A stretch of DNA of 64,000 nt. Source: a bacterium. Its GTDB lineage: Bacteria > Arandabacterota > Arandabacteria > Arandabacterales > Arandabacteraceae. The DNA lies in assembly GCA_029933125.1 (NCBI GenBank), contig JAOZOU010000003.1, positions 1 through 64,000 of the forward strand. The letters are read 5' to 3'. Position 1 is the stretch's first letter. Each line of letters starts with the position of its first letter. The notes below the pieces were generated by a model that made no database searches, was not told the origin of the DNA, and worked only from the letters and a program-made list of their open reading frames with translations. Below are positions 1 through 64,000 of this stretch, piece by piece. The translations under genes were made by a program, and so were the position numbers.

Positions 1-95
1 TTTAGGGTTTTTCCCGGAGGTTACACCCCTCTTGTTTCTCCTTCAATCCCAAATCTGCGAACTCTATCGTACACTACCGCACAAGGTGAATGAAA

Positions 96-124
96 TTGAC
101 ATCTCTCTCGGATTGTGATAAAAT
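96..124 (+). promoter_or_regulatory. Sigma-70-type promoter of the secreted repeat protein
   Basis: TTGACA at 96-101 and TAAAAT at 119-124 are separated by exactly 17 bases, a near-consensus housekeeping promoter. Transcription would start near 131, about 44 bases before the ATG at 175. Bases 1-95 hold no recognisable gene or structure. Confidence 0.75.
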
Positions 125-174
125 GCATCAGGTTAAATATAGGTGTGTGCCCAATGAAACCAGGAGGTAGCGAA

Positions 175-2469
175 ATGAGGGGTAAGTTTGCTTTATTGTC
201 GCTCATGGCTCTTTTTGTCCCATCACTTGCTCTCGGTCTCACATATACATCTCCAGTTACGACCGATGGAGTGGTAGAGAGTTCTCCACCTGTTCTGGGT
301 GGAACAGAGTGGGAGACCGATGAATTCATTGATAGCGATGGAAGCACCGACTTCTATTTCACATGGGATAGTACTCACGTCTACTTCGCGATAACCGGTC
401 CTTATGCCGATCTTGAAGAAAAGCCAGATGGCTACGAGTGGTTTATTGCCATAGATACCGATCAAAAGCCTGGTTCAGGTGCAACAATGGATGGCTATGG
501 CAAGGTCAGCTTCTCGGGCGATTTTCTTCCTGAATTTATTCTCTACTTCGCTGGCGGAGTCGGTTGGTACGAGACAAGCCAGTGGGATAGTGCAACGAGT
601 TCATGGATTTGGCGTGGATGGACTGATTCATGCAGCTATGGTGGCTGGACCGAAAACAACACATCGGAGATCTGCATAGCTCGGTCAGACTTCGGAAATC
701 CCGACACTGTCGCAGTTTGTTCGTGGATAACCGATGAAGCTCAGAGTCAGGTGGTTGCATCCTATCCTTCGGCAAATTTAATAGGGGTTGTTCCAGTAGT
801 GATGACGTATTTCTGGGCTGTCGAAGGATTGGTCGAGAATGTTGCTCCCAATACACTTCCTGTCAGACCAACTCCACCCGAAGCTGTTGTTGATAATGAG
901 CATTCCTATCCTTTCACATGCACAGTCATGGCTGATATTACACCAGGCGACTGCGGTACATCGACTCAAATGGTCTTCTATTATACGACTGATGGTTCTG
1001 ATCCGGATACATCGACAAGTTCCTCGGTTGTAGGTACCTTCGATTCCTGCAGGCAGGGTGCTGATACAACTGATACTTACTATGCTATAATACCTGCACC
1101 GGATGATGCCACTGTGCGGTGGATTGCCAAGGGTGTGGCAAAGAATGGCCTTGTTGATGTAAGTGATGCTATCCAGGAATTCATTCAGGGTGGTACAGCA
1201 TGGGTTGGAAATGCGGGTTCCAGTCCGACCACCTGCACAATATGGGCTGAGATATATGTGGGTGATGGTGGACAGACAACCTATATCAAGTTCCCATATA
1301 CAACGGATGGCACTGACCCAAGAGTAAGTTCAACTGCTGATACAATCGACGGGATCTTTGATGGCCAGCTCGGTAACAATGATAAGTTCTATGCCGAGCT
1401 GACATCAGTTCCAAATGGGACAATTGTTAATTGGTATGCCTTCGGTGTTGACGCAAACAATAACTATGCAGAGACTGACACTTTCTATACCTTTGAGCAA
1501 GGCGATACCGCAGATATCTATAATCTCATCTGCATTCCTGATTCCAACTATGTGATGGGGGAGGTTGCTCCCAAGGGAATTGGGGCTGGTATGGACTTTT
1601 ACTGGACAACAGATGGCAGCAATCCCAAGACGAGTCCGACGGCGCATGTCGCTCATGGTTTCTTTGTTGAAGACACCGACACAACAGGAAAGTTTGCAGC
1701 TTATCTGACTGCCGACCTCGGTGACACCATAAAGTGGTATGTCCATGCCTGGGGAAGCGACAACAGCTTCAGCGACAGTCCGATTCAGGAATGCGTGGCA
1801 GGTGTCACAAGCGGTCCTGAGCTCTGCAATTTGACGTGTGTGCCCGACAGCTTGATCCTCAGAGCTTCAATCTCACCGCGTGGCTATGGTGCCGAGATAA
1901 CCTTCTATGCTACCCATGATGGTAGCGATCCTCGAACGAGCACTACCCGAGTGGAGCTCAGTGGCAGTTGGATAGCCGATGTCGATGTTCCTGGAGGTGA
2001 CTGCACTTCACCTGTGGGTGTCTTCCAGGTCGCCCTTCCCGGCTCAATAGCTGTGGGCGACACAATAAAGTGGTATGTACATGGTTGGTACCAGCCTCAC
2101 AACAAGTACAACGGTCTCTTTGGCGATAGTGACGTGCAGGCTTGCGTTGCAACGACTTCAAAGGCTGGGATCATAAGTGACGAGGTTGGGGGGACAATCG
2201 GTACTTTGATCAATGTGCCCAATCCATTTGCAGGTTCGACGAACATCGTTTTCGCACTGGAGCAAGCTGGACCAGTTGCGATTTCAGTCTATGACGTGAC
2301 TGGAAAGAAGGTAGCGACTCTATTTAGGGGTGTAGCTCCGCAGGGTAAACACACTATAGTCTGGGATGGTAGGGGTGAAAGCGGAAATGCTCTGCCATCT
2401 GGAATCTACTTCTTCAGGCTCAAGAGCGGGAACAATGTGGTAATGCACAAGGCAATGCTTCTGAGGTAG
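175..2469 (+). CDS. Secreted multi-repeat protein with C-terminal FlgD-like sorting domain
   Basis: An exported or cell-surface protein of 764 residues, function unknown. The ATG at 175 is chosen because AGGAGG at 162-167 sits 7 bases upstream and the protein then begins with a signal peptide (basic start, hydrophobic core, cleavage near SLALG). After it comes a region resembling sugar-binding modules of the CBM9/DOMON type (FTWDSTHVYFAI). Four tandem repeats of about 100 residues follow, each carrying a variant of YTTDGSDPxTS, near residues 269, 375, 476 and 578. The last ~85 residues, from NVPNPF, contain SVYDVTGKKV and SGIYFFRL, typical of the FlgD-like/type IX secretion C-terminal domain. 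The protein has its own promoter and terminator, so it is monocistronic. A role in binding extracellular polysaccharide is plausible, but only inferred. Confidence 0.85.
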   Translation: MRGKFALLSLMALFVPSLALGLTYTSPVTTDGVVESSPPVLGGTEWETDEFIDSDGSTDFYFTWDSTHVYFAITGPYADLEEKPDGYEWFIAIDTDQKPGSGATMDGYGKVSFSGDFLPEFILYFAGGVGWYETSQWDSATSSWIWRGWTDSCSYGGWTENNTSEICIARSDFGNPDTVAVCSWITDEAQSQVVASYPSANLIGVVPVVMTYFWAVEGLVENVAPNTLPVRPTPPEAVVDNEHSYPFTCTVMADITPGDCGTSTQMVFYYTTDGSDPDTSTSSSVVGTFDSCRQGADTTDTYYAIIPAPDDATVRWIAKGVAKNGLVDVSDAIQEFIQGGTAWVGNAGSSPTTCTIWAEIYVGDGGQTTYIKFPYTTDGTDPRVSSTADTIDGIFDGQLGNNDKFYAELTSVPNGTIVNWYAFGVDANNNYAETDTFYTFEQGDTADIYNLICIPDSNYVMGEVAPKGIGAGMDFYWTTDGSNPKTSPTAHVAHGFFVEDTDTTGKFAAYLTADLGDTIKWYVHAWGSDNSFSDSPIQECVAGVTSGPELCNLTCVPDSLILRASISPRGYGAEITFYATHDGSDPRTSTTRVELSGSWIADVDVPGGDCTSPVGVFQVALPGSIAVGDTIKWYVHGWYQPHNKYNGLFGDSDVQACVATTSKAGIISDEVGGTIGTLINVPNPFAGSTNIVFALEQAGPVAISVYDVTGKKVATLFRGVAPQGKHTIVWDGRGESGNALPSGIYFFRLKSGNNVVMHKAMLLR

Positions 2470-2482
2470 CCTTTCAAACTGG

Positions 2483-2517
2483 GCCCCGCCTTTCCCAAGG
2501 CGGGGCTCTTTCTTTTT
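2483..2517 (+). terminator. Rho-independent terminator
   Basis: A perfect 8-bp GC stem (GCCCCGCC at 2483-2490 with GGCGGGGC at 2499-2506), an 8-base loop and then TCTTTCTTTTT. It lies 14 bases after the stop codon of the secreted protein and ends that transcript. Confidence 0.93.
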
Positions 2518-2526
2518 GAAAAAAGC

Positions 2527-2557
2527 TTGACGTGTGCCCCCAGGTGTGAGTTATAAT
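2527..2557 (+). promoter_or_regulatory. Promoter with perfect -10 ahead of the small lipoprotein
   Basis: TATAAT at 2552-2557 matches the -10 consensus exactly. TTGACG at 2527-2532 is the best -35, though the 19-base spacer is longer than ideal. The predicted start near 2564 coincides with the first base pairs of the structured leader RNA. Confidence 0.6.
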
Positions 2558-2563
2558 TAAAGT

Positions 2564-2660
2564 GCTCGCTATGGCGAGTGATAAGAAGGCGCGGGAACCT
2601 GTCCCAGGTTTCGGAAACGAGACGTGGGACGGGTTCCCGATTGTTATTTGCGGGCGCTTT
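2564..2660 (+). promoter_or_regulatory. Structured 5' leader RNA, possible riboswitch or cis-regulatory element
   Basis: The leader can fold into three elements. (1) A 5-bp hairpin CTCGC-TATG-GCGAG at the 5' end. (2) A 15-bp helix pairing 2592-2606 with 2625-2639, with one G-U pair, capped by the small hairpin GTTT-CGG-AAAC. (3) An outer helix pairing AAGGCGC (2586-2592) with GCGCTTT (2654-2660); base 2592 can belong to only one helix. The outer 3' strand ends just before the ribosome site GAGGGGGTGA, so alternative folding could control translation. It did not match any riboswitch consensus I could recall. Confidence 0.5.
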
Positions 2661-2675
2661 GAGGGGGTGATTGAA

Positions 2676-2957
2676 GTGAAACGCATCATAACCTTGGGTC
2701 TTGCCTTTGTGTTTCTCATTGTGGCCAGTGTGTCTGCGTGTTCACACAGACTTCGTCGTCCGTTTGATGGTGATCCGGATGAATATCAGACGTGCCAGAT
2801 CCATGACGAAACCAATGCAAAGCTCACGTTCGATGGGTCATTGTCTGTTCAGCCTTTTGTCAAGAAGTGTGAGAAGCGCAAGTCCAACAGGCAGGTAACA
2901 AACGCTGTAATCCTGGTGATCGACTTCTCTGGGAGAATTTCCATACTGAAAAGGTAG
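2676..2957 (+). CDS. Small predicted lipoprotein, function unknown
   Basis: A 93-residue protein read from the GTG at 2676, 5 bases after GGGGGTGA (2663-2670). The same frame is open upstream to 2562, but that part encodes the structured leader, so the later start is preferred. The N-terminus is a signal sequence ending in the lipobox-like VSAC, after which the mature protein would begin at Cys. The remainder is hydrophilic and basic (KKCEKRKSNRQ) and has two further Cys residues (in QTCQ and KKCE). I do not recognise a family. It is followed 27 bases later by the TPR/sigma-54 activator gene and may be co-transcribed with it. Confidence 0.6.
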   Translation: MKRIITLGLAFVFLIVASVSACSHRLRRPFDGDPDEYQTCQIHDETNAKLTFDGSLSVQPFVKKCEKRKSNRQVTNAVILVIDFSGRISILKR

Positions 2958-2984
2958 CTATGCCGCAGTGCGGGGGTGATCGCG

Positions 2985-5861
2985 ATGATGCGGGAATTGT
3001 CAAGGTCGTGGCTCGGTGGAGAAAATAATCCCAGGGAAGGGGAGGCTTCAAGATCAAAGGAGATATACCTTGGAGATCTCTGGCTTTCTATCGGCAGTAT
3101 AGGTGATGCTCTTGCCTATTATCAGACAGCGCTTGGTCAGGCTGGAGAAGCATGCGAGGAAATGAGAATAGGTTTGGTGAAGCGTATTGCTGAATGTCTC
3201 AGGCGCCAAGCCAAGCTTCAAGATGCTCTAGAATTCTTGGATTCAGTAATGGACGGCTTTACTTCCAAAGGCAGGCGGAGTGTCATTGCTGAAAAGGTGA
3301 AAATTCTTTGCCTCATAGGGAAATATGGTGAAGCTGCATCGATTTGCAATCAGCTCTTAGCGGATGGGCCCGACTCGGGAGACGATCCTGAAATCTATCT
3401 TGTCATGGGTCAGATCATGGCTAGAACATGCAGGTGGCGGAAAGCGATTCTTTGCTTTGAGCATGCTGCGGGCACAGCAGCTATGAATGGTGATCGGAGC
3501 CTTGTTGGCAAGGCTTTCAACAACCTCGGGATCGTTTACAAGAACCTATGTGCCTTTGATGAATCTGCAAAATTCCTTTCAAGAGCAATCAGGATAGATA
3601 GGGATTTGAAAGATGAGGCAGGCCTTGCGGTGAAGCTTCTCAATCTCTCAATAACACTTTACAAGCAAGGTGATCTGGCTGCAGCCATCGAGGCAGTTGA
3701 AGAATGTCTCCCTATCGCCAGACGCCTAAGTCTCAAGAGGACTGAATTGCTTGCAACTATCTCTAAGGCGAGAATTGAAGGCTTGAGGGGTAACCTAGAG
3801 ATAGCACAGCCCCTTATTGCTCAGGTACTGGCAAAGGAAGACGTCGACCCTAGAACAAAATGTATCGCCTATGAAGTCGCTAGCGAGCTGGCAGCTCAAA
3901 GAGGTGAGTACCGTAAGGCAATAAACAAAGCTCTCAAGGGTCTCGAGGCGCTACCAGCTGATGCCCTTGATGTGAAAGGCGAGCTCATGTCGCGTCTTGC
4001 ATCTTTCTACCTTAAAGGCGGTGACAAAGCCAAGGCAAGATCCTGGGTAAAGAGGGCATACGATGTCGCAACTCAGGCAGGGGATCTCTATGAAGTTGCA
4101 CGCTGCCTGAGAACAATGGCAGCGATCTTCAGGGCTCAAGGCAGTTATCTTGGACGTGCTGAAAAGCTGTTTCGCAAGATGAAAGCCAGGTTTGAGCTTG
4201 CCATCACCTTACATCAGCTTGCAAGAAGGCAAGGCAAACACAGCAAGCGACGTATCAACCTTCTCAAGCGGGCGATTCTTCTTTATCGAAGATGCTCGGC
4301 TACGCGAAACGAGGTGGACGCCCTATGTGATCTTGCTATCTCATATGCAGAAATTGGTCGCTTTGAACGTGCATTGACATGTCTTGGTGAGGGTGAGACC
4401 CTTGTCCCATCGGGAGCTCATAGGGTAAGCATACTATGCGCACGCAGAAGCATCGATGCGCAGATGGCGAGGGCGATATCACTTGGCATGTTTTCGGAGC
4501 TACCGCGGCAATCAATAATGGATTCACTCAAGATTGGGCTTAAGGCTGAAGGCATTGCATTTGCACGTATCGTAGATGGGGATCGCCTCGAGATGATCGA
4601 GGTTGTAGGGATATCAAGGTGTGCTGCCATGGCGCTCCTTGAATCTGCACTCAAGTCGCATCTGAATCCCTTTGTCACAACTGATCTCGCGAGTCTTGCT
4701 CCAGATTGCCAAACTCATGAAATTGGTCTAGCAGTTGCTATCAAAATCCAACCCAAACCCGGAGGAATTGTTGGGATCTTCTGGAAAGATGCTGTGCTTT
4801 CCAAGACCCCTCTTACGGCTCTTGCTGTCAAAGGTTGCTATTCAGTGCTGAAGCTGCTTCCTGATCTCCAAAGAGCCCTTGCAGGACCCTTACCAGTCAC
4901 CTTTCCAATCTGTCTGGCTGGTATAGTGACGGCGGATACGGCATTCAAACGTATTCTGCTCTCCCTTCGGAAAATTGCCAGCGGTTCAGCAAATGTGCTC
5001 ATCACAGGGGAGACGGGCACAGGCAAAGATCTTATTGCAAGGGCAATTCATCTTCTGAGCGATAGGAGAGATAAACCATTTGTTGCTCAGAATTGTGCTG
5101 CACTTCCTGAACATCTTCTCGAGAGCGAGCTCTTCGGGCACAGAGCTGGTTCCTTTACTGGAGCTCGCCAAACCAAGCCAGGTCTTCTTGAGATTGCTGA
5201 TGGCGGTAGCTTCTTTCTCGATGAGATCGGAGATCTAAGTCCTGCCATGCAGGCCAAGTTGCTAAGAGCGATTGAGAGCAAGGAGATAAGGAGAGTTGGC
5301 GACACTGTCGTGAGACCAGTCAATGCAAGATTTCTAAGTGCCACCAACAAAGATCTCGAGGTAGCAGTTGAGAAAGGCGAATTCAGAAGAGACCTTTACT
5401 ATCGTCTCAACGTCGTTTCGATACATATTCCACCTCTAAGGAATCGTAGGGTTGACATCCCTATTCTGGCTCAACTCTTTCTTAGCCGCTTTGCCCGCAA
5501 GTTTAACAAAGTGGTTAAAGGCTTTTCGCAGGATGGGCTAAGCTATCTCCTCAGACAATCCTGGCCTGGCAATGTCCGTCAACTTGAGAATGAGGTAGAG
5601 AAAGCTTTGACAGTTGCAGAGGAGAATTCATGGATAACTTCGGAGCAATTCAGATCACTTGATGGGGGCTTTGCTCCTCTTGTCTCAAGGCGCAGTCTCA
5701 AGGAAGAGCTGAGAAGCATAGAGAAACAGCGGATCATATCGGTTCTCGAACATTGCGATTGGAACAAGACACATGCAGCGCGAATGCTTGGAGGCATCAG
5801 TCGTCCAGCACTGATCGCCAAGATGAAGCGTCTTGGTATCCCTTTGAGGCGAGTTGCATAA
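2985..5861 (+). CDS. TPR-repeat sigma-54-dependent transcriptional activator
   Basis: A cytoplasmic bacterial enhancer-binding protein of about 958 residues that would open sigma-54 promoters. Start: GGGGGTGA at 2972-2979 suits the ATG at 2985 (or 2988) better than the upstream GTG at 2976. Residues ~20-480 are a long helical region with recurrent TPR-like units. Residues ~500-640 look like a degenerate GAF-type sensor. The AAA+ domain has Walker A GETGTGKD near 675, Walker B FFLDEIGDL near 743, and the Fis-type helix-turn-helix occupies the last ~35 residues (WNKTHAARML). The sigma-54 contact loop near 722 reads GSFTGA rather than GAFTGA. There is no response-regulator receiver, so the TPR region is probably the input. 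Targets are unknown. Confidence 0.88.
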   Translation: MMRELSRSWLGGENNPREGEASRSKEIYLGDLWLSIGSIGDALAYYQTALGQAGEACEEMRIGLVKRIAECLRRQAKLQDALEFLDSVMDGFTSKGRRSVIAEKVKILCLIGKYGEAASICNQLLADGPDSGDDPEIYLVMGQIMARTCRWRKAILCFEHAAGTAAMNGDRSLVGKAFNNLGIVYKNLCAFDESAKFLSRAIRIDRDLKDEAGLAVKLLNLSITLYKQGDLAAAIEAVEECLPIARRLSLKRTELLATISKARIEGLRGNLEIAQPLIAQVLAKEDVDPRTKCIAYEVASELAAQRGEYRKAINKALKGLEALPADALDVKGELMSRLASFYLKGGDKAKARSWVKRAYDVATQAGDLYEVARCLRTMAAIFRAQGSYLGRAEKLFRKMKARFELAITLHQLARRQGKHSKRRINLLKRAILLYRRCSATRNEVDALCDLAISYAEIGRFERALTCLGEGETLVPSGAHRVSILCARRSIDAQMARAISLGMFSELPRQSIMDSLKIGLKAEGIAFARIVDGDRLEMIEVVGISRCAAMALLESALKSHLNPFVTTDLASLAPDCQTHEIGLAVAIKIQPKPGGIVGIFWKDAVLSKTPLTALAVKGCYSVLKLLPDLQRALAGPLPVTFPICLAGIVTADTAFKRILLSLRKIASGSANVLITGETGTGKDLIARAIHLLSDRRDKPFVAQNCAALPEHLLESELFGHRAGSFTGARQTKPGLLEIADGGSFFLDEIGDLSPAMQAKLLRAIESKEIRRVGDTVVRPVNARFLSATNKDLEVAVEKGEFRRDLYYRLNVVSIHIPPLRNRRVDIPILAQLFLSRFARKFNKVVKGFSQDGLSYLLRQSWPGNVRQLENEVEKALTVAEENSWITSEQFRSLDGGFAPLVSRRSLKEELRSIEKQRIISVLEHCDWNKTHAARMLGGISRPALIAKMKRLGIPLRRVA

Positions 5862-5877
5862 CAGGAAAAGCTCTGGG

Positions 5878-6666
5878 CTAGCTAAGTGCTGCCTCAGCAT
5901 CTTTGAGCCGGTAGACCCCTGTTGCGAGCCGCTTGCAGGCAAAGTCGTAGTATTCCTTGACGATCTCGAAACCGATGAAGTGCCTTTTGAGGAGCTTGCA
6001 GGCTACTGCAACCTGGCCTGAGCCCATAAAAGGATCGAGAATGAGATCGCCAGGCAGGCTTGAATAGAGTAAGATCTTCTCAAGAAGCTCGAGAGGGAGC
6101 TTGGTGGGTGTCTTGGCATCACCGTTCCAGTACTCACGGTTTATTATCCAGACATCCTCTTTGTCTCGATAGTGAAGGCTTCTGCCTTTATCATCTCTTG
6201 CGGACTTGCCAAAACGGGCAAACGGGTAGAAGCGACGCTTTGAGTCATCCTTGCATACGTAAAGGCAGTGGTAATGAGAGGTGACGTAACGTCTGCTCGT
6301 GTAGACTCCAAACTGATATTTCCAGATAATATGATTCACGGTGACGAAGCCGACATCGTCAAGGGCATTGAGCACATGCCTTAGGTTGTTCCATCCGGAA
6401 AAAACATACATGCTGCCCGAAGGCTTAAGCACACGCATTGTCTGCTTCATCCACTTAAACGTGAATGCATAATAATCCTCCTGTGGAATTTCATTGTACC
6501 CTTCGATAACTCGCGATGGTAGTCTGTTGTAGTTAGAACGTCTGGCTTTGAAATCAATTGCGAAGGGTGGGTCTGTGATCACAAGATCGATGGTGGCATC
6601 ATCGATCAGAGGCATGCCTTCGAGGCAGTCCATATGGTAGATCTTGTCAATTTTGATATGTTTCAT
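5878..6666 (-). CDS. Site-specific DNA methyltransferase (beta class), apparently orphan
   Basis: A 262-residue SAM-dependent DNA methyltransferase modifying the exocyclic amino group of adenine or cytosine. Catalytic motif IV is DPPF at residues 32-35. The SAM-binding motif (DPFMGSG) lies near residue 213, after motif IV, the beta-class order. The long middle region would hold the target-recognition part. It is the only protein gene on the - strand and converges with the sigma-54 activator gene, leaving 16 bases between stops. No restriction endonuclease is adjacent, so it may be an orphan regulatory or protective enzyme. The ATG at 6664-6666 has AGGGG only 2 bases upstream, a tight but usable ribosome site. 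Target sequence cannot be read from the gene. Confidence 0.88.
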   Translation of the reverse strand: MKHIKIDKIYHMDCLEGMPLIDDATIDLVITDPPFAIDFKARRSNYNRLPSRVIEGYNEIPQEDYYAFTFKWMKQTMRVLKPSGSMYVFSGWNNLRHVLNALDDVGFVTVNHIIWKYQFGVYTSRRYVTSHYHCLYVCKDDSKRRFYPFARFGKSARDDKGRSLHYRDKEDVWIINREYWNGDAKTPTKLPLELLEKILLYSSLPGDLILDPFMGSGQVAVACKLLKRHFIGFEIVKEYYDFACKRLATGVYRLKDAEAALS

Positions 6667-6782
6667 CGCCCCTGAAATCTCTTATGCCGATCGCACTGAA
6701 TTGTAGCCTAATTTTACAACCGAGCGATTTCAAGAGAAATTTTCTGGTGCCGGAGCTACACTAAGAGGATTCAGACCAACCC

Positions 6783-6811
6783 TTGACTTGCCACAGCAGG
6801 GTTAATATGCT
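6783..6811 (+). promoter_or_regulatory. Possible promoter of the larA-like gene
   Basis: TTGACT at 6783-6788 and TATGCT at 6806-6811 are 17 bases apart. The predicted start near 6818 would fall inside the ribosome site (GGAGGAGG at 6817-6824), giving an almost leaderless message, so this is tentative. The rest of 6667-6830 is a gene-free divergent region with nothing else recognised. Confidence 0.35.
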
Positions 6812-6830
6812 GACCTGGAGGAGGTAGAAA

Positions 6831-8105
6831 TTGAGTAGCGCAATTCATCTTAATTATGGTAAATCCAGGTTGACAGCGGATCTCGGTGGAAACCTCAAAG
6901 TAAAGATGTTTGTCCCTCAGAGGACAAAACCCCTCGATGCTGCAAACGAGATGCTTAAAGCGATTCAGGATCCCGTAGATTCTCCACCCCTTGGTGAACT
7001 TGCAGATCTCGCAGATCGTGTAACGATCTGCGTGCCAGATAGAACGCGTCCGCGAATTGCCAGGCATCTCCTTCCGTCGGTCATTGCAATACTTGAAGGA
7101 GCTGGCATTGATCCCCAAAACATTACTCTTCTCATAGCCAATGGATCCCATAGCAGCCATAACGAGAACGAAGTAATTGAGATTGTCGGTGATGAGATAG
7201 CCTCTAAAATTGGTATCAGAGAAAATATCAGCCGTAACGAACAAGACTTTGTGAGGATTGGTGAAACGTCGAGGGGCACACCTGTTGCCCTCAACAGATC
7301 GATTGTTGATACTGATCTTGTAATTCTCATCTCAACGGTTACAACTCATTATTTTGCCGGCTGGGGTGGCGGGAGAAAAATGATACTCCCCGGCGTGGCT
7401 TCTCTTGAAACAATTTGGGCAAATCACCGCCTGACGCTTACTCCTAATGGCGATCTTAATGAAAGTTGTTCAAGTGGTCGTCTTGAAGGTAATCCCGTTC
7501 ATGAAGATATGCTTGAGGCAGCGTCTATGGTCAAGAATGTCTTTAGTATAAACGTTGTGCTTAATGGCTATGGAGAGCCAGCTGATGTTACATGTGGTGA
7601 CCTTCGGAGGTCGCATGAAATTGCAGTTGAGAAGGCATTTGATATCCTCAAAGTGCGAGTATTTGAGCCTTGCCGTCTGGCGATTGCCAGTGCTGGGGGC
7701 TACCCCTTCGACATCGACTTCATCCAATCCCATAAGTCGATAGATCATGTGGCCAAATGCGTGAGCGATGGTGGTGTCATCATCATGGTTGCCGAGTGCA
7801 GCAGAGGAGCTGGTTCAGATACCTTCCTGCCGTGGTTCGAAGTTGGTGATGCGAGTGATGTCGCTTCCAAGCTTAAGCAAAACTATGAACTCAACGGGCA
7901 TACAGCACTTGCCCTGATGAAAAAGCTTGAGCGGCTGAGTATCATACTTGTATCCTCACTTCCGCAGACGGTGGTTGAGAAAATGGGTATGTTTCCAGCT
8001 TCAAGCCTAAATGAGGCACTGAAGGTTGCGGGCAAGATCTTCAACGGAGCCGAAACCACATATGTGTTTCCGTTTGCCTGGGGTATTCTGCCACTCATCT
8101 CGTAG
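6831..8105 (+). CDS. larA: LarA-family nickel-pincer racemase (lactate racemase-like)
   Basis: A 424-residue cytoplasmic protein of the LarA/DUF2088 family, which racemises 2-hydroxy acids with a nickel-pincer nucleotide tethered to a lysine. TTG start at 6831, 6 bases after GGAGGAGG (6817-6824). The key residues of the Lactobacillus plantarum enzyme align with an offset of one: His107, His173, Lys183 (in GWGGGRK) and His199, against H108, H174, K184 and H200. These positions are counted from the sequence; the reference numbering is from memory. The cofactor-making genes larB, larC and larE are not in the window, so they must be elsewhere or the substrate/cofactor differs. Some family members act on acids other than lactate, so the substrate is uncertain. 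Confidence 0.85.
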   Translation: MSSAIHLNYGKSRLTADLGGNLKVKMFVPQRTKPLDAANEMLKAIQDPVDSPPLGELADLADRVTICVPDRTRPRIARHLLPSVIAILEGAGIDPQNITLLIANGSHSSHNENEVIEIVGDEIASKIGIRENISRNEQDFVRIGETSRGTPVALNRSIVDTDLVILISTVTTHYFAGWGGGRKMILPGVASLETIWANHRLTLTPNGDLNESCSSGRLEGNPVHEDMLEAASMVKNVFSINVVLNGYGEPADVTCGDLRRSHEIAVEKAFDILKVRVFEPCRLAIASAGGYPFDIDFIQSHKSIDHVAKCVSDGGVIIMVAECSRGAGSDTFLPWFEVGDASDVASKLKQNYELNGHTALALMKKLERLSIILVSSLPQTVVEKMGMFPASSLNEALKVAGKIFNGAETTYVFPFAWGILPLIS

Positions 8106-8106
8106 G

Positions 8107-8589
8107 GTGGCGAGATTGACAATCTTTGTCCTTGTGCTAATGATGCTCGCATGTAGCCATCTTGCAAAGCCCATTTACCTTGATCAATCACAAAAATACT
8201 ATGAGGCGAAGCTGCCCTTGGTTAGGAGGGAAGAAATACTCAATGAGATAAGTCTCTACCATGGTGTTCCTTATCTCGAGGGTGGTTGCACCCTAAAGGG
8301 AGTGGATTGTTCTTGCCTGGTTCAGCTTGTTTTTCGAGGGGTTGGAGTAAAGCTGCCCAGAACAGTGAAGGAACAGTATGGCTGCGGCTTACCACGCTTG
8401 AGAGGTGAAGTGATGACTGGCGACTTGGTATTTTTTGGCAAAGGTGGCATCCCAAGCCATGTGGGCATCGCACTCAGCAACAGCCAGATCATACATGCGT
8501 CACGACGTGGGGTTGTTGTTGATCGTATTGACGATGTTGCTGCTGCCATGGGTCTTGTGGGTGTTAGACGGGTCGTCCGCCTAAGATAG
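8107..8589 (+). CDS. NlpC/P60-family lipoprotein (peptidoglycan endopeptidase)
   Basis: A predicted lipoprotein of 160 residues that would cut peptide cross-bridges in the cell wall. The GTG at 8107, one base after the larA stop, gives a basic N-terminus, a hydrophobic stretch and the lipobox LAC. A TTG at 8116 is better spaced from the weak GGGTGG and cannot be excluded. The NlpC/P60 catalytic residues are visible: Cys68 in VDCSCL, His118 in PSHVGIAL and His130 in IIHAS. It lacks SH3 or LysM binding domains, so it is a minimal enzyme. Tight coupling to larA suggests co-transcription without an obvious functional link. Confidence 0.9.
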   Translation: MARLTIFVLVLMMLACSHLAKPIYLDQSQKYYEAKLPLVRREEILNEISLYHGVPYLEGGCTLKGVDCSCLVQLVFRGVGVKLPRTVKEQYGCGLPRLRGEVMTGDLVFFGKGGIPSHVGIALSNSQIIHASRRGVVVDRIDDVAAAMGLVGVRRVVRLR

Positions 8590-8599
8590 GGGGAGGTAG

Positions 8600-9889
8600 A
8601 TGAAGGTAGTAATAATCGGCTCTGGCGGCCGCGAACATGCCCTTGGGTGGAAGCTGGGTAGTGAACGCGAAGACGCTGAACTCTATTTTGTACCTGGAAA
8701 CGGTGGTACTCAGGAAATCGGTCGGAATATCGAGCTAGCATCAACCGACATAGAGGGCATAGCAAAAATCTGCGATGAAATTGAGCCTGATCTAATTGTT
8801 GTCGGACCCGAAGATCCGCTGGCTATGGGTATAGTTGACACGCTTGGGGAAAGATTCACCGTCTTTGGTCCTAGCAAAGTTGCGTCCAGGCTTGAAAGCA
8901 GTAAAGCTTTTGCCAAGCAACTTATGAGTCGCTATTCAATTCCTACAGCGCCTTACCGTATCTTCACGTCTGCTGCTCAGGCACACGCTTACATTGACAG
9001 ATCACCTGAACAACTGGTTGTCAAGGCTGATGGCTTGGCAAGAGGCAAGGGATCCATAGTTACAGAAACCAAAGATGATGCCCACAGAGCTGTTGAAATG
9101 ATAATGGTTGAGCGTGTATTTGGCGAGGCTGGGGATGTTGTTGTGATCGAGGAGCGGCTCAGGGGCGAGGAAGCCTCAATTCTTGCAATAACAGATGGCA
9201 GTGCCTATGCCATTCTCCCGGCTTCACAGGATCACAAGCCCGTCTTTGATGATGATCGGGGACCAAATACAGGTGGAATGGGTGCCTATTGCCCAGTGCC
9301 TATGGTGACAGATGATGTGATGGGGGAGATTGAGGAGACTGTTATCAAAAGACTGCTCAAAGGATTAAGGCGTGAGGGAATTGAATATAGAGGTGTTGTC
9401 TATGCAGGACTTATGCTCAACCAGAATAGAATAAGTGTTATCGAATTCAATGTGCGCTTCGGTGATCCCGAGACCCAATGTGTGCTTCCTGCAATAGATG
9501 CCAACCTTGGCGATCTACTTCTTAAGGCTGCCACGGGAGACCTCCAGCGAAGGACCCGCATAAAGCATGCGAGATGGGCTGTAAGTGTCGTAATCGCATC
9601 AGGTGGCTATCCAGGCAGCTATGAGAAGGGAAAGGTAATTGAAGGCATAGATGAAGCTTTAGCCAGAGAAGGGGTTCTGGTTTTTCATGCTGGTACTCGC
9701 AGGCAGAACGGATCATATTTGACCAATGGTGGAAGGGTACTCGCCGTGACTGGAACAGGCTCTTCCCTGCGAGAGGCAAGGCGCACAGCATATGGTGCAG
9801 CAAGACTGATAAGGTTTGAAAGAGCCCATATGCGAACTGATATAGGGCTTAAAGGCATAAGTAGCCTCGAGAGGACGGAGGTGACATAG
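8600..9889 (+). CDS. purD: Phosphoribosylamine-glycine ligase
   Basis: The second step of de novo purine synthesis: joins glycine to phosphoribosylamine using ATP to give GAR. 429 residues, the usual length. The N-terminus IGSGGREHALGWKL is the classic PurD start. The ATP-grasp core includes VVKADGLARGKG, and the C-terminal part has EFNVRFGDPETQ. Start ATG at 8600, preceded by GGGGGAGG at 8589-8596. It is followed directly by purE, and these two genes are the first of three separated purine clusters in the window. Confidence 0.97.
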   Translation: MKVVIIGSGGREHALGWKLGSEREDAELYFVPGNGGTQEIGRNIELASTDIEGIAKICDEIEPDLIVVGPEDPLAMGIVDTLGERFTVFGPSKVASRLESSKAFAKQLMSRYSIPTAPYRIFTSAAQAHAYIDRSPEQLVVKADGLARGKGSIVTETKDDAHRAVEMIMVERVFGEAGDVVVIEERLRGEEASILAITDGSAYAILPASQDHKPVFDDDRGPNTGGMGAYCPVPMVTDDVMGEIEETVIKRLLKGLRREGIEYRGVVYAGLMLNQNRISVIEFNVRFGDPETQCVLPAIDANLGDLLLKAATGDLQRRTRIKHARWAVSVVIASGGYPGSYEKGKVIEGIDEALAREGVLVFHAGTRRQNGSYLTNGGRVLAVTGTGSSLREARRTAYGAARLIRFERAHMRTDIGLKGISSLERTEVT

Positions 9890-10360
9890 GTGAGGAAGGC
9901 TCTTGTCGCAGTGGTAATGGGTAGTGAATCCGACAAGGTTGCAATGCAGGAGACGCAAAGGCTTCTCGATTTTTTTGATGTGCCATACACCTCGCATGTG
10001 ATATCAGCTCATAGAGATCCCGAAGGATTACGCAAGTTTGCGACTTCAGTTGAGAAGCTTGGTTACCATGTAATAATAGCTGGGGCAGGGATGGCTGCCC
10101 ACCTGGCCGGTTGTTTTGCTTCCCAGACACTTCTTCCAGTGATTGGGGTGCCTCTCGCTGGTTCCCACCTCAATGGTCTGGATGCTTTGCTATCGACTGT
10201 ACAGATGCCTTCAGGCATTCCTGTGGCTACGGTTGCAATAGGTAAGGCTGGTGCTCGAAATGCAGCCTTGCTTGCCGTCGAGATACTAGCACTCAGCGAT
10301 AAGAAGCTAAGACAAAAATTGCGAAGCTACAGGGGTTCACTGTCAAAATCTGGGGGATAG
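9890..10360 (+). CDS. purE: N5-carboxyaminoimidazole ribonucleotide mutase
   Basis: Converts N5-CAIR to CAIR in purine synthesis. 156 residues, normal for class I PurE. Motifs are VMGSESD at the N-terminus (ribonucleotide phosphate binding), ISAHRDP with the conserved His, and LDALLSTVQMPSG. The GTG start is immediately after the purD stop codon, with GGAGG about 9 bases upstream inside purD. The PurK partner is not in the window. The usual Trp after GSxSD is Lys here, a modest variation. Confidence 0.95.
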   Translation: MRKALVAVVMGSESDKVAMQETQRLLDFFDVPYTSHVISAHRDPEGLRKFATSVEKLGYHVIIAGAGMAAHLAGCFASQTLLPVIGVPLAGSHLNGLDALLSTVQMPSGIPVATVAIGKAGARNAALLAVEILALSDKKLRQKLRSYRGSLSKSGG

Positions 10361-10361
10361 T

Positions 10362-11261
10362 GTGGGATCTTCCAGCTCAGGGCAGGCTCTACTGTCTCCA
10401 AGGGTCTGTACGAAGATCGGACTTCTCGTAAACGTCGCCCTCGCAATCTTCAAACTCACCGCCGGACTCATCGGTCATAGTCAGGCTATGCTTACCGATT
10501 CTGTCCACTCATTCTCAGATGTTGCGGCTACTGCAGTTGTCCTCGTCGGGCTAGGATTGGCCTCACGCCCTCCTGATGAGAGCCATCCATATGGACATGG
10601 CGGGATCGATACTCTTGTCGCAGTTGGAGTGACTGTCATGCTTATCGCAACTGGTCTCATTATGGGACTGGGGGCTGTACGCTGTCTCTTCGGGAGAACC
10701 AGCCCGGTTCCCAAAGATATCGCTCTGTTTGCTGCAATAGTCTCTATACTTGTCAAGGAAGGACTCTTCCGGTACACAATCAGGGTGGGAAGACTGCACA
10801 AGAGTCAAAGTGTTATTGCCAATGCTTATGATCACAGGTCAGATGCTTACTCATCTATCGGAGCTCTTGTTGGCATAGGGGCTGCTCGCCTGGGTATGCC
10901 CTACTTCGATCCTATCGCTAGCATATTCATTGCTTATCTCATAGTTCGCATGTCGATTCATCTTCTCAAAGACTATATAAGTGAGATTATCCATGCTGCG
11001 CCCTCTAAGGATCTGATTGATTCTATAAGGAGGATTGTTCTATCTGTAGAGGGCGTAGAGGATGCGGGCAAGATAAGGGTGCACAAGGTCGGTCCTAACC
11101 ATTTTCTTGACATCGACATCCTCGTAGATGGCAGGATGAGTGTGACAAGAGGTCATTGCATTGCGACAGATGTGAAGGATAAACTCAGAGGAAATATAGA
11201 CAGCATTGGTGACGTTATGGTTCATGTCGAACCCCATGAGGGAGGTCTGAGCGGTGCTTGA
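10362..11261 (+). CDS. Cation diffusion facilitator (CDF) family metal transporter
   Basis: An inner-membrane divalent-cation exporter of 299 residues (typically Zn, Fe, Mn or Co). It has about six hydrophobic segments, the signature LTDSVHSFSDVAA in the second one with metal ligands of the DxxHxxxD pattern, HPYGHGGIDT after it, and a C-terminal cytoplasmic domain (EGVEDAGKIRVHKVGPNHFLDIDILVD when read across, with conserved His and Asp). GTG start after GGGGGAT. It overlaps the next gene by 8 bases. The metal cannot be assigned from sequence alone. Confidence 0.92.
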   Translation: MGSSSSGQALLSPRVCTKIGLLVNVALAIFKLTAGLIGHSQAMLTDSVHSFSDVAATAVVLVGLGLASRPPDESHPYGHGGIDTLVAVGVTVMLIATGLIMGLGAVRCLFGRTSPVPKDIALFAAIVSILVKEGLFRYTIRVGRLHKSQSVIANAYDHRSDAYSSIGALVGIGAARLGMPYFDPIASIFIAYLIVRMSIHLLKDYISEIIHAAPSKDLIDSIRRIVLSVEGVEDAGKIRVHKVGPNHFLDIDILVDGRMSVTRGHCIATDVKDKLRGNIDSIGDVMVHVEPHEGGLSGA

Positions 11262-12564
11262 TCGTCTCTTCCATCTTAGTCAAAACAAGACCGACGTTAG
11301 AACAGAGGTGATGGCGGGGCTGGCAACTTTCATGACAATGGCTTATGTGCTCTTCGTGCATCCGCAGATTCTGGCTGATGCAGGCATGGATTTTGAGGGT
11401 GTCCTTTTTGCAACCTGCGTGGCAACAGCGGTAGCTACTTTGATAATGGCTTTTGGAGCTAATTATCCCTTCGCACTAGCACCTGGAATGGGCTTGAATG
11501 CCTATTTTGCATATACAGCTGTTCCCTGGATTGCAAAGACATTCGGGATTGGCCAAGCCTGGCGCATTGCGCTCGGTGCTGTCTTCATCTCGGGTTGCAT
11601 ATTTATTTTTCTAACTTTCTCACGCATAAGAGTGATGATAATTAATGCCGTGCCTGAGGCTATCAAGGTGGGCATTGCAGCTGGCATTGGTATTTTCATT
11701 GCGATGATGGGGCTTCAGAAGGCAGGCATTGTTGTTAGAAGTGATGCGACAATGGTCACGCTTGGGCATATTCGGAATCCTGAGACTCTCCTTGCAATTC
11801 TTGGCCTGCTGCTTACAGGTATGATGATGGCAAGGCGTATGAGAGGAGCTATACTCTTCGGGATTCTGATTGTTACATTGATAGCTATCCCATTGGGGAT
11901 GGTGGATGTGCCTCGGCGCATCTTCAAAATACCTGAATTCAGGTCAACCTTCTTAGCCCTCGACATACCCGGAGCTCTGCGGATTGGACTGCTTAACATG
12001 ATCTTTGTTTTTCTTTTTATCGATCTTTTCGATACGATGGGGACGCTTGTCGGAATTGGTGAGCGAGGTGGCTTCATGGTTAGGGGAGAGCTTCCAAGGG
12101 CGAACAGAGCACTGCTTGCTGACGCGAGCGGGACAGTGGTTGGATCTTTGCTGGGAACTTCAACTGTCACAACCTACATTGAAAGCGCTGCTGGAATAAG
12201 CGAGGGCGGGAGGACGGGTCTTACCGGTGTTGTTGTGGCTATTCTGTTTCTTGCCAGTCTCGTCATAAGTCCTATTGCCATGATGATACCTCCATTCGCG
12301 ACAGCGCCGGCACTCATTCTCATAGGCAGCCTTATGATGGCTGTGGTTGGAAGGATACGATGGCAGGAGCCTGATGAAGCCATCCCTGCCTTTCTCACAA
12401 TGATTGCTGTTCCACTCACCTACAGTATCGCGAATGGACTAGCACTTGGTTTCATAACCTATCCTCTCATCAAGGCATTTTCAGGTAGGTGGCGCGAGGT
12501 TAGTTTGATAGTATATATTCTTGCAGGTCTCTTCATTGTTAGATTTGCCATGCTAACTTTCTGA
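11254..12564 (+). CDS. NCS2-family purine permease (AzgA/PbuG type)
   Basis: A polytopic inner-membrane transporter of 436 residues that takes up purine bases such as adenine, guanine or hypoxanthine by cation symport. Diagnostic AzgA-subfamily motifs are EVMAGLATFMTMAY at the N-terminus, PFALAPGMGLNAYFA, FVFLFIDLFDTMGTLVG and the S/T-rich LGTSTVTTYIESAAGI. GTG start at 11254 overlaps the CDF gene, with GGGAGG upstream. Placement close to purD-purE fits purine salvage beside synthesis. No purine riboswitch was seen, but the gene begins inside its neighbour so there is no leader. Confidence 0.93.
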   Translation: MLDRLFHLSQNKTDVRTEVMAGLATFMTMAYVLFVHPQILADAGMDFEGVLFATCVATAVATLIMAFGANYPFALAPGMGLNAYFAYTAVPWIAKTFGIGQAWRIALGAVFISGCIFIFLTFSRIRVMIINAVPEAIKVGIAAGIGIFIAMMGLQKAGIVVRSDATMVTLGHIRNPETLLAILGLLLTGMMMARRMRGAILFGILIVTLIAIPLGMVDVPRRIFKIPEFRSTFLALDIPGALRIGLLNMIFVFLFIDLFDTMGTLVGIGERGGFMVRGELPRANRALLADASGTVVGSLLGTSTVTTYIESAAGISEGGRTGLTGVVVAILFLASLVISPIAMMIPPFATAPALILIGSLMMAVVGRIRWQEPDEAIPAFLTMIAVPLTYSIANGLALGFITYPLIKAFSGRWREVSLIVYILAGLFIVRFAMLTF

Positions 12565-12573
12565 GGGATTGCT

Positions 12574-13200
12574 ATGAAGACAAGAATCATAAAGATCTCG
12601 AGAGAACTGCCAAGCTGGAAGGCGATATCTGTGGCAGCGAATATAGTGGATTCTGGTGGAATCATATGCTTCCCGACGGATACAACTTATGGTTTTGGCG
12701 CGAGTGTATATTGCCCTGATGCGATTAGAAGGCTTCGCGGTCTCAAATCAAGAAAGCCTGGAGAAGGATTTGTGATAGTCGTCTCAGACATGGGAATGGT
12801 ACTGGAACTTGTCAAGGGTATCACCCATCTGCACAAGAACCTTATGAATGCTTACTGGCCTGGACCGTTGACACTCGTTTTTGAAGCTTCCCCTAGGGTC
12901 CCTTCCTATCTTATCTCGAAAGACGGTACAGTTGCTCTGAGGATACCCAATGACTCAGTGACTCAGGCTGTTTTGCGTGCCTGCGGAACCCCACTTGCTG
13001 CACCAAGTGCCAACCCCAGGGGGAAATCGCCAGCCATCTCGCCTGATGAGGTGCTTCAATATTTCGAAGGGAGGTTTGAGCTCTTGCTAGATGGAGGTGT
13101 GCTGGAAAGTGCGGAGCCATCGACAATTGTTGCAGTGGGTGCATCGCACGTGAGGGTGTTGAGAAGAGGAAGAGTTGGTTTTGGAGGTTATGGAGCCTGA
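12574..13200 (+). CDS. tsaC: L-threonylcarbamoyladenylate synthase (Sua5/YwlC/TsaC family)
   Basis: Makes threonylcarbamoyl-AMP from threonine, bicarbonate and ATP, the first step in forming the universal t6A tRNA modification. 208 residues, so it is the short TsaC-like form without the C-terminal Sua5 domain. Motifs: GGIICFPTDTTYGFG, LRGLKSRKPGEGF, YWPGPLTLV and APSANPRGKSPA. ATG at 12574 follows TGAGGGA. It sits directly upstream of a low-molecular-weight phosphatase, the same order as ywlC-ywlE in Bacillus. Confidence 0.94.
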   Translation: MKTRIIKISRELPSWKAISVAANIVDSGGIICFPTDTTYGFGASVYCPDAIRRLRGLKSRKPGEGFVIVVSDMGMVLELVKGITHLHKNLMNAYWPGPLTLVFEASPRVPSYLISKDGTVALRIPNDSVTQAVLRACGTPLAAPSANPRGKSPAISPDEVLQYFEGRFELLLDGGVLESAEPSTIVAVGASHVRVLRRGRVGFGGYGA

Positions 13201-13205
13201 GCAAA

Positions 13206-13694
13206 ATGCGTATCCTCTTCGTCTGTACTGGCAATACATGCCGCAGTCCTCTAGCAGAGGTTATAATGAAACATGAGGCCGCCAAGGCTGGACTTAGAGA
13301 TGTAGTAATTTCTTCAGCAGGTCTTTCGGCGATGGATGGTGGCCCTGCTTCAGAGAATGCCCGCTTGGCTGCCAGAGAACTTGGACTTTCGCTTTCGAGA
13401 TTTCGTTCCAAGCCATTGACCCGGAGACGTGCAAAACTTGCAGACATTATCCTGACAATGACCAAGAGACAGAAGCGGGAGATTGTTCGCAGATGGCCCG
13501 AGGCAGGTCCCAAGACATCGCTTATATCTGAATTCTCGCGATCCGGCAGGAAAGGTATAGATGATCCTCTCGGAGGTTCGCTGAATGATTACCGGGAGTG
13601 CGCTAAAAAGCTTTCAGACGAAGCACGTAGGATTGTTAGAAGGCTTCTGAGGCAGAAGTGGAAGCGAACGAGGTCACGAGCTCACAAAAAATGA
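13206..13694 (+). CDS. Low-molecular-weight phosphatase, YwlE-type (protein arginine phosphatase-like)
   Basis: A cytoplasmic phosphatase of 162 residues. The P-loop CTGNTCRS at residues 7-14 provides the nucleophilic Cys7 and Arg13. The threonine in the middle of the loop is the residue that, in Bacillus YwlE, gives preference for phosphoarginine over phosphotyrosine. The general acid Asp lies in GIDDPLGG. ATG start at 13206; the ribosome site is weak and translation is probably coupled to tsaC. No McsB-type arginine kinase is in the window, so the substrate assignment rests on the loop and on the ywlC-ywlE-like gene order. Confidence 0.85.
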   Translation: MRILFVCTGNTCRSPLAEVIMKHEAAKAGLRDVVISSAGLSAMDGGPASENARLAARELGLSLSRFRSKPLTRRRAKLADIILTMTKRQKREIVRRWPEAGPKTSLISEFSRSGRKGIDDPLGGSLNDYRECAKKLSDEARRIVRRLLRQKWKRTRSRAHKK

Positions 13695-13706
13695 GGAGGC
13701 AGGGTA

Positions 13707-14195
13707 TTGGGACATGACAAGCAAAACAGATACGAACGCCCAGGGTGGGATGACTATTTTCTCTCTATAGCAAGAATCGTTAGGCAGAGGTCAACATGCC
13801 TTCGAAGACATGTTGGAGCTGTCATTGTCAAGGATCAACGCATTCTCGCAACAGGTTATAATGGTGCTCCGAGGCAGATGCGCCATTGCTCCGAGGTCGG
13901 GTGTCTCAGAGAGGAGCGCGATATTCCCTCTGGTGAAAGGCATGAGCTGTGTAGGGGAATTCACGCTGAGCAAAACGCAATTGTTCAAGCAGCGGCTTTC
14001 GGTGTGAGCATCTCAGGTTCGACACTTTACTGTACTCACTTCCCATGTATCCTCTGTACAAAGCTCCTCATAAATGCTGGCATAAAGCGGCTTGTCGTTG
14101 AGGAGGCCTATCCTGATGAGCTCTCGCGTGAGATGCTGGAGGAGGCAGGCATAGAAGTATGCATAAGAGATTCGAGAGAATTTGAGAAAATCTAA
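13707..14195 (+). CDS. dCMP deaminase (ComEB family)
   Basis: A zinc-dependent deaminase of 162 residues converting dCMP to dUMP for thymidylate synthesis. Zinc and catalytic motifs are HAEQNA (His ligand and proton-shuttling Glu) and PCILC (two Cys ligands), with VGAVIVKD and ATGYNGAPR near the N-terminus. TTG start at 13707, 7 bases after GAGGAGG at 13693-13699, which overlaps the preceding stop codon. It lies just upstream of the nucleotide reductase operon, which fits deoxynucleotide metabolism. Confidence 0.92.
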
Positions 14196-14266
14196 GTTTG
14201 CTGTAAACAATGCCTCCTGGCTGCCTTTGATTTTTTCGCATCTTCTCTGATAGCCTCTTAAAGCAC

Positions 14267-14295
14267 TTGACAACCCAATATGTTGGGTGTAACCT
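14267..14295 (+). promoter_or_regulatory. Probable promoter of the nrd operon
   Basis: A consensus TTGACA at 14267-14272. The base stretch 17 positions downstream is only a weak -10 (TAACCT, 14290-14295). The first NrdR box lies between them and would block RNA polymerase when occupied. The upstream stretch 14196-14266 shows no convincing terminator. Confidence 0.45.
14273..14288 (+). promoter_or_regulatory. NrdR box 1
   Basis: ACCCAATATGTTGGGT, a 16-base near-perfect palindrome of the size and A/T-rich centre of known NrdR boxes. It directly abuts the TTGACA hexamer upstream of nrdR. Binding of ATP/dATP-loaded NrdR here would repress the operon. Confidence 0.8.
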
Positions 14296-14303
14296 TCGTT
14301 CAA

Positions 14304-14319
14304 ACCCAATATGTTGGAG
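14304..14319 (+). promoter_or_regulatory. NrdR box 2
   Basis: ACCCAATATGTTGGAG, matching box 1 at 14 of 16 positions. Spacing between equivalent positions is 31 bases, about three helical turns, the arrangement typical of paired NrdR boxes. Its 3' end overlaps the GGAG ribosome site of nrdR. Confidence 0.8.
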
Positions 14320-14326
14320 TATTTCG

Positions 14327-14803
14327 ATGAGATGTCCATCCTGTGGATTTGAAGAAGACAAGGTAATTGATTCGCGTTCAACAAAAGAAGGGACGGTGAC
14401 AAGACGGCGTCGCGAATGCCTGAGATGTAGCCACCGTTTCACAACCTATGAGTATATTGAGCCGGCCCAGCTTGTCGTTGTCAAAAAGGATGGCAGGCGC
14501 CAGGATTTCGATAGAAGTAAGGTTCTTCAAGGCATATTGAAGGCTTGTGAGAAGCGTCCAATCCCGCGTGAGCGTATTGAAGAGGTAACCGATGAAATAG
14601 TTAGTGAGCTTCAATCTGAGTTCAGAAATGAGATCCCTTCGAGTGAAATCGGAGAAAGGGTCATGAAGCATCTGCGTGAGCTCGATGAGGTTGCCTATGT
14701 CCGTTTTGCTTCGGTCTATCGTCACTTTGAGGATATTACTGAGTTCATGCAGGAGCTTCGCAGTCTTATAAAGGATGCGAAGGCTAACCGTCAATCATCT
14801 TGA
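14327..14803 (+). CDS. nrdR: Transcriptional repressor NrdR
   Basis: A zinc-ribbon plus ATP-cone repressor of ribonucleotide reductase genes; 158 residues, the usual size. The ATG at 14327 starts the canonical MRCPSCGFEEDKVIDSR, with GGAG 7 bases upstream; an in-frame TTG at 14267 is rejected because it lies in the -35 hexamer. The zinc ribbon uses CPSC and CLRC; the ATP-cone begins VVVKKDGRRQDFDRSK. It is first in the nrd operon and is preceded by two NrdR boxes, so it should repress itself along with nrdD. Confidence 0.96.
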   Translation: MRCPSCGFEEDKVIDSRSTKEGTVTRRRRECLRCSHRFTTYEYIEPAQLVVVKKDGRRQDFDRSKVLQGILKACEKRPIPRERIEEVTDEIVSELQSEFRNEIPSSEIGERVMKHLRELDEVAYVRFASVYRHFEDITEFMQELRSLIKDAKANRQSS

Positions 14804-14817
14804 CATGGAGGTTCCAA

Positions 14818-17307
14818 ATGAAGTCGCCGGATGTACCCAGACCTAAGGAGAAGATCGGACTGGACGTGCACGATGTTGGCAAGTTGCATCGTGAGCTTTC
14901 TTCGAAGCTCTTTAAGATGGTAAGGAAGCGTGACGGTAGGGTTGTTAGTTTTGATAGGAGAAACATAGTCGAAGCCATATTCAAGGCAGCCCAATCTGTT
15001 GGTGGAAGTCAAAGATCTATTGCAGAGGAGATCGCAGATGAGGTGATCCTGCAACTTTACGCAAGGCAGGGACCCGGTATTCCCCACGTCGAGCAAATCC
15101 AGGATGTGATTGAAAAGGTTCTCATCGAACGTGGGCATGCTAAGACAGCAAAAGCCTTCATCCTTTATCGGCACGAGCGTGCGAAATTCAGGGGTGCACC
15201 CAAGACCAAGCCTGAAGTTGATGCCGAGATAAAGGAAAGAAGAAGGCGACCCGATATCGATCCAACCGAACTTGCTCTCTTCGTGAGGACATCCGGTGAT
15301 GAGATAACCTATTGGGATAAGCAAAAGATGGTTCAGGCTATGGTGCGTGAGGCTGGAGTCCCCGAGACGATAGCTGAGACCATAAGCGATGAAGTCGAGG
15401 AGATAATCCTAAAGTCGAAGGTCAAAGTTATAACTGTATCCCTCATCCGCGAGCTCGTTAATGCCAAGCTTATCGAGTTTGGCTATGAGGAAGCGAGGAA
15501 ACGCCATGCTAGACTTGGTGTGCCACTTTATGATGCTGAGCGTATAATCACCTGGCGAAATCGCGAGAACGCCAACATACCTCACAATCCTGAAGCGACA
15601 AGCATGACGCTTGCTGAGGCAATCAATAAGCAATTCGGGTTGATGCGAGTCTTCTCTCAAGATGTTGCGGATGCTCATGCGAGGGGGGATATCCATCTCC
15701 ATGATCTTGGATTCATAAATCGTCCCTATTGTTCAGGACAATCGCTTGAATATGTGAAGAAGTTTGGGCTGCATCTTCCAAATGCGTTATCGATTGCTAA
15801 GCCTGCTAAGTATCCTGAGACACTTCTCGCACATATGGTTAAGTTTTCCGCTGCTCTCCAGGGTCACTTTGCCGGTGCAATAGGATGGGATGCTGTTAAT
15901 ATCTTCTTCTCACCTTTTCTTGTAGGTTTGAGCGACCGTGACATGAAACAGCTTGCACAGATGCTTGTATTTGAATATTCCCAGCAGAGTGTTGCGCGAG
16001 GTGGGCAAGCCATCTTCAGCGATCTCAATCTCTACTGGGAGATCCCCAAGCACTTCGAAAGAGTCGAAGCAATCGGACCTGGAGGTGTGAGCACTGGCAA
16101 GACATATAGTGATTTCGAAAAGGAAGCTCAGCGATTTGCCTGGGCGCTTTTTGATATCTACAAGGAAGGTGATGGGACTGGAAGACCATTCTTCTTCCCC
16201 AAGCCACTGGTCCACATTACTGAAAAGTTCTTCTCGACACCGGGTCACGAAGATTTTCTGCTTCACATTTGTGACGTCGCTGCAGAGAAGGGCAATACCT
16301 ACTTCGTTTTCGATCGAGGGGAGACAGCAAAGATTTCGGAGTGTTGCAGGCTATCCTTCAAACTTGAAGAGGCTGATCTCGAAGATGCCAAGCGGCCATG
16401 GCGGATGAGATACTGTGCTTTACAAAATGTCACACTTAACCTACCACGGGCTGGAATTCTAGCTTCAGGAAATACAAATGAGCTTTTCCGATTGTTGGAT
16501 AACTTCTTCGAGCTCGCAGTAAAAGCTCACCTTCAGAAGAAAAACTTCATTGTCTCACTTCTCAATCTTGGTGATAGCGGTCCTCTTGCGCTTCTCACAA
16601 TGAAGAAGGATGGCGAGCCGTACCTGAGAATCAACAGAGCAACATATCTCATTGGCCTTCTCGGCCTCAACGAACTGGTTCAGGCACATCTCGGTAAGGA
16701 ATTACATGAGAGCGAGGAAGCCTTTAGATTCGGTCTTAAGGTGGTTGCCTATCTCAATCTCAAGGCTAAGGAGGCTTCGAAGAGGTATGGCTTGCGCTTC
16801 GTTCTCGAACAGACACCAGCGGAAAGTGCAGCCTACAGACTTTCACGCCTTGATCTCGAGAGATATGGGAAGAGAGCCGAAGCGATTGTGAAGGGGGATC
16901 CATCGAAGAAGAAGACGTACTATACAAATTCAACCTTCCTCAACGTGTCTAAGGCTCTGGATCCAATTGAGAGAGTTCGCCTTGAGGGTAAGTATCATGA
17001 TCTTATTGAGGCTGGTGCAATCTCACATATCTGGATTGCGGATTCGCGACCAGCGAAAGAATCCATTGCCAATTTTGTTGTCAAGACTTTCAAGCAAACG
17101 AGAAATGCCCAGATAGCATTCTCGCCCGAGTTTACATCCTGCAATACCTGCGATCGGGTCTCAAGGGGACTAAGTGATACTTGCCCTTACTGCGGATCTA
17201 TGAATGTGGATGGAATAACCAGGGTCACAGGCTACTTCTCGAAGATAAGTGGATGGAATGATGGCAAGCGAGCTGAACTTGCTGATCGATTCAGGAGCAA
17301 GCTATGA
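14818..17307 (+). CDS. nrdD: Anaerobic ribonucleoside-triphosphate reductase, class III
   Basis: An oxygen-sensitive glycyl-radical enzyme making deoxynucleoside triphosphates; 829 residues. ATG at 14818 is preferred over TTG 14800, with GGAGG 6 bases before it. Two ATP-cone-like regulatory domains occur in tandem: residues ~35-125 (KRDGRVVSFDRR) and a divergent one at ~145-235. The catalytic barrel follows. Near the C-terminus are four zinc Cys (775, 778, 789, 792) and the radical-bearing motif RVTGYF with Gly805. It needs NrdG, encoded two genes downstream, for radical formation. Regulated by the upstream NrdR boxes. Confidence 0.96.
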   Translation: MKSPDVPRPKEKIGLDVHDVGKLHRELSSKLFKMVRKRDGRVVSFDRRNIVEAIFKAAQSVGGSQRSIAEEIADEVILQLYARQGPGIPHVEQIQDVIEKVLIERGHAKTAKAFILYRHERAKFRGAPKTKPEVDAEIKERRRRPDIDPTELALFVRTSGDEITYWDKQKMVQAMVREAGVPETIAETISDEVEEIILKSKVKVITVSLIRELVNAKLIEFGYEEARKRHARLGVPLYDAERIITWRNRENANIPHNPEATSMTLAEAINKQFGLMRVFSQDVADAHARGDIHLHDLGFINRPYCSGQSLEYVKKFGLHLPNALSIAKPAKYPETLLAHMVKFSAALQGHFAGAIGWDAVNIFFSPFLVGLSDRDMKQLAQMLVFEYSQQSVARGGQAIFSDLNLYWEIPKHFERVEAIGPGGVSTGKTYSDFEKEAQRFAWALFDIYKEGDGTGRPFFFPKPLVHITEKFFSTPGHEDFLLHICDVAAEKGNTYFVFDRGETAKISECCRLSFKLEEADLEDAKRPWRMRYCALQNVTLNLPRAGILASGNTNELFRLLDNFFELAVKAHLQKKNFIVSLLNLGDSGPLALLTMKKDGEPYLRINRATYLIGLLGLNELVQAHLGKELHESEEAFRFGLKVVAYLNLKAKEASKRYGLRFVLEQTPAESAAYRLSRLDLERYGKRAEAIVKGDPSKKKTYYTNSTFLNVSKALDPIERVRLEGKYHDLIEAGAISHIWIADSRPAKESIANFVVKTFKQTRNAQIAFSPEFTSCNTCDRVSRGLSDTCPYCGSMNVDGITRVTGYFSKISGWNDGKRAELADRFRSKL

Positions 17308-17615
17308 TCACTGTTACGGTATTCGGCAAGAAGGATTGTGATGCATGCAAAGCTGCGATCGAGAAGGTTTCCTATTTCACGAAGAAGTGGGGATGGGAAG
17401 CCAGGACCAGAGTCCAATTCATTGATATGGATACACCCGATGGTCTTGCCGAAGGTGCTTATCGGGACGTCTTTGATATCCCTACTGTGATTCTTGAAAA
17501 AAATAATGAGGAGCTTGCACGGTGGGTAAAACAGGTACCCGCTTCAAGAGACTTCAGGATCTATTTCGAAAGATACGAATCGAATGAAAAACATCGAGAT
17601 AAAGGGCTTCATTGA
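17304..17615 (+). CDS. Small thioredoxin/glutaredoxin-like protein between nrdD and nrdG
   Basis: A 103-residue protein with the redox motif CDAC (Cys12, Cys15) right after the first strand (VTVFGKKDCDAC) and a cis-proline-type motif DIPTVIL near residue 60, the layout of a thioredoxin-fold redoxin. Its ATG overlaps the nrdD stop (ATGA), and its end overlaps nrdG by 32 bases, so its production is tied to the reductase. The likely job is to supply electrons to NrdD, as NrdH/glutaredoxin-type donors do for some class III enzymes. It is not close enough to NrdH to name. Confidence 0.85.
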   Translation: MITVTVFGKKDCDACKAAIEKVSYFTKKWGWEARTRVQFIDMDTPDGLAEGAYRDVFDIPTVILEKNNEELARWVKQVPASRDFRIYFERYESNEKHRDKGLH

Positions 17616-18309
17616 GACCTCGTTTTGTGATTGGGATGGATATCTCTCAAGTGTTCTCTTTCTCCCAGGATGTAACCTAAGGTGTCCATTCTGCCAGAAC
17701 GGTGATCTCATTCTTGCACCAGAAAAACTTCCAACAATCGAGTTTGAGTCAGTAGAGCGAAGCCTTATCTCCAGGAGAAACTGGATAGATGGTGTTGTCA
17801 TCACAGGTGGAGAGCCGACGATTCATGCTGGCATAAGTGGCTTTATCAGGGCGATAAAGGACCTTGGCTTCAAGGTGAAGCTGGATACCAATGGTACCAG
17901 GCCAGAAGTTCTCGAAGAACTGATCTCAGACGATCTTCTGGACTACATAGCGATGGATATAAAGGCTCCCCTTGATGAAAGTTATCATTCAGCTGCTGGC
18001 CGTGAGGTTGACCTTAAGAAGCTTCATACCTCCATCGGAATAATCCGGGGATTTGGCTCAAACTATGAATTTCGCACCACCCTCGTTCCCGGGATCATCG
18101 ATGAGCTGGCAATTGAGAGGATAGCCAGGGCGATAAAAGGTGCAAAGCGCTATGTTCTACAACGGTTTGTACCTGAGAATTCCCTTGACAACTCCTACCG
18201 CCAAGCTATACCTTTCAACGAAATTTTCGTTACTCGGCTTCTCGATATTGCCGGGCGTCATATCAGTGAAGTTGCTTACAGAGGTAAAATAGGAGTTGGG
18301 CTCTCCTAA
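17584..18309 (+). CDS. nrdG: Anaerobic ribonucleotide reductase-activating radical-SAM protein
   Basis: A radical-SAM enzyme of 241 residues that generates the glycyl radical on NrdD. The [4Fe-4S] motif is CNLRCPFC (Cys30, Cys34, Cys37), followed by GVVITGGEPT for SAM binding. Its length and the LDTNGTRPEVLEEL segment match the longer NrdG2-like group rather than the ~155-residue E. coli form. It overlaps the redoxin gene. Only 16 bases separate it from rnfC, with no terminator, so transcription may continue into the rnf genes. Confidence 0.92.
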   Translation: MKNIEIKGFIETSFCDWDGYLSSVLFLPGCNLRCPFCQNGDLILAPEKLPTIEFESVERSLISRRNWIDGVVITGGEPTIHAGISGFIRAIKDLGFKVKLDTNGTRPEVLEELISDDLLDYIAMDIKAPLDESYHSAAGREVDLKKLHTSIGIIRGFGSNYEFRTTLVPGIIDELAIERIARAIKGAKRYVLQRFVPENSLDNSYRQAIPFNEIFVTRLLDIAGRHISEVAYRGKIGVGLS

Positions 18310-18325
18310 AAGGGGGGCTTATTTA

Positions 18326-19654
18326 ATGGCCAAGACTTTCAGGGGTGGTGTTCATCCACCAGAAGCGAAACTCACTGCAAGCAAGCCGATTGAAACAATC
18401 GCTCAACCCGATAGAGTCATAATTCCCCTTTCTCAGCACACAGGTGCTCCCTCTAAGCCCACTGTGAAGGTTGGTGAAGAAGTCCTCATCGGTAGCAAGA
18501 TAGGCGAGGCAGAAGGTTTCATTTCTGTTCCGACCCACTCCTCTGTATCTGGAAAAGTGAAAGCCATTGCCAACTATCCCCATCCCCTGGGAAGGCCAAT
18601 GCCGGCTATTGAGATAGAAAATGACAGCAGGGACGAGTGGATTGATTTGTCTCATTGGACAGATCTAACCAACTCATCTCCAGATGAGATACGCAGGGCA
18701 GTTAGGGAGGCTGGAATTGTTGGTCTTGGGGGTGCTGCCTTTCCAACCCATGTCAAGCTCTCACCTCCAGAGGGCAAAACCATTGATACGGTGATCCTCA
18801 ATGGTGCAGAATGCGAGCCTTACCTTACGGGTGATCATCGCCTTATGCTTGAGCATCCTGATGAGATCATAGAGGGTCTCAGGGTAATAATGAAAGTTCT
18901 TGGGGCAGCCAGGGGCTATATTGGAATTGAACGCAACAAACCAGATGCGATTGACAAGATGAGTGAGAAAGTTGAAGATGAAGAATCCATTGAGGTTGTT
19001 GGCCTTAAAGTCAAGTACCCTCAGGGAGCAGAGAAGCAGCTCATTAAGGCGCTAACAGGTCGCGAAGTTCCGTGCGGTGGATTGCCCATGGATGTTGGCT
19101 GTCTAGTTCAAAATGTTGGCACAAGCTATGCTATCTGGCAGGCATTGAAACTTGGGAAACCTCTTATTGAGCGGGTGGTTACTGTCTCCGGTAGTGCGGT
19201 TAAAAGTCCAGGCAACTACATGGTTCGCATTGGGACAACCTTCAGTCATGTTATTGAGCAGGCTGGAGGAATGGATGAGGGATGTTCCAAAATCATAATG
19301 GGTGGACCGATGATGGGTATTGCTCAGCACACAGACCAGGTTCCTGTGGTAAAGGGTACATCGGGAATGATACTTCTTTCGGCTCAAGATGTGCGCATCG
19401 ATGAACCTGGACCTTGTTTGAGGTGCGGAAAGTGTGTTGATCATTGTCCGATGAGGCTTGTGCCCAATGAGATTGCAAGATTTGTGGAGAAGGGTCGTAT
19501 CGCTGAAGCTGAAGCTTATGGTATCCTGGACTGCATGGAGTGTGGTGTCTGCGCCTATGTTTGTCCATCGAAAATAAACCATGTTCATCTTTTCAAAATC
19601 GGCAAGGCTGAGATTGCTCAGCGTCGCAGAAAAGAGGCCGGGAAAGAGGGATGA
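18326..19654 (+). CDS. rnfC: Rnf complex subunit RnfC
   Basis: The peripheral NADH-binding subunit of the ion-translocating ferredoxin:NAD oxidoreductase; 442 residues. ATG at 18326 follows AGGGGGG at 18311-18317. The N-terminus FRGGVHPPEAK is typical. GLGGAAFPTHVKL and LNGAECEPYLTGDH form the FMN/NADH region. Two [4Fe-4S] clusters sit at the C-terminus (CLRCGKCVDHCP and CMECGVCAYVCP). It is first of six rnf genes in the order C-D-G-E-A-(lipoprotein)-B. Its end overlaps rnfD by ATGA. Confidence 0.96.
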   Translation: MAKTFRGGVHPPEAKLTASKPIETIAQPDRVIIPLSQHTGAPSKPTVKVGEEVLIGSKIGEAEGFISVPTHSSVSGKVKAIANYPHPLGRPMPAIEIENDSRDEWIDLSHWTDLTNSSPDEIRRAVREAGIVGLGGAAFPTHVKLSPPEGKTIDTVILNGAECEPYLTGDHRLMLEHPDEIIEGLRVIMKVLGAARGYIGIERNKPDAIDKMSEKVEDEESIEVVGLKVKYPQGAEKQLIKALTGREVPCGGLPMDVGCLVQNVGTSYAIWQALKLGKPLIERVVTVSGSAVKSPGNYMVRIGTTFSHVIEQAGGMDEGCSKIIMGGPMMGIAQHTDQVPVVKGTSGMILLSAQDVRIDEPGPCLRCGKCVDHCPMRLVPNEIARFVEKGRIAEAEAYGILDCMECGVCAYVCPSKINHVHLFKIGKAEIAQRRRKEAGKEG

Positions 19655-20685
19655 GTGCTAAGCTAACCGTAACACCATCTCCCCATATCCGAGATGACCT
19701 TGACATCAAGAAGGTTATGTATGCTGTTGTGCTTGCCCTCATCCCTTCAGCCATCGGTGGAGTCTATTTCTTTGGTTTGCGCGCCCTTGTGATAATCGTT
19801 GCTGCTAGCCTCGCAGCCATCGCAACCGAGGCAGTATGCCAGAAGGCTATACGTCGGCCCGTAACGATAAGCGATGGAAGTGCCCTAATCACAGGCATAC
19901 TCCTTGCTTTCAATCTGCCACCCGGTGTTCCCTATTGGCTGCCTGTCGTTGGTTCGGTTTTTGCAATCGCGGTTGCGAAGATTCCCTTCGGCGGACTCGG
20001 CTACAATCCCCTTAATCCTGCCCTTGTTGGCAGAGCGTTCCTGCTTGCATCGTGGCCTGTCTATATGACCACAACCTGGACTGCACCATCGAGGGGATCG
20101 CTTTCAGGAATAAGTGCTATAACAACCGCCACCCCCTTGGGTGTTTTCAAATACGTCCGCCACATCCTTGACAATCCTTCGGTGGGACCAGATGAGATAA
20201 GTCGAGCAAATTCCTATCTTGCGCAGCTTTACTCCTCGGCATCGCTTAAGAATCTTTTCCTCGGCAATGTTGGGGGATGTATCGGTGAGACCTCTGTTAT
20301 CCTGCTTTTGATTGGGGCTGCTTATCTTTTGATAAAGGGCATAATTTGCTGGCGCATTCCGCTATCCTATATTGGAACGGTTGCCCTGCTTACGTGGATC
20401 CTGGGAGGTCAGGGGCTTTTCCACGGTTATCCTCTGTTTCATGTTCTCTCAGGCGGACTTGTGCTTGGGGCTTTCTTTATGGCGACGGATATGGTAACTT
20501 CACCAGTGACGCCTAAAGGCAAGATCATTTTCGGTGTAGGTTGTGGTATCTTGACTTCCGTGATTCGATTATACGGCGGCTATCCTGAGGGTGTTTCCTA
20601 TTCCATACTTATAATGAACATAACTGTTCCTCTGATTGATCGCTATACACGTCCACGCAAACTCGGTGAGGTGAAGGGTTCATGA
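19651..20685 (+). CDS. rnfD: Rnf complex subunit RnfD
   Basis: A membrane subunit of 344 residues with around ten hydrophobic segments, homologous to NqrB. It carries a covalently bound FMN: the threonine of the TTATPLG motif near residue 167 is the expected attachment site, modified by ApbE (encoded at 34,015). Other family features are SDGSALITGILLAFNLPP and PFGGLGYNPLNPALVGRAF. A loop of about 30 residues lies between the FMN site and the next helix. Starts within the rnfC stop codon and overlaps rnfG by 4 bases. Confidence 0.95.
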   Translation: MSAKLTVTPSPHIRDDLDIKKVMYAVVLALIPSAIGGVYFFGLRALVIIVAASLAAIATEAVCQKAIRRPVTISDGSALITGILLAFNLPPGVPYWLPVVGSVFAIAVAKIPFGGLGYNPLNPALVGRAFLLASWPVYMTTTWTAPSRGSLSGISAITTATPLGVFKYVRHILDNPSVGPDEISRANSYLAQLYSSASLKNLFLGNVGGCIGETSVILLLIGAAYLLIKGIICWRIPLSYIGTVALLTWILGGQGLFHGYPLFHVLSGGLVLGAFFMATDMVTSPVTPKGKIIFGVGCGILTSVIRLYGGYPEGVSYSILIMNITVPLIDRYTRPRKLGEVKGS

Positions 20686-21551
20686 TGGCAAAACTTGTTG
20701 GAGTTCTTGCTGCTATCACATTTGTGGCTGCCCTTGGATTGGGTTTTGTATACCAGAAGACAACCCCTAAGATCGAGGCTCAGAAGCGCATAACTGATGA
20801 GGTTGCCATGCGGACCGCTCTGCCTCAAGCCGCATGTGGAGTTTTTGTCAAACACGAGACCGATAGCCTCACCTATTACGAGGGTTACCGATATCCCGAT
20901 ACGACCGGATTTGTTGGCTATGTAGTAAGGGCAAGTGGAAGAGGCTATAGCAGCACGATTGAGACGATGGTTGGTGTCGATCCCAGTGGAAGAATCACAG
21001 GCCTCAAGATAACCCATGAGCAAGAGACACCGGGCCTGGGCACGCGGATTGAGGAGGTAAGAAGCACCAAGACCCTCCTGGATGCTCTCAAGGAGCTTGT
21101 CGGCAAAGGCAACCCCCCAGTGGTTGCCGTCACCATTGGTGATTCAACCGAGAGCAAATGCATAGAGGTCATTATAAAGGAAGCCTCCGCATGTGCCTGT
21201 CTTGATAGCTTGATAGCTCTCGAGGACACTTCTAAAGTCTGCAATATAGTGCCCCGAGCCTTTTCACTTGCTACCAAGGATTCGGCACTCTGCCTCTCCA
21301 ATCCGGCGCTTACCTTTGAGGTGGCTAAGAAGGTTATGCAGAAATTGCGTGAACAGCAGACTCCATGGTTCTTGGAGCAGTTCATCGGAAAAAGTAAGGC
21401 CAATCTACTTGTCGTCGCTGGTAAGACTGACAGATATATTCAGGCAATAACTGGTGCAACTATGTCTTCAACAGCTGTTACATCCTCGGTTAGAGAAGCT
21501 ATAACTAAGCTCGAAAGAGCTGTGGGCGGTTTTAAGGAGGAGAAGCCTTGA
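20682..21551 (+). CDS. rnfG: Rnf complex subunit RnfG with a cysteine-containing insertion
   Basis: A periplasm-facing FMN subunit of 289 residues with one N-terminal membrane helix. The flavin site is ITGATMSS, with Thr260 as the ester-linked residue; ETPGLGTRI and the later WF..QF.GK pattern are family hallmarks. Common RnfG proteins are about 180-210 residues. Here roughly 100 extra residues (about 125-225) separate GLGTRIEE from the FIGKS region, with Cys at 160, 171, 173, 187 and 204. The insertion could hold a metal site or disulfides, which is speculation. Overlaps rnfD and rnfE by 4 bases each. Confidence 0.92.
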   Translation: MMAKLVGVLAAITFVAALGLGFVYQKTTPKIEAQKRITDEVAMRTALPQAACGVFVKHETDSLTYYEGYRYPDTTGFVGYVVRASGRGYSSTIETMVGVDPSGRITGLKITHEQETPGLGTRIEEVRSTKTLLDALKELVGKGNPPVVAVTIGDSTESKCIEVIIKEASACACLDSLIALEDTSKVCNIVPRAFSLATKDSALCLSNPALTFEVAKKVMQKLREQQTPWFLEQFIGKSKANLLVVAGKTDRYIQAITGATMSSTAVTSSVREAITKLERAVGGFKEEKP

Positions 21552-22144
21552 GTGCTGCAGGTGAGTTCACGAAGGGCTTCATAAAGCAGAACCCAGTTTT
21601 CAGAATAGTACTCGGGCTTTGCCCTACCCTCGCTGTAACAACGTCGCTTAAGAATGGGATAGGGATGGGTCTGGCAGCTACATTTGTTCTTGTTGGTTCC
21701 AATGTTATTGTTTCCTTGATTCGCAAGGCCGTGCCTTCGAGGATAAGGATACCGTGCTACATAGTGGTTATAGCGAGTTTTGTAACGGTGGTCGATCTCG
21801 TAATGGCAGCCTACACGCCACAGCTCCATAAGAATCTTGGCATATTCATACCTCTCATAGTTGTCAATTGCATAATCCTCGGAAGAGCAGAGGCTTTTGC
21901 AAGCAAGAATTCAGTTGGTATGTCATTTCTTGATGGTCTTGGGATGGGACTCGGCTTTACCTTTGCACTTGCCATAACAGCCTCTGTACGTGAGATAATT
22001 GGTACAGGGAAGATATGGGATCTCGTCGTTCTTGGAACGAAGTACAATCCAGTTCTTCTGGCTGTTCTTTCGCCAGGAGCTTTCATAACTCTGGGATTGC
22101 TCATAGGGCTCTTTAATCTCTTCGAGGTGAGAAAGGAAAAGTAA
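21548..22144 (+). CDS. rnfE: Rnf complex subunit RnfE
   Basis: An integral membrane subunit of 198 residues with six predicted helices, paralogous to RnfA; together they form the ion-conducting half of the complex and hold a buried FeS cluster between Cys pairs. Conserved motifs: NPVFRIVLGLCPTLAVTTS and IPLIVVNCIILGRAEAFAS. TTG start at 21548 within the rnfG stop, 7 bases after AAGGAGG. Confidence 0.95.
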   Translation: MSAAGEFTKGFIKQNPVFRIVLGLCPTLAVTTSLKNGIGMGLAATFVLVGSNVIVSLIRKAVPSRIRIPCYIVVIASFVTVVDLVMAAYTPQLHKNLGIFIPLIVVNCIILGRAEAFASKNSVGMSFLDGLGMGLGFTFALAITASVREIIGTGKIWDLVVLGTKYNPVLLAVLSPGAFITLGLLIGLFNLFEVRKEK

Positions 22145-22147
22145 GAG

Positions 22148-22735
22148 ATGGATGTCGGTAGGCTGTTTGCAATTGCGATCGGGGCTATTCTGATCAACAA
22201 CTTTGTCCTCAAGAGATTTCTTGGTCTTTGCCCATTCCTCGGTGTTTCAAAGCAGCTGGATTCCGCACTTGGGATGGGTTTCGCCGTCATCTTTGTGATG
22301 ACGATGGCTTCGATTGTTACCTTTGGCATATATCATTACGTGCTTGTCCCATATCACATCGAATACCTCAGAACTATAGCTTTTATCCTGGTTATCGCGA
22401 CTCTGGTTCAGTTTGTCGAAATGGTTATTGAGAAGACGTCCCCTGGTCTGTATAGGTCACTGGGCATTTACCTTCCTCTCATAACAACCAACTGTGCTGT
22501 TCTCGGAGTCGCTGTTCTCAACATTGACAAGACATATTCCTTTGTTGAAACTCTAGTGCATGGCTTCTCAGCTGGAATAGGATTTACGGTTGCTCTTTTG
22601 CTGATGGCAGGCATTAGAGAAAGGCTTGAACTCGCAGATATACCCGAATCCCTCAGGGGGGTTCCAATAGCTTTTATAGTAGCAGGTCTTATGTCCATTG
22701 CCTTCTTAGGTTTTGCTGGACTTGCTGCTGAGTAA
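22148..22735 (+). CDS. rnfA: Rnf complex subunit RnfA
   Basis: An integral membrane subunit of 195 residues with six helices, paralogous to RnfE. Motifs: [20 protein letters not shown] and [17 protein letters not shown], supplying the Cys residues of the intramembrane cluster. ATG 3 bases after the rnfE stop. In most operons rnfB follows directly; here a lipoprotein gene intervenes. Confidence 0.96.
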
Positions 22736-22764
22736 CTTTGGTGGCTTCAATTGGGAGGGACACT

Positions 22765-23628
22765 ATGAAGTATTTTGCATTAGGGATTATCGCAGTTTTG
22801 CTAGTTGGCTGTGGTGGTGGGAGCGGTGTGGAGAAGGGAACGCAGAAGGTGAGCCTTGCATATGGGGATCTGGGAAAGCAATACGTCCAATACAAGGCAA
22901 GTACGAGTGTGACTTACAATCTTGCCGGCGTTATCAGACAGGCTCTGAGGGACATAACTTTTTCGGTGCGCGTTGACAGTATCCATCCCGATGGCACAAT
23001 TGAGAGGCGTATCAAATTTGACGATTTCGTGATGGGTGAAATCGCAGGGAACAAGCTCGAGCCAGATCCTAATGCCGAAAAATACAAGGGCGAGTGGCTT
23101 TATCTCAAGCTGGGTCCTGACGGGGAGCTTGTTGACTGGAAAGGACTTGAGGGTATCCATGGTTACACTGTTGCTGATCAGAATCTCAAAGATGACATCG
23201 TACAGACAATGGTTCAGTTCTTCCAGCCATTGTACAAGGAAGAGGTTGGAGTCGGGTCGAAGTGGCAAGCGGTAATCGAAATACCGATCCGCCGTCGTGG
23301 CGGCGAGATCAAGCAGAAAGTAACAGTTGATTATCTGGTTGAAGGCTTTGGGAAGAAAGCTGGGAGACCCTGCGTGAAGATCGCGACGAAGGCCCATGTC
23401 GATGGCGAAGGTGAGGGGGAGATGGCTGGAGGCAAGAAGTTCTGGATAAGCACAACCGGTGATGGTAATGGTGAGATCTGGTATGACTATGTGAACGGCT
23501 TACCTGTCGAGAGCTCGGGTACTGCAACAATTACATCAGATTTCAGCTACGAGCGAGCCGGCAAGGAAGATGTGAAAACTCAGACAGCGACTATAGATGT
23601 TGAAGAGAAGATAAAGCTCATTGAGTAG
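22765..23628 (+). CDS. Predicted lipoprotein inserted between rnfA and rnfB
   Basis: A 287-residue protein with a lipoprotein signal (MKYFALGIIAVLLVGC) and a glycine-rich stretch after the lipid Cys. ATG at 22765 with GGGAGGG at 22753-22759. The mature part appears to be a beta-rich periplasmic domain with DGTIERRIKF, LKLGPDGELVDWKG and GVGSKW motifs, reminiscent of the DUF6263-like group, but I cannot assign it firmly. It contains few Cys and no cofactor motif. Its place inside the rnf operon and 11-base gap to rnfB imply co-expression and perhaps a role in assembling or docking the complex on the periplasmic side; this is inference. Confidence 0.8.
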   Translation: MKYFALGIIAVLLVGCGGGSGVEKGTQKVSLAYGDLGKQYVQYKASTSVTYNLAGVIRQALRDITFSVRVDSIHPDGTIERRIKFDDFVMGEIAGNKLEPDPNAEKYKGEWLYLKLGPDGELVDWKGLEGIHGYTVADQNLKDDIVQTMVQFFQPLYKEEVGVGSKWQAVIEIPIRRRGGEIKQKVTVDYLVEGFGKKAGRPCVKIATKAHVDGEGEGEMAGGKKFWISTTGDGNGEIWYDYVNGLPVESSGTATITSDFSYERAGKEDVKTQTATIDVEEKIKLIE

Positions 23629-23639
23629 GAGCCTGTTTC

Positions 23640-24638
23640 TTGTCAGGTGTTGTCCTTTATTCGGTTATTAGTCTGACTGCAATGGGTGCAGCCTTTGGTC
23701 TAGGTCTTGCTCTCGCGGCCAGGAAGTTTGCAGTTGAGAGGGACGAGCGGGTTGAGAAGATTGAAGCAATGCTTCCAGGTGCAAACTGTGGTGGCTGTGG
23801 CTATGCTGGTTGCATTGGTTTCGCTCGAGCTCTTGTCGAGGGAAAGGCATCTCCATATGATTGTGCGCCCAGCGGGATTGAGACTGCCAATGCCATTGCC
23901 GATCTTCTTGGATTGCAAAAGGTTGAGAAGACACCAAGGGTTGCAGTGGTTGCCTGCAGAGGTGGAAAGCGTGTTCCCACAAAGATAACCTATGGAGGTG
24001 TGAGGACTTGCCAGGCAGTGACTCTCCTGGCAGATAATCTCAGGGAATGCCCCTATGGCTGTATAGGACTTGGCTCATGTGTTGAGGTTTGTCCTTTTGA
24101 CGCCATTAAGATTATCGATGATGTCGCCGTTGTTGAAGATGAGAAGTGTACAGGATGCGGAATGTGTGTTGAGGCTTGTCCTAAGCAAATCATATCGCTT
24201 GTTCCAAAAACAAAAAAGGTTCGAATAGCTTGCAGCTCACACGATAGGGGCAAAGCTGTCAAAGCTATCTGCGATGTCGGTTGCATTGGCTGTGGTCTGT
24301 GTGCAAAGAATTGTCCAGTGGGATGCATCGAAATGCAAGATAACCTGGCTGTCATTGACTATGAAAGATGCATAAACTGCGGGATTTGTGCGGCCAAGTG
24401 TCCTACCAAGAGTATTATTGACAAGGTGTCCCATCGGCCCAAAGTCTTGATCGACAGTAAGTGCACCGGCTGCGGCGAATGCAAGAAGGTCTGCAAGTTC
24501 AACGCCATAGAAGGCGAGCCCGGTGAGCGCCACAAGGTTATTCTTGAAAAGTGCATTGGCTGCGGTCTGTGCGGAGATGTTTGCCCCGAGAAAGCGATTT
24601 CGATTGCTGGAGCTCTCGGCCATCAGTCTGAGAATTGA
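23640..24638 (+). CDS. rnfB: Rnf complex subunit RnfB, polyferredoxin form
   Basis: The ferredoxin-accepting subunit of 332 residues. One N-terminal membrane helix is followed by the four-Cys cluster motif (LPGANCGGCGYAGC). Six [4Fe-4S] ferredoxin-like motifs then follow: CPYGCIGLGSCVEVCP, CTGCGMCVEACP, CIGCGLCAKNCP, CINCGICAAKCP, CTGCGECKKVCK and CIGCGLCGDVCP. This long form is typical of strict anaerobes such as clostridia, against two clusters in E. coli RsxB. TTG start at 23640, 8 bases after AGGAG overlapping the previous stop codon. Confidence 0.95.
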   Translation: MSGVVLYSVISLTAMGAAFGLGLALAARKFAVERDERVEKIEAMLPGANCGGCGYAGCIGFARALVEGKASPYDCAPSGIETANAIADLLGLQKVEKTPRVAVVACRGGKRVPTKITYGGVRTCQAVTLLADNLRECPYGCIGLGSCVEVCPFDAIKIIDDVAVVEDEKCTGCGMCVEACPKQIISLVPKTKKVRIACSSHDRGKAVKAICDVGCIGCGLCAKNCPVGCIEMQDNLAVIDYERCINCGICAAKCPTKSIIDKVSHRPKVLIDSKCTGCGECKKVCKFNAIEGEPGERHKVILEKCIGCGLCGDVCPEKAISIAGALGHQSEN

Positions 24639-24671
24639 GCTCCTGGTCTTACCTGAGTACCTGCCACGAAG

Positions 24672-25427
24672 ATGAGCCACGATGATAAAAATTCCATGAG
24701 CTTCCTTGAGCACCTGGAAGAGCTCAGATGGACGATTATCTGGATGCTTGCTGCTATAGCCATCGGCGCTGTTGCAGCCTGGTATTTCTCGGATGATGTG
24801 CTTGAGTTAATTTCTCGTGATCTTATGAGGATTCTAGAGCGGGCGATTGGGCCGGGTGTTTACAATCTTCACGTTTTTGAGGTTGCTGAGGCTTTTACCA
24901 CGCGACTCAAGCTCTCGCTGCTTCTTGGATTTCTTGTCACATTGCCGATAAGCATTTATAAGGTTTGGCAATTTGTCTCGCCAGGCCTCTTTGCCCGCGA
25001 GAGGCGTGTGGCATCGAATCTCGTTGCCCTATCAACCGTTCTTTTCTATTGCGGGGTGATATTTGCCTACTTCGTGATGATCAAGCTTGCCGTAGCGTTT
25101 CTCTTCAGGATGAAACCGCCCTCGGTTGTTGCGACTGTAAGACTTGGGAGCTATGTCTCCTTCATAATAAGATTCTGCATAACCTTTGGTCTTGTCTTCC
25201 AGGCACCTCTTGTGATGGCATTTGTCTCAAAGGCTGGTCTGGTTTCAGCCAAAACCCTTAAGCAAGTCTGGAGGTATTCCGTAGTCGGCATTCTTGTTTT
25301 GGCTGCAATTCTTACTCCACCTGATGTGGTCTCACAGCTTCTTATGGCTGGTCCGATGCTCGCTCTTTACTGGATAGGCTATTTCCTTGCAAAGGGTTTT
25401 GAAAAAAAGCCCGAGACCAGAGGCTAG
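24672..25427 (+). CDS. tatC: Twin-arginine translocase subunit TatC
   Basis: The six-helix receptor subunit of the Tat system exporting folded proteins; 251 residues. Diagnostic motifs are SFLEHLEELRW at the N-terminus, FVSPGLFARERR and LTPPDVVSQ. No tatA/B homologue is next to it. It lies 33 bases after rnfB with no terminator, so may be the last gene of the nrd-rnf run, and is followed by a probable new promoter. The ribosome site is weak. Confidence 0.94.
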   Translation: MSHDDKNSMSFLEHLEELRWTIIWMLAAIAIGAVAAWYFSDDVLELISRDLMRILERAIGPGVYNLHVFEVAEAFTTRLKLSLLLGFLVTLPISIYKVWQFVSPGLFARERRVASNLVALSTVLFYCGVIFAYFVMIKLAVAFLFRMKPPSVVATVRLGSYVSFIIRFCITFGLVFQAPLVMAFVSKAGLVSAKTLKQVWRYSVVGILVLAAILTPPDVVSQLLMAGPMLALYWIGYFLAKGFEKKPETRG

Positions 25428-25428
25428 C

Positions 25429-25457
25429 TTGATACTTCTAAAAAAGATGGTTAGTAT
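25429..25457 (+). promoter_or_regulatory. Probable promoter of the hdr-flx operon
   Basis: TTGATA at 25429-25434 and TAGTAT at 25452-25457 separated by 17 bases, in the 71-base gap between tatC and hdrC. Transcription would start near 25464, about 35 bases before the hdrC ATG. Confidence 0.5.
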
Positions 25458-25498
25458 AGATAAGTTCAGCACTGGTAAGCATGTTAGGTGAGAATTGA

Positions 25499-26053
25499 AT
25501 GGTCCACAACAAGATTTCATCACCGAGCTTCTTAGAGGAAGTCGAAGCTGAGAGCGGGGAGAAAGTTCGCATATGCTATCAGTGTGGCAAGTGCTCAGCC
25601 GGTTGCCCCGTCGGCTACGCTATGGACCTTTTGCCTAATCAGGTTATGAGGCTTGTCCAGCTTGGGCTCAAGGATGAAGTGCTATCATGTGCGACTATCT
25701 GGCTATGTGCTTCGTGTGAGACTTGTGCCACAAGATGCCCGCGTGAGATTGAGATTGTCAAGGTTATGGATGTCCTGAGACGTCGCTCCAGCGCAGAGGG
25801 CTACCCAAGTGCGGTGCGTGAAGTTCCCATCTTTGTTAATTCCTTCATAGGCAATCTCAAACGGTTTGGGCGGCTTTATGAGGCTGCTTTTGTCGGAACG
25901 TATAACATCCTGAGTGGTCACCTTACCAAGGACTTTGACAAGGTGCCTGCTATGCTTTCGAAGCACAAGCTCTCGCTTCTACCCCCGCGCATCAAGGGTA
26001 TTTCCAGGATAAGGGAAATCATCAAAAGAGTTGAGGAGATCGAGAAGAAGTGA
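25499..26053 (+). CDS. hdrC: Heterodisulfide reductase subunit C-like iron-sulfur protein
   Basis: A cytoplasmic FeS protein of 184 residues carrying two [4Fe-4S] motifs, CYQCGKCSAGCP and CASCETCATRCP, near residues 27 and 66. It passes electrons between HdrA and HdrB. AGGTGAG lies about 7 bases before the ATG. The second half is basic and without cofactor motifs. The stop codon overlaps hdrB (GTGA). First gene of a seven-gene hdrCBA-flxDCBA cluster. Confidence 0.93.
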   Translation: MVHNKISSPSFLEEVEAESGEKVRICYQCGKCSAGCPVGYAMDLLPNQVMRLVQLGLKDEVLSCATIWLCASCETCATRCPREIEIVKVMDVLRRRSSAEGYPSAVREVPIFVNSFIGNLKRFGRLYEAAFVGTYNILSGHLTKDFDKVPAMLSKHKLSLLPPRIKGISRIREIIKRVEEIEKK

Positions 26054-26922
26054 AATACGCATTCTACCCTGGATGTTCACTTGAATCTTCTGCCTCGGAG
26101 TACAGGATATCGACGGAGGCAATAGCTTCTGCTCTCGATATCGAACTTGTCGAGATCCCAAACTGGATTTGTTGTGGATCAACGCCAGCCCATATGTCAC
26201 ATGAGTTATTGAGTCTCACCTTGCCTGCTTACAATCTTGTTCTTGCAATGAACGTGGGAACCGAAGGGGTAGCTGTTAGCTGCGCCTCGTGTTATAACAG
26301 GCTCAAGCAGGCCAATCATGCCATGCAGGATCCCATCAAGCGCGGGAAAGTAGCCGAAGCTTTGGGTGAGATATACGATGGGACAGTCCCGGTCAAGCAC
26401 ATGCTTGAGATTGTGAGCGAGATCGGAGCCAAACGCAATCTCAAAGATCTAGTAAGAGTTGACCTGTCTGACATCAAGGTGGCTCCCTACTATGGGTGCC
26501 TGCTCGTGAGGCCACCTGATGTCACAAATTTTGACGATCCCGAGGATCCCCAGATAATGGATCGCTTGGTGGAGGTTTTAGGTGCGCAGGTAGTGAAGTA
26601 TAATTTCAAGGTTGAGTGCTGCGGGGCTGCTCTTGCTTTCCCTCAGGTGGAAATTGTTAAGAAGCTCTCTGGACAGATACTCCTCGATGCCAAGGAGAGC
26701 GGAGCTGACATTGTAATCGTTGCTTGTCCTCTATGCCACTCAAATCTCGATTTGCGCCAAAGGGACATCGAGAAGTACTTGGGAATTGATCTTGAGATAC
26801 CAGTGCTTTACTTCACCCAGCTCATGGGCCTGGCATTTGGCCTGAGCCCACGAGAGCTTGGCTTGGAGAAGCATCTAATCAGCCCAGATTCTGTTCTCAA
26901 GAGAATAGGAATAAAAGTATAA
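26050..26922 (+). CDS. hdrB: Heterodisulfide reductase subunit B-like protein
   Basis: 290 residues with two CCG domains, the fold that holds the noncubane [4Fe-4S] clusters which reduce a disulfide in the methanogen enzyme. Domain 1: YPGCSLE, NWICCGSTPAH and SCASCYNR. Domain 2: PYYGCLLVRP, VECCGAALAF and ACPLCHSN. All the cluster Cys appear intact. The GTG start lies in the hdrC stop. In bacteria lacking methanogenesis the disulfide substrate may be DsrC or another thiol protein; no DsrC is in this window. Confidence 0.94.
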   Translation: MKYAFYPGCSLESSASEYRISTEAIASALDIELVEIPNWICCGSTPAHMSHELLSLTLPAYNLVLAMNVGTEGVAVSCASCYNRLKQANHAMQDPIKRGKVAEALGEIYDGTVPVKHMLEIVSEIGAKRNLKDLVRVDLSDIKVAPYYGCLLVRPPDVTNFDDPEDPQIMDRLVEVLGAQVVKYNFKVECCGAALAFPQVEIVKKLSGQILLDAKESGADIVIVACPLCHSNLDLRQRDIEKYLGIDLEIPVLYFTQLMGLAFGLSPRELGLEKHLISPDSVLKRIGIKV

Positions 26923-26923
26923 G

Positions 26924-28921
26924 ATGGCAAGAATAGGTGTTTTTGTCTGCTGGTGTGGTTCAAACATTGCATCGACGGTTGATGTGAAGGCTGTTGCCAA
27001 GGCTGCTGCCTCCTTCCCAGGCGTTGCTCATGCGACTGACTATAAGTATATGTGCTCGGATCCCGGGCAGAATCTAATAAGGGAAACGATTGAGAGTGAG
27101 CACCTAACCGGACTCGTTGTTGCTGCATGTTCTCCGCGTATGCATGAACCAACCTTTAGGAGACTTGCACTTGAGACAGGCATGAATCCCTATCTTGTTG
27201 AGATGGCAAACATACGTGAGCACTGTTCTTGGGTCCATGAGGACAAAGGTGAGGCTACGGCCAAAGCTATTGAGACCGTGCGAATGCTCGTCGAGAAGGT
27301 CAAGCGCAATAGTCCTCTTGAGGAGATCAGAGTACCTGTTACCAAGAAAGCCCTCGTCATCGGTGGTGGGGTTGCAGGTATTCAGGCCGGTCTTGATATC
27401 GTCACCGCCGGTATTCCTGTGATTATGGTTGAGCGATCTCCATCGATTGGTGGCCACATGGCTCAGCTTGACGAGACATTTCCCACTCTTGATTGCTCCC
27501 AGTGCATCCTCACACCTAAGATGGTTGAATTGAGCCAGCATAGACTTGTGACTCTCCATACATTCTCTGAGATAGATGAAGTCAGTGGCTTTGTTGGCAA
27601 CTTCAAGGTCAAGATTCGAAAGAAAGCTAGGACCGTTGATCATGATAAATGCACAGGCTGCGGGATCTGCATGGAGAAATGCCCAGCCAAGGTCTCAAGT
27701 GAATTTGATAGGGGGCTCTCCGACCGAAAGGCTATCTATGTGCCTTTCCCTCAGGCCATACCCAATAAGCCGGTCATCGATCGTTCAAGCTGTATTTGGT
27801 TCACGAAGGGGCGGTGTGGGGTCTGCAAGAAATTGTGTCCGGCTGAAGCGATAGATTTTGAGGAAAAGGACGTGATAGTTGAGGAGCAGGTTGGGGCTAT
27901 TGTCGTAGCAACTGGCTATGATCTTATTGATAGAGGTCTATACGGTGAATATGGACATGGAAAGATCAAGGATGTTATAGACGGACTTCAGTTCGAGAGA
28001 ATGTTGAGCGCATCTGGCCCAACTGGAGGCAAGATCGTTAGGCCATCCGATGGAGCCACCCCTAAAACTGTTGTCTTTGTTCAATGCGTAGGCTCGAGGG
28101 ATGATTCAAAGGGTATTCCCTATTGCTCGAGAATCTGCTGCATGTATACTGCGAAGCATGCCATGCTTTACAAGCACAGAGTCAAAGATGGTAAGGCATA
28201 TATTTTCTATATTGATGTAAGAGCTGGTGGGAAGGGCTATGAGGAATTTGTCAAGCGCGCTGTCGATGAGGACAGAGTTGTCTATTTGCGGGGGAGGGTT
28301 TCGAGGATCTTTGAGAAAAACGGAACAGTCTTTGTGAAGGGTTCGGATACACTCTCAGGTCAGCAAGTTGAGATAAGAGCTGATCTCGTTGTTCTTGCAA
28401 CAGCTGTTACGTCATCGCACGGATCACGTGAGCTTGCCCAGAGGCTTCGCATAGGTTTCGATCAATATGGGTTTTTCACAGAAGCCCATCCCAAGCTGAG
28501 GCCTGTTGAGACAACCACCCCTGGTATCTATCTGGCAGGAGCCTGCCAGGCTCCAAAGGATATTCCTGATACTGTATCTCAGGCAAGTGCAGCTGCAAGC
28601 AAGGTCATCGGGCTGCTTTCTTCGGATGAGCTAATAAGAGAGCCCCTTGTTGCCAGAGTGGACGAGAAGGTGTGCATCGCCTGTTTCATGTGCGAGAGCA
28701 CATGTCCGTATGGTGCAATTGAACATGTAACCTGGAAGGATCCTGAGACTCGAAAGGAGAAGGAAGTAGCCAGGGTGAATCCGGGAATATGTGAGGGTTG
28801 TGGAGCATGCCTTCCGGTCTGTCGCCCCAAAGCTCTCGATCTCATGGGCTTTAGCGACGAGCAAATCTATGGCGAAATCAATGCATTAAGCGATTTAGTT
28901 AAGGTAATACATGATGAGTGA
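26924..28921 (+). CDS. hdrA: Heterodisulfide reductase subunit A-like flavoprotein
   Basis: The FAD protein at the centre of electron bifurcation; 665 residues. The N-terminal domain has Cys residues for a cluster (VCWCGSN), GGGVAGIQAG at ~150 binds FAD, and SIGGHMAQLDETFPT follows. Four further cluster regions are CTGCGICMEKCP, CGVCKKLCP, CIACFMCESTCP and CEGCGACLPVC. YCSRICCMYTAKHA is a family signature. It can split an electron pair between a low-potential acceptor (ferredoxin) and the disulfide site on HdrB. Starts 1 base after hdrB and overlaps the next gene by 11 bases. Confidence 0.95.
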   Translation: MARIGVFVCWCGSNIASTVDVKAVAKAAASFPGVAHATDYKYMCSDPGQNLIRETIESEHLTGLVVAACSPRMHEPTFRRLALETGMNPYLVEMANIREHCSWVHEDKGEATAKAIETVRMLVEKVKRNSPLEEIRVPVTKKALVIGGGVAGIQAGLDIVTAGIPVIMVERSPSIGGHMAQLDETFPTLDCSQCILTPKMVELSQHRLVTLHTFSEIDEVSGFVGNFKVKIRKKARTVDHDKCTGCGICMEKCPAKVSSEFDRGLSDRKAIYVPFPQAIPNKPVIDRSSCIWFTKGRCGVCKKLCPAEAIDFEEKDVIVEEQVGAIVVATGYDLIDRGLYGEYGHGKIKDVIDGLQFERMLSASGPTGGKIVRPSDGATPKTVVFVQCVGSRDDSKGIPYCSRICCMYTAKHAMLYKHRVKDGKAYIFYIDVRAGGKGYEEFVKRAVDEDRVVYLRGRVSRIFEKNGTVFVKGSDTLSGQQVEIRADLVVLATAVTSSHGSRELAQRLRIGFDQYGFFTEAHPKLRPVETTTPGIYLAGACQAPKDIPDTVSQASAAASKVIGLLSSDELIREPLVARVDEKVCIACFMCESTCPYGAIEHVTWKDPETRKEKEVARVNPGICEGCGACLPVCRPKALDLMGFSDEQIYGEINALSDLVKVIHDE

Positions 28922-29375
28922 CCGTCTCAGAATCGTGGGTTTCCTTTGCAACTGGTGCTCCTATGCTGGGGCTGATCTCGCTGGGACGACCAGGCTTAAG
29001 CATCGGGCCGAGGTGAGAATCGTTCGTGTCCCCTGTTCGGGTCGAATAGATCCCGTCTTTATTCTCAAAGCCTATGAAAGAGGCGCTGATGCTGTAATAG
29101 TCGGGGGTTGCCATCCAGGTGATTGCCATTATGTGAGCGGTAATCTCAATGCCAGGAGGAGATTCCTTGTCATAAGGAAGCTTCTTGAATTCATCGGTAT
29201 CGAGCCTGATCGCTTTGAAGTTACCTGGTGCTCGGCAGCCGAAGGCGAGAAGTGGGCAAAGGTGGTCAACGAAGTATGCGACAGGGTTGAAGCGCTGGGT
29301 CCATTCGAGGCATACAAAGCAATTACACCCCCTGTGCGAGGTCCTGTAAAGGAGGTTACCACAGGTGAGGAGTGA
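28911..29375 (+). CDS. flxD: MvhD/FlxD-like iron-sulfur delta subunit
   Basis: A 154-residue protein of the MvhD family, which links HdrA to its electron-input partner through a [2Fe-2S] cluster. Conserved motifs: FLCNWCSYAGAD, VPCSGRIDP, GGCHPGDCHY and TWCSAAEG, with the expected Cys residues. Overlaps hdrA at its start and the next gene at its end. With the FAD/NAD subunit at the end of the operon, the partner is an NAD(P)H-oxidising Flx module rather than a NiFe hydrogenase. Confidence 0.92.
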   Translation: MMSDRLRIVGFLCNWCSYAGADLAGTTRLKHRAEVRIVRVPCSGRIDPVFILKAYERGADAVIVGGCHPGDCHYVSGNLNARRRFLVIRKLLEFIGIEPDRFEVTWCSAAEGEKWAKVVNEVCDRVEALGPFEAYKAITPPVRGPVKEVTTGEE

Positions 29376-30231
29376 GCAGGAGGCACAACTGAGAAGGCGA
29401 GTGAGTCAGCTCCTCGAGGACGGGACCCTCAAGGTGGTTCTCGGTTATGCTTCCGGGTTCAAGGGGACAAGACCGCTTTTTGTTCAAGACACTCGCCATG
29501 TAGATCGCCTTGTTTGGAACGAGGCGTGTGAAGCCAACCTTACTGGCTATCTCTTGAGGGAACCACTTAAGGAGATGCTGGATGCGGGTAACCGCATTGG
29601 CCTGGTTGTTAAGGGATGCGATATGCGCGCGGTTAATGTGCTGATTCAAGAGGGGCAAGTTGATCGAAGCAAGATCTATCTCATAGGGATGGTATGTGAA
29701 GGTGTGAGAGATGGGTCGGATTTCTCGCTTAAATGCAGAAACTGCAGGGTTCAGATACCCGAAGGCTGTGATGAAACGATTGGCACCCATACGGAGCTTG
29801 AAAGGCTTGAGGGCAATCCTCTCGAAGACATTCTCAAAGTGAAAGCAATGGACCTCGCGGAGAGATGGGCTTATTGGAAGCAAGAGCTCTCAAGATGTAT
29901 CAAATGCTATGCGTGTCGCCAGGCATGTCCGATGTGCTATTGCCAAGAATGTATAACAGAGAAGAGTCGTCCGCAATGGATCGAGAAAGCCCCTACCTTG
30001 AGTGGCAACATTGCCTATCACTTTATCAGGGCAATACATCTCGCTGGCAGATGTGTGAGTTGCGGTGAGTGCTCAAGGGCATGTCCTATGGATATCCCTG
30101 TAGATATGCTTACAAGGTTTGTTGCTGCCACAATCGAGGAAGAGTTTGGATACATAGCTGGTGAGGATGTCAATGCCAAGCCTTTTCTCGGAACATACAG
30201 GCAGGATGATCCTGAGGATTTCATAAGGTGA
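29365..30231 (+). CDS. flxC: FlxC-like iron-sulfur protein (FrhB/FdhB-like N-terminus plus two 4Fe-4S motifs)
   Basis: 288 residues. The N-terminal half resembles the coenzyme F420 hydrogenase/dehydrogenase beta family (VVKGCDMRAVNVLIQEG, GMVCEGV) and has extra Cys pairs (CRNC). The C-terminal half carries ferredoxin motifs CIKCYACRQACPMCYC and CVSCGECSRACPMDIPVD. GTG start at 29365 with GGAGG 9 bases upstream. From its position between MvhD/FlxD and the next FeS protein it should be the FlxC component of an FlxABCD-HdrABC complex; I assign the letter by order, so it is less sure than the family. Confidence 0.78.
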   Translation: MRSEQEAQLRRRVSQLLEDGTLKVVLGYASGFKGTRPLFVQDTRHVDRLVWNEACEANLTGYLLREPLKEMLDAGNRIGLVVKGCDMRAVNVLIQEGQVDRSKIYLIGMVCEGVRDGSDFSLKCRNCRVQIPEGCDETIGTHTELERLEGNPLEDILKVKAMDLAERWAYWKQELSRCIKCYACRQACPMCYCQECITEKSRPQWIEKAPTLSGNIAYHFIRAIHLAGRCVSCGECSRACPMDIPVDMLTRFVAATIEEEFGYIAGEDVNAKPFLGTYRQDDPEDFIR

Positions 30232-30240
30232 AAACCTGAT

Positions 30241-31209
30241 ATGAAAACAATTGAGGACATCTTAAGGCTAATTGAGGATTGGCAGGGCAAGGGATACACG
30301 GTTGTGGCACCCGTAAGAAGTGAGGGCCTTGTAAGTTTTGAGGTCCTCCGGGCGCCTTCACAGATCGACTTTGATCATGTCTTGACAGTTAACACGCTGA
30401 AGGATGTCACCCTGCCGCGATGTGAGACTCTCTTTAAGTACGATGTCGAAAAGGCAAGCATTGAACCGAGCTGGGAGGCGTCCCAACCCATAGTTGTTTT
30501 CGGTAGTCGCCCCTGCGATGCCGCCGCTGTTACGATACTGGATAGCATCCTCATGGGTGAGGTAACAGATAGTCGCTATGCCAGGCGTCGTGAAAACATG
30601 ATTGTAGTTACACTCGCCTGTTCACAGGCAGATGAAGCTTGTTTTTGCACATCAATGGGATATGGACCCCATGACCCAACGGGAAGTGACATAATTGGCT
30701 TACCTTCAAAAGGCGGTTATGTATTTCGAGTTGTCTCCCAGAAGGGTAAGGATTTCGCTTCGAAGGTTGGGCTTGAACTTGATGAAGGGAGGGCCGACCC
30801 CGAACCTGAACTCAAGCGCAGGATCACCACTGATGGAATCAAGGCTTGGCTCGATGAGAATTTTGAGAGTCCAAAGTGGGAAAAGGTTTCGGAAAATTGT
30901 GTGAGCTGTGGAGCATGCTACTATCTTTGTCCTACATGTCATTGCTTTGACATAGCTGATGAGGCAGGCGCTTCGCGTGGTGTGCGCATGCGGATTTGGG
31001 ATTGCTGCTCTTTTGCAGGCTTTACCAAGATGGCTGCGCATCAACCCCGCGTCGGCAAACATAGACGCTACCGTCAGAGAATTATGCATAAGTTCAAGTA
31101 CACAGTTGATAACATTGGCAAGACTGCCTGTGTTGGTGACGGCAGGTGTATTCGGTATTGTCCGTACGGTGTCGATATTACCGAGGTTCTTGAGGCTCTC
31201 AGGGAATAG
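30241..31209 (+). CDS. flxB: FlxB-like 4Fe-4S dicluster protein
   Basis: 322 residues, related to the beta subunits of sulfhydrogenases and Flx complexes. The N-terminal two-thirds has FGSRPCDAAAVTILD and ACSQADEACFCTSMG, with scattered Cys. The C-terminal part holds CVSCGACYYLCPTCHC, then WDCCSFAGFTKMA with KHRRYRQRIMHKF, then CVGDGRCIRYCPYGVD, giving two [4Fe-4S] clusters. ATG 9 bases after the previous stop, with AAGGTGA upstream. It probably carries electrons from the flavin subunit FlxA toward HdrA. Confidence 0.85.
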   Translation: MKTIEDILRLIEDWQGKGYTVVAPVRSEGLVSFEVLRAPSQIDFDHVLTVNTLKDVTLPRCETLFKYDVEKASIEPSWEASQPIVVFGSRPCDAAAVTILDSILMGEVTDSRYARRRENMIVVTLACSQADEACFCTSMGYGPHDPTGSDIIGLPSKGGYVFRVVSQKGKDFASKVGLELDEGRADPEPELKRRITTDGIKAWLDENFESPKWEKVSENCVSCGACYYLCPTCHCFDIADEAGASRGVRMRIWDCCSFAGFTKMAAHQPRVGKHRRYRQRIMHKFKYTVDNIGKTACVGDGRCIRYCPYGVDITEVLEALRE

Positions 31210-31211
31210 AT

Positions 31212-32045
31212 ATGCGCATCGAAACCCTCGTACCAACAGTAGCAAGAGTTGAGGAGATTCGCCAGGAAACACCTGACATTCGAAGTCTGCGACTGGTCTT
31301 TGAAGATGAGGACTTCAAAAGTGATTTTGCATTCAAACCTGGCCAGTTCTGCCTGATTTCAGTCCTGGGTGTTGGCGAAGCCGTCTTTTGCATAGCATCA
31401 CCTCCGCAGTGGGAGGATTTCATAGAGGTGAGTGTTAAGGAGGTTGGGAAAGTGACCTCGGCGATACATGATCTTGAGATTGGCGCCAAAGTCGGGTTCA
31501 GAGGTCCTTACGGCAATTGGTTCCCATTTGAGGAGAATTTTGGCAGAAGCATTGTCTTTGTTGGAGGTGGGATCGGACTTGCCCCCCTTAGACCTCTGAT
31601 CTGGCAAACTCTATCAAAGCGGGATCGCTTCAGGGATGTCTATCTCATCTACGGTGCCCGCAGCGTTGCTGACTTAGTCTATAAGGATGATCTTAAGGAG
31701 TGGTCTTCGCGCGATGATATCAGGTTCACAAAAACCGTTGATCCTGGAGGTGAGGATGAGACATGGGATGGGGAGGTGGGATTGGTTCCGCAGATCTTAG
31801 AAAAAGTATCTCCGCCGAGTGATTCTGTTCTCATAACCTGCGGGCCTCCAATCATGATAAAGTTTGTTTTGCTTTCGGCAAACAAGCTTGGATTTCGTCC
31901 AGGTGATGTCATCACCACTCTTGAGATGAAGATGAAGTGTGGTGTGGGTACCTGTGGGCGATGTAACATAGGCAACAAGTATGTTTGCCGCCATGGTCCT
32001 GTCTTCACACTCGAGGAGATGGAGAAACTGCCAAATGAGTTCTGA
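31212..32045 (+). CDS. flxA: FlxA-like NAD(P)H oxidoreductase (FAD and 2Fe-2S)
   Basis: 277 residues of the ferredoxin-NADP reductase fold. FKPGQFCLISV and FCIASPP bind FAD, FVGGGIGLAPLRPL binds the nucleotide, and the C-terminal CGVGTCGRCNIGNKYVC is a PyrK/HydG-type [2Fe-2S] site. It is the entry point for NADH electrons into the Hdr complex. ATG at 31212, 2 bases after the preceding gene. Its end overlaps menA by 11 bases, so quinone genes may share this transcript. Confidence 0.9.
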   Translation: MRIETLVPTVARVEEIRQETPDIRSLRLVFEDEDFKSDFAFKPGQFCLISVLGVGEAVFCIASPPQWEDFIEVSVKEVGKVTSAIHDLEIGAKVGFRGPYGNWFPFEENFGRSIVFVGGGIGLAPLRPLIWQTLSKRDRFRDVYLIYGARSVADLVYKDDLKEWSSRDDIRFTKTVDPGGEDETWDGEVGLVPQILEKVSPPSDSVLITCGPPIMIKFVLLSANKLGFRPGDVITTLEMKMKCGVGTCGRCNIGNKYVCRHGPVFTLEEMEKLPNEF

Positions 32046-32976
32046 AGTTGCTTTAGAGAAATCGTCGAGGCGAATACGGGCCTGGGTTGTCTCACTGCGA
32101 GCTCCTTTCCTGACGGCATCAGCACTGCCAGCTCTTGTAGGTGCTTTTGCTGCCTATTGGAAGACAGGCAGTTTCAGCGTACCGAGATTCTTGCTCTCAT
32201 TCTTTGGGGTCCTGTTTATCCACCTCGGTGCGAATCTTGCAAATGATTTTTTCGATGACCTTAGTGGTTGCGACCGTATTAATCAGCAACCCACGCCTTT
32301 TTCTGGCGGAAGTCGTGTTATTCAGCAAAACCTGCTTCCACGATCTGTCGTACTTTTCTCATCTCTCGTCTTTCTTGTGGCAGGTACTGCTCAGGGTCTT
32401 GTGCTCAACAACCTTCTACCTGGCAACATAATTCTTAAGCTCGGGCTCATCGGGCTTGCTCTTGGTTTTCTCTACACAGCTCCGCCACTTAAACTGAGCT
32501 ATCGAGGCCTGGGTGAGCTAGGTGTCCTGATTGCGTTTGGTCCCCTCCTTGTCCTGGGTACTTTCGCGTCTCAGACTGGATTCTTGGACAGATTTGCAGT
32601 CCTAGCCGGTCTACCTGCCGGATTGCTCGTTGCCAGTATTCTTCTAATCAATGAGGTACTTGATGAGAAATGGGATAGGTTGGCTGGAAAGAGAAATCTC
32701 GTTGTTCTTATTGGACACAGAGCTGGCTTTAGAGTCTACCTGGTGAGTTTTCTGGCAGCCTATGTTGCGATAGCAATTGGTATCGGGGTGGGGGTATTCC
32801 CACACCTTGCATTTCTCGGTTTCTTGCCACTCCTTGCGTACTTCATGGCTTTTCCGAGGAAAGCGGTGTTTGGGGATAAGCAAGCATTGATCAAGTTGAG
32901 CGCCATGACGATAGCGAGCCAGACCGCCTCAACGGGTCTTGTTGCATTGAGCTATCTTTTGACAGGGCCTGTTTGA
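32035..32976 (+). CDS. menA: 1,4-dihydroxy-2-naphthoate prenyltransferase-like UbiA-family protein
   Basis: An integral membrane prenyltransferase of 313 residues with about eight to nine helices, attaching a polyprenyl chain to the naphthoquinone head group of menaquinone. The two Asp-rich motifs are NDFFDDLSGCD and EVLDEKWDRLAGKRNL. The ATG at 32035 is chosen, with GGAG about 10 bases upstream, because the longer frame from 31981 lies inside flxA. The next gene makes the prenyl chain. Substrate assignment (MenA rather than another UbiA) rests on the motif context and the neighbour; the rest of the men pathway is not in the window. Confidence 0.85.
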   Translation: MSSEVALEKSSRRIRAWVVSLRAPFLTASALPALVGAFAAYWKTGSFSVPRFLLSFFGVLFIHLGANLANDFFDDLSGCDRINQQPTPFSGGSRVIQQNLLPRSVVLFSSLVFLVAGTAQGLVLNNLLPGNIILKLGLIGLALGFLYTAPPLKLSYRGLGELGVLIAFGPLLVLGTFASQTGFLDRFAVLAGLPAGLLVASILLINEVLDEKWDRLAGKRNLVVLIGHRAGFRVYLVSFLAAYVAIAIGIGVGVFPHLAFLGFLPLLAYFMAFPRKAVFGDKQALIKLSAMTIASQTASTGLVALSYLLTGPV

Positions 32977-33018
32977 CAGGTACCGAGGCTTCTATTAGTT
33001 TGGCGCTAGGAGAAGCAA

Positions 33019-34002
33019 GTGAAGATAAGCGATACAACCGACATAGCAGCTCCAATCCAAACTGAGCTGGCCTTACTGGAGAAGGAGATTGAGAAGATTT
33101 TCTCCTCTCCAATCTCACTCGTTAGTGATATCAGTAAGCATCTTCTCTCAGCAAGAGGCAAGCGTATAAGGCCAATTCTGGTTTTGCTTGTGTCCAAGAT
33201 GGGTAAACCTGAGATTGAGAAGTCACTTAAGGTGGCTGCTGCCGTAGAGCTCATTCATACTGCTACCCTCCTTCACGATGACTCAATCGACCACAATTAT
33301 CTGAGGCGCGGACTCCCAACCGTCAATCACCTATGGGATGACAAGGTTTCCGTTATAATGGGTGACTATCTCTTCTGCTCAGCATTTGAGCTTCTTCACA
33401 AAGCACGACTCTTCGAGATTGCATCTGTTCTTTCTCGTGGATCCCGCATTGTTACCAAGGGTGAGATGCTTCAAATGGATCAGCGTGGGAAGTACGAGAT
33501 GACTGAGGAGCAATATATAGAAATGGTAAAACAGAAGACGGCAGCTCTATTTGCCTCTGCATGCCAAGCCGGAGCAATTGTCGGTGGTCTTGATGAGACC
33601 AGGCAGGAGAGGCTTAAGAGTTATGGTGAGAATCTTGGTATTGCCTTCCAGATTATAGACGACGTTCTTGACTATGTGGGTGACACAAGCGTGATGGGAA
33701 AACCCGTGGGAAATGACCTTAGAGACAACCGTATAACATTGCCATTGCTGGTTGCGTTTCAGAGAGCATCCAGTCAAGAGGTCAAATCGATTATCGATCT
33801 TATAGCACTTGGTTCAATTGATGCTTCAGCCTGGCAGAAAATCGTAAGTTTCATTAGAAAGCATGGTGGCATTGACTATGCTATCGGGGTCGCTCATAGA
33901 TTTGCTCTCGTGGCGAAAACGCACCTTGTTGGGTTTGAAGAGAGTCCGTCAAAGCAAGCTCTTCTTCTCGTGACTGATCAGGTTGTGCTAAGGCGACAAT
34001 GA
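33019..34002 (+). CDS. Polyprenyl diphosphate synthase (trans-isoprenyl type)
   Basis: Elongates allylic diphosphates with isopentenyl diphosphate to make the quinone side chain; 327 residues. The first Asp-rich motif is LLHDDSIDHNYLRRG and the second FQIIDDVLDYVG; RGKRIRPILVLL and GKPVGNDLRDNRITLP are also typical. GTG start at 33019, 7 bases after AGGAG. The position next to menA suggests the product is the menaquinone tail; exact chain length (hepta-, octa- or nona-prenyl) cannot be read from sequence. Confidence 0.93.
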   Translation: MKISDTTDIAAPIQTELALLEKEIEKIFSSPISLVSDISKHLLSARGKRIRPILVLLVSKMGKPEIEKSLKVAAAVELIHTATLLHDDSIDHNYLRRGLPTVNHLWDDKVSVIMGDYLFCSAFELLHKARLFEIASVLSRGSRIVTKGEMLQMDQRGKYEMTEEQYIEMVKQKTAALFASACQAGAIVGGLDETRQERLKSYGENLGIAFQIIDDVLDYVGDTSVMGKPVGNDLRDNRITLPLLVAFQRASSQEVKSIIDLIALGSIDASAWQKIVSFIRKHGGIDYAIGVAHRFALVAKTHLVGFEESPSKQALLLVTDQVVLRRQ

Positions 34003-34014
34003 GAGATAGAAGAG

Positions 34015-34992
34015 ATGAAAAACTTGCATTTTGTCTTGCCCGTTGCGATTGTCGTTACTCTCATTAGCATAGCTTTTCTGTCGAAGCATCGTAGCCAAGG
34101 CGAGTTCTATCGCGATTCCTGTCTCATCATGGATACAGTTGTTGATGTGAATCTCTGGGGGAAGGGGGATCTTGATGCTCGGTCAGCAATTGACTCAGCG
34201 TTTGTTTCAATTGCAAAGATTGACTCCCTTTTTAAGGAGGGTATGGTCAGAGTATCCTGGTCAGGGCGAGAGCATCATCCAATTCCAACAAGAGAAGTGT
34301 TGAGATTGGCAGACAGCCTCTACCGTCTTACACTTGGTGCTTTTGATCCAACAATTGGTAGCGTGTCGCGTCTCTGGGATTTCAGCGATGGTAGCCAGCC
34401 ACCGCAGCCTGATAGCCTCAAGGCTGGACTGAGAATGGTTGGACTTGAGAAGATGAAGAATGTGCCTGGGAAAGATTTTATTCTTGATGTTGGTGGGATA
34501 GCTAAAGGATACGCTATCGACGTAGCTGCTGAGGTTCTCAGGAATAGAGGCTTCGAGTCTGCTATTGTTAACGGCGGTGGCGATATGAGATTGCTGGGTA
34601 AGCGCCCCGATGGTAAGCCTTGGCGTATTGCAATAAGAGACCCTCGTCACCCAGGTAATCTCATCGGCTACATTGATGTCGAGGATTGCGCTGTTGCAAC
34701 TTCCGGTGACTACGAGCGGTTTTTCTTCTACGAGGGAGGGCGTTATCACCATATCCTTGATCCTAAGACTGGTATGCCAGCTGTGCAATGCCAGAGTGTT
34801 ACCGTTGTGGCACCGACGGCTTGTATAGCCGATGGCCTCGCCACGGGTCTTTTCGTCCTCGGACCCAGGAAAGGCTTCGATGTGGCAAAATCCCTTGAAA
34901 ATGTTGAAGCCATTTTCATCTATGCTGATGGGGATAGCATCAGGTTGACGCCTGGGATCCAAAATCGGTTTGGAGAACTTGCAAGCAACTAA
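34015..34992 (+). CDS. apbE: FAD:protein FMN transferase
   Basis: Transfers FMN from FAD onto threonine residues of exported or membrane flavoproteins, here most likely RnfD and RnfG. 325 residues with one N-terminal membrane anchor. Family motifs: CLIMDTVVDVNLWG, FDPTIGSVSRLWDF, LDVGGIAKGYAID, SGDYERFF, HILDPKTGMP and ADGLATGLFVLG. ATG at 34015, with a weak GAGATAGAAGAG upstream. It is followed by small proteins also often linked to Rnf. Confidence 0.95.
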   Translation: MKNLHFVLPVAIVVTLISIAFLSKHRSQGEFYRDSCLIMDTVVDVNLWGKGDLDARSAIDSAFVSIAKIDSLFKEGMVRVSWSGREHHPIPTREVLRLADSLYRLTLGAFDPTIGSVSRLWDFSDGSQPPQPDSLKAGLRMVGLEKMKNVPGKDFILDVGGIAKGYAIDVAAEVLRNRGFESAIVNGGGDMRLLGKRPDGKPWRIAIRDPRHPGNLIGYIDVEDCAVATSGDYERFFFYEGGRYHHILDPKTGMPAVQCQSVTVVAPTACIADGLATGLFVLGPRKGFDVAKSLENVEAIFIYADGDSIRLTPGIQNRFGELASN

Positions 34993-35344
34993 ACTCACAC
35001 TGGGCGATCTTATCGTCATTTTTGCTCTCATTGGAATTGGTTTGAACCTCCTTATGGGACGCACTCAAGCCTCGCCAGCTCAAGTCATCATCACAAGCAC
35101 AGATAGGCAGATCACAAGAATTGATATCACTGAGGAGCGAATCATTGAAGTTGAAGGCAAGCTTGGGAAATCGGTTATTGAGGTTGCAGATGGCAAGGTG
35201 CGCTTTGTCAATTCCCCTTGTCCTCATCATCTTTGCATGAAAAGGGGCTGGATTGACATGCCAGGTGATTGGATTGCCTGTGTGCCCAATGGAATTCTCG
35301 TGAGGATATCGGGAGAATCAGGCTTTGATGCTGTAACTCCCTGA
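34970..35344 (+). CDS. NusG-domain-II-like membrane-anchored protein
   Basis: 124 residues: one N-terminal membrane helix, then a small beta domain. It contains NSPCPHHLCMKRGWID, the Cys-His-His-Cys motif of the family annotated as NusG domain II-containing proteins. Despite the name there is no NGN or KOW transcription-factor architecture. The start is uncertain: TTG at 34970, or TTG at 34979 just after GGAG; both overlap the end of apbE. Genes of this type often sit with apbE and rnf in anaerobes, and a redox or assembly role has been supposed but is not established. Confidence 0.75.
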   Translation: MENLQATKLTLGDLIVIFALIGIGLNLLMGRTQASPAQVIITSTDRQITRIDITEERIIEVEGKLGKSVIEVADGKVRFVNSPCPHHLCMKRGWIDMPGDWIACVPNGILVRISGESGFDAVTP

Positions 35345-35355
35345 GGCTGCCACCT

Positions 35356-35871
35356 ATGAAGGGAAGAACCCTGGCTAAGATGGGTATGCTTGCGGGAGGG
35401 GCTGTTGCCCTCTATGTATTCGAAGCTATGTTGCCATCACCGGTTCCATGGGCAAGAATAGGGCTCTCAAATATCTTCGTAATCGTGGCTCTCTTTGTGT
35501 TTGGACTGAGGTATGCACTTGTTGTCAACCTCGTGCGTGTGCTTGCCGGTAATCTTCTCCTCGGTATTTTGCTCAGCCCGGGCTTCCTTCTTTCCTTGAC
35601 AGGGAGTTTTGTCGCAATTGGGATAATGGGACTTATGCGTTTGACTCTCGTACCTCCTCTTTCTGTCATTGGCGTAAGCTGCCTCGGGGCGGTAAGCAAT
35701 AATGTTACCCAGGTGTGTATTTTTGCTTTTCTTTTGGCAAGATCGCTCCTTGTGGGTCCGATGCTTGGGACCTTCATACTTCTGGGCGTAGGGGTTGGGG
35801 TGGTAACGGGTTTTGTTAGCGCACGCATAGTCGATAAGCTTCAACTTGAAAGGCAATCGCTTCTTGGTTAA
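35356..35871 (+). CDS. Gx-transporter / heptaprenyl diphosphate synthase component I-like membrane protein
   Basis: 171 residues with about five to six membrane helices and the family pattern PSPVPWARIGLSNIF near residue 30. Related proteins are annotated as heptaprenyl synthase component I or as ECF-S-like Gx transporters, and are frequently found in apbE/NusG-II/rnf neighbourhoods. A catalytic role in prenyl synthesis is unlikely as there are no Asp-rich motifs; substrate binding for transport is more plausible. GAGG lies 9 bases before the ATG. Confidence 0.8.
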   Translation: MKGRTLAKMGMLAGGAVALYVFEAMLPSPVPWARIGLSNIFVIVALFVFGLRYALVVNLVRVLAGNLLLGILLSPGFLLSLTGSFVAIGIMGLMRLTLVPPLSVIGVSCLGAVSNNVTQVCIFAFLLARSLLVGPMLGTFILLGVGVGVVTGFVSARIVDKLQLERQSLLG

Positions 35872-35883
35872 AGTGGAGAAGAA

Positions 35884-36303
35884 ATGAGAACCGTTGGTTT
35901 CGTTATTGCCAGGAAGGATGATACTGCGGAGGTTGTGCTTGGACCTCATGGCGAGTGTAGAAAGTGTGGTGCTTGTCTTTCTGCACTCGATGACAAGATG
36001 AGATCAGCTGAGGCTATCAATTCTGTCCAGGCACAGGTTGGCCAGACAGTTGAAGTTGAAATACCGCCTGCCCGCGCGGTCGCATCCGCCTTTCTCATCT
36101 TTGTGTTTCCGCTTATCGTAGCAGTTGCTGCTGGATTTCTCGGGGTAAAGTTTGCTAAAGTGCTTGGCATCAAGCCTGACTATTTCGCTCTTCTCCTTGG
36201 TGTTGGCGGCTTCGCTGGTTCATTAACCTTGCTCCGCCGTATTGATCGCAGATATGCGAGGCGAAACCTACCCATCATAGTTAGCATAATCGAGAAGACC
36301 TGA
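35884..36303 (+). CDS. RseC/MucC-family membrane protein
   Basis: 139 residues: a short N-terminal beta domain with the Cys motif CRKCGAC near residue 20, then two membrane helices, then a short basic tail. This is the architecture of RseC, which in E. coli is associated with the Rsx (Rnf) complex in reducing SoxR. Here it closes the apbE-NusG-II-Gx group. Start ATG at 35884 with GGAGAAG just upstream. An Rnf-linked role fits, though the rnf genes are 11 kb away. Confidence 0.85.
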   Translation: MRTVGFVIARKDDTAEVVLGPHGECRKCGACLSALDDKMRSAEAINSVQAQVGQTVEVEIPPARAVASAFLIFVFPLIVAVAAGFLGVKFAKVLGIKPDYFALLLGVGGFAGSLTLLRRIDRRYARRNLPIIVSIIEKT

Positions 36304-36307
36304 GGAG

Positions 36308-36691
36308 GTGGGTAAGTTTTCATTGGCACCAAAAGCCCTGGCTAGAGCTTGTTGCAAACTAGCACTCGATAAGAAAGCAGAAGATGTTATCATCATGGAT
36401 CTCAGAAAGATGCCTGCGCCAACTGACTACTTCGTTATCTGTAGTGCAACAACTGACAAGCAGGTCAAAGCAATTGTTGACAACATTGTTGAGGGAACTG
36501 AGGGGCGAGGGCATCGTCCGTGGCATATTGAAGGCTATAGCGCTCTGAAGTGGGTGCTCATTGACTATGTTGATGTCGTCGTGCACGTCTTTCAAGATGA
36601 TGTGAGAAAATTCTACTCCCTCGAGACACTTTGGGGTGACGCTCCTGTGGAGGAGGTAAAGCCTAAGCTGAGAAGGAAACGGAGACTATGA
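36308..36691 (+). CDS. rsfS: Ribosomal silencing factor RsfS (Iojap family)
   Basis: 127 residues; binds ribosomal protein uL14 and blocks subunit joining in poor nutrient conditions. Motifs: ALDKKAEDVIIMDLR, TDYFVICSATTDKQVKAI and VDVVVHVFQDDVRKFYSLETLW. The start is uncertain: GTG at 36308 lies inside the best ribosome site (GAGGAGGTG, 36302-36310), so TTG at 36323 may be used instead. The end overlaps argS (ATGA). Confidence 0.92.
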   Translation: MGKFSLAPKALARACCKLALDKKAEDVIIMDLRKMPAPTDYFVICSATTDKQVKAIVDNIVEGTEGRGHRPWHIEGYSALKWVLIDYVDVVVHVFQDDVRKFYSLETLWGDAPVEEVKPKLRRKRRL

Positions 36692-38670
36692 CACTTAGAG
36701 AGCATCTCCAAACCCTCGTGCTTGAGGTGCTTAATCGCAAGTACACGCAAGTCAAGTCGATTAGATTTGACGTAAGCAAGCCGCGTGAGAAATCTTTTGG
36801 GGATTTTGCTACCAATGTTGCAATGGTTGCTGCCAAGCAACTCAGAATAGATCCCATGGAAATTGCTGAAGCCATTGCACCTGAGCTGCGTAGCTGTGAC
36901 GTTATAGAGGATGCAAGTGTTGCCCGACCTGGCTTTATAAACATAACTCTTACACGTAGGGCATACCTGGATAAGCTCGCTGACATCTTGTCCACTCAAG
37001 ATGATGAAGCCTATGGCTATGCTGACCTTGGCCAGGGCAAGAGGGTTCAAGTTGAGTTTGTAAGTGCTAATCCAACAGGTCCGCTCAATGTTGTCAATGC
37101 AAGAGCTGCAGCAGTTGGAGATGCACTTGTGAGGCTTCTCAAAAGGGTTGGCTATGATGCCCAGAGCGAATTCTATGTAAACGACTCAGGTACTCAGGTT
37201 GAGCTTCTCGGGGAATCGCTTAAAGCACGCTTTCAGGAGCTCCTCGGTAGAGCATCCGAGATTCCCGATGGGGGCTACCCGGGAACCTATCTCATAGATA
37301 TAGCCAAGAAAGTGATTAAGCTTAGCACCGAGGCAGATGCTCTTGACAGTGGCTTTGCCATAGCTTCTCAAGGTTCTCCAGTTGACTTCTTGAAGGAAGC
37401 CTGTAGCAAGACGGGCCAGACTCCGGCCTCCATCCAGGCATTTATAGATTTCATCGCGACACTTGATCCTTCAAGGATGTGCCATGCTATCTCGCTTTAC
37501 ATCTGCCATCAGACCACAAAGAGGGCAGGATTCAATGCTATTTGTAGTCAGCTTCAGGATCTCAAGATGCTGATTACCCCACAGAGTGGTGAGCGAAGAG
37601 CAGGAGGGGCGAAAGCCGCGGATGTCTTCCTCGGTGAGGTCTATGATGGGTGGCATTTCGATTTCTCGAGATTTGCAGTTGAGGAGATTGTTGAAGAGCA
37701 ACAGAGGAGTCTTCAACGCTTCGGCAAGCGTCCTGAAGGTGGATTGCGCTTCGATTGCTGGTTCAGGGAGTCGTCCCTCACGGAGGAAGTGGACAAACTT
37801 GCTCAACTTCTCATCTCCGATGGTAGGTTCATTGCTCAAAAGGACGGAGCTATCTGGCTTCGTAGCACAGGTGGAGAGGAAAGCGAAGAGTGGGTAATAA
37901 GGAGATCTTCAGGACAACCAACCTATTTCCTTTCTGATATCGCCTATCACATCAACAAACGTCGCAGGGGATATGAGCGTGTGATAGATATCTGGGGTCC
38001 AGATCATCACGGGCACGTTAAGCGTATGCAGAGAGCTATGGAGATCGTTGCGAATCTTCTTCCTGATCTTAATTTGAGACCTGACTGGTTGACAATCCTG
38101 ATTGCTCAGCAGGTAAATCTTCTCAAAGACGGTAAGCGTATCCAGATGTCAAAGCGAGGAGGAGAATACGTTACGCTCGATGATCTCATCAGAGAGGTTG
38201 GGGCGGATGTTGCTCGCTTTTTCTTCCTTATGAGAAGATGCAACAGTCACCTTGATTTTGACATCGATCTCGCCAAGAAGACCTCCGATGAGAATCCAGT
38301 CTATTATGTTCAATATGCCCATGCTCGTATCTGTAGCATCATCGATTTTGCAAAGAAGCAGGGCTATGAAGAAGTGCCTCAAAAAAGCAATCTCGAGCTT
38401 CTCTCAGCCGATGAGGAGATTGATCTCCTCAAGGCTCTTGCCGACTTTGAGGATCTTGTAATAGCCAGTGCCAATGCGCTGGAGCCTCATCGCTTCACTT
38501 CCTATCTCATCGACCTTGCAAGCAAGTTCCACAGGTTCTATCACAATCATCGTGTGGTTACTGAGGATCCTGAGATCACAAAGGCAAGGCTTTGTCTTTG
38601 TCTTGGGGTAAGAACCGTTATAAGAAGCGCCTTTTCAATAATGGGTATTTCTGCACCTGAGTCAATGTAG
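36688..38670 (+). CDS. argS: Arginyl-tRNA synthetase with altered HIGH motif and a large insertion
   Basis: Charges tRNA-Arg with arginine; 660 residues against the usual 550-590. The N-terminal additional domain (residues 1-~110) and SANPTGPL before the active site are typical, as are FYVNDSGTQ, DIWGPDHHGHVKRM and the final anticodon-binding domain. The class I HIGH signature, usually His-Val-Gly-His, reads Asn134-Val-Val-Asn137. The KMSKS counterpart is IQMSKRGGE near 486. Residues ~214-330 hold about 80-100 extra residues before FDCWFRES. It appears to be the only argS here; whether a second exists elsewhere is unknown. Confidence 0.93.
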   Translation: MTLREHLQTLVLEVLNRKYTQVKSIRFDVSKPREKSFGDFATNVAMVAAKQLRIDPMEIAEAIAPELRSCDVIEDASVARPGFINITLTRRAYLDKLADILSTQDDEAYGYADLGQGKRVQVEFVSANPTGPLNVVNARAAAVGDALVRLLKRVGYDAQSEFYVNDSGTQVELLGESLKARFQELLGRASEIPDGGYPGTYLIDIAKKVIKLSTEADALDSGFAIASQGSPVDFLKEACSKTGQTPASIQAFIDFIATLDPSRMCHAISLYICHQTTKRAGFNAICSQLQDLKMLITPQSGERRAGGAKAADVFLGEVYDGWHFDFSRFAVEEIVEEQQRSLQRFGKRPEGGLRFDCWFRESSLTEEVDKLAQLLISDGRFIAQKDGAIWLRSTGGEESEEWVIRRSSGQPTYFLSDIAYHINKRRRGYERVIDIWGPDHHGHVKRMQRAMEIVANLLPDLNLRPDWLTILIAQQVNLLKDGKRIQMSKRGGEYVTLDDLIREVGADVARFFFLMRRCNSHLDFDIDLAKKTSDENPVYYVQYAHARICSIIDFAKKQGYEEVPQKSNLELLSADEEIDLLKALADFEDLVIASANALEPHRFTSYLIDLASKFHRFYHNHRVVTEDPEITKARLCLCLGVRTVIRSAFSIMGISAPESM

Positions 38671-38681
38671 GGGTTGACCGG

Positions 38682-39026
38682 ATGTACTGTCCTAAATGTG
38701 GTGCTGAGTATCGTCAAGGATTCACAAAGTGTGCCGACTGTGGTGTGGATCTTGTCTGGGAGAAGCCTCAGATTGAGGATCGAGTTGAGTATGTTGAATA
38801 CACAGAGGTCCTGAGAACATTCAACCCAGGTGACATTGCCATCTTACGATCGGTGCTTGATGGTGGCGGTGTCACCTACTACATAAAGGGCGAGGGCTTC
38901 GGCAATATCAGACCACTCGCCGAGCCAGCTAGTCTCATGGTCAGAAAAGACCAGGTCGAAAGAGCCCTTGAACTGATCAAGCCTCTAAAGCTACGCTACC
39001 GAGGCATCTCAGGTGGCTCAGGATGA
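38682..39026 (+). CDS. Zinc-ribbon plus DUF2007-like protein
   Basis: 114 residues. The N-terminus is a zinc ribbon (CPKCGAEYRQGFTKCADCG), followed by a domain like DUF2007 (AILRSVLDGGGVTYYI, LMVRKDQVERALELI), a small fold resembling PII-type or signal-transducing proteins. Its function is not known. ATG at 38682, 12 bases after argS; the end overlaps the next gene by 14 bases. Confidence 0.75.
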   Translation: MYCPKCGAEYRQGFTKCADCGVDLVWEKPQIEDRVEYVEYTEVLRTFNPGDIAILRSVLDGGGVTYYIKGEGFGNIRPLAEPASLMVRKDQVERALELIKPLKLRYRGISGGSG

Positions 39027-40674
39027 AAGAATTGCAACTTTGATGCAGTGTTCCAGTACGAAAATGTTCGGCACCAAGCTTTCGGCCAGAACCTTCAGGC
39101 TCATTGCAATTGCTTGCACCATCTACTGCATCCTCTTTATCTTTCGGACAAGTTTCGTCATAAACGGTGAAAGATACTTTAGCCTCTTTGACGACGCAAT
39201 GATCTCTATGAGATACGCCAAGAATCTTGCCAGTGGTGCTGGCCTTGTTTGGAATCCAGGCGAAAGGGTTGAGGGCTATACCAATCTTCTCTGGACACTC
39301 TATATGGCACTGCTTCACCTGCTTCCGATTTCAGCCTCGAAGATAAGCTTGGTTGTTCAGGTGAGTGGGGCTGCCTTGATAGTTGTCAATCTTGTGATCG
39401 TGCGAAACCTGGCTGAGATGATCTTCCCGGGATCACGATTTACCAGCTTTGGGGCAGTTCTGCTTGCTGGCTTCTATCTACCTCTCATCGGTTGGACGCT
39501 TCAGGGGATGGAGGTGGGGCTTCTAGCTCTTATTGTCACGCTGGCTGTCTACCTAACCATCCGTAACACTCTTCGGCGCAAGTTCAGTCTGTTACCCTAC
39601 ATAGTGCTCACGATAGGCATGTTTGTGAGACCTGATATGGGCGTGCCCTATCTGGTCATCCTTATCTGGACCGCAATCATCGACCGAAAGATGAGAAAGT
39701 GTCATCTCATCTGGGGACTTTCTTTGCTGGCTCTTGCCATAGTGAGTCAAACGGTCTTCCGTTTGCTCTACTACGGGGATATTCTGCCCAACACCTATTA
39801 TCTCAAGCTCACAGGCTTTCCCCTCATCTATCGGCTTACCCGTGGGCTCTATGTTTCATTTGTGTTCATCTGGCGGATGGGTTGGATCATCTTCCTCATA
39901 CCCTTCGCGATTCTTATCAGACCACGCAACAAGCCAGCGACTTTGCTGCTTGCTGTCTTCTTGGGTCAGCTGGGCTATAGCATCTATGTTGGTGGTGACG
40001 CCTGGGAATCCTGGGGTGGCAGCAACAGGTATGTTGCCATTGCAATGCCATCGTTCTTTGTGGTTTTCTTCGGGGCTTTAGCCTGGCTTGGAAGGCTCCT
40101 CAAAGACAACCTTATTGCTAAGAAGGAGCTGAGCTACCTTGGCTCTCCTCAGACTGAACGCAGAGTGAAGGTTGTCGCACTTGTATTGTGTTTCATCAGT
40201 TTCAATGCAATCTATGGACCCGCTGCCCTTACTGAGCTGTTGCTACTAAAGAAAACACTTCACGTCGATAAGAATGAGAAGATGGTTGAGCGGGCACTTG
40301 TCCTCACAACGATAACCGATCCCCAGGCCAGAATAGCTGTCGTCTGGGACGGTGCCATACCCTACTTCAGCGGACGCAGAGCGATAAGCATCCTCGGCAA
40401 GAACGATAGGCATATAGCCAGGCTCAAGATGCGACTTCCAAAGGGACCTGGAAAAGTTGTTGCTTTCTACCCCGGTCATCTCAAGTGGGACTATGCCTAC
40501 TCGATTGGCAGGTTACAACCCGATGTTGTTGTACATCTCTGGCAGGCACCTGAAGAAGCTATGCCCTACCTTGTTTCCGATTACGTTGAATTGTCACTCA
40601 AGGGTATGAGTTTCTATCTCCGCAAGACCTCCCCGCACATTCTTTGGGACCGTGTGCGCCAGCTGGCAAGCTGA
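39013..40674 (+). CDS. Polytopic membrane glycosyltransferase (GT-C fold)
   Basis: 553 residues with about eleven to twelve membrane helices. After the first helix comes the loop FSLFDDAMISMRYAKNLA and GLVWNPGERVEGYTNLLW; the paired Asp in DDAMI is the GT-C catalytic signature, and the whole pattern resembles AftB-like arabinosyltransferases and related polyprenyl-phosphate-sugar enzymes. A soluble domain of ~150 residues at the C-terminus contains AVVWDGAIPYFSGR. It probably glycosylates an envelope polymer from the outer face of the membrane. GTG at 39013 is taken as the start; ATG at 39043 is an alternative. Donor and acceptor are unknown. Confidence 0.8.
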   Translation: MAQDERIATLMQCSSTKMFGTKLSARTFRLIAIACTIYCILFIFRTSFVINGERYFSLFDDAMISMRYAKNLASGAGLVWNPGERVEGYTNLLWTLYMALLHLLPISASKISLVVQVSGAALIVVNLVIVRNLAEMIFPGSRFTSFGAVLLAGFYLPLIGWTLQGMEVGLLALIVTLAVYLTIRNTLRRKFSLLPYIVLTIGMFVRPDMGVPYLVILIWTAIIDRKMRKCHLIWGLSLLALAIVSQTVFRLLYYGDILPNTYYLKLTGFPLIYRLTRGLYVSFVFIWRMGWIIFLIPFAILIRPRNKPATLLLAVFLGQLGYSIYVGGDAWESWGGSNRYVAIAMPSFFVVFFGALAWLGRLLKDNLIAKKELSYLGSPQTERRVKVVALVLCFISFNAIYGPAALTELLLLKKTLHVDKNEKMVERALVLTTITDPQARIAVVWDGAIPYFSGRRAISILGKNDRHIARLKMRLPKGPGKVVAFYPGHLKWDYAYSIGRLQPDVVVHLWQAPEEAMPYLVSDYVELSLKGMSFYLRKTSPHILWDRVRQLAS

Positions 40675-41051
40675 GGGGTCTCGGCAACCGGCGCATGCGC
40701 TAACAATTTGCTCAGATCTCTGGTGGTTGCTGCTGGAAGTCGCATGAATGCTCATTTCAGGGGTGGATAGTGCAACTAGGAATGTGCGGAAGTGATTTTC
40801 TTGAAAGATTGCGAGGGGTGGCTCCCGGTTGTTTTCATTGCGCCTTAACTGGTCGTGCTCATATACGGTTGCTATTGCCAACCTGTCTGCGTGGATCGCA
40901 CAGGCAGGAAGGTTTCGCGATACGCTCTTTCTGTGGAGGAAGGAACTGACTCGATCGACTCTTCTTTTTGTCTGGCGGAAGAATCTATCAAGAAAGTTAG
41001 GTTTTGAGAAGTTGAGGTGGTGTGGCATGGGGTATACCCTGTATAGTAGAA

Positions 41052-41076
41052 GTCGCCGTTGGCGGCTGTTTCTTTT
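41052..41076 (+). terminator. Rho-independent terminator in the gene-free stretch
   Basis: GTCGCC (41052-41057) pairs with GGCGGC (41061-41066) around a GTT loop, with one G-U pair, followed by TGTTTCTTTT. It could end the glycosyltransferase transcript 400 bases after its stop, or a small RNA. Confidence 0.65.
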
Positions 41077-41083
41077 ATGGTGA

Positions 41084-41109
41084 TTGGTATCAGATTGAGT
41101 TGGTATCAG
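41084..41109 (+). repeat. Direct repeat pair TTGGTATCAG, period 16
   Basis: TTGGTATCAG occurs at 41084-41093 and again at 41100-41109. A second pair of different sequence, TTGTTAC at 41202-41208 and 41218-41224, has the same 16-base period. Both lie upstream of the promoter at 41247. Confidence 0.7.
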
Positions 41110-41123
41110 GAGAAGCCTTGGAG

Positions 41124-41155
41124 GTGCCCTAGGGCACAGTGACCCCTCTTAAGAG
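41124..41155 (+). repeat. Two adjacent perfect palindromes
   Basis: GTGCCCTAGGGCAC (14 bases, 41124-41137) and CTCTTAAGAG (10 bases, 41146-41155). They could be protein-binding operators or short hairpins; neither is followed by a T-run. Confidence 0.6.
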
Positions 41156-41246
41156 AACCGCGATCGGCATGCTCCGAAGCTATCCCAAACTCGCACGCTA
41201 TTTGTTACCCTAGGCAGTTGTTACACTACCCAAGCCCCGATACGGG

Positions 41247-41275
41247 TTGCCTCGCAACAGATTTTATGATATCAT
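41247..41275 (+). promoter_or_regulatory. Promoter of the unknown gene at 41301
   Basis: TTGCCT at 41247-41252 and TATCAT at 41270-41275, spacer 17 bases. Predicted start near 41282, leaving a leader of about 19 bases that contains AGGAGG. Confidence 0.5.
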
Positions 41276-41300
41276 TCAAGGAGTTTTGCAGGAGGTTGGA

Positions 41301-41990
41301 GTGGCTCGGCAACGGGAAGTTCCTCAGGAGAAGATAAGAGAAGCAATTCAATCAATCCCCGATGTTGGTTCCTGTGACATTGAAATAGCGAGTGACGGAA
41401 CAATCTCGGCAATTCATGTTGTCAGTCGTTCAGCAAAACCTCCCAAGCAAATTGTTCGAGACATTGAGACAATACTTGCGGCCGAGTTTGGCCTTAAGGT
41501 TGATCACCGTAAGGTCTCTGTGGCAAAACTTGAAACCCGCCTTGGCAGAGAGGGCCTTATCGGAGCAAGGCCGCGTTTGGTCTCACTCAATATCTCGATA
41601 GTCGGGGCGAGGGCGAGATGCGAGGTTGTTCTTGAGAGGGATGAGGTTGAGTTCAGAGGTGAAGCCCAGGGCATAGCGAGCCAGACCGGGAGATTGCGTC
41701 TCATCGGTGAGGCTACCTTGAAAGCACTCTCGGCAGTTGTAGAAGGATACGCTGACTTCAGCCTTACTGATGTTTTGAGAATCAGATCTGGTGATAGATC
41801 TGCAGTTGTCGTTCTTGTCTCGTGTATCGTTGAGGGTACGCCGAAGGAGCTGGCGGGCTGCGTGCGGTATTCTGAGGATGAGCACACTGCAGTTGCTCTT
41901 GCAGCTCTTGATGCTTGTAATCGCGTCATCGAAGCCTCCCCACGGTCGGAACACACTGAGTATGAAGTCTCACCCTATGAGGATGTTTGA
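41301..41990 (+). CDS. Conserved-looking protein of unknown function
   Basis: 229 residues, cytoplasmic, no membrane segments. The GTG at 41301 is chosen because AGGAGG (41290-41295) is 5 bases upstream and the promoter -10 lies before it; the longer frame from 41247 begins in the promoter. The N-terminal ~90 residues alternate helix and strand (IPDVGSCDIEIASDGTISAI, PKQIVRDIETIL, KVDHRKVSVAKLE), resembling small ferredoxin-like folds. The C-terminal ~130 residues contain a pattern repeated across two segments (LRLIGEATLKALSAV and EDEHTAVALAALDACNRVI). I do not recognise a family or catalytic motif. Confidence 0.75.
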   Translation: MARQREVPQEKIREAIQSIPDVGSCDIEIASDGTISAIHVVSRSAKPPKQIVRDIETILAAEFGLKVDHRKVSVAKLETRLGREGLIGARPRLVSLNISIVGARARCEVVLERDEVEFRGEAQGIASQTGRLRLIGEATLKALSAVVEGYADFSLTDVLRIRSGDRSAVVVLVSCIVEGTPKELAGCVRYSEDEHTAVALAALDACNRVIEASPRSEHTEYEVSPYEDV

Positions 41991-42007
41991 GTTCACCTTT
42001 TTACACC

Positions 42008-42028
42008 GGTGTCATAATGCCTGACACC
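42008..42028 (+). promoter_or_regulatory. Hairpin between the unknown gene and purM
   Basis: GGTGTCA (42008-42014) pairs perfectly with TGACACC (42022-42028) around a 7-base loop. No T-run follows, so it is not a standard terminator. Part of it (ATGCCTGA, 42017-42024) is also complementary to TCAGGCAT at 42086-42093, allowing an alternative longer-range pairing. Confidence 0.4.
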
Positions 42029-42043
42029 CGAGAAGCAAAAACA

Positions 42044-42072
42044 TTGATTAAAAGCCAAAACAGTAGCAAAAT
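42044..42072 (+). promoter_or_regulatory. Possible purM promoter
   Basis: TTGATT at 42044-42049 and CAAAAT at 42067-42072, 17 bases apart, each matching consensus at four of six positions. It is the best candidate in the 126-base gap upstream of purM. Confidence 0.3.
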
Positions 42073-42116
42073 GGCCAAAGAGGCCTCAGGCATACATAAT
42101 GCATAGTGGAGGATAG

Positions 42117-43109
42117 ATGGAAGAAACAACATACGCTGATGCTGGTGTTGACTTGGATAGCTATCGCAATCTGATGAAAACCATAAGAAGGTATCTGAAA
42201 CAATCAGGCTTATCGAGAGCGCTTTTTGGCGGGACTATACAAGTCAAAGGTAGAGATTTGATACTGGTTGCAACTGTTGATGGCGTTGGCACTAAGACCA
42301 AGATAGCTGCAAGCGTGGGGAATTATCGTGTTATTGGCGAGGACATTGTTGCTCATTGCGTCAATGATCTACTTGCTATGGGTGCAAAGCCCATAGCCTT
42401 TCTTGACTACCTTGCTTTTGACAAGCTTGATACGCGCATAGCAAGGGCCCTACTTGCAGGTATTGCCGCCTCCTGCCGTAAGCATGAGATTTCGCTTCTG
42501 GGTGGGGAGACGGCCGAGATGCCGGGTGTCTACTGCAAGGGTGAGTTTGATGTCGTGGGTTTCATGATTGGCGTTGTATCACGGCGCACGATCTTAGATG
42601 GTTCCAAAATACGTCAAGGAGATCTCATAGTTGGTCTTCCCTCAACGGGTCTTCACACAAATGGCTATAGCCTTGCAAGGAAAGTTTTATTTGAGAAATG
42701 TGCTATGCGACTGGATGAGCAGCCTGAGGGTTGGAGGAGCCCTCTTGCCAAGGCTCTTCTCAGACCCCACAAAAGCTATTATGCTGAGGTCTATCCTCTT
42801 GTCCAAAAGCGATTGCTCTCGGGCATTGCTCACATCACAGGCGGAGGGATACCGGGAAATCTAGGGCGAATCCTCCCACATGGATGTAGTGCGAAAGTTG
42901 TAAAAGGCCTGTGGAAAGTTCCAAAGATATTCAGTTTAATAGCTGCCTGTGGGGTTGAGGAGCGAGAGATGTTTCGCGTTTTCAATATGGGATTGGGAAT
43001 GCTCCTCGTTGTCCCCTTTAAGAACATCCCCCATGTTATGACCTCCTTACCTTCAGCCACCATTGTTGGAGAGATTGTTGAAGGTAACGGCGAAGTTATC
43101 ATTCAGTAA
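42117..43109 (+). CDS. purM: Phosphoribosylformylglycinamidine cyclo-ligase
   Basis: Closes the imidazole ring: converts FGAM to AIR with ATP. 330 residues, normal. Motifs: TYADAGVDLDSY at the N-terminus, VDGVGTKTKIA, HCVNDLLAMGAKP, LLGGETAEMPG and LPSTGLHTNGYSLAR. ATG at 42117 follows GGAGG at 42108-42112. It stands apart from the other purine genes, as the second of three purine loci in the window. Confidence 0.97.
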   Translation: MEETTYADAGVDLDSYRNLMKTIRRYLKQSGLSRALFGGTIQVKGRDLILVATVDGVGTKTKIAASVGNYRVIGEDIVAHCVNDLLAMGAKPIAFLDYLAFDKLDTRIARALLAGIAASCRKHEISLLGGETAEMPGVYCKGEFDVVGFMIGVVSRRTILDGSKIRQGDLIVGLPSTGLHTNGYSLARKVLFEKCAMRLDEQPEGWRSPLAKALLRPHKSYYAEVYPLVQKRLLSGIAHITGGGIPGNLGRILPHGCSAKVVKGLWKVPKIFSLIAACGVEEREMFRVFNMGLGMLLVVPFKNIPHVMTSLPSATIVGEIVEGNGEVIIQ

Positions 43110-43117
43110 CTTGACCA

Positions 43118-44074
43118 ATGGCTGTTGAGATTGTTTGGGCTAGCCCCAAGATGGCTCATGCTGTTGAGCTTGCAGTCCAATTTGCTGAAATATGTAGCCC
43201 CGTTCTAATCGAAGGTGAAAGTGGAACCGGTAAGGAGCTTATTGCACGCCTTATCCATGAGAGAAGCAGGCGTTCGAGAGGACCTTTTGTCGCGGTCAAC
43301 TGTAGTGCTATTCCCGAGAGCCTTTTTGAAAGCGAGTTCTTCGGTTACAGGGCCGGAGCTTTCACAGGAGCGAATATCGACAAGCCCGGGCTCTTTGAAG
43401 CAGCAGATGGTGGAAGCCTCTTCCTCGATGAGATTGCTGATCTGCCGTCTGCGATGCAAGCCAAATGTCTCCGTGTACTTCAGGAGAAGATCATCAGGCG
43501 AATAGGAGAGACCAGGCAGAGAAGAGTTGATTTCAGATTGATATGCGCAACAAACAAGAAACTCGAACTCGAAATGAGATCGGGAAGATTTAGAGAAGAT
43601 CTTTTCTTTAGAATAAGTGTACTGAGGATTTACCTTGAACCTTTGAGGAATCGGCGAGAAGATATCGCAAAACTCATTGATTACTTCTCTGTCAAGCACT
43701 CCAATCTGCTCCAAAAGCCAAAGCCGAGATTCTCAGACGAGGTTCTCAGTATCTTTAGTTCCTACAAGTGGCCTGGAAATGTAAGGGAGCTAGAAAATGA
43801 AGTGCATCGTCTTGTTGCTTTGTCGAAGGATGGTAAGCCTATATGCGTGGAATTCCTATCTAGGCGGATTATTGAGAGCGTGAAGAATGGTTGCAATGCA
43901 GATTGTTATTCTTTGAAGGAGAGAATGAGGCACTACGAACGCAAGCTGATAAAAGAAGCTCTTGAAAGTCATGGTTGGAACAAGTCACGGGTCGCAGAAT
44001 TTCTTGGGCTCACACGCCAGGGTCTTTATAAGAAGCTTGAGCGCCTTGGAATAACCCGCAAGGATTCAGATTGA
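43118..44074 (+). CDS. Sensorless sigma-54-dependent transcriptional activator
   Basis: 318 residues: an AAA+ domain followed by a Fis-type helix-turn-helix, with no receiver, GAF or PAS sensor. Walker A GESGTGKE near 36, intact GAFTGA loop near 82, Walker B LFLDEIADL near 105, and arginine-finger region REDLFFRISV. The C-terminal HTH is WNKSRVAEFLGLTRQGLYKKL. Being short, it should be controlled by a partner protein or be constitutive, like PspF. ATG 8 bases after purM; no clear ribosome site. Targets unknown; no sigma-54 promoter was convincingly identified in the window. Confidence 0.9.
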   Translation: MAVEIVWASPKMAHAVELAVQFAEICSPVLIEGESGTGKELIARLIHERSRRSRGPFVAVNCSAIPESLFESEFFGYRAGAFTGANIDKPGLFEAADGGSLFLDEIADLPSAMQAKCLRVLQEKIIRRIGETRQRRVDFRLICATNKKLELEMRSGRFREDLFFRISVLRIYLEPLRNRREDIAKLIDYFSVKHSNLLQKPKPRFSDEVLSIFSSYKWPGNVRELENEVHRLVALSKDGKPICVEFLSRRIIESVKNGCNADCYSLKERMRHYERKLIKEALESHGWNKSRVAEFLGLTRQGLYKKLERLGITRKDSD

Positions 44075-44122
44075 CGCTCTGGGCATCCTCTGTTAGTTTA
44101 AGGCGATTCAACCAAAAGGCTT

Positions 44123-45643
44123 GTGACAACGCCACTTCCACAAGCGTGTCAAAAGATGCTTAATGCAACCGCAAAGAAATTGATCATATTCCTTTCAGGT
44201 CTTTGCGTCCTCTTGTGTTTTATGCCGTTCGCCTGGGGCTTCCTCGCATTTCTAATTCTTGTTCCATTCCTCCTGTTCTCTGGTCTTATGACTCAAGGGC
44301 GGCATGTTATGGCCAACTCCTACATCTTTGGGCTCGGCTATTTCCTGGGTAGCCTTTACTGGATCGCAGAGCTCGAACCTCAGTCGATAGCCATCCCTGC
44401 ACTGCGCATACCGGCCACGGCAGTGCTCTGTCTTTATCTTGCTCTTTTTATGCTCCTTACAGGTTTGTTTACTAAGCGACTTAGCCGAGCCGGGATCCCA
44501 TCTCCGATTGCTTTTTCGCTTTCCTGGATGGCAGTTGAATACCTGAGATCGCTGGGGCCTCTCGGATTTCCATGGGCGAGCCTTGGCTACTCTCAGACAC
44601 CGTATCTCGCGGTTGTGCAACAGGCGTCTGTCGTTGGAGTCTATGGAATTTCTGGATGGATTGCACTCATAAATGGGATTCTGGCAAGCCTAATTCTATC
44701 AAGACGCAAGTTCTATCTCTGGCTGCTCATCCTCACTTTCTGTATCCCTTTAGGGCTTGGTTTTGTTTCCCTCAGAGATGACCACCCGAACACCACTCTA
44801 CGGTGCGCACTCGTTCAGCCAAATATCTCTGGTGCAGTCAAGTGGGACGAATCCTTTCGTGACTCCACGATGGAGATACTTATTGGCATGACATATGAGG
44901 TTCGTGGAGCTGATCTTATCATCTGGCCTGAGACTGCTGTTCCCTTCCACATTAAGCATTCGCCTACATGGCTTGATAGCTTGACCAACCTTGCCCGTGA
45001 GGTCGATGCTGCCCTTCTCATCGGTTTTCCTGACTACGAGCGGGGAAATGGCTCTTATCATTTTTTCAATTCGGCAATGCTCGTCACGAGGCAGGGTGCG
45101 ATTGAAGGCGAGTATCGCAAAATCCATCTCGTCCCATTTGGAGAGATGATACCTTTTGAGGACAGAATTGGCTTCCTCAGCCGGATTGATCTAGGTCAGG
45201 GCAATTTCTCGCCAGGACTATCCTATACTGTCTTCGATCTTCATGGGGTTAACTTTAGCGTTGCAATTTGTTTTGAATCCATCTATCCAGATCTTATTCG
45301 TAAGTTTGTTGATAGAGGAGCACGCGTGATCGTCAATATAACGAATGACGAATGGTTTGGACCAAGCCCCGGGCCTTATCAGCACGCCCAGATGTCAATA
45401 ATGAGGGCTGTGGAATTTGGCGTTGGGATCGCTCGTTGTGCAAACACTGGCATCTCAATGTTTGTTGACCCCCAAGGACGGGTGACAGGCAGAAGCGATC
45501 TTTTCCAGAAGACTATTCTCAAAGGTGATGTTGCCGTAGGAACTGGCCAGACACCTTACAGGAGAATAGGGCATCACCTCGAGCTCTGTGTTCTTCTCGG
45601 GGTTGTCGCATTGAGCATTTTTTCATTGATCTGGATAAGGTAG
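44123..45643 (+). CDS. lnt: Apolipoprotein N-acyltransferase
   Basis: Adds the third acyl chain to the N-terminal Cys of lipoproteins in the inner membrane; 506 residues. About six to seven N-terminal and one C-terminal membrane helices flank a nitrilase-fold domain. The catalytic triad Glu-Lys-Cys is visible in IIWPETAVPF (near 270), YRKIHLVPFGE (near 333) and VAICFESIYP (near 383). The presence of Lnt supports a diderm envelope with several lipoproteins, matching those predicted here. The GTG at 44123 is used; ATG at 44156 is possible. Confidence 0.93.
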   Translation: MTTPLPQACQKMLNATAKKLIIFLSGLCVLLCFMPFAWGFLAFLILVPFLLFSGLMTQGRHVMANSYIFGLGYFLGSLYWIAELEPQSIAIPALRIPATAVLCLYLALFMLLTGLFTKRLSRAGIPSPIAFSLSWMAVEYLRSLGPLGFPWASLGYSQTPYLAVVQQASVVGVYGISGWIALINGILASLILSRRKFYLWLLILTFCIPLGLGFVSLRDDHPNTTLRCALVQPNISGAVKWDESFRDSTMEILIGMTYEVRGADLIIWPETAVPFHIKHSPTWLDSLTNLAREVDAALLIGFPDYERGNGSYHFFNSAMLVTRQGAIEGEYRKIHLVPFGEMIPFEDRIGFLSRIDLGQGNFSPGLSYTVFDLHGVNFSVAICFESIYPDLIRKFVDRGARVIVNITNDEWFGPSPGPYQHAQMSIMRAVEFGVGIARCANTGISMFVDPQGRVTGRSDLFQKTILKGDVAVGTGQTPYRRIGHHLELCVLLGVVALSIFSLIWIR

Positions 45644-45717
45644 GCGGATCCCAGATCCAAAGGAATCTATAGTTTGATCTTAGTAGCGGCCTTGGTTCAC
45701 GCGAGGCGTTGAGCCAA

Positions 45718-45747
45718 TTGACTGTGAACTTGCCAAGGTGGTATAGT
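45718..45747 (+). promoter_or_regulatory. Promoter of asd
   Basis: TTGACT at 45718-45723 and TATAGT at 45742-45747 with an 18-base spacer, in the 145-base gap after lnt. Predicted start near 45754; the GTG start of asd is at 45789. No terminator was found for lnt. Confidence 0.55.
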
Positions 45748-45788
45748 GCATCGATGGTAAGATCTGAAGTTGCTAATGGAGAGCAAAT

Positions 45789-46805
45789 GTGACAAGGCGA
45801 AAAAGGGTTGTCAGTGTAGTAGGGGCTACAGGTCTTGTTGGAAGCGAGATTGTACGCCAGCTCTTAAGGCAACACTTTCCTCTTGCTAGTCTTCTGCTTT
45901 TCGCCTCACCTAACTCACAGATTCAAAAGGTTCCCCTTGCGGGCAAGTGGGTTGAGGTTAAGCCCTTCAAGCTCGATTTGCTGCGCCGCTCCGAGATCTG
46001 CTTTCTTGCCGCAGGTGGTGCGTTCAGCAGGCGGTATGCCAGACGCATAGCAAGTCTTGGCAATGTAGTGATCGACAACAGCAGCGCCTTCCGAATGCAT
46101 CATGATGTTCCCCTTGTAGTACCGGAGGTCAACCCTCAGGATTTAAGCTGGCACCGTGGACTTATCGCCAACCCCAATTGCTCAACCATCCAGATGGTTG
46201 TTGCTCTAGCTCCCCTTCACAGGAAGTGGCACCTGCGCAGGATTGTAGTCGCAACCTATCAGGCAGTGAGTGGAGCTGGCACAAGGGCAGTCGCTGAACT
46301 CACTATCCAGACGAGTGCCATCCTCGAAGGAAACGAAGTTAGATCCCGGGTTTTCCCTCATCAGATAGGTTTCAATGTGATTCCACATATAGACGATTTT
46401 GATTCTAGCGGCTGGACACGAGAGGAAAGTAAAATGTTAAATGAAACCCGTAAGATATTGGATGATAATGAAATAGAGGTTATAGCAACTACTGCTCGTG
46501 TACCGGTCTTCCGCGGTCATAGCGAAGCAATCTATGCAGAGTTCGAAAAGGAAATCACTCCTGATGAAGCTCGGTGCGAGCTCAGGAGTGCTCCTGGAGT
46601 GATCGTAATGGACGATTTCAGGCGCAATGTCTATCCAACACCAGTCTTATGTAGTGGCAAAGAGGGTACCTACGTTGGGAGGATAAGGGCTGTGCCTGGC
46701 TCCAAGTGTGGCATTTGTATGTGGGTCGTGAGTGACAATATCCTTAAGGGTGCAGCCCTAAATGCAGTTCAGATTGCTCAACATCTCATCCGTAGCCATG
46801 CATAG
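45789..46805 (+). CDS. asd: Aspartate-semialdehyde dehydrogenase
   Basis: Reduces aspartyl phosphate to aspartate semialdehyde for lysine, threonine, methionine and diaminopimelate synthesis. 338 residues. NADP site GATGLVGSEI at the N-terminus, active-site Cys131 in ANPNCSTIQ, and the catalytic His in FRGHSEAIYAEF. GTG start at 45789, about 8 bases after a weak GGAG. No other lysine-pathway gene is adjacent. Confidence 0.95.
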   Translation: MTRRKRVVSVVGATGLVGSEIVRQLLRQHFPLASLLLFASPNSQIQKVPLAGKWVEVKPFKLDLLRRSEICFLAAGGAFSRRYARRIASLGNVVIDNSSAFRMHHDVPLVVPEVNPQDLSWHRGLIANPNCSTIQMVVALAPLHRKWHLRRIVVATYQAVSGAGTRAVAELTIQTSAILEGNEVRSRVFPHQIGFNVIPHIDDFDSSGWTREESKMLNETRKILDDNEIEVIATTARVPVFRGHSEAIYAEFEKEITPDEARCELRSAPGVIVMDDFRRNVYPTPVLCSGKEGTYVGRIRAVPGSKCGICMWVVSDNILKGAALNAVQIAQHLIRSHA

Positions 46806-47571
46806 TCAGACGCAACTCTTGCTGAGCCGATACTCAAGTGAAGCGTCACGGCTTCATCAACTTGATCCAGTAACCAAGGCTAGCATATTCATCTTTGCCA
46901 TCTTAGCTATTTTCGCAGCGGATTCCTGGCTCAGCCTAGCCATAGTTGGGGCTTATCTCTTTATGCTTTGCCTGTGCTCAGGTGCGAAGATCGTTTTCTA
47001 TCTCCGCAGTCTTCGCAACTTTTCGTGGATGTTTGCGATAACCTTCGGTGTAAACCTTATCTTCCCGAGATATGGAGGCAGGGCATTCACCTCTGAGGCC
47101 TTAGGTATTGCTTCTCACTTCACGTTGAGGCTCGCCTTTATGATTCTTGCGGCTACCTTTCTGACAGTTGTGATGGCACCCTCTGAGATCGGTGACGTGG
47201 TAATGCTATTCGGTCGTTTCGGTGGAAAAGTGGGAAGGATGGCATCTGATCTTGGAACGATGCTCACAATCGCAATTCGCTTCATGCCGGTTCTTGCTGA
47301 GGAAGCTGAAAGGATAAAGACCGCACAGATATTGAGGGGAAGACATATAGGAGGTTTACGCTCGAGGATAAGATTCATCATAGATCTAATCATCCCGCTT
47401 ATTGATGCGGCTCTTCGTAGGTCAACCAACCTTGGATTTGCCCTTGAGGCAAGGTGCTATGGCTGGCATCAGGCGACTCACAGGAAGATAAAATTGAGAC
47501 TGGCAGATCGCCTTGCTTTAGCCTTTGCAAGTGGCGTGCTTACGAGTGTTTTGTTAGAGCGGTTGCTATGA
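46798..47571 (+). CDS. ecfT: Energy-coupling factor transporter T component (EcfT/CbiQ family)
   Basis: 257 residues with five to six membrane helices. The coupling signatures that bind the ATPase pair are ILRGRHI and LEARCYGW, i.e. the two Ala/Leu-Arg-Gly-like motifs of EcfT. ATG at 46798 overlaps asd by 8 bases; the alternative start at 46762 lies inside asd. The end overlaps truA (ATGA). The ecfT-truA order is known from Firmicutes, but there the ATPase genes ecfA1/ecfA2 come first; here they are missing. Confidence 0.85.
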   Translation: MHSQTQLLLSRYSSEASRLHQLDPVTKASIFIFAILAIFAADSWLSLAIVGAYLFMLCLCSGAKIVFYLRSLRNFSWMFAITFGVNLIFPRYGGRAFTSEALGIASHFTLRLAFMILAATFLTVVMAPSEIGDVVMLFGRFGGKVGRMASDLGTMLTIAIRFMPVLAEEAERIKTAQILRGRHIGGLRSRIRFIIDLIIPLIDAALRRSTNLGFALEARCYGWHQATHRKIKLRLADRLALAFASGVLTSVLLERLL

Positions 47572-48317
47572 ATGAAAGGCGTACGAGTGTTAGAAACATA
47601 AAGCTTGTCATCGAGTACGATGGGACTGAATTCTGTGGTTGGCAAAAGCAGCCTAAGGTGAGGACGGTTGAAGGGGAACTCATTCGCACCGTAAAGGAAT
47701 TGCTTGGGTTCGAACCTGAGTTGGTTGCGGCCGCTCGTACGGATTCAGGCGTCCATGCCATCGGTCAGGTTGTCAATTTCAGCTCCATCTCTCCCATGGA
47801 GCCTGATGAGATAGCCCGAGCACTTAATGCTCTCCTGCCTCCAGATGTGCGCATTATTGAGGCGAATGAGGTCCCACTAGCCTTCAATGCTCGCTTCGAT
47901 GCCAAAAGGCGAACTTATAGATATGAGATAACAACCAGGCCAACATCGATCTGGAGAAAATATCGCTGGTATGTAAAATGGAACCTCGATGCTGGCGCAA
48001 TGAAGAAGGCTATGGATTTGCTTGTTGGTGACCATGATTTCTCAGCATTCACATGTAAGGATGAGGAGCGTAGCCCATGGATAAGCATGAAGGAGGTACG
48101 GCTTGAGTATCTTGAACCGGGTGGGCTTGCTTTGATATTCGGGGCAAATCGCTTCTTGCGCAAAATGATTCGCATGCTTACAGGTACTCTTGTTGAGGTT
48201 GGTAGAGGAAAGATTGAACCCGGCGTGATCCATGATATACTTGCTCACGGAGATAGGAGCCTGGCAGGACCCTGTGCTCCTCCCCATGGACTTTATCTGG
48301 TGAATGTTGAATATTGA
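47568..48317 (+). CDS. truA: tRNA pseudouridine(38-40) synthase
   Basis: Isomerises uridines in the anticodon arm of tRNAs; 249 residues. The catalytic Asp59 is in AARTDSGVHA; KLVIEYDGTEFCGWQ and RRTYRYEI are family motifs. The ATG at 47568 overlaps the ecfT stop; the longer upstream frame to 47454 lies within ecfT and is rejected. Confidence 0.94.
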   Translation: MNERRTSVRNIKLVIEYDGTEFCGWQKQPKVRTVEGELIRTVKELLGFEPELVAAARTDSGVHAIGQVVNFSSISPMEPDEIARALNALLPPDVRIIEANEVPLAFNARFDAKRRTYRYEITTRPTSIWRKYRWYVKWNLDAGAMKKAMDLLVGDHDFSAFTCKDEERSPWISMKEVRLEYLEPGGLALIFGANRFLRKMIRMLTGTLVEVGRGKIEPGVIHDILAHGDRSLAGPCAPPHGLYLVNVEY

Positions 48318-48332
48318 GGAAGGAGGAACGGT

Positions 48333-48989
48333 ATGAAGTTCTTTATAGACACAGCCAACGTCGATGAGATCCGTGAGGCTGCTAGTCTCGGGATTCTGGA
48401 TGGTGTTACAACCAATCCGACTTTGCTTTCGAGAGAGAAGGGTAAGGGGGATTTCAAGGACATTCTCAAAGAGATCTGCGAGATCGTTAAAGGACCTGTG
48501 AGCGCTGAGGTTGTTGGTCAGGATGCAGATACAATGGTTGAGGAGGCACGTAAGCTGGCAGCAATCGATGAGCACATTGTCATCAAGATCCCTCTCATCA
48601 AGGAAGGGCTAAAAGCTATTGGAAGACTCAAAGCCGAGGGGATAAGAACAAATGCTACCCTTGTCTTCAGTGCAAATCAGGCACTTCTAGCGGCAAAGGC
48701 TGGGGCGTCGTTTTTGAGCCCCTTTGTTGGTCGGCTCGATGACGCCAGTCACTATGGGATGGATCTTATTCGCCAGATAGTTGCAATCTTTGACAATTAT
48801 GATTTTGATACAGAGATAATAGTTGCAAGTGTAAGAAATCCCTTGCATGTTGTCGAGGCAGCTCTGGCAGGTGCCGATGTCGTCACAATTCCTTTCAAGG
48901 TGATTGAGCAGATGATAAAGCACCCCCTAACCGACGTTGGCGTTAAGCGCTTCCTCGATGACTGGAAGAAGTTGGGTGCAAAGATCTGA
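48333..48989 (+). CDS. Transaldolase-like / fructose-6-phosphate aldolase family protein
   Basis: 218 residues, the short class of the MipB/TalC family. It acts on sugar phosphates through a Schiff base on Lys85 (VIKIPLI). [22 protein letters not shown] and [11 protein letters not shown] are characteristic. AGGAGG is 6-7 bases before the ATG. Members are either transaldolases of the pentose phosphate pathway or fructose-6-phosphate aldolases; the sequence alone does not decide, though most in anaerobes serve as transaldolase. Confidence 0.93.
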
Positions 48990-48997
48990 GGTGTGAG

Positions 48998-50185
48998 ATG
49001 AAACTGCTGCTCGCAATTGCGGTATCAGGGTTACTTGGTTTAGCTGTCGCTCTTGTCCTTTATCTACCAGAGAGCGATGGCATCCCCCAAAAGTCCCCAG
49101 CGTCGGCACTTGCTGACCAGGAATCATCGAAAGCTCTTGCAACCAGCCAGGTTGACCAGTCAAGGAGGACAGCAATCGTCCAAGCTGCTAAGCGGGTTGG
49201 TCCCGCTGTCGTCTCAATTACTGTAATTCAAACAAGGGTGGTGAGGACGACCCCGAGATCGCCCTTCTGGGATCCCTTTTTTGACCAGTTCTTCAGAGAC
49301 TTTTTCGGTGAGCGTCGCTATATCGAGCGAGTGCCAAGCCTGGGCTCGGGTGTTATCCTGACTGAGGATGGTCTGATCGTTACCAATGAGCATGTGGTTC
49401 ATGAAGGCACTGATATCAAGGTGACCCTGACAGATGGCAGACAGTTTGATGCCCAGATTGTTGCAAGTGATCCTGAATACGATCTTGCCCTTGTCAAGAT
49501 AGATGCACATGGCCTTCCGTATGCTGAGCTTGGCAATTCGGATTCTTTGATAATAGGTGAATGGGCAATTGCTATCGGCAATCCTTTCGGCTATCTCCTG
49601 GAAGATACACATCCAACCGTTACTGTGGGTGTCATCAGTGCCCTCCACAGGAATGTCAAGACAAGTGAGGAAGTCGCTGGTGTCTATAAGGATATGATAC
49701 AGACAGATGCAGCCATAAATCCTGGCAACAGTGGCGGACCTTTAGTCAATAGCCTCGGGCAGGTAATAGGTATCAATACTTTCATAATCACCAAGAGCGG
49801 TGGTTCGATGGGCATAGGTTTTGCAATACCAGTAAATCGTGTGAAATTCATTCTCGACGAATACACCAAATACGGCAGAATAAGAGAGATCTGGATTGGA
49901 TTGCTGGTTCAGGAGATAACCCCTCTCATAGCCTATTCGCTTGGTCTAAAGAGTGCAGAGGGTGTGATAACCTCTCAGGTTGATAAGGGAAGTCCAGCTG
50001 AGAAAGCTGGCCTTCAACGCGGTGATGTGATCACTGATGTAAACGGGATTCCTGTAACCAACTATGATTCAGCAAGGAAGGCAATCTTTGGTGCAAGAGT
50101 TGGCGATAAGCTTGAGTTTGGTATCTTGAGGAATGGCAAACGCAAAAGAGTAACCCTTATAGTTGAGGAGGCACCCGAGCAGTAG
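48998..50185 (+). CDS. HtrA/DegP-like serine protease with one PDZ domain
   Basis: 395 residues, anchored by an N-terminal hydrophobic segment and acting in the periplasm on damaged envelope proteins. Trypsin-like triad: His132 in TNEHVV, Asp162 in YDLALVKI and Ser245 in GNSGGP. A single PDZ domain follows at ~300-390 (GSPAEKAGLQRGDVI). The LA-loop region is rich in Phe/Asp (FDQFFRDFFG). GAGGTG precedes the ATG. One PDZ places it with the DegS/HtrA form rather than the two-PDZ DegP. Confidence 0.94.
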   Translation: MKLLLAIAVSGLLGLAVALVLYLPESDGIPQKSPASALADQESSKALATSQVDQSRRTAIVQAAKRVGPAVVSITVIQTRVVRTTPRSPFWDPFFDQFFRDFFGERRYIERVPSLGSGVILTEDGLIVTNEHVVHEGTDIKVTLTDGRQFDAQIVASDPEYDLALVKIDAHGLPYAELGNSDSLIIGEWAIAIGNPFGYLLEDTHPTVTVGVISALHRNVKTSEEVAGVYKDMIQTDAAINPGNSGGPLVNSLGQVIGINTFIITKSGGSMGIGFAIPVNRVKFILDEYTKYGRIREIWIGLLVQEITPLIAYSLGLKSAEGVITSQVDKGSPAEKAGLQRGDVITDVNGIPVTNYDSARKAIFGARVGDKLEFGILRNGKRKRVTLIVEEAPEQ

Positions 50186-50194
50186 GGGTAGAAT

Positions 50195-51490
50195 GTGATA
50201 TCGAGATATACCTATCCAGAGATGGCGAAGCTCTGGAGCCATGAACACAAGTTTGAGACCTGGCTTGAGGTGGAACTTGCAATTGTTGGCTGCCTTGCCG
50301 ATTCTGGAAATATCCCAAAAGATGTTGCAAATCAAATAAGAGCAAAAGCATCCTTTGACATCGACCGTATCAACGAAATTGAGGCTCGCATCAAGCACGA
50401 CGTCTTGGCATTTGTTGAGTGTGTAGGTGAGAGCCTCGGTGATCTCAGCCGCTATTTCCACATGGGGGTCACGTCCTCAGATATCGTTGATACAGCTTTG
50501 GCTCTGACCCTCAAGCAAGCTTCAAAAATCATAGTGACAGAGATTGAGGATCTCAAGAATGTCGTCAAGCAGCTTGCGATGAAGCATGAGCAAACCCTGA
50601 TAGTGGGAAGAACCCATGGCGTACACGCTGAACCGACGAGTCTGGGGCTCAAGCTTGCAGTCTGGTACAATGCTCTTGATCGTTCGCTGGCGCGACTTAA
50701 GCAAGCAACACGTGAGATAGCAGTTGGAAAGATTTCAGGGTCAGTTGGTAACTATGCTCACCTTGGGCCTGAGGTTGAGCTTCAAGTTACAAGGAAACTT
50801 GGACTTGGATATGAAAGGCCAGCAACCCAGATTGTCCAGCGTGACCGCCACGCCTCTTTCATCGTGGCATGTGCCCTGACTGGTGCTGTCATTGAGAATA
50901 TGGCGGTTGAGATTCGCAATCTTCAGAGGACAGAGATAGCCGAGATGGAGGAACCCTTTGGTGAGGGCCAAAAGGGATCTTCATCAATGCCTCACAAACG
51001 TAATCCCATAACTCTCGAACGTATTTGTGGTCTGGCTAGATTGCTGAGGGGCTATTCAGTTTGCTCACTTGAAAATGTCGCCCTCTGGCACGAGAGGGAC
51101 ATAAGTCACTCTTCGGTGGAACGTATAATTTTGCCCGATACAACTATCCTTGTCCATTACATGGCTAAGTCAATGAAGGAGATCCTTAAAGGCTTGCGAG
51201 TAAGAAAGGAGAAAATGCTTTCCAACCTAAACCTTACCAAGGGTCTTATCTATAGCCAGCGCCTTATGCTCGAGCTCATGCGTGCAGGCTGGTCAAGAAA
51301 GAGGGCTTATGAGAAGGTACAGGATCTATCAAAAGCAGCACTTGAGCAAGACCGGCACCTCAAGGATGTAAGTCTTGCCGATCGAGAGGTAACTCAAATT
51401 CTTCATGAGGCTTCGATTGAAGCGATCTTCGATCCCAGCTATTACCTCAAGCATGTTCATCAGGTATTCGCTGAACTTGGGATAGTCTAG
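50195..51490 (+). CDS. purB: Adenylosuccinate lyase
   Basis: Acts twice in purine synthesis, cleaving SAICAR to AICAR and adenylosuccinate to AMP. 431 residues. RYTYPEMAKLWS at the start, TSSDIVDTALAL and the fumarase-superfamily signature GSSSMPHKRNP near residue 267 identify it. GTG at 50195 after AGGGG. It opens the third purine cluster, purB-purL-purQ-purS-purF. Confidence 0.97.
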   Translation: MISRYTYPEMAKLWSHEHKFETWLEVELAIVGCLADSGNIPKDVANQIRAKASFDIDRINEIEARIKHDVLAFVECVGESLGDLSRYFHMGVTSSDIVDTALALTLKQASKIIVTEIEDLKNVVKQLAMKHEQTLIVGRTHGVHAEPTSLGLKLAVWYNALDRSLARLKQATREIAVGKISGSVGNYAHLGPEVELQVTRKLGLGYERPATQIVQRDRHASFIVACALTGAVIENMAVEIRNLQRTEIAEMEEPFGEGQKGSSSMPHKRNPITLERICGLARLLRGYSVCSLENVALWHERDISHSSVERIILPDTTILVHYMAKSMKEILKGLRVRKEKMLSNLNLTKGLIYSQRLMLELMRAGWSRKRAYEKVQDLSKAALEQDRHLKDVSLADREVTQILHEASIEAIFDPSYYLKHVHQVFAELGIV

Positions 51491-51495
51491 TCTTC

Positions 51496-53823
51496 ATGAT
51501 CGATCTTGGCAGAGAACCCGAAAAGACCAGAAACCTACTTGGGCAACTGGGCATAGCTCTCAGCGTAGATGAGGCCTATCGCCTAAGAGAGCTGCTCGGT
51601 CGAAATCCAACGCTTACCGAGCTTCATATCTTCGACACTATGTGGAGTGAGCACTGCTCTTACAGAAGCAGTCGAAAAGTGCTCAAGCGTTATCTCCCCA
51701 TGGAGGGCTCACGCGTGATCTTAGGTCCAGGGGAGGATGCCGGAGTGGTAAGGCTTGGTGAGTTTGAGGGGAAGCGATATGTGCTTGTTGTAGCACATGA
51801 AAGTCATAATCATCCATCACAGATTCTCCCCGTCGAAGGAGCTGCAACCGGCATAGGTGGAATCGTGAGGGATGTCTATTGTATGGGAGCTGATGTCATT
51901 GGCGTGATGGATGCCCTGAGATTTGGTGATCCCTTTGGCCCGATGGCTGAAAGCGTTAAGGAGATCATTGAGGGAGTCGTAAATGGCATCTGGCAATATT
52001 CCAATGCTCTCGGTGTCCCGAATGTCGGTGGAGATGTCTTTTTTGATAGTGGCTATGATGAGAATTGTCTCGTTAACGTGATAGCCATTGGTCTGGCGCA
52101 GGAAGATGAGATAATTAGGAGCCGTGTACCTGACGAAGCTCGTATCGAGCCCTATGATTTCATAATCATTGGTAAGCCAACCGATCTGAGTGGTCTTGGT
52201 GGCGCAAGGCTCGCATCACGCATTCTTGATAGTGAGAAAAGGGAAAGTATCGGTGCTGTCCAGCTCCACGATCCCTTCCTCAAAAGGGTTTTGGTTGAGG
52301 CCATACGCAAGCTGCTCGCCGAGGTACGATCTTCGGGTATCACCATTGGCTTTAAGGACCTCGGGGCTGGCGGGATATCGTGTGCCGTGAGTGAGATGGC
52401 TGCCAGTGGTGGCTTCGGTGCCGATGTAGACCTTGATAGCGTTCATGTGGCTATCGGTGGTATGGAGGCCTATGCCATAGCCTGTAGTGAGACCCAGGAG
52501 CGTTTCTGTCTTGCTGTCCCTTCAAGTTTCTCAGATGAAGTCCTCAAGATCTTCAACGAAGAGTTTGAGCTTCCTCATATCTACCGAGGCGCAAGAGCAT
52601 CGATCATTGGCAGAGTAAGGTCTGACCCTAAACTGACGATGCGATACAAGAATGACATTGTTGTAGATCTGCCTGTCAAGCTCGTGACCGAGGCGATAGA
52701 ATGTGACCGCCAGGCAACTCCTCGCAAGCGCCAGGAGCCTGAGACTTTGGATTCCCGTGGAATTGATATTAGAGAAGCCGCATTGGGATTGTTGTCTTCG
52801 ATTTCCATTTGTTCGAAGCATTACATCTTTCGCCATTACGATTGCGAGGTCAAAGGAATGGCTGTGCTCAGGCCAGGTGAAGCTGATGCCTGTGTTGTAG
52901 CTATACCTGGAACACCCGTTGGCATTGCATCAAGTGTTGATGGCAATCCGAGGATATCTAAGATTGATCCTTACCTGGGTGGTGCGTTGGCTGTTGTTGA
53001 GAGTGTGAGCAATGTGGCATGCGTTGGTGCTCAACCGCTTGCGATAACCGATTGTCTCAACTTTGGAAATCCTGAGGATCCCTATGTGATGAATGATTTC
53101 ATAGAAGCAGTCAGAGGAATCGGTGATGCTGCTAGAGCACTCAAAGCCCAAGGTTGTGACGAAGCACTTCCAGTGGTCTCAGGTAATGTGAGTTTCTACA
53201 ATGAATCAGCTTCAGGGAAGGCTATTCCCCCTTCGCCCGTAGTAGCGTGCTATGGCGTCATCGATGACTATTCAGTTGCTCAGAGTCTTACATTCAAAGA
53301 ACCGGGAAGTGAGATTTTGCTTCTGGGGAGAGGGCAGGGTGGATTAGGTGGCTCAGCATTCCTCGCCTGGCTTGGTAAGCCCAATTCAGGTGAGCTCCCA
53401 GTTCTCGACCTTGAAGGCAGGCGTCGAGCAATTAACACTGTCATTCAGATTGTGAGGCTTGGGCATGCACTTGCCTGTCATGACGTATCTGATGGGGGGC
53501 TGTTTATCAGTCTTGCTGAAATGGCAATCGGAGCCTGGGGATACGGCAACCTTGGAGTAAGTGTTAAGCTCGATGGAGAAGCAGGTGAAAGCATCCTCAA
53601 TCTTCTTTTTGCAGAAAATGGGGGCTTTCTCATTGAGTGCAGAAGTAAATCCCTACCAGAGATTGAACGCATATGTAGATCAACTGGAACCACTTCCCTA
53701 TGGATTGGTAAGACAATTCCGGACAGTGTTCTTGAGGTCTCCTGGCATGGTGGCAATCTCGTTCTCGATCTCACTGATGTTAGAGCGGCATGGCAGGGTG
53801 CTCTCCAGGAGGCAATCAAGTGA
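51496..53823 (+). CDS. purL: Phosphoribosylformylglycinamidine synthase, PurL subunit
   Basis: The ATP-dependent synthetase subunit forming FGAM; 775 residues, the small PurL type that needs separate PurQ (glutaminase) and PurS. Motifs: FDTMWSEHCSYRSS, ESHNHPSQI and GATGIGGIVRD-like AATGIGGIVRD near 118, FKDLGAGGISCA, and CHDVSDGGL in the second half. All three subunits are encoded consecutively here. Its stop overlaps purQ by one base. Confidence 0.97.
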   Translation: MIDLGREPEKTRNLLGQLGIALSVDEAYRLRELLGRNPTLTELHIFDTMWSEHCSYRSSRKVLKRYLPMEGSRVILGPGEDAGVVRLGEFEGKRYVLVVAHESHNHPSQILPVEGAATGIGGIVRDVYCMGADVIGVMDALRFGDPFGPMAESVKEIIEGVVNGIWQYSNALGVPNVGGDVFFDSGYDENCLVNVIAIGLAQEDEIIRSRVPDEARIEPYDFIIIGKPTDLSGLGGARLASRILDSEKRESIGAVQLHDPFLKRVLVEAIRKLLAEVRSSGITIGFKDLGAGGISCAVSEMAASGGFGADVDLDSVHVAIGGMEAYAIACSETQERFCLAVPSSFSDEVLKIFNEEFELPHIYRGARASIIGRVRSDPKLTMRYKNDIVVDLPVKLVTEAIECDRQATPRKRQEPETLDSRGIDIREAALGLLSSISICSKHYIFRHYDCEVKGMAVLRPGEADACVVAIPGTPVGIASSVDGNPRISKIDPYLGGALAVVESVSNVACVGAQPLAITDCLNFGNPEDPYVMNDFIEAVRGIGDAARALKAQGCDEALPVVSGNVSFYNESASGKAIPPSPVVACYGVIDDYSVAQSLTFKEPGSEILLLGRGQGGLGGSAFLAWLGKPNSGELPVLDLEGRRRAINTVIQIVRLGHALACHDVSDGGLFISLAEMAIGAWGYGNLGVSVKLDGEAGESILNLLFAENGGFLIECRSKSLPEIERICRSTGTTSLWIGKTIPDSVLEVSWHGGNLVLDLTDVRAAWQGALQEAIK

Positions 53824-54653
53824 TGAAAAGATCAGTTGCCATAATCCAATTTCCTGGCGTCAATTGTGAATACGAAACAGCAAGAGCAGCCAGCGAGGCC
53901 GGTCTTGAAGCCCGGATTGTAAGATGGAATAGCGATCCTCAGCTACTGAGAGGTTTCGATGGCTATATCCTGCCAGGAGGATTCTCCTATGAGGACAGAG
54001 TGAGGGCGGGTGCAATCGCAGCGTGCGACGATATTGTGGATGTGATTAGACAGGAGGCTAACAAGGGAAAACCGGTTGTGGGGATCTGTAATGGTGCACA
54101 GGTACTGGTTGAATCAGGACTGGTACCTTCCAGGGATCCGGGGAGTGTGGAGCTTGCCCTGGCACCCAATCGTGGCATGGGAAGGTTAGGTTACTATTGT
54201 GACTGGGTTTTTGTCAAAGTAAGCTGTGAGCCTGAGCGATGCGTCATAACCTATGACCTCGATCCCGGTGAGATTCTTCCCATTCCTATCGCTCATGCTC
54301 AAGGTAGGTTCACTTCCTCGATTCCTGGTCTTTTTGATAAACTCGAGGATGCGGCTCAGATTGTCCTTAAGTATTGTACGCCCGATGGAGATGTTCCCGG
54401 CGGATTCCCGGAGGATCCAAATGGCTCAGAGCATTTTGCTGCTGCGATATGCAACCCTGAAGGCAATGTCGTCGCTCTCATGCCCCATCCTGAAAGGAGC
54501 GCTTGGCTTAGGCAGGTTCCGGCTGATCTTAAGGGCAAATGGTCGCAGCGGAGAAGAGAGCTTCGGGGAAAGTGGCAAGAGTTAGAAGGCAAAGGTCCAG
54601 GTATGGGCGTATTTCGATCAATGCGCGCATATATTGAGGCTAGTCTATCATGA
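53823..54653 (+). CDS. purQ: Phosphoribosylformylglycinamidine synthase, PurQ glutaminase subunit
   Basis: Class I glutamine amidotransferase supplying ammonia to PurL; 276 residues. Cys89 nucleophile in VGICNGAQ, His in AHAQGRF and the C-terminal PHPERS give the triad region; PGGFSYEDRVRAGAIA is the oxyanion area. ATG at 53823 has AGGAGG ~10 bases upstream. It is longer than the ~225 residues common for PurS-dependent PurQ: about 25-30 basic residues (KWSQRRRELRGKW) are inserted between PHPER and the last helix. Confidence 0.95.
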   Translation: MKRSVAIIQFPGVNCEYETARAASEAGLEARIVRWNSDPQLLRGFDGYILPGGFSYEDRVRAGAIAACDDIVDVIRQEANKGKPVVGICNGAQVLVESGLVPSRDPGSVELALAPNRGMGRLGYYCDWVFVKVSCEPERCVITYDLDPGEILPIPIAHAQGRFTSSIPGLFDKLEDAAQIVLKYCTPDGDVPGGFPEDPNGSEHFAAAICNPEGNVVALMPHPERSAWLRQVPADLKGKWSQRRRELRGKWQELEGKGPGMGVFRSMRAYIEASLS

Positions 54654-55228
54654 GGTTTGAGATTCTCGTTCGTCTTATTGTGCCCGATCCATGGAGCTTC
54701 ACTGTGCTTGACACCCTGCGACGCAAGTTCGGTCTGACGGAGATTGAGGAGGCAACTCGTTTCAGGACATGGTTGCTTAGTCTTGACACTCCTCGTGAGA
54801 GCAGTGCAAAGGCGATTATTGATCGCTTGCTTGGCGAGACCGCTCTCCTGGCAAATCCCAATCGCGACATGTGGTTCGTGAGATCACCCCATGAGATGAT
54901 TCCAGATAGCTTCTGGAGGAGATCAATATCCGGGAGTGAAGTATTTGTTATCAGGGTTATTGACATTGATGATATAATCGGAAGGGCAAGACAAGAGGTT
55001 GTACGTCAGAGGCTCGGGATCACAGAGATTAAGAGTATAACCTTTTCAACCCTTTGGATGCTTGAGATCGCAGGTGATAGTAAGAGAGCAAGAAGGATTG
55101 CGGAGGAGGTTGCGGTGGCTCGCCGATGGCGAAAAGGGCTACTTGCCAATCCTCATAGCCAGAAAGCCCTTGTAGGCAGTTTGGATGAGTATCTTGAGGG
55201 ACTTCTTGATGAAAGAGCTCAGGCATAG
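54650..55228 (+). CDS. purS: Tandem-duplicated PurS-like subunit
   Basis: 192 residues. It lies where PurS is expected and seems to hold two PurS domains. The first (~1-80) has LDTLRRKFGLTEIEEATRFR, then a Trp-Leu strand, and ends LLGETALLANPNRD. The second (~95-180) has VVRQRLGITEIKS, WMLEIAGDS, IAEEVAV and LLANPHSQK. The two LLANP blocks are about 97 residues apart. PurS normally has ~80 residues and dimerises to bridge PurL and PurQ. A fused pair could act as a built-in dimer. Overlaps purQ by ATGA and purF by 20 bases. Confidence 0.8.
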   Translation: MRFEILVRLIVPDPWSFTVLDTLRRKFGLTEIEEATRFRTWLLSLDTPRESSAKAIIDRLLGETALLANPNRDMWFVRSPHEMIPDSFWRRSISGSEVFVIRVIDIDDIIGRARQEVVRQRLGITEIKSITFSTLWMLEIAGDSKRARRIAEEVAVARRWRKGLLANPHSQKALVGSLDEYLEGLLDERAQA

Positions 55229-56606
55229 CTGTGGACTCTTTGGTGTATACGGACATCGCAGGGCAGCGAGATTGACCTATCTTGGTCTTTACTCACTTCA
55301 GCACAGAGGCCAGGAGAGTGCAGGTATTGCAACTTCAGATGGCAAACAATTTCATGCGATTCGTTCGCCTGGCCTCGTAAAGGGTTGCTTTAACGATTCA
55401 AATCTTGCCAGGCTTCGAGGTAGACTGGCTATAGGACATAATCGATACTCCACCACCGGCTCCGCCGTTCCAGCCAACATTCAGCCTCTGATTGTTGATC
55501 TTAAGGGCATGCCACTTGCTGTCGGACACAATGGCAATCTCGTCAATGCTGTTGATCTAAGAGAGGAAATGCAAGCCACTGGGTCAATCTTCCAGTCAAG
55601 TACAGATAGCGAGATTTTTGCTCATCTTATGGCAAGATCTCAGTGCCGCTCCCTGATGGGGATGATTGAATATGCTGCTGAGCGTGTTCGAGGTGCCTAT
55701 TGTCTGCTTGTGATGACCGATGAGGCAGTCATTGCTTTAAGGGATGCCAATGGGTTCCATCCGCTGTGTATGGGTAGAAAGGGTAATGCAGTGGTTTTCT
55801 CGTCCGAAACTTGTGGGCTGGATGTTGTTGATGCCACCTATGAACGCGAGATAGAGCCGGGAGAGATGGTGATCGCTAGCCAAGGTGAAATCACCAGCCG
55901 TAGCTTCGCTCAGTCGCGAAGGCTTTCACACTGTGTTTTTGAGCTCATTTACTTTTCTCGGCCTGATAGTGTTGTTTTCGGTGTCTCTGTCGATGCTGTA
56001 AGGAAGGCTTTTGGCAGGAGACTTGCTCGCGAAAAGCCAGCCGACGGAGACATTGTAATTTCGGTTCCTGATTCAAGCAATGCCGCAGCACTCGGCTATT
56101 CACTAGAATCTGGAATACCGCTTGAGCTGGGGTTGATAAGAAATCACTACGTAGGCAGAACATTCATATATCCAACAGCTGAATTGCGCCACAATCGTGT
56201 GCGGATCAAGTTCAACCCTGTAAGAGAACTGCTTCGTGGCAAAAAGGTTATAGTTGTCGATGACTCGATTGTTAGGGGGACGACCTCAAAGAAACTTATG
56301 CAGATGCTAAGGGGAGCTGGTGTGAAAGAGATTCATATTCGCATAAGCTCACCCCCGATAAGATACCCTTGCTTCTATGGCATTGACACACCAACGCGAG
56401 ATGAGCTTATAGCAGCAAATTGTTGTCTTGAGGAGATAAAGAGATTTCTCGGCGTTGATAGTCTTGGCTACCTTTCGGTTGAGGGTATGCTTGAGGCAAC
56501 AGGAAAAAATCCAGATAGCTTTTGTGTCGCTTGCTTTACAGGTGACTATCCTATAACCTTTAGAACTGAGCCTTCGAAGCTTGCCCTTGAGAAGCTCAAG
56601 CATTAG
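55209..56606 (+). CDS. purF: Amidophosphoribosyltransferase
   Basis: First committed step of purine synthesis: makes phosphoribosylamine from PRPP and glutamine. 465 residues. ATG at 55209, 8 bases after GAGGG; the longer frame from 55185 is rejected. A 7-residue propeptide (MKELRHS) precedes Cys8, the N-terminal nucleophile in CGLFGVYGH. PRPP motif: VIVVDDSIVRGTTSK. Cys residues in SHCVFELIY, RYPCFYGI and SFCVAC match the [4Fe-4S] ligands of the Bacillus enzyme, so it is the oxygen-sensitive iron-sulfur type, fitting an anaerobe. Confidence 0.97.
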   Translation: MKELRHSCGLFGVYGHRRAARLTYLGLYSLQHRGQESAGIATSDGKQFHAIRSPGLVKGCFNDSNLARLRGRLAIGHNRYSTTGSAVPANIQPLIVDLKGMPLAVGHNGNLVNAVDLREEMQATGSIFQSSTDSEIFAHLMARSQCRSLMGMIEYAAERVRGAYCLLVMTDEAVIALRDANGFHPLCMGRKGNAVVFSSETCGLDVVDATYEREIEPGEMVIASQGEITSRSFAQSRRLSHCVFELIYFSRPDSVVFGVSVDAVRKAFGRRLAREKPADGDIVISVPDSSNAAALGYSLESGIPLELGLIRNHYVGRTFIYPTAELRHNRVRIKFNPVRELLRGKKVIVVDDSIVRGTTSKKLMQMLRGAGVKEIHIRISSPPIRYPCFYGIDTPTRDELIAANCCLEEIKRFLGVDSLGYLSVEGMLEATGKNPDSFCVACFTGDYPITFRTEPSKLALEKLKH

Positions 56607-56664
56607 GTAGAGGAGGTGATTTCAGAGGAATTGTCGGGCTTTGATGTGAGGAGGGGTGGAGGCA

Positions 56665-57339
56665 ATGAAGATCAACCGAATATCGAAGAGCGAGAGACCT
56701 CGTGAGAGATTGCGTGCACTTGGGCCTGAGGTCTTATCATCGGCGGAGCTCGTTGCCATAGTGCTTGGAACTGGCAGCTACGGACGCGGTGCTTTCCGAA
56801 TTGCTAGCGATCTTCTTTCGGAATTTGGTTCACTTAGCTCGCTCGCTAGCGTGAGTGTGGAGAGGATTGCGAGGGTCAAAGGTGTTGGGGTTGCTAAGGC
56901 ATGTCGCTTGAGGGCAGCGATCGAGCTCGGCAGGCGAGTTGCCAAGGCTGCTCGAGGAGATAGGGCGGTGATCAAATGTCCCGAGGATGTTGCTAACCTT
57001 GTCATGGAAGACATGAAATATCTCGACCGTGAGCATTTCAAGGTATTGCTTCTGGATTCGAAGAATGCAGTCATAAATATCGAAACGGTTTCGATCGGTA
57101 CCGTTGATGCATCGCTTGTACATCCGCGTGAGGTTCTCAAGCCGGCTCTAGAGAAAAGCGCTAGTGCGATCGTACTTGTTCACAATCATCCGACTGGTTG
57201 TGTCTTGCCAAGCCGTGAGGACATTCTTCTCACAAAGCGCTTTGCAAAGTGCTGTGAGATCGTTGGGATCGAAATGCTCGATCACATCATAATTGGATTT
57301 GAAGCTTACAAAAGTTTGAAGGAAAGTGGCTACATTTAG
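56665..57339 (+). CDS. radC: RadC-family protein (JAB/MPN domain)
   Basis: 224 residues, function uncertain despite the name. N-terminal helix-hairpin-helix region (IARVKGVGVAKACRLRAA) followed by a JAB metal-binding motif LVHNHPTGCVLPSREDILLTKRF (H-x-H ... S ... D read across), which suggests a zinc-dependent hydrolase. ATG 56665 is preferred, with GAGGGG 8 bases upstream. The radC-mreBCD order is conserved in many bacteria. Confidence 0.93.
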   Translation: MKINRISKSERPRERLRALGPEVLSSAELVAIVLGTGSYGRGAFRIASDLLSEFGSLSSLASVSVERIARVKGVGVAKACRLRAAIELGRRVAKAARGDRAVIKCPEDVANLVMEDMKYLDREHFKVLLLDSKNAVINIETVSIGTVDASLVHPREVLKPALEKSASAIVLVHNHPTGCVLPSREDILLTKRFAKCCEIVGIEMLDHIIIGFEAYKSLKESGYI

Positions 57340-57348
57340 GAGGCAAGC

Positions 57349-58386
57349 GTGCCGTTAGATCTCTTCTCCAATGACATAGCTATAGATCTGGGAACCGCAA
57401 ATACGCTCATATGTGTCAAGGGCAAGGGCATTGTCCTTGACGAGCCATCAGTTGTTGCCCTCGAAAAGTCCACCCGAAAGGTCATTGCGGTGGGTCGGGA
57501 GGCCAGGGAGATGCTCGGAAGAACTCCTGAAGGAGTTGAAGCAATTCGTCCTCTTAAGGACGGTGTGATCGCTGATTTTGAGGTTACCGAGATCATGCTC
57601 CGGGAGTTTATCAAGCGTGTCCAGGGCGATAGATTCTTCTCGAAACTTGTTCGTCCGAGAGTGATTATCTCGGTTCCCTCGGGAATTACAGAGGTCGAGA
57701 AACGAGCTGTTCGTGATTCCGCAGAACATGCAGGTGCCAGGGAGGTCCTCCTAATAGCTGAGCCAATTGCAGCAGCTATCGGGGTAGGTTTACCAATTGA
57801 TAAGCCAGCGGGTAACATGGTTATTGATATAGGTGGTGGAACGACCGAGATAGGTGTTATTGCTCTCAATGGAATAGTCGGAGTCTCCTCGATAAGGACT
57901 GCCGGTGATGAGATGGATGAAGCGATCATAAGATGCATAAAGAGTGAGAACAACACGCTTATTGGCCAGCAAACTGCTGAGAAAATAAAGATCGCTGTTG
58001 GTATTGACAGTCTTGTCCATGAGGAAGAGACAATCCAGGTAAGGGGTGTTGATCTCGTAAAAGGTGTCCCCAAGATCGTGGATGTAAAGAAAAAAAGCAT
58101 CGTCAATGCCCTTGAGACAACCGTAGAGGAGATAACTAAAGCCCTGAAGCTTTCACTTGAGAAAACCCCACCCGAACTTGCTGCGGACATAGTCGATAAG
58201 GGAATCTTGATGACGGGAGGGGGCTCCCTACTCAAAGGTCTGGATAAGAAACTAAGTAGAGACACAAATCTCCCCATATATGTCGTAGACGATCCCCTCA
58301 AATCTGTAGTACTGGGTGCTTACAAGGCACTTGAAGACCCTGAAAAGTATGAAAAGGTCCTTATCAAGTCGAGAAGGATATGGTAG
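57349..58386 (+). CDS. mreB: Rod shape-determining protein MreB
   Basis: The actin-like filament that directs lateral wall synthesis; 345 residues. IDLGTANTLI and VIDIGGGTTEIGV (phosphate loops), AEPIAAAIG and MTGGGSLLKGLD (adenosine motif) are all present. GTG start with AGGAGG overlapping the radC stop. It implies rod-shaped cells. Confidence 0.97.
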   Translation: MPLDLFSNDIAIDLGTANTLICVKGKGIVLDEPSVVALEKSTRKVIAVGREAREMLGRTPEGVEAIRPLKDGVIADFEVTEIMLREFIKRVQGDRFFSKLVRPRVIISVPSGITEVEKRAVRDSAEHAGAREVLLIAEPIAAAIGVGLPIDKPAGNMVIDIGGGTTEIGVIALNGIVGVSSIRTAGDEMDEAIIRCIKSENNTLIGQQTAEKIKIAVGIDSLVHEEETIQVRGVDLVKGVPKIVDVKKKSIVNALETTVEEITKALKLSLEKTPPELAADIVDKGILMTGGGSLLKGLDKKLSRDTNLPIYVVDDPLKSVVLGAYKALEDPEKYEKVLIKSRRIW

Positions 58387-58389
58387 TAG

Positions 58390-59211
58390 ATGAGATCGAT
58401 GGCTCACGGCCTCCCTCTTGGAGAGTTCCTCGTAGTGATAATCCTCGTTGGGCTCTCACTGCAAATAATGATCTTCGACCGCTATGAAGTTGGTTATTCT
58501 CCCCTCGCACTTCTTGGTTTGCCCTTAAAGCCCTTAAGGGACTTTGCAGTTGGTATTACACGTGTACACTCCCTTGTGAATGAGAATTCAATTTTGCGAT
58601 CGCGGCTCACGGAACTTGCCTACGAAAACGCAGTTCTCAGGCAAAGCCTGAAAAGCATGCTTGAGGATTCCAAGCTTGTCAATTTTGCAAAAGACTATCC
58701 AGACACCCTTGTGTTTGCCCGGATCATGACCTATCTGGATCGGAGAGATGGAGGGGGTGTCATAATCGACAAAGGATCGAAAGCGGGCGTTTCATCGAAT
58801 ATGGTGGTCATAACCCCTGCTGGGCTTGCAGGAATAGTTACCAAGATCAGCTCTACTGCATCACACGTGAGACTCATTGATGAACCCGGCTATCGTGTGA
58901 GCGCAAAGATAGGGAGAGGGGGATATACGGGCATTCTCAGTGCGACACCTGATGGTAGATTGCTTATGGAATGGGTTGCACCTGATGCGAAAATATCCCC
59001 TGGCGACACTGTAGTAACATCGGGTCTCGGGATGATTGCACCTGAAGGGATTCCAATCGGTACTGTGGTTGCAACACTATCAGAACCCGAGAAATTCTCG
59101 AAGGTGGTTGAAGTTAAGCCATTCGAGGATCTGCGTCATCTCGAAGATGTTGCAATCATTCTGAGGAAATCTCCTGACTTTAGCAAAATCCTTGATGACA
59201 TGCATTCTTAG
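58390..59211 (+). CDS. mreC: Rod shape-determining protein MreC
   Basis: 273 residues: one N-terminal membrane helix, a coiled-coil (residues ~65-100, ENSILRSRLTELAYENAVLRQ when read across) and the beta-barrel MreC domain (IIDKGSKAGVSSNMVV, GDTVVTSGLG, GIPIGTV). It bridges MreB and PBP2 in the elongasome. ATG 3 bases after mreB; ATG at 58399 is possible. Confidence 0.93.
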   Translation: MRSMAHGLPLGEFLVVIILVGLSLQIMIFDRYEVGYSPLALLGLPLKPLRDFAVGITRVHSLVNENSILRSRLTELAYENAVLRQSLKSMLEDSKLVNFAKDYPDTLVFARIMTYLDRRDGGGVIIDKGSKAGVSSNMVVITPAGLAGIVTKISSTASHVRLIDEPGYRVSAKIGRGGYTGILSATPDGRLLMEWVAPDAKISPGDTVVTSGLGMIAPEGIPIGTVVATLSEPEKFSKVVEVKPFEDLRHLEDVAIILRKSPDFSKILDDMHS

Positions 59212-59222
59212 GAAAAGGTGGG

Positions 59223-59699
59223 ATGAGAAAATCTCCGATTTTCTTGTTTATAGTTGTCGTGCTTCTGCTTGATCTCATCTTTTTTCAAAAGATTGTGGTT
59301 GCTGGGCTGAGACCTGACGCAACAGTAATAGTTCTTGTGTATCTTGCACTACGCTTCGGAAGCGTCTTAGGCATGATCTTTGGCTTTCTCATCGGTCTTG
59401 CAAGCTTAGTGATCATGACCACAGCCTTGGCTTCAATGCCATTGGCTACTACCGTAGTTGGCTATGTTGTTGGCAAGTTTGGCAAAAAGGTTGCGTACGA
59501 AAGTCCTCTGGTACAACTGGCAATACTATTCCTAAGCGTACTGCTTCTTGATGCCATAAACTTCCTCTGGCTTGATCCAGAGCATCTTGTTTTCAATCTT
59601 GCAAGGTATTCTATGGGCAGTGCCTTCTATACCGGACTTGTTGGAGTAGGTCTTGCGCAGCTCGTTCTACGCTTAACGCATTCAAGGAGGATAGTCTAA
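59223..59699 (+). CDS. mreD: Rod shape-determining protein MreD
   Basis: A small membrane protein of 158 residues with five hydrophobic segments. Sequence conservation in this family is weak; assignment rests on PDATVIVLVYLALRFG, the GFLIGLASLV region and the position between mreC and mrdA. GGTGGG precedes the ATG. Confidence 0.88.
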   Translation: MRKSPIFLFIVVVLLLDLIFFQKIVVAGLRPDATVIVLVYLALRFGSVLGMIFGFLIGLASLVIMTTALASMPLATTVVGYVVGKFGKKVAYESPLVQLAILFLSVLLLDAINFLWLDPEHLVFNLARYSMGSAFYTGLVGVGLAQLVLRLTHSRRIV

Positions 59700-59700
59700 C

Positions 59701-61497
59701 TTGATAAGCGATGGTGGTAGCGCAATCTTGTTTCGACTAAGGATGACCATAATCATCCTGATCGGGCTGCTAGCTTTACTTGTGGGTAGGATTTTTGAGC
59801 TCCAGATCATCCAGGGAGCTGAGCATCGCAAGAACTCGGAGAAGTACTACATAGTTCCGGCTGAGATCAAAGCCCCAAGGGGTGATATTGTTGATTGCAA
59901 TGGTAGTCTAATTGCAGGGTCACGCCAGGCATTCTCCATCTGCGGTATTCCACGTAGCCTGCTGCATCGCAGGGATGAAATTGATGTCCTGAGCAGGATT
60001 CTCGGTGTCGAAGAGGATTTCATAAGAAACAGGCTTAAGCTGTCATCCTGCTCTTACAGGCCAACGGTGATCGTTCGTGATGTGGATTTTGGAACAGTCA
60101 GTATGGTCGAGGAAATGTTTAATCTCTTGCCAGATGTGCTAGTTGTTGCTGAGCCAATACGATTCTATCCTCTGGCGAGGCTTGCAAGTCATGTTGTGGG
60201 CTATGTCGGTGAAGTCACTCAGGAGGATATTGCCAAAGGCAAGGGCTATGATGTGGGTGACCTCATTGGTAAGACAGGTATCGAGAAGGAATACGAAAAT
60301 TATCTAAAGGGTCAGGATGGTCTAAGGTATCTCATGTTCAATCCGAGCGGTGGCTCAGGTCCAGTTGAATACGAGAGAGAGGATTCGAGGCCCCCGAGAA
60401 AGGGTAGGAAGATTGAGCTTACCATCGATATGGAGCTTCAGAAGTACGCATCTGAGCTGCTCGAAGACAGGTGTGGGGCAGTAATTGCAATAAGTACAGA
60501 GTCAGGGAACATTATTTTGGTGGCTAGCAGCCCGGGTTTTGACCCCAATCGCTTTGCAACAGGTATCTCAAGTTCTGACTGGCAAGAGATTGTGGAGGAT
60601 CATGACAATCCTCTTTTGAACAGAGCCATCCAGAGCACATATCCTCCGGGTTCGATTTTCAAAATTGTTACTGCAGGCATTGGGCTTGAGGAAGGGGTCG
60701 TAACGGAAGGGAGCAGATTCAAGCCCTGCAGCGGAAGTTACAGATTTGGCAATAGAACATTTGCATGCTGGAAACGGCAAGGTCACGGGTCACTCGATCT
60801 TGTGGGTGCAATAGCTGTCTCATGTGATGTCTACTTCTATCAGCTGGGCGAACACCTCGCACTTGAGTTGTTTGATCGCTACGCAGAAAGGTGGAAAATC
60901 AATACCAAGACAGGAATAGATCTTCCAGGTGAGCTAAGTGGTTTCGTACCCAAGCCTTCCGACTACGATCGCCTATATGGGAAGGGACAATGGACAAGAG
61001 GTGTCCAGCTCAATCTTGCTATCGGACAGGGGGAGCTTCTTCTCACCCCCATTGAGATTTGCTGCTTTATCGCTGCAATTGCCAATGGCGGTTATTACTA
61101 CAAGCCTCATTGTCTGGAGAGAATACAAGGGCTTGGGGACTGGGTGGTTAAGAAACCTGAACGCATTGACCTTCCGATATCCTCCTCGACAATAGATGTT
61201 CTCAGGAAGGCTATGCTTCAAGTGGTAGAGAGACCCCATGGAACAGGGAGTGCGGCAAGGATTGCGGGTATCAAGGTTGCCGGAAAGACAGGGACAGCCC
61301 AGAATCCTCATGGCAAGGATCATGCTTCATTCGTATGTTTTGCTCCTTATGATGATCCTTTGATTGTGCTCTATGTGATTGTTGAGAACTCGGGTCACGG
61401 TGGGGAAATTGCAGCACCTATAGCAGGGAAGATTCTCCGCAGGATACTCGAGCGCCACTATGGGCTTACGCTTGCATGCCAGGATAAGGGCAAATGA
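59701..61497 (+). CDS. mrdA: Penicillin-binding protein 2 (elongation transpeptidase)
   Basis: 598 residues; cross-links peptidoglycan during elongation together with RodA. An N-terminal membrane anchor, a pedestal domain with APRGDIVDCNG, then the transpeptidase: SxxK as PPGSIFK (Ser318), the SxN-position motif as SCD in AVSCDVYFYQL, and KTG in VAGKTGTAQ. TTG start at 59701 with AGGAGG 10 bases upstream. Overlaps rodA by ATGA. Confidence 0.96.
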   Translation: MISDGGSAILFRLRMTIIILIGLLALLVGRIFELQIIQGAEHRKNSEKYYIVPAEIKAPRGDIVDCNGSLIAGSRQAFSICGIPRSLLHRRDEIDVLSRILGVEEDFIRNRLKLSSCSYRPTVIVRDVDFGTVSMVEEMFNLLPDVLVVAEPIRFYPLARLASHVVGYVGEVTQEDIAKGKGYDVGDLIGKTGIEKEYENYLKGQDGLRYLMFNPSGGSGPVEYEREDSRPPRKGRKIELTIDMELQKYASELLEDRCGAVIAISTESGNIILVASSPGFDPNRFATGISSSDWQEIVEDHDNPLLNRAIQSTYPPGSIFKIVTAGIGLEEGVVTEGSRFKPCSGSYRFGNRTFACWKRQGHGSLDLVGAIAVSCDVYFYQLGEHLALELFDRYAERWKINTKTGIDLPGELSGFVPKPSDYDRLYGKGQWTRGVQLNLAIGQGELLLTPIEICCFIAAIANGGYYYKPHCLERIQGLGDWVVKKPERIDLPISSSTIDVLRKAMLQVVERPHGTGSAARIAGIKVAGKTGTAQNPHGKDHASFVCFAPYDDPLIVLYVIVENSGHGGEIAAPIAGKILRRILERHYGLTLACQDKGK

Positions 61498-62687
61498 GGA
61501 AGACTGAACAAACCATTCTCATCATCATGATCATTCTCTGCGGTCTCGGGGTTCTGAGCATCTATAGCAGCACACGTGATTCCGCTGGATATGGCTACGC
61601 TATAAGGCAGGTCATTTGGATCGCCCTCGGTTTTGCTCTTATGTTGCTTGTTCGCAAGATCCATATTAGAACGCTTATGGCTTTTGCTCTACCCTTCTAC
61701 GGCATAACGGTAGTTTTACTTGGTCTTGTTCTTGTGGTTGGAACTGGTCCCTTTGCTACCAAGAGGTGGTTTGACCTCGGGTTCATGAGATTTCAGCCTT
61801 CAGAGGTCGCCAAAATTGGATTGGTCATGATGCTAGCTCGCTACCTTTCCGATATAAGAGGTTTTTCCTTGGGGACAATTCTTAAAGTCTTCGCCATGGC
61901 GCTCATCCCTGCGGTTCTTGTTCTCTTTGAGCCTGACCTCGGCACAGCCGTAGTCTTGGGGATTATCGCTTTTCCTATGCTCTTTGCTGCAGGACTGGAC
62001 TGGATCCATGTTATTTTCCTGGCGAGTCCTTTTATTGCTCTTGCCTGCTCAAGCCGTCTGGCTGCCTGGATAGTTTTTGCAGGCCTGCTGGTTATCCTCC
62101 TGATTTTTGGAAGATTCAGGGTTTGGCTCGTCTCTTTAGTACTCGCTATCAATGTAGGCGTCTATGCGATTGCTCCATTCGCATGGGAGAATCTGGCGCA
62201 ATATCAGCGGGATCGTCTCATAGCCTTTGTCAGGCCCGATAAAGATGTTCTGGGGGCAGGTTTTCAGACAACACAATCAATGATAGCTATCGGTTCAGGT
62301 GGCATAGCTGGCAAAGGTCTTTTCAAAGGCACTCAGAAAGCCCTAGGGCTTATTCCTGAACAGCATACAGACTTCATCTTCTCGGTGATCGGTGAAGAAA
62401 TGGGTTTCGTTGGGAGTTTGGGAGTTATACTTCTTCTGGGCTTTCTGCTTACGAAGTTCCTTAGGCTTGCCTCTGAACTCAGAGACAAGTTCTCGATCTT
62501 CTTCTGCTTTGGCTTTACAACTCTTCTAATTGTTCAGATGTTTATCAACATAGGGATGACACTTCGAATTATGCCAGTCACTGGCCTGCCTTTACCATTG
62601 TTAAGCTATGGAGGATCACATATGCTCATGCTGTGGCTAGCATGTGGTATTATCTTTGCAGCCTACAGAACAAGGCTGGAATACTAG
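61494..62687 (+). CDS. rodA: Peptidoglycan glycosyltransferase RodA
   Basis: SEDS-family polymerase of 397 residues with about ten helices, partner of PBP2. Motifs: RWFDLGFMRFQPSEVAKIG, the catalytic Asp region LFEPDLGTAVVLG, and QSMIAIGSGGIAGKGLFKGTQ, then LPEQ-like LIPEQHTDFIFSVIGEE. Start overlaps mrdA. Confidence 0.96.
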   Translation: MRKTEQTILIIMIILCGLGVLSIYSSTRDSAGYGYAIRQVIWIALGFALMLLVRKIHIRTLMAFALPFYGITVVLLGLVLVVGTGPFATKRWFDLGFMRFQPSEVAKIGLVMMLARYLSDIRGFSLGTILKVFAMALIPAVLVLFEPDLGTAVVLGIIAFPMLFAAGLDWIHVIFLASPFIALACSSRLAAWIVFAGLLVILLIFGRFRVWLVSLVLAINVGVYAIAPFAWENLAQYQRDRLIAFVRPDKDVLGAGFQTTQSMIAIGSGGIAGKGLFKGTQKALGLIPEQHTDFIFSVIGEEMGFVGSLGVILLLGFLLTKFLRLASELRDKFSIFFCFGFTTLLIVQMFINIGMTLRIMPVTGLPLPLLSYGGSHMLMLWLACGIIFAAYRTRLEY

Positions 62688-62696
62688 GAGGCAGCG

Positions 62697-63476
62697 ATGC
62701 ATAGAACACTTTTTGATATCGGTCCTTTCAGCATTCACCTTTATGGTGTGATGCTCGCTATAGCTTTCTGGCTGGGTATTGAACTTTCGGCCCGACTTGC
62801 CAGGGAGCGTGGTATAGATCCAACCCACATCATAGATCTTGGAATAGTCATTCTCATATCATCGGTGGTGGGGGCACGTCTGCTTTTTGTCTTTACTCAT
62901 CTTTCAGACTATGAGAACGATTTCCTCGGTGTTTTCAAGATATGGGAAGGAGGCTTAAGCTTTTACGGTGGCTTAGCAGCTGGAATAGTCTTCGGAATTG
63001 GCTTCATCGTGAAACGCGATCTACCGGTCGGCAAGGTCACCGACATTATAGCACCGCAAATTGCTCTCGGAATATCAATTGCTCGGATAGGTTGCTTCCT
63101 CAACGGATGCTGCTTTGGTAAGGAATGCAATCTGCCATGGGGCTTAACTTTTCCACCGGATTCACAAGCAGGATGGACGATGGGCCATGTGAAGATTCAT
63201 CCAACCCAACTCTATGCCGTCGTTGCCAACTTTGCCATCTTTCTTTTCCTCAGGCATCTCTTGAGGAAAAACTCGGCATCAGGAAGTGTTTTTTACTCTT
63301 TGCTCATACTTTATGGATTATGGCGCCTCAGTGTAGACTTTGTGCGCTACCATGAACCTAACATGTATGTGGGAGCCTTGGGCAACGGCATAACCTGGAC
63401 ACAGCTAATTAGTCTTGTGATTGTGATCATTGGCATTGTGAAACTCTTGAGGTTGAGAAAGCGTGAATCCGAATAG
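62697..63476 (+). CDS. lgt: Prolipoprotein diacylglyceryl transferase
   Basis: First step of lipoprotein maturation; 259 residues with seven helices. EGGLSFYGGLAAGI and the Lgt signature ARIGCFLNGCCFGKEC are present, with WRLSVDFVRYHEP near the C-terminus. AGGAGG precedes the ATG. Together with lnt it serves the lipoproteins predicted here. Overlaps comF by 14 bases. Confidence 0.95.
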   Translation: MHRTLFDIGPFSIHLYGVMLAIAFWLGIELSARLARERGIDPTHIIDLGIVILISSVVGARLLFVFTHLSDYENDFLGVFKIWEGGLSFYGGLAAGIVFGIGFIVKRDLPVGKVTDIIAPQIALGISIARIGCFLNGCCFGKECNLPWGLTFPPDSQAGWTMGHVKIHPTQLYAVVANFAIFLFLRHLLRKNSASGSVFYSLLILYGLWRLSVDFVRYHEPNMYVGALGNGITWTQLISLVIVIIGIVKLLRLRKRESE

Positions 63477-64000
63477 ATCTCAAAATCTTCCCGGGGTTTA
63501 CCTGTTGAAGGCGATCTATGCTCTCTTCATGCCTCCCTTGTGCATTGGCTGCGGCAACGAGCTATCGCTTAACGAAAAGTGGCTTTGCAGGCGATGTTTG
63601 CAAGAGCTATTTCTTACCTCCCATACGTCTGTAAGATTCTTAAAGGTTGGCTCATGTAACATCGATGTGCATTATGCACTTGACTACACTTATCTTGTCT
63701 CAAGACTGATAGCGACCTTCAAGTATCACGATCGACCAGGTCTTGCTGGATTGCTCGCCAGGATTGTAGTGATGAGACTCAAAGGATTCCTCATGGGCAA
63801 CCTCATTCTTGTATCTGTACCTATGTGTGGGGCAAAACTCAGGGAAAGAGGTTACAATCAAAGCGATCTCTTATGCAGAGAGATAGCAGAGCTCAGTGGG
63901 CTTCGTCAGGTTCCTAATGCGCTCAAGAAGCTCTCTTCTACATCTTCCCAGGCGGGACTGCCTCGAAGTGAAAGGATGAGGAATCTCATGGGGAAAATCA
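63463..64000 (+). CDS. comF: ComF-family phosphoribosyltransferase-like protein, 3' end beyond the window
   Basis: At least 179 codons from the GTG at 63463, open to the window edge. A Cys4 zinc motif near residue 27 (CIGCGNEL, then CRRC) is followed by a PRTase-like region, with the family signature KLRERGYNQSDLL near residue 127. ComF is associated with DNA uptake in competent bacteria, but homologues are universal and their general role is unclear. The start lies within lgt, with GAGG ~10 bases upstream. The PRPP-loop is not yet reached. Confidence 0.88.
   Translation, partial: MNPNRSQNLPGVYLLKAIYALFMPPLCIGCGNELSLNEKWLCRRCLQELFLTSHTSVRFLKVGSCNIDVHYALDYTYLVSRLIATFKYHDRPGLAGLLARIVVMRLKGFLMGNLILVSVPMCGAKLRERGYNQSDLLCREIAELSGLRQVPNALKKLSSTSSQAGLPRSERMRNLMGKI

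Follow-up and report, generated by a model that had tools for sequence, protein, structure and literature searches.

Textbooks define class I aminoacyl-tRNA synthetases by the HIGH motif, whose histidines are regarded as necessary for stabilisation of the transition state. The window analysed here, a stretch of 64,000 nt of bacterial DNA (contig JAOZOU010000003.1, positions 1 to 64,000), encodes an arginyl-tRNA synthetase (ArgRS) in which both histidines are replaced. This raises the question whether such an enzyme can be the one that charges tRNA with arginine in this organism, and which other residues have changed together with the motif.

An ArgRS Gene with an Altered HIGH Motif

The argS gene (36688..38670, + strand) encodes a protein of 660 aa, which was matched over its full length by TIGR00456 in the profile search (352.5 bits, cut-off 261.65). 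The ArgRS N-terminal domain (PF03485, 71.4 bits), the catalytic domain (PF00750) and the DALR anticodon-binding domain (DALR_1, PF05746, 119.8 bits; residues 541–660, 38308..38667, +) were all found. A HUP/Rossmann catalytic fold is predicted from domain-wide sequence homology; AlphaFold2 applied to two sequences, that of the window and that of L002, the sole relative found in the contig collection, gave a pLDDT of 36 and no usable model.

At the position of the HIGH motif, residues 134–137 read N-V-V-N (37087..37098, +; codons AAT GTT GTC AAT), and the class I HxGH signature is therefore absent. By alignment these residues correspond to H159, A160, G161 and H162 of yeast ArgRS. The class I KMSKS signature is present as QMSKR (residues 486–490), with the KMSK-like M487-S-K489-R490 at 38146..38157 (+). 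An earlier note on this DNA had reported the replacement of both histidines, with the flanks SANPTGPL and AAAVGD and a KMSKS-like SKRGGE region kept. The codons and the sequence confirm this description (SANPTGPL-NVVN-ARAAAVGD at 37060..37122, +; QMSKRGGE at residues 486–493). The change is larger than the two histidines named there: the otherwise invariant, adenine-facing Gly at the third motif position is Val, and the two Gly that follow the motif are replaced by Ala (HGRG to NARA). Position 438, moreover, is occupied by Pro (GPDHHG), a site at which Ala prevails in enzymes of the HIGH type.

The reading frame has no internal stop and lies inside a contig of 356 kb, and at this position the ArgRS of relatives from the family, order and class of the window reads NVVS or NIVS. 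A frameshift or an assembly error thus does not account for NVVN. The catalytic domain also carries an insertion of about 100 aa (residues 221–325, 37348..37662, +), recognised from the spacing between residues 213 and 351, which lie 139 aa apart in the window ArgRS versus about 38 in most ArgRS. This insertion is restricted to the class of the window and varies in length, shorter insertions occur in some other members of the subfamily, and no convincing domain match was obtained for it.

Directly upstream, rsfS for the ribosomal silencing factor (36308..36691, +; PF02410) overlaps argS, and this neighbourhood is conserved in three further genomes (G003, G004, G007). Downstream, a gene for a predicted membrane protein of 553 aa without Pfam match (39013–40674) overlaps the end of a gene for a zinc-ribbon/DUF2007 protein (38682–39026). 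No Rfam matches and no tRNAs were found in the window.

The sister genus g2 of the same family has an ArgRS of the other bacterial type (L097 in G005, L098 in G002), with APNIAKPF-SVGH and MSTR, encoded at a locus elsewhere than rsfS. In G002 about 190 bases follow rsfS up to the contig end without an argS start, whereas argS overlaps rsfS in the window; the completeness of G002 and G005 is 87% and 73%, respectively. The simplest reading is that the argS found in the window was displaced in g2 by another argS elsewhere in the genome, which would argue for both types doing the same job.

The Altered Gene Is the Only argS Found

The earlier note had offered a second argS as one way to explain the altered motif. 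The genome search contradicts this: profile searches with PF00750 and TIGR00456 found one argS and no second one in the genome of the window (3.2 Mb, 96.7% complete). The only other match was a 23-bit hit of the class I HIGH region inside LeuRS, which was assigned by motif and length. Since ArgRS was matched in 14 of 14 control genomes, the search is able to see ArgRS of all kinds. No second argS above the cut-off was present in the examined genomes with the variant either. What else was matched there came from the HIGH region of class I enzymes or was a short fragment, such as a 70 aa piece with a stop in G174 and a piece at a contig end in G168. Complete or nearly complete genomes of the examined set, such as those assembled into one contig (G137, G063) or seven contigs (G151), also have a single argS. 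TIGR00456 had no match in five genomes of at least 90% completeness (G118, G136, G144, G257, G353), which reflects either a gap or a very divergent ArgRS.

Other class I synthetases encoded in the genome of the window have ordinary motifs (LeuRS and GlnRS HIGH, CysRS HVGH, TyrRS HLGH, ValRS TMGH, TrpRS HLGN), which indicates a change specific to ArgRS and not a general decay. The only other class I enzyme that departs is IleRS (L188; G000:C55:7259-9070), which shows the known variant GVHH.

The Motif Is Widespread and Probably Arose Once

We scanned 389 bacterial genomes, each with a completeness of at least 90%, for the degenerate DNA pattern P-x-N-[VIM]-V-x-A-R. The pattern matched in 43 genomes, at most once per genome, compared to 3 for the reversed pattern used as control. 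The matches in G215 (contig C10), G233 and G255 lay off argS. G233 (argS with TVAA) and G255 (argS with HVGH) were dropped from the count, G215 was kept because its own argS has NAVN, and G227 (NVVS with ART) was added. With matches placed on argS and the genes read, the NxV[S/N] ArgRS is present in at least 42 of the 389 genomes, from about 27 families. The motif is thus a natural variant of wide distribution. The option of a natural variant using other residues, also raised in the earlier note, is hence the one that gains support: the variant is the only argS, and N134 and V136 occur in all 46 variant sequences compared. The existence of similar variants in certain phyla, also mentioned there as a possibility, is borne out by the spread over families.

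In a non-redundant set of 84 PTG-type ArgRS, in which variants were over-sampled on purpose, we counted NVVS 30 times, NIVS 11 times, NVVN four times, NAVN once and HxGH 31 times; the seven others have TIGH, TVGH, HVGN, TIGS or TVAA. Leptospira ArgRS may carry NIVS as well. The earlier note had named as counter-evidence a motif common among characterised active ArgRS. The motif is common in genomes, but none of the compared ArgRS with solved structures has NxV[S/N] in the alignments, and no paper describing the motif was found in the open-licence literature. Among named ArgRS on plasmid records no NxV motif occurred where the motif was legible, all being HIGH-like or other variants; an NVVS probe reached at best 69% identity in these records. 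Further odd motifs (L029, L094, L138, L176, L179) are TIGS with GPDHHG, TVAA, HVGN, HAAH on a plasmid of Azospirillum brasilense, and HLGG on a Tsukamurella plasmid. At the HIGH motif, ArgRS seems to be less constrained than class I enzymes usually are.

For the phylogeny of ArgRS, both motif regions were left out of the alignment. A free quick tree required five changes of the motif. A tree with the 46 variants constrained to one clade had a log likelihood 84 above that of the free tree (p-AU 0.964), and we preferred it to the five-change history, keeping in mind that the deep backbone of the tree is poorly resolved. The better fit of the constrained tree favours one origin, and the NxV[S/N] ArgRS probably form a clade of single origin. 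L029, which has TIGS together with P438 but Leu instead of Gln at position 475, may be an intermediate.

Residues That Change with the Motif

We compared 46 variant and 31 HxGH enzymes column by column. Position 134 is Asn in all variants and His in all HxGH enzymes, position 136 is Val versus Gly with the same strictness, and position 137 is Ser or Asn versus His. At positions 138 and 140 the variants have Ala and the HxGH enzymes mostly Gly. Outside the motif, P438 of GPDHHG (37999..38001, +) is present in 46 of 46 variants, while the HxGH enzymes have Ala in 26 of 31 cases and never Pro. Position 475 (38110..38112, +; Q475 in the window) is Gln or His in 45 of 46 variants but Leu, Met or Phe in all 31 HxGH enzymes. 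Leu at position 415 in YFLSDIAYH (37930..37932, +) occurs in 37 of 46 variants, and Ala in 24 of 31 HxGH enzymes. The KMSK lysine K489 is found in all variants and in 17 of the 31 HxGH enzymes, with Thr in the rest. The window ArgRS has all six markers of the subfamily (N134, V136, S/N137, P438, Q/H475, K489).

Residues of the arginine site do not follow this pattern. E123 is present in 46 of 46 variants and 30 of 31 HxGH enzymes, and N128, Y413, D417 and H440 are invariant in both groups. By homology to ArgRS structures we take E123, N128, Y413, D417 and H440 to be arginine-binding residues. In yeast ArgRS the backbones of N153 and V405 bracket the adenosine phosphate (PMC5919687). Their counterparts by alignment are N128 (37069-37071, +), the N-terminal bracket, and V476, the C-terminal bracket, whose backbone binds adenine. 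Q475 adjoins V476 and would lie across the pocket from V136, and P438 falls in the GxDH loop. The placement of V136, P438 and Q475 suggests that the changed residues surround ATP and not arginine.

Probably a Working Enzyme with a Rebuilt ATP Pocket

An altered motif with matching changes in the ATP pocket, carried by the only argS in about one ninth of the sampled genomes, argues for an ancient working variant rather than a broken gene. We consider it likely that this protein is the only and functional ArgRS of the organism, belonging to a large subfamily, probably of single origin, in which HIGH became N-[VI]-V-[S/N] along with second-shell changes around ATP. We infer its activity, as well as the role of each residue, from the single-copy state of an essential gene and from the residue comparison.

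Arginine would be held as in other ArgRS, by the retained E123, N128, Y413, D417 and H440. Hydrogen bonds to the phosphates and the ribose of ATP, normally made by the two histidines, could come from Asn134 through its side-chain amide and from Ser/Asn137 through its hydroxyl or amide. Val136 would pack on the adenine where Gly normally gives space, and either the adenine or the helix 1 tip might move slightly. Gln/His475 on the opposite face, formerly Leu, Met or Phe, and Pro438 by the ribose-binding GxDH loop would allow this shift, and the always retained K489 may bear more of the transition-state stabilisation.

Findings on other class I enzymes count against a working variant: mutation of the first His slows activation about 1000-fold, and conservation of the HIGH glycine leaves room for adenine (PMC10485003). 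However, E. coli TrpRS works with TIGN (PMC10201369), so class I enzymes can dispense with both histidines, and IleRS2 is functional with G/AXHH, with a backbone shift of 1.7 Å at position 3 (PMC10485003).

Alternatively, the enzyme could work without the changes at positions 415, 438 and 475 compensating for the lost motif. These would then be neutral and inherited from a common ancestor, and ATP would be bound as in HIGH enzymes, via backbone contacts alone. Since the variants fit one clade, the linked residues amount to a single inherited constellation, and compensation among them is what we infer from their positions; plain shared ancestry could explain the linkage, as the occurrence of P438 without Q475 in L029 illustrates. 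Adenosine contacts in class I enzymes are indeed largely backbone-mediated (PMC5919687), and a LeuRS urzyme study credits backbone elements with much of the transition-state stabilisation (PMC10450160). On the other hand, P438 and N134/V136 are invariant in 46 divergent sequences in which many other differences of the clade have drifted, and position 475 adjoins the adenine-binding backbone residue. We therefore regard neutrality of these changes as rather unlikely.

A more far-reaching version of the working-enzyme reading is that the clade activates arginine without any imidazole in the HIGH motif and with a bulky residue facing adenine, a combination undescribed for class I, and that it was perhaps fixed together with GxHH IleRS under adenylate-mimicking inhibitors. 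As a whole this version is speculative, and we find it doubtful. It touches on the proposal that the motif was selected by a naturally occurring ArgRS inhibitor that mimics ATP or the adenylate, for which there is a direct precedent, since G/AXHH in IleRS2 confers hyper-resistance to mupirocin (PMC10485003). The IleRS of the window genome has GVHH, and GxHH IleRS is enriched among genomes with NxV ArgRS: it occurs in 16 of 42 such genomes versus 29 of the 347 remaining ones (p about 1e-6 in a Fisher test that ignores ancestry). Counted by family it is 10 of 27 versus 21 of 238 (p about 2e-4, ignoring ancestry at phylum level; the total of 265 families was inferred from family labels). However, no inhibitor directed at ArgRS is implicated, NxV and GxHH may be co-inherited in some phyla, and fixation in about 27 families looks ancient, all of which makes selection by an inhibitor quite improbable.

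A dead or moonlighting paralogue, with Arg-tRNA supplied by a different enzyme that the draft genome fails to show, is hardly credible and strongly disfavoured: loss of catalytic residues is a classic sign of a pseudo-enzyme and there is a weak match to the NCBIfam ArgS-related anticodon-binding protein NrtL (127.6 bits, cut-off 340), but each genome of the examined set has one argS, including the three well-assembled genomes named above, and the full domain set is retained with invariant arginine-site residues and KMSK lysine.

The NxV[S/N] form of this known and essential enzyme is a real, ancient and widespread motif variant, which has apparently gone undescribed so far. With a single-copy essential synthetase lacking the HIGH histidines in about one tenth of the sampled bacterial genomes, nature provides a case in which a supposedly indispensable motif is replaced, and P438, Q475 and K489 are candidate partner residues for this replacement. 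The ATP pocket predicted for NxV ArgRS differs from that of ArgRS with solved structures, which may be of use for selective inhibitors.

Comparison with Known Systems

The best solved relative by sequence is ArgRS of Campylobacter jejuni (PDB 3fnr; TIGR00456, KMSKR and SANPTG type). By sequence, both enzymes share the fold domains, the arginine-site residues, the GxDHHG loop, the KMSK lysine and the DALR domain. The C. jejuni enzyme has HIGH, GADHHG and Met475 and lacks the insertion of about 100 aa, whereas the window ArgRS has NVVN, GPDHHG and Gln475. SPNIAK-type ArgRS (E. coli, yeast, G002/G005) catalyse the same reaction and appear to replace the NxV type in genus g2. They form a different subgroup with HxGH, SxGH or GxGH, and with MSTR or KTR instead of the MSK lysine.

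TrpRS of E. coli (TIGN) resembles the window ArgRS in working without either HIGH histidine and in having Asn at position 4 (PMC10201369). Unlike NxV ArgRS it keeps Gly at position 3, and it is a dimeric enzyme of subclass Ic. Activation by TrpRS is independent of tRNA.

The closest precedent is IleRS2 with G/AXHH (Nat Commun 2023, PMC10485003), likewise a natural and widespread class I clade. Both clades are altered at positions 1 and 3 of HIGH, a change that IleRS2 accommodates via a shifted tip of helix 1. In IleRS2 the catalytic His has moved to position 3 and the His at position 4 is kept; this swap does not occur in the ArgRS clade, which has no His in the motif and Val at position 3 in all 46 sequences.
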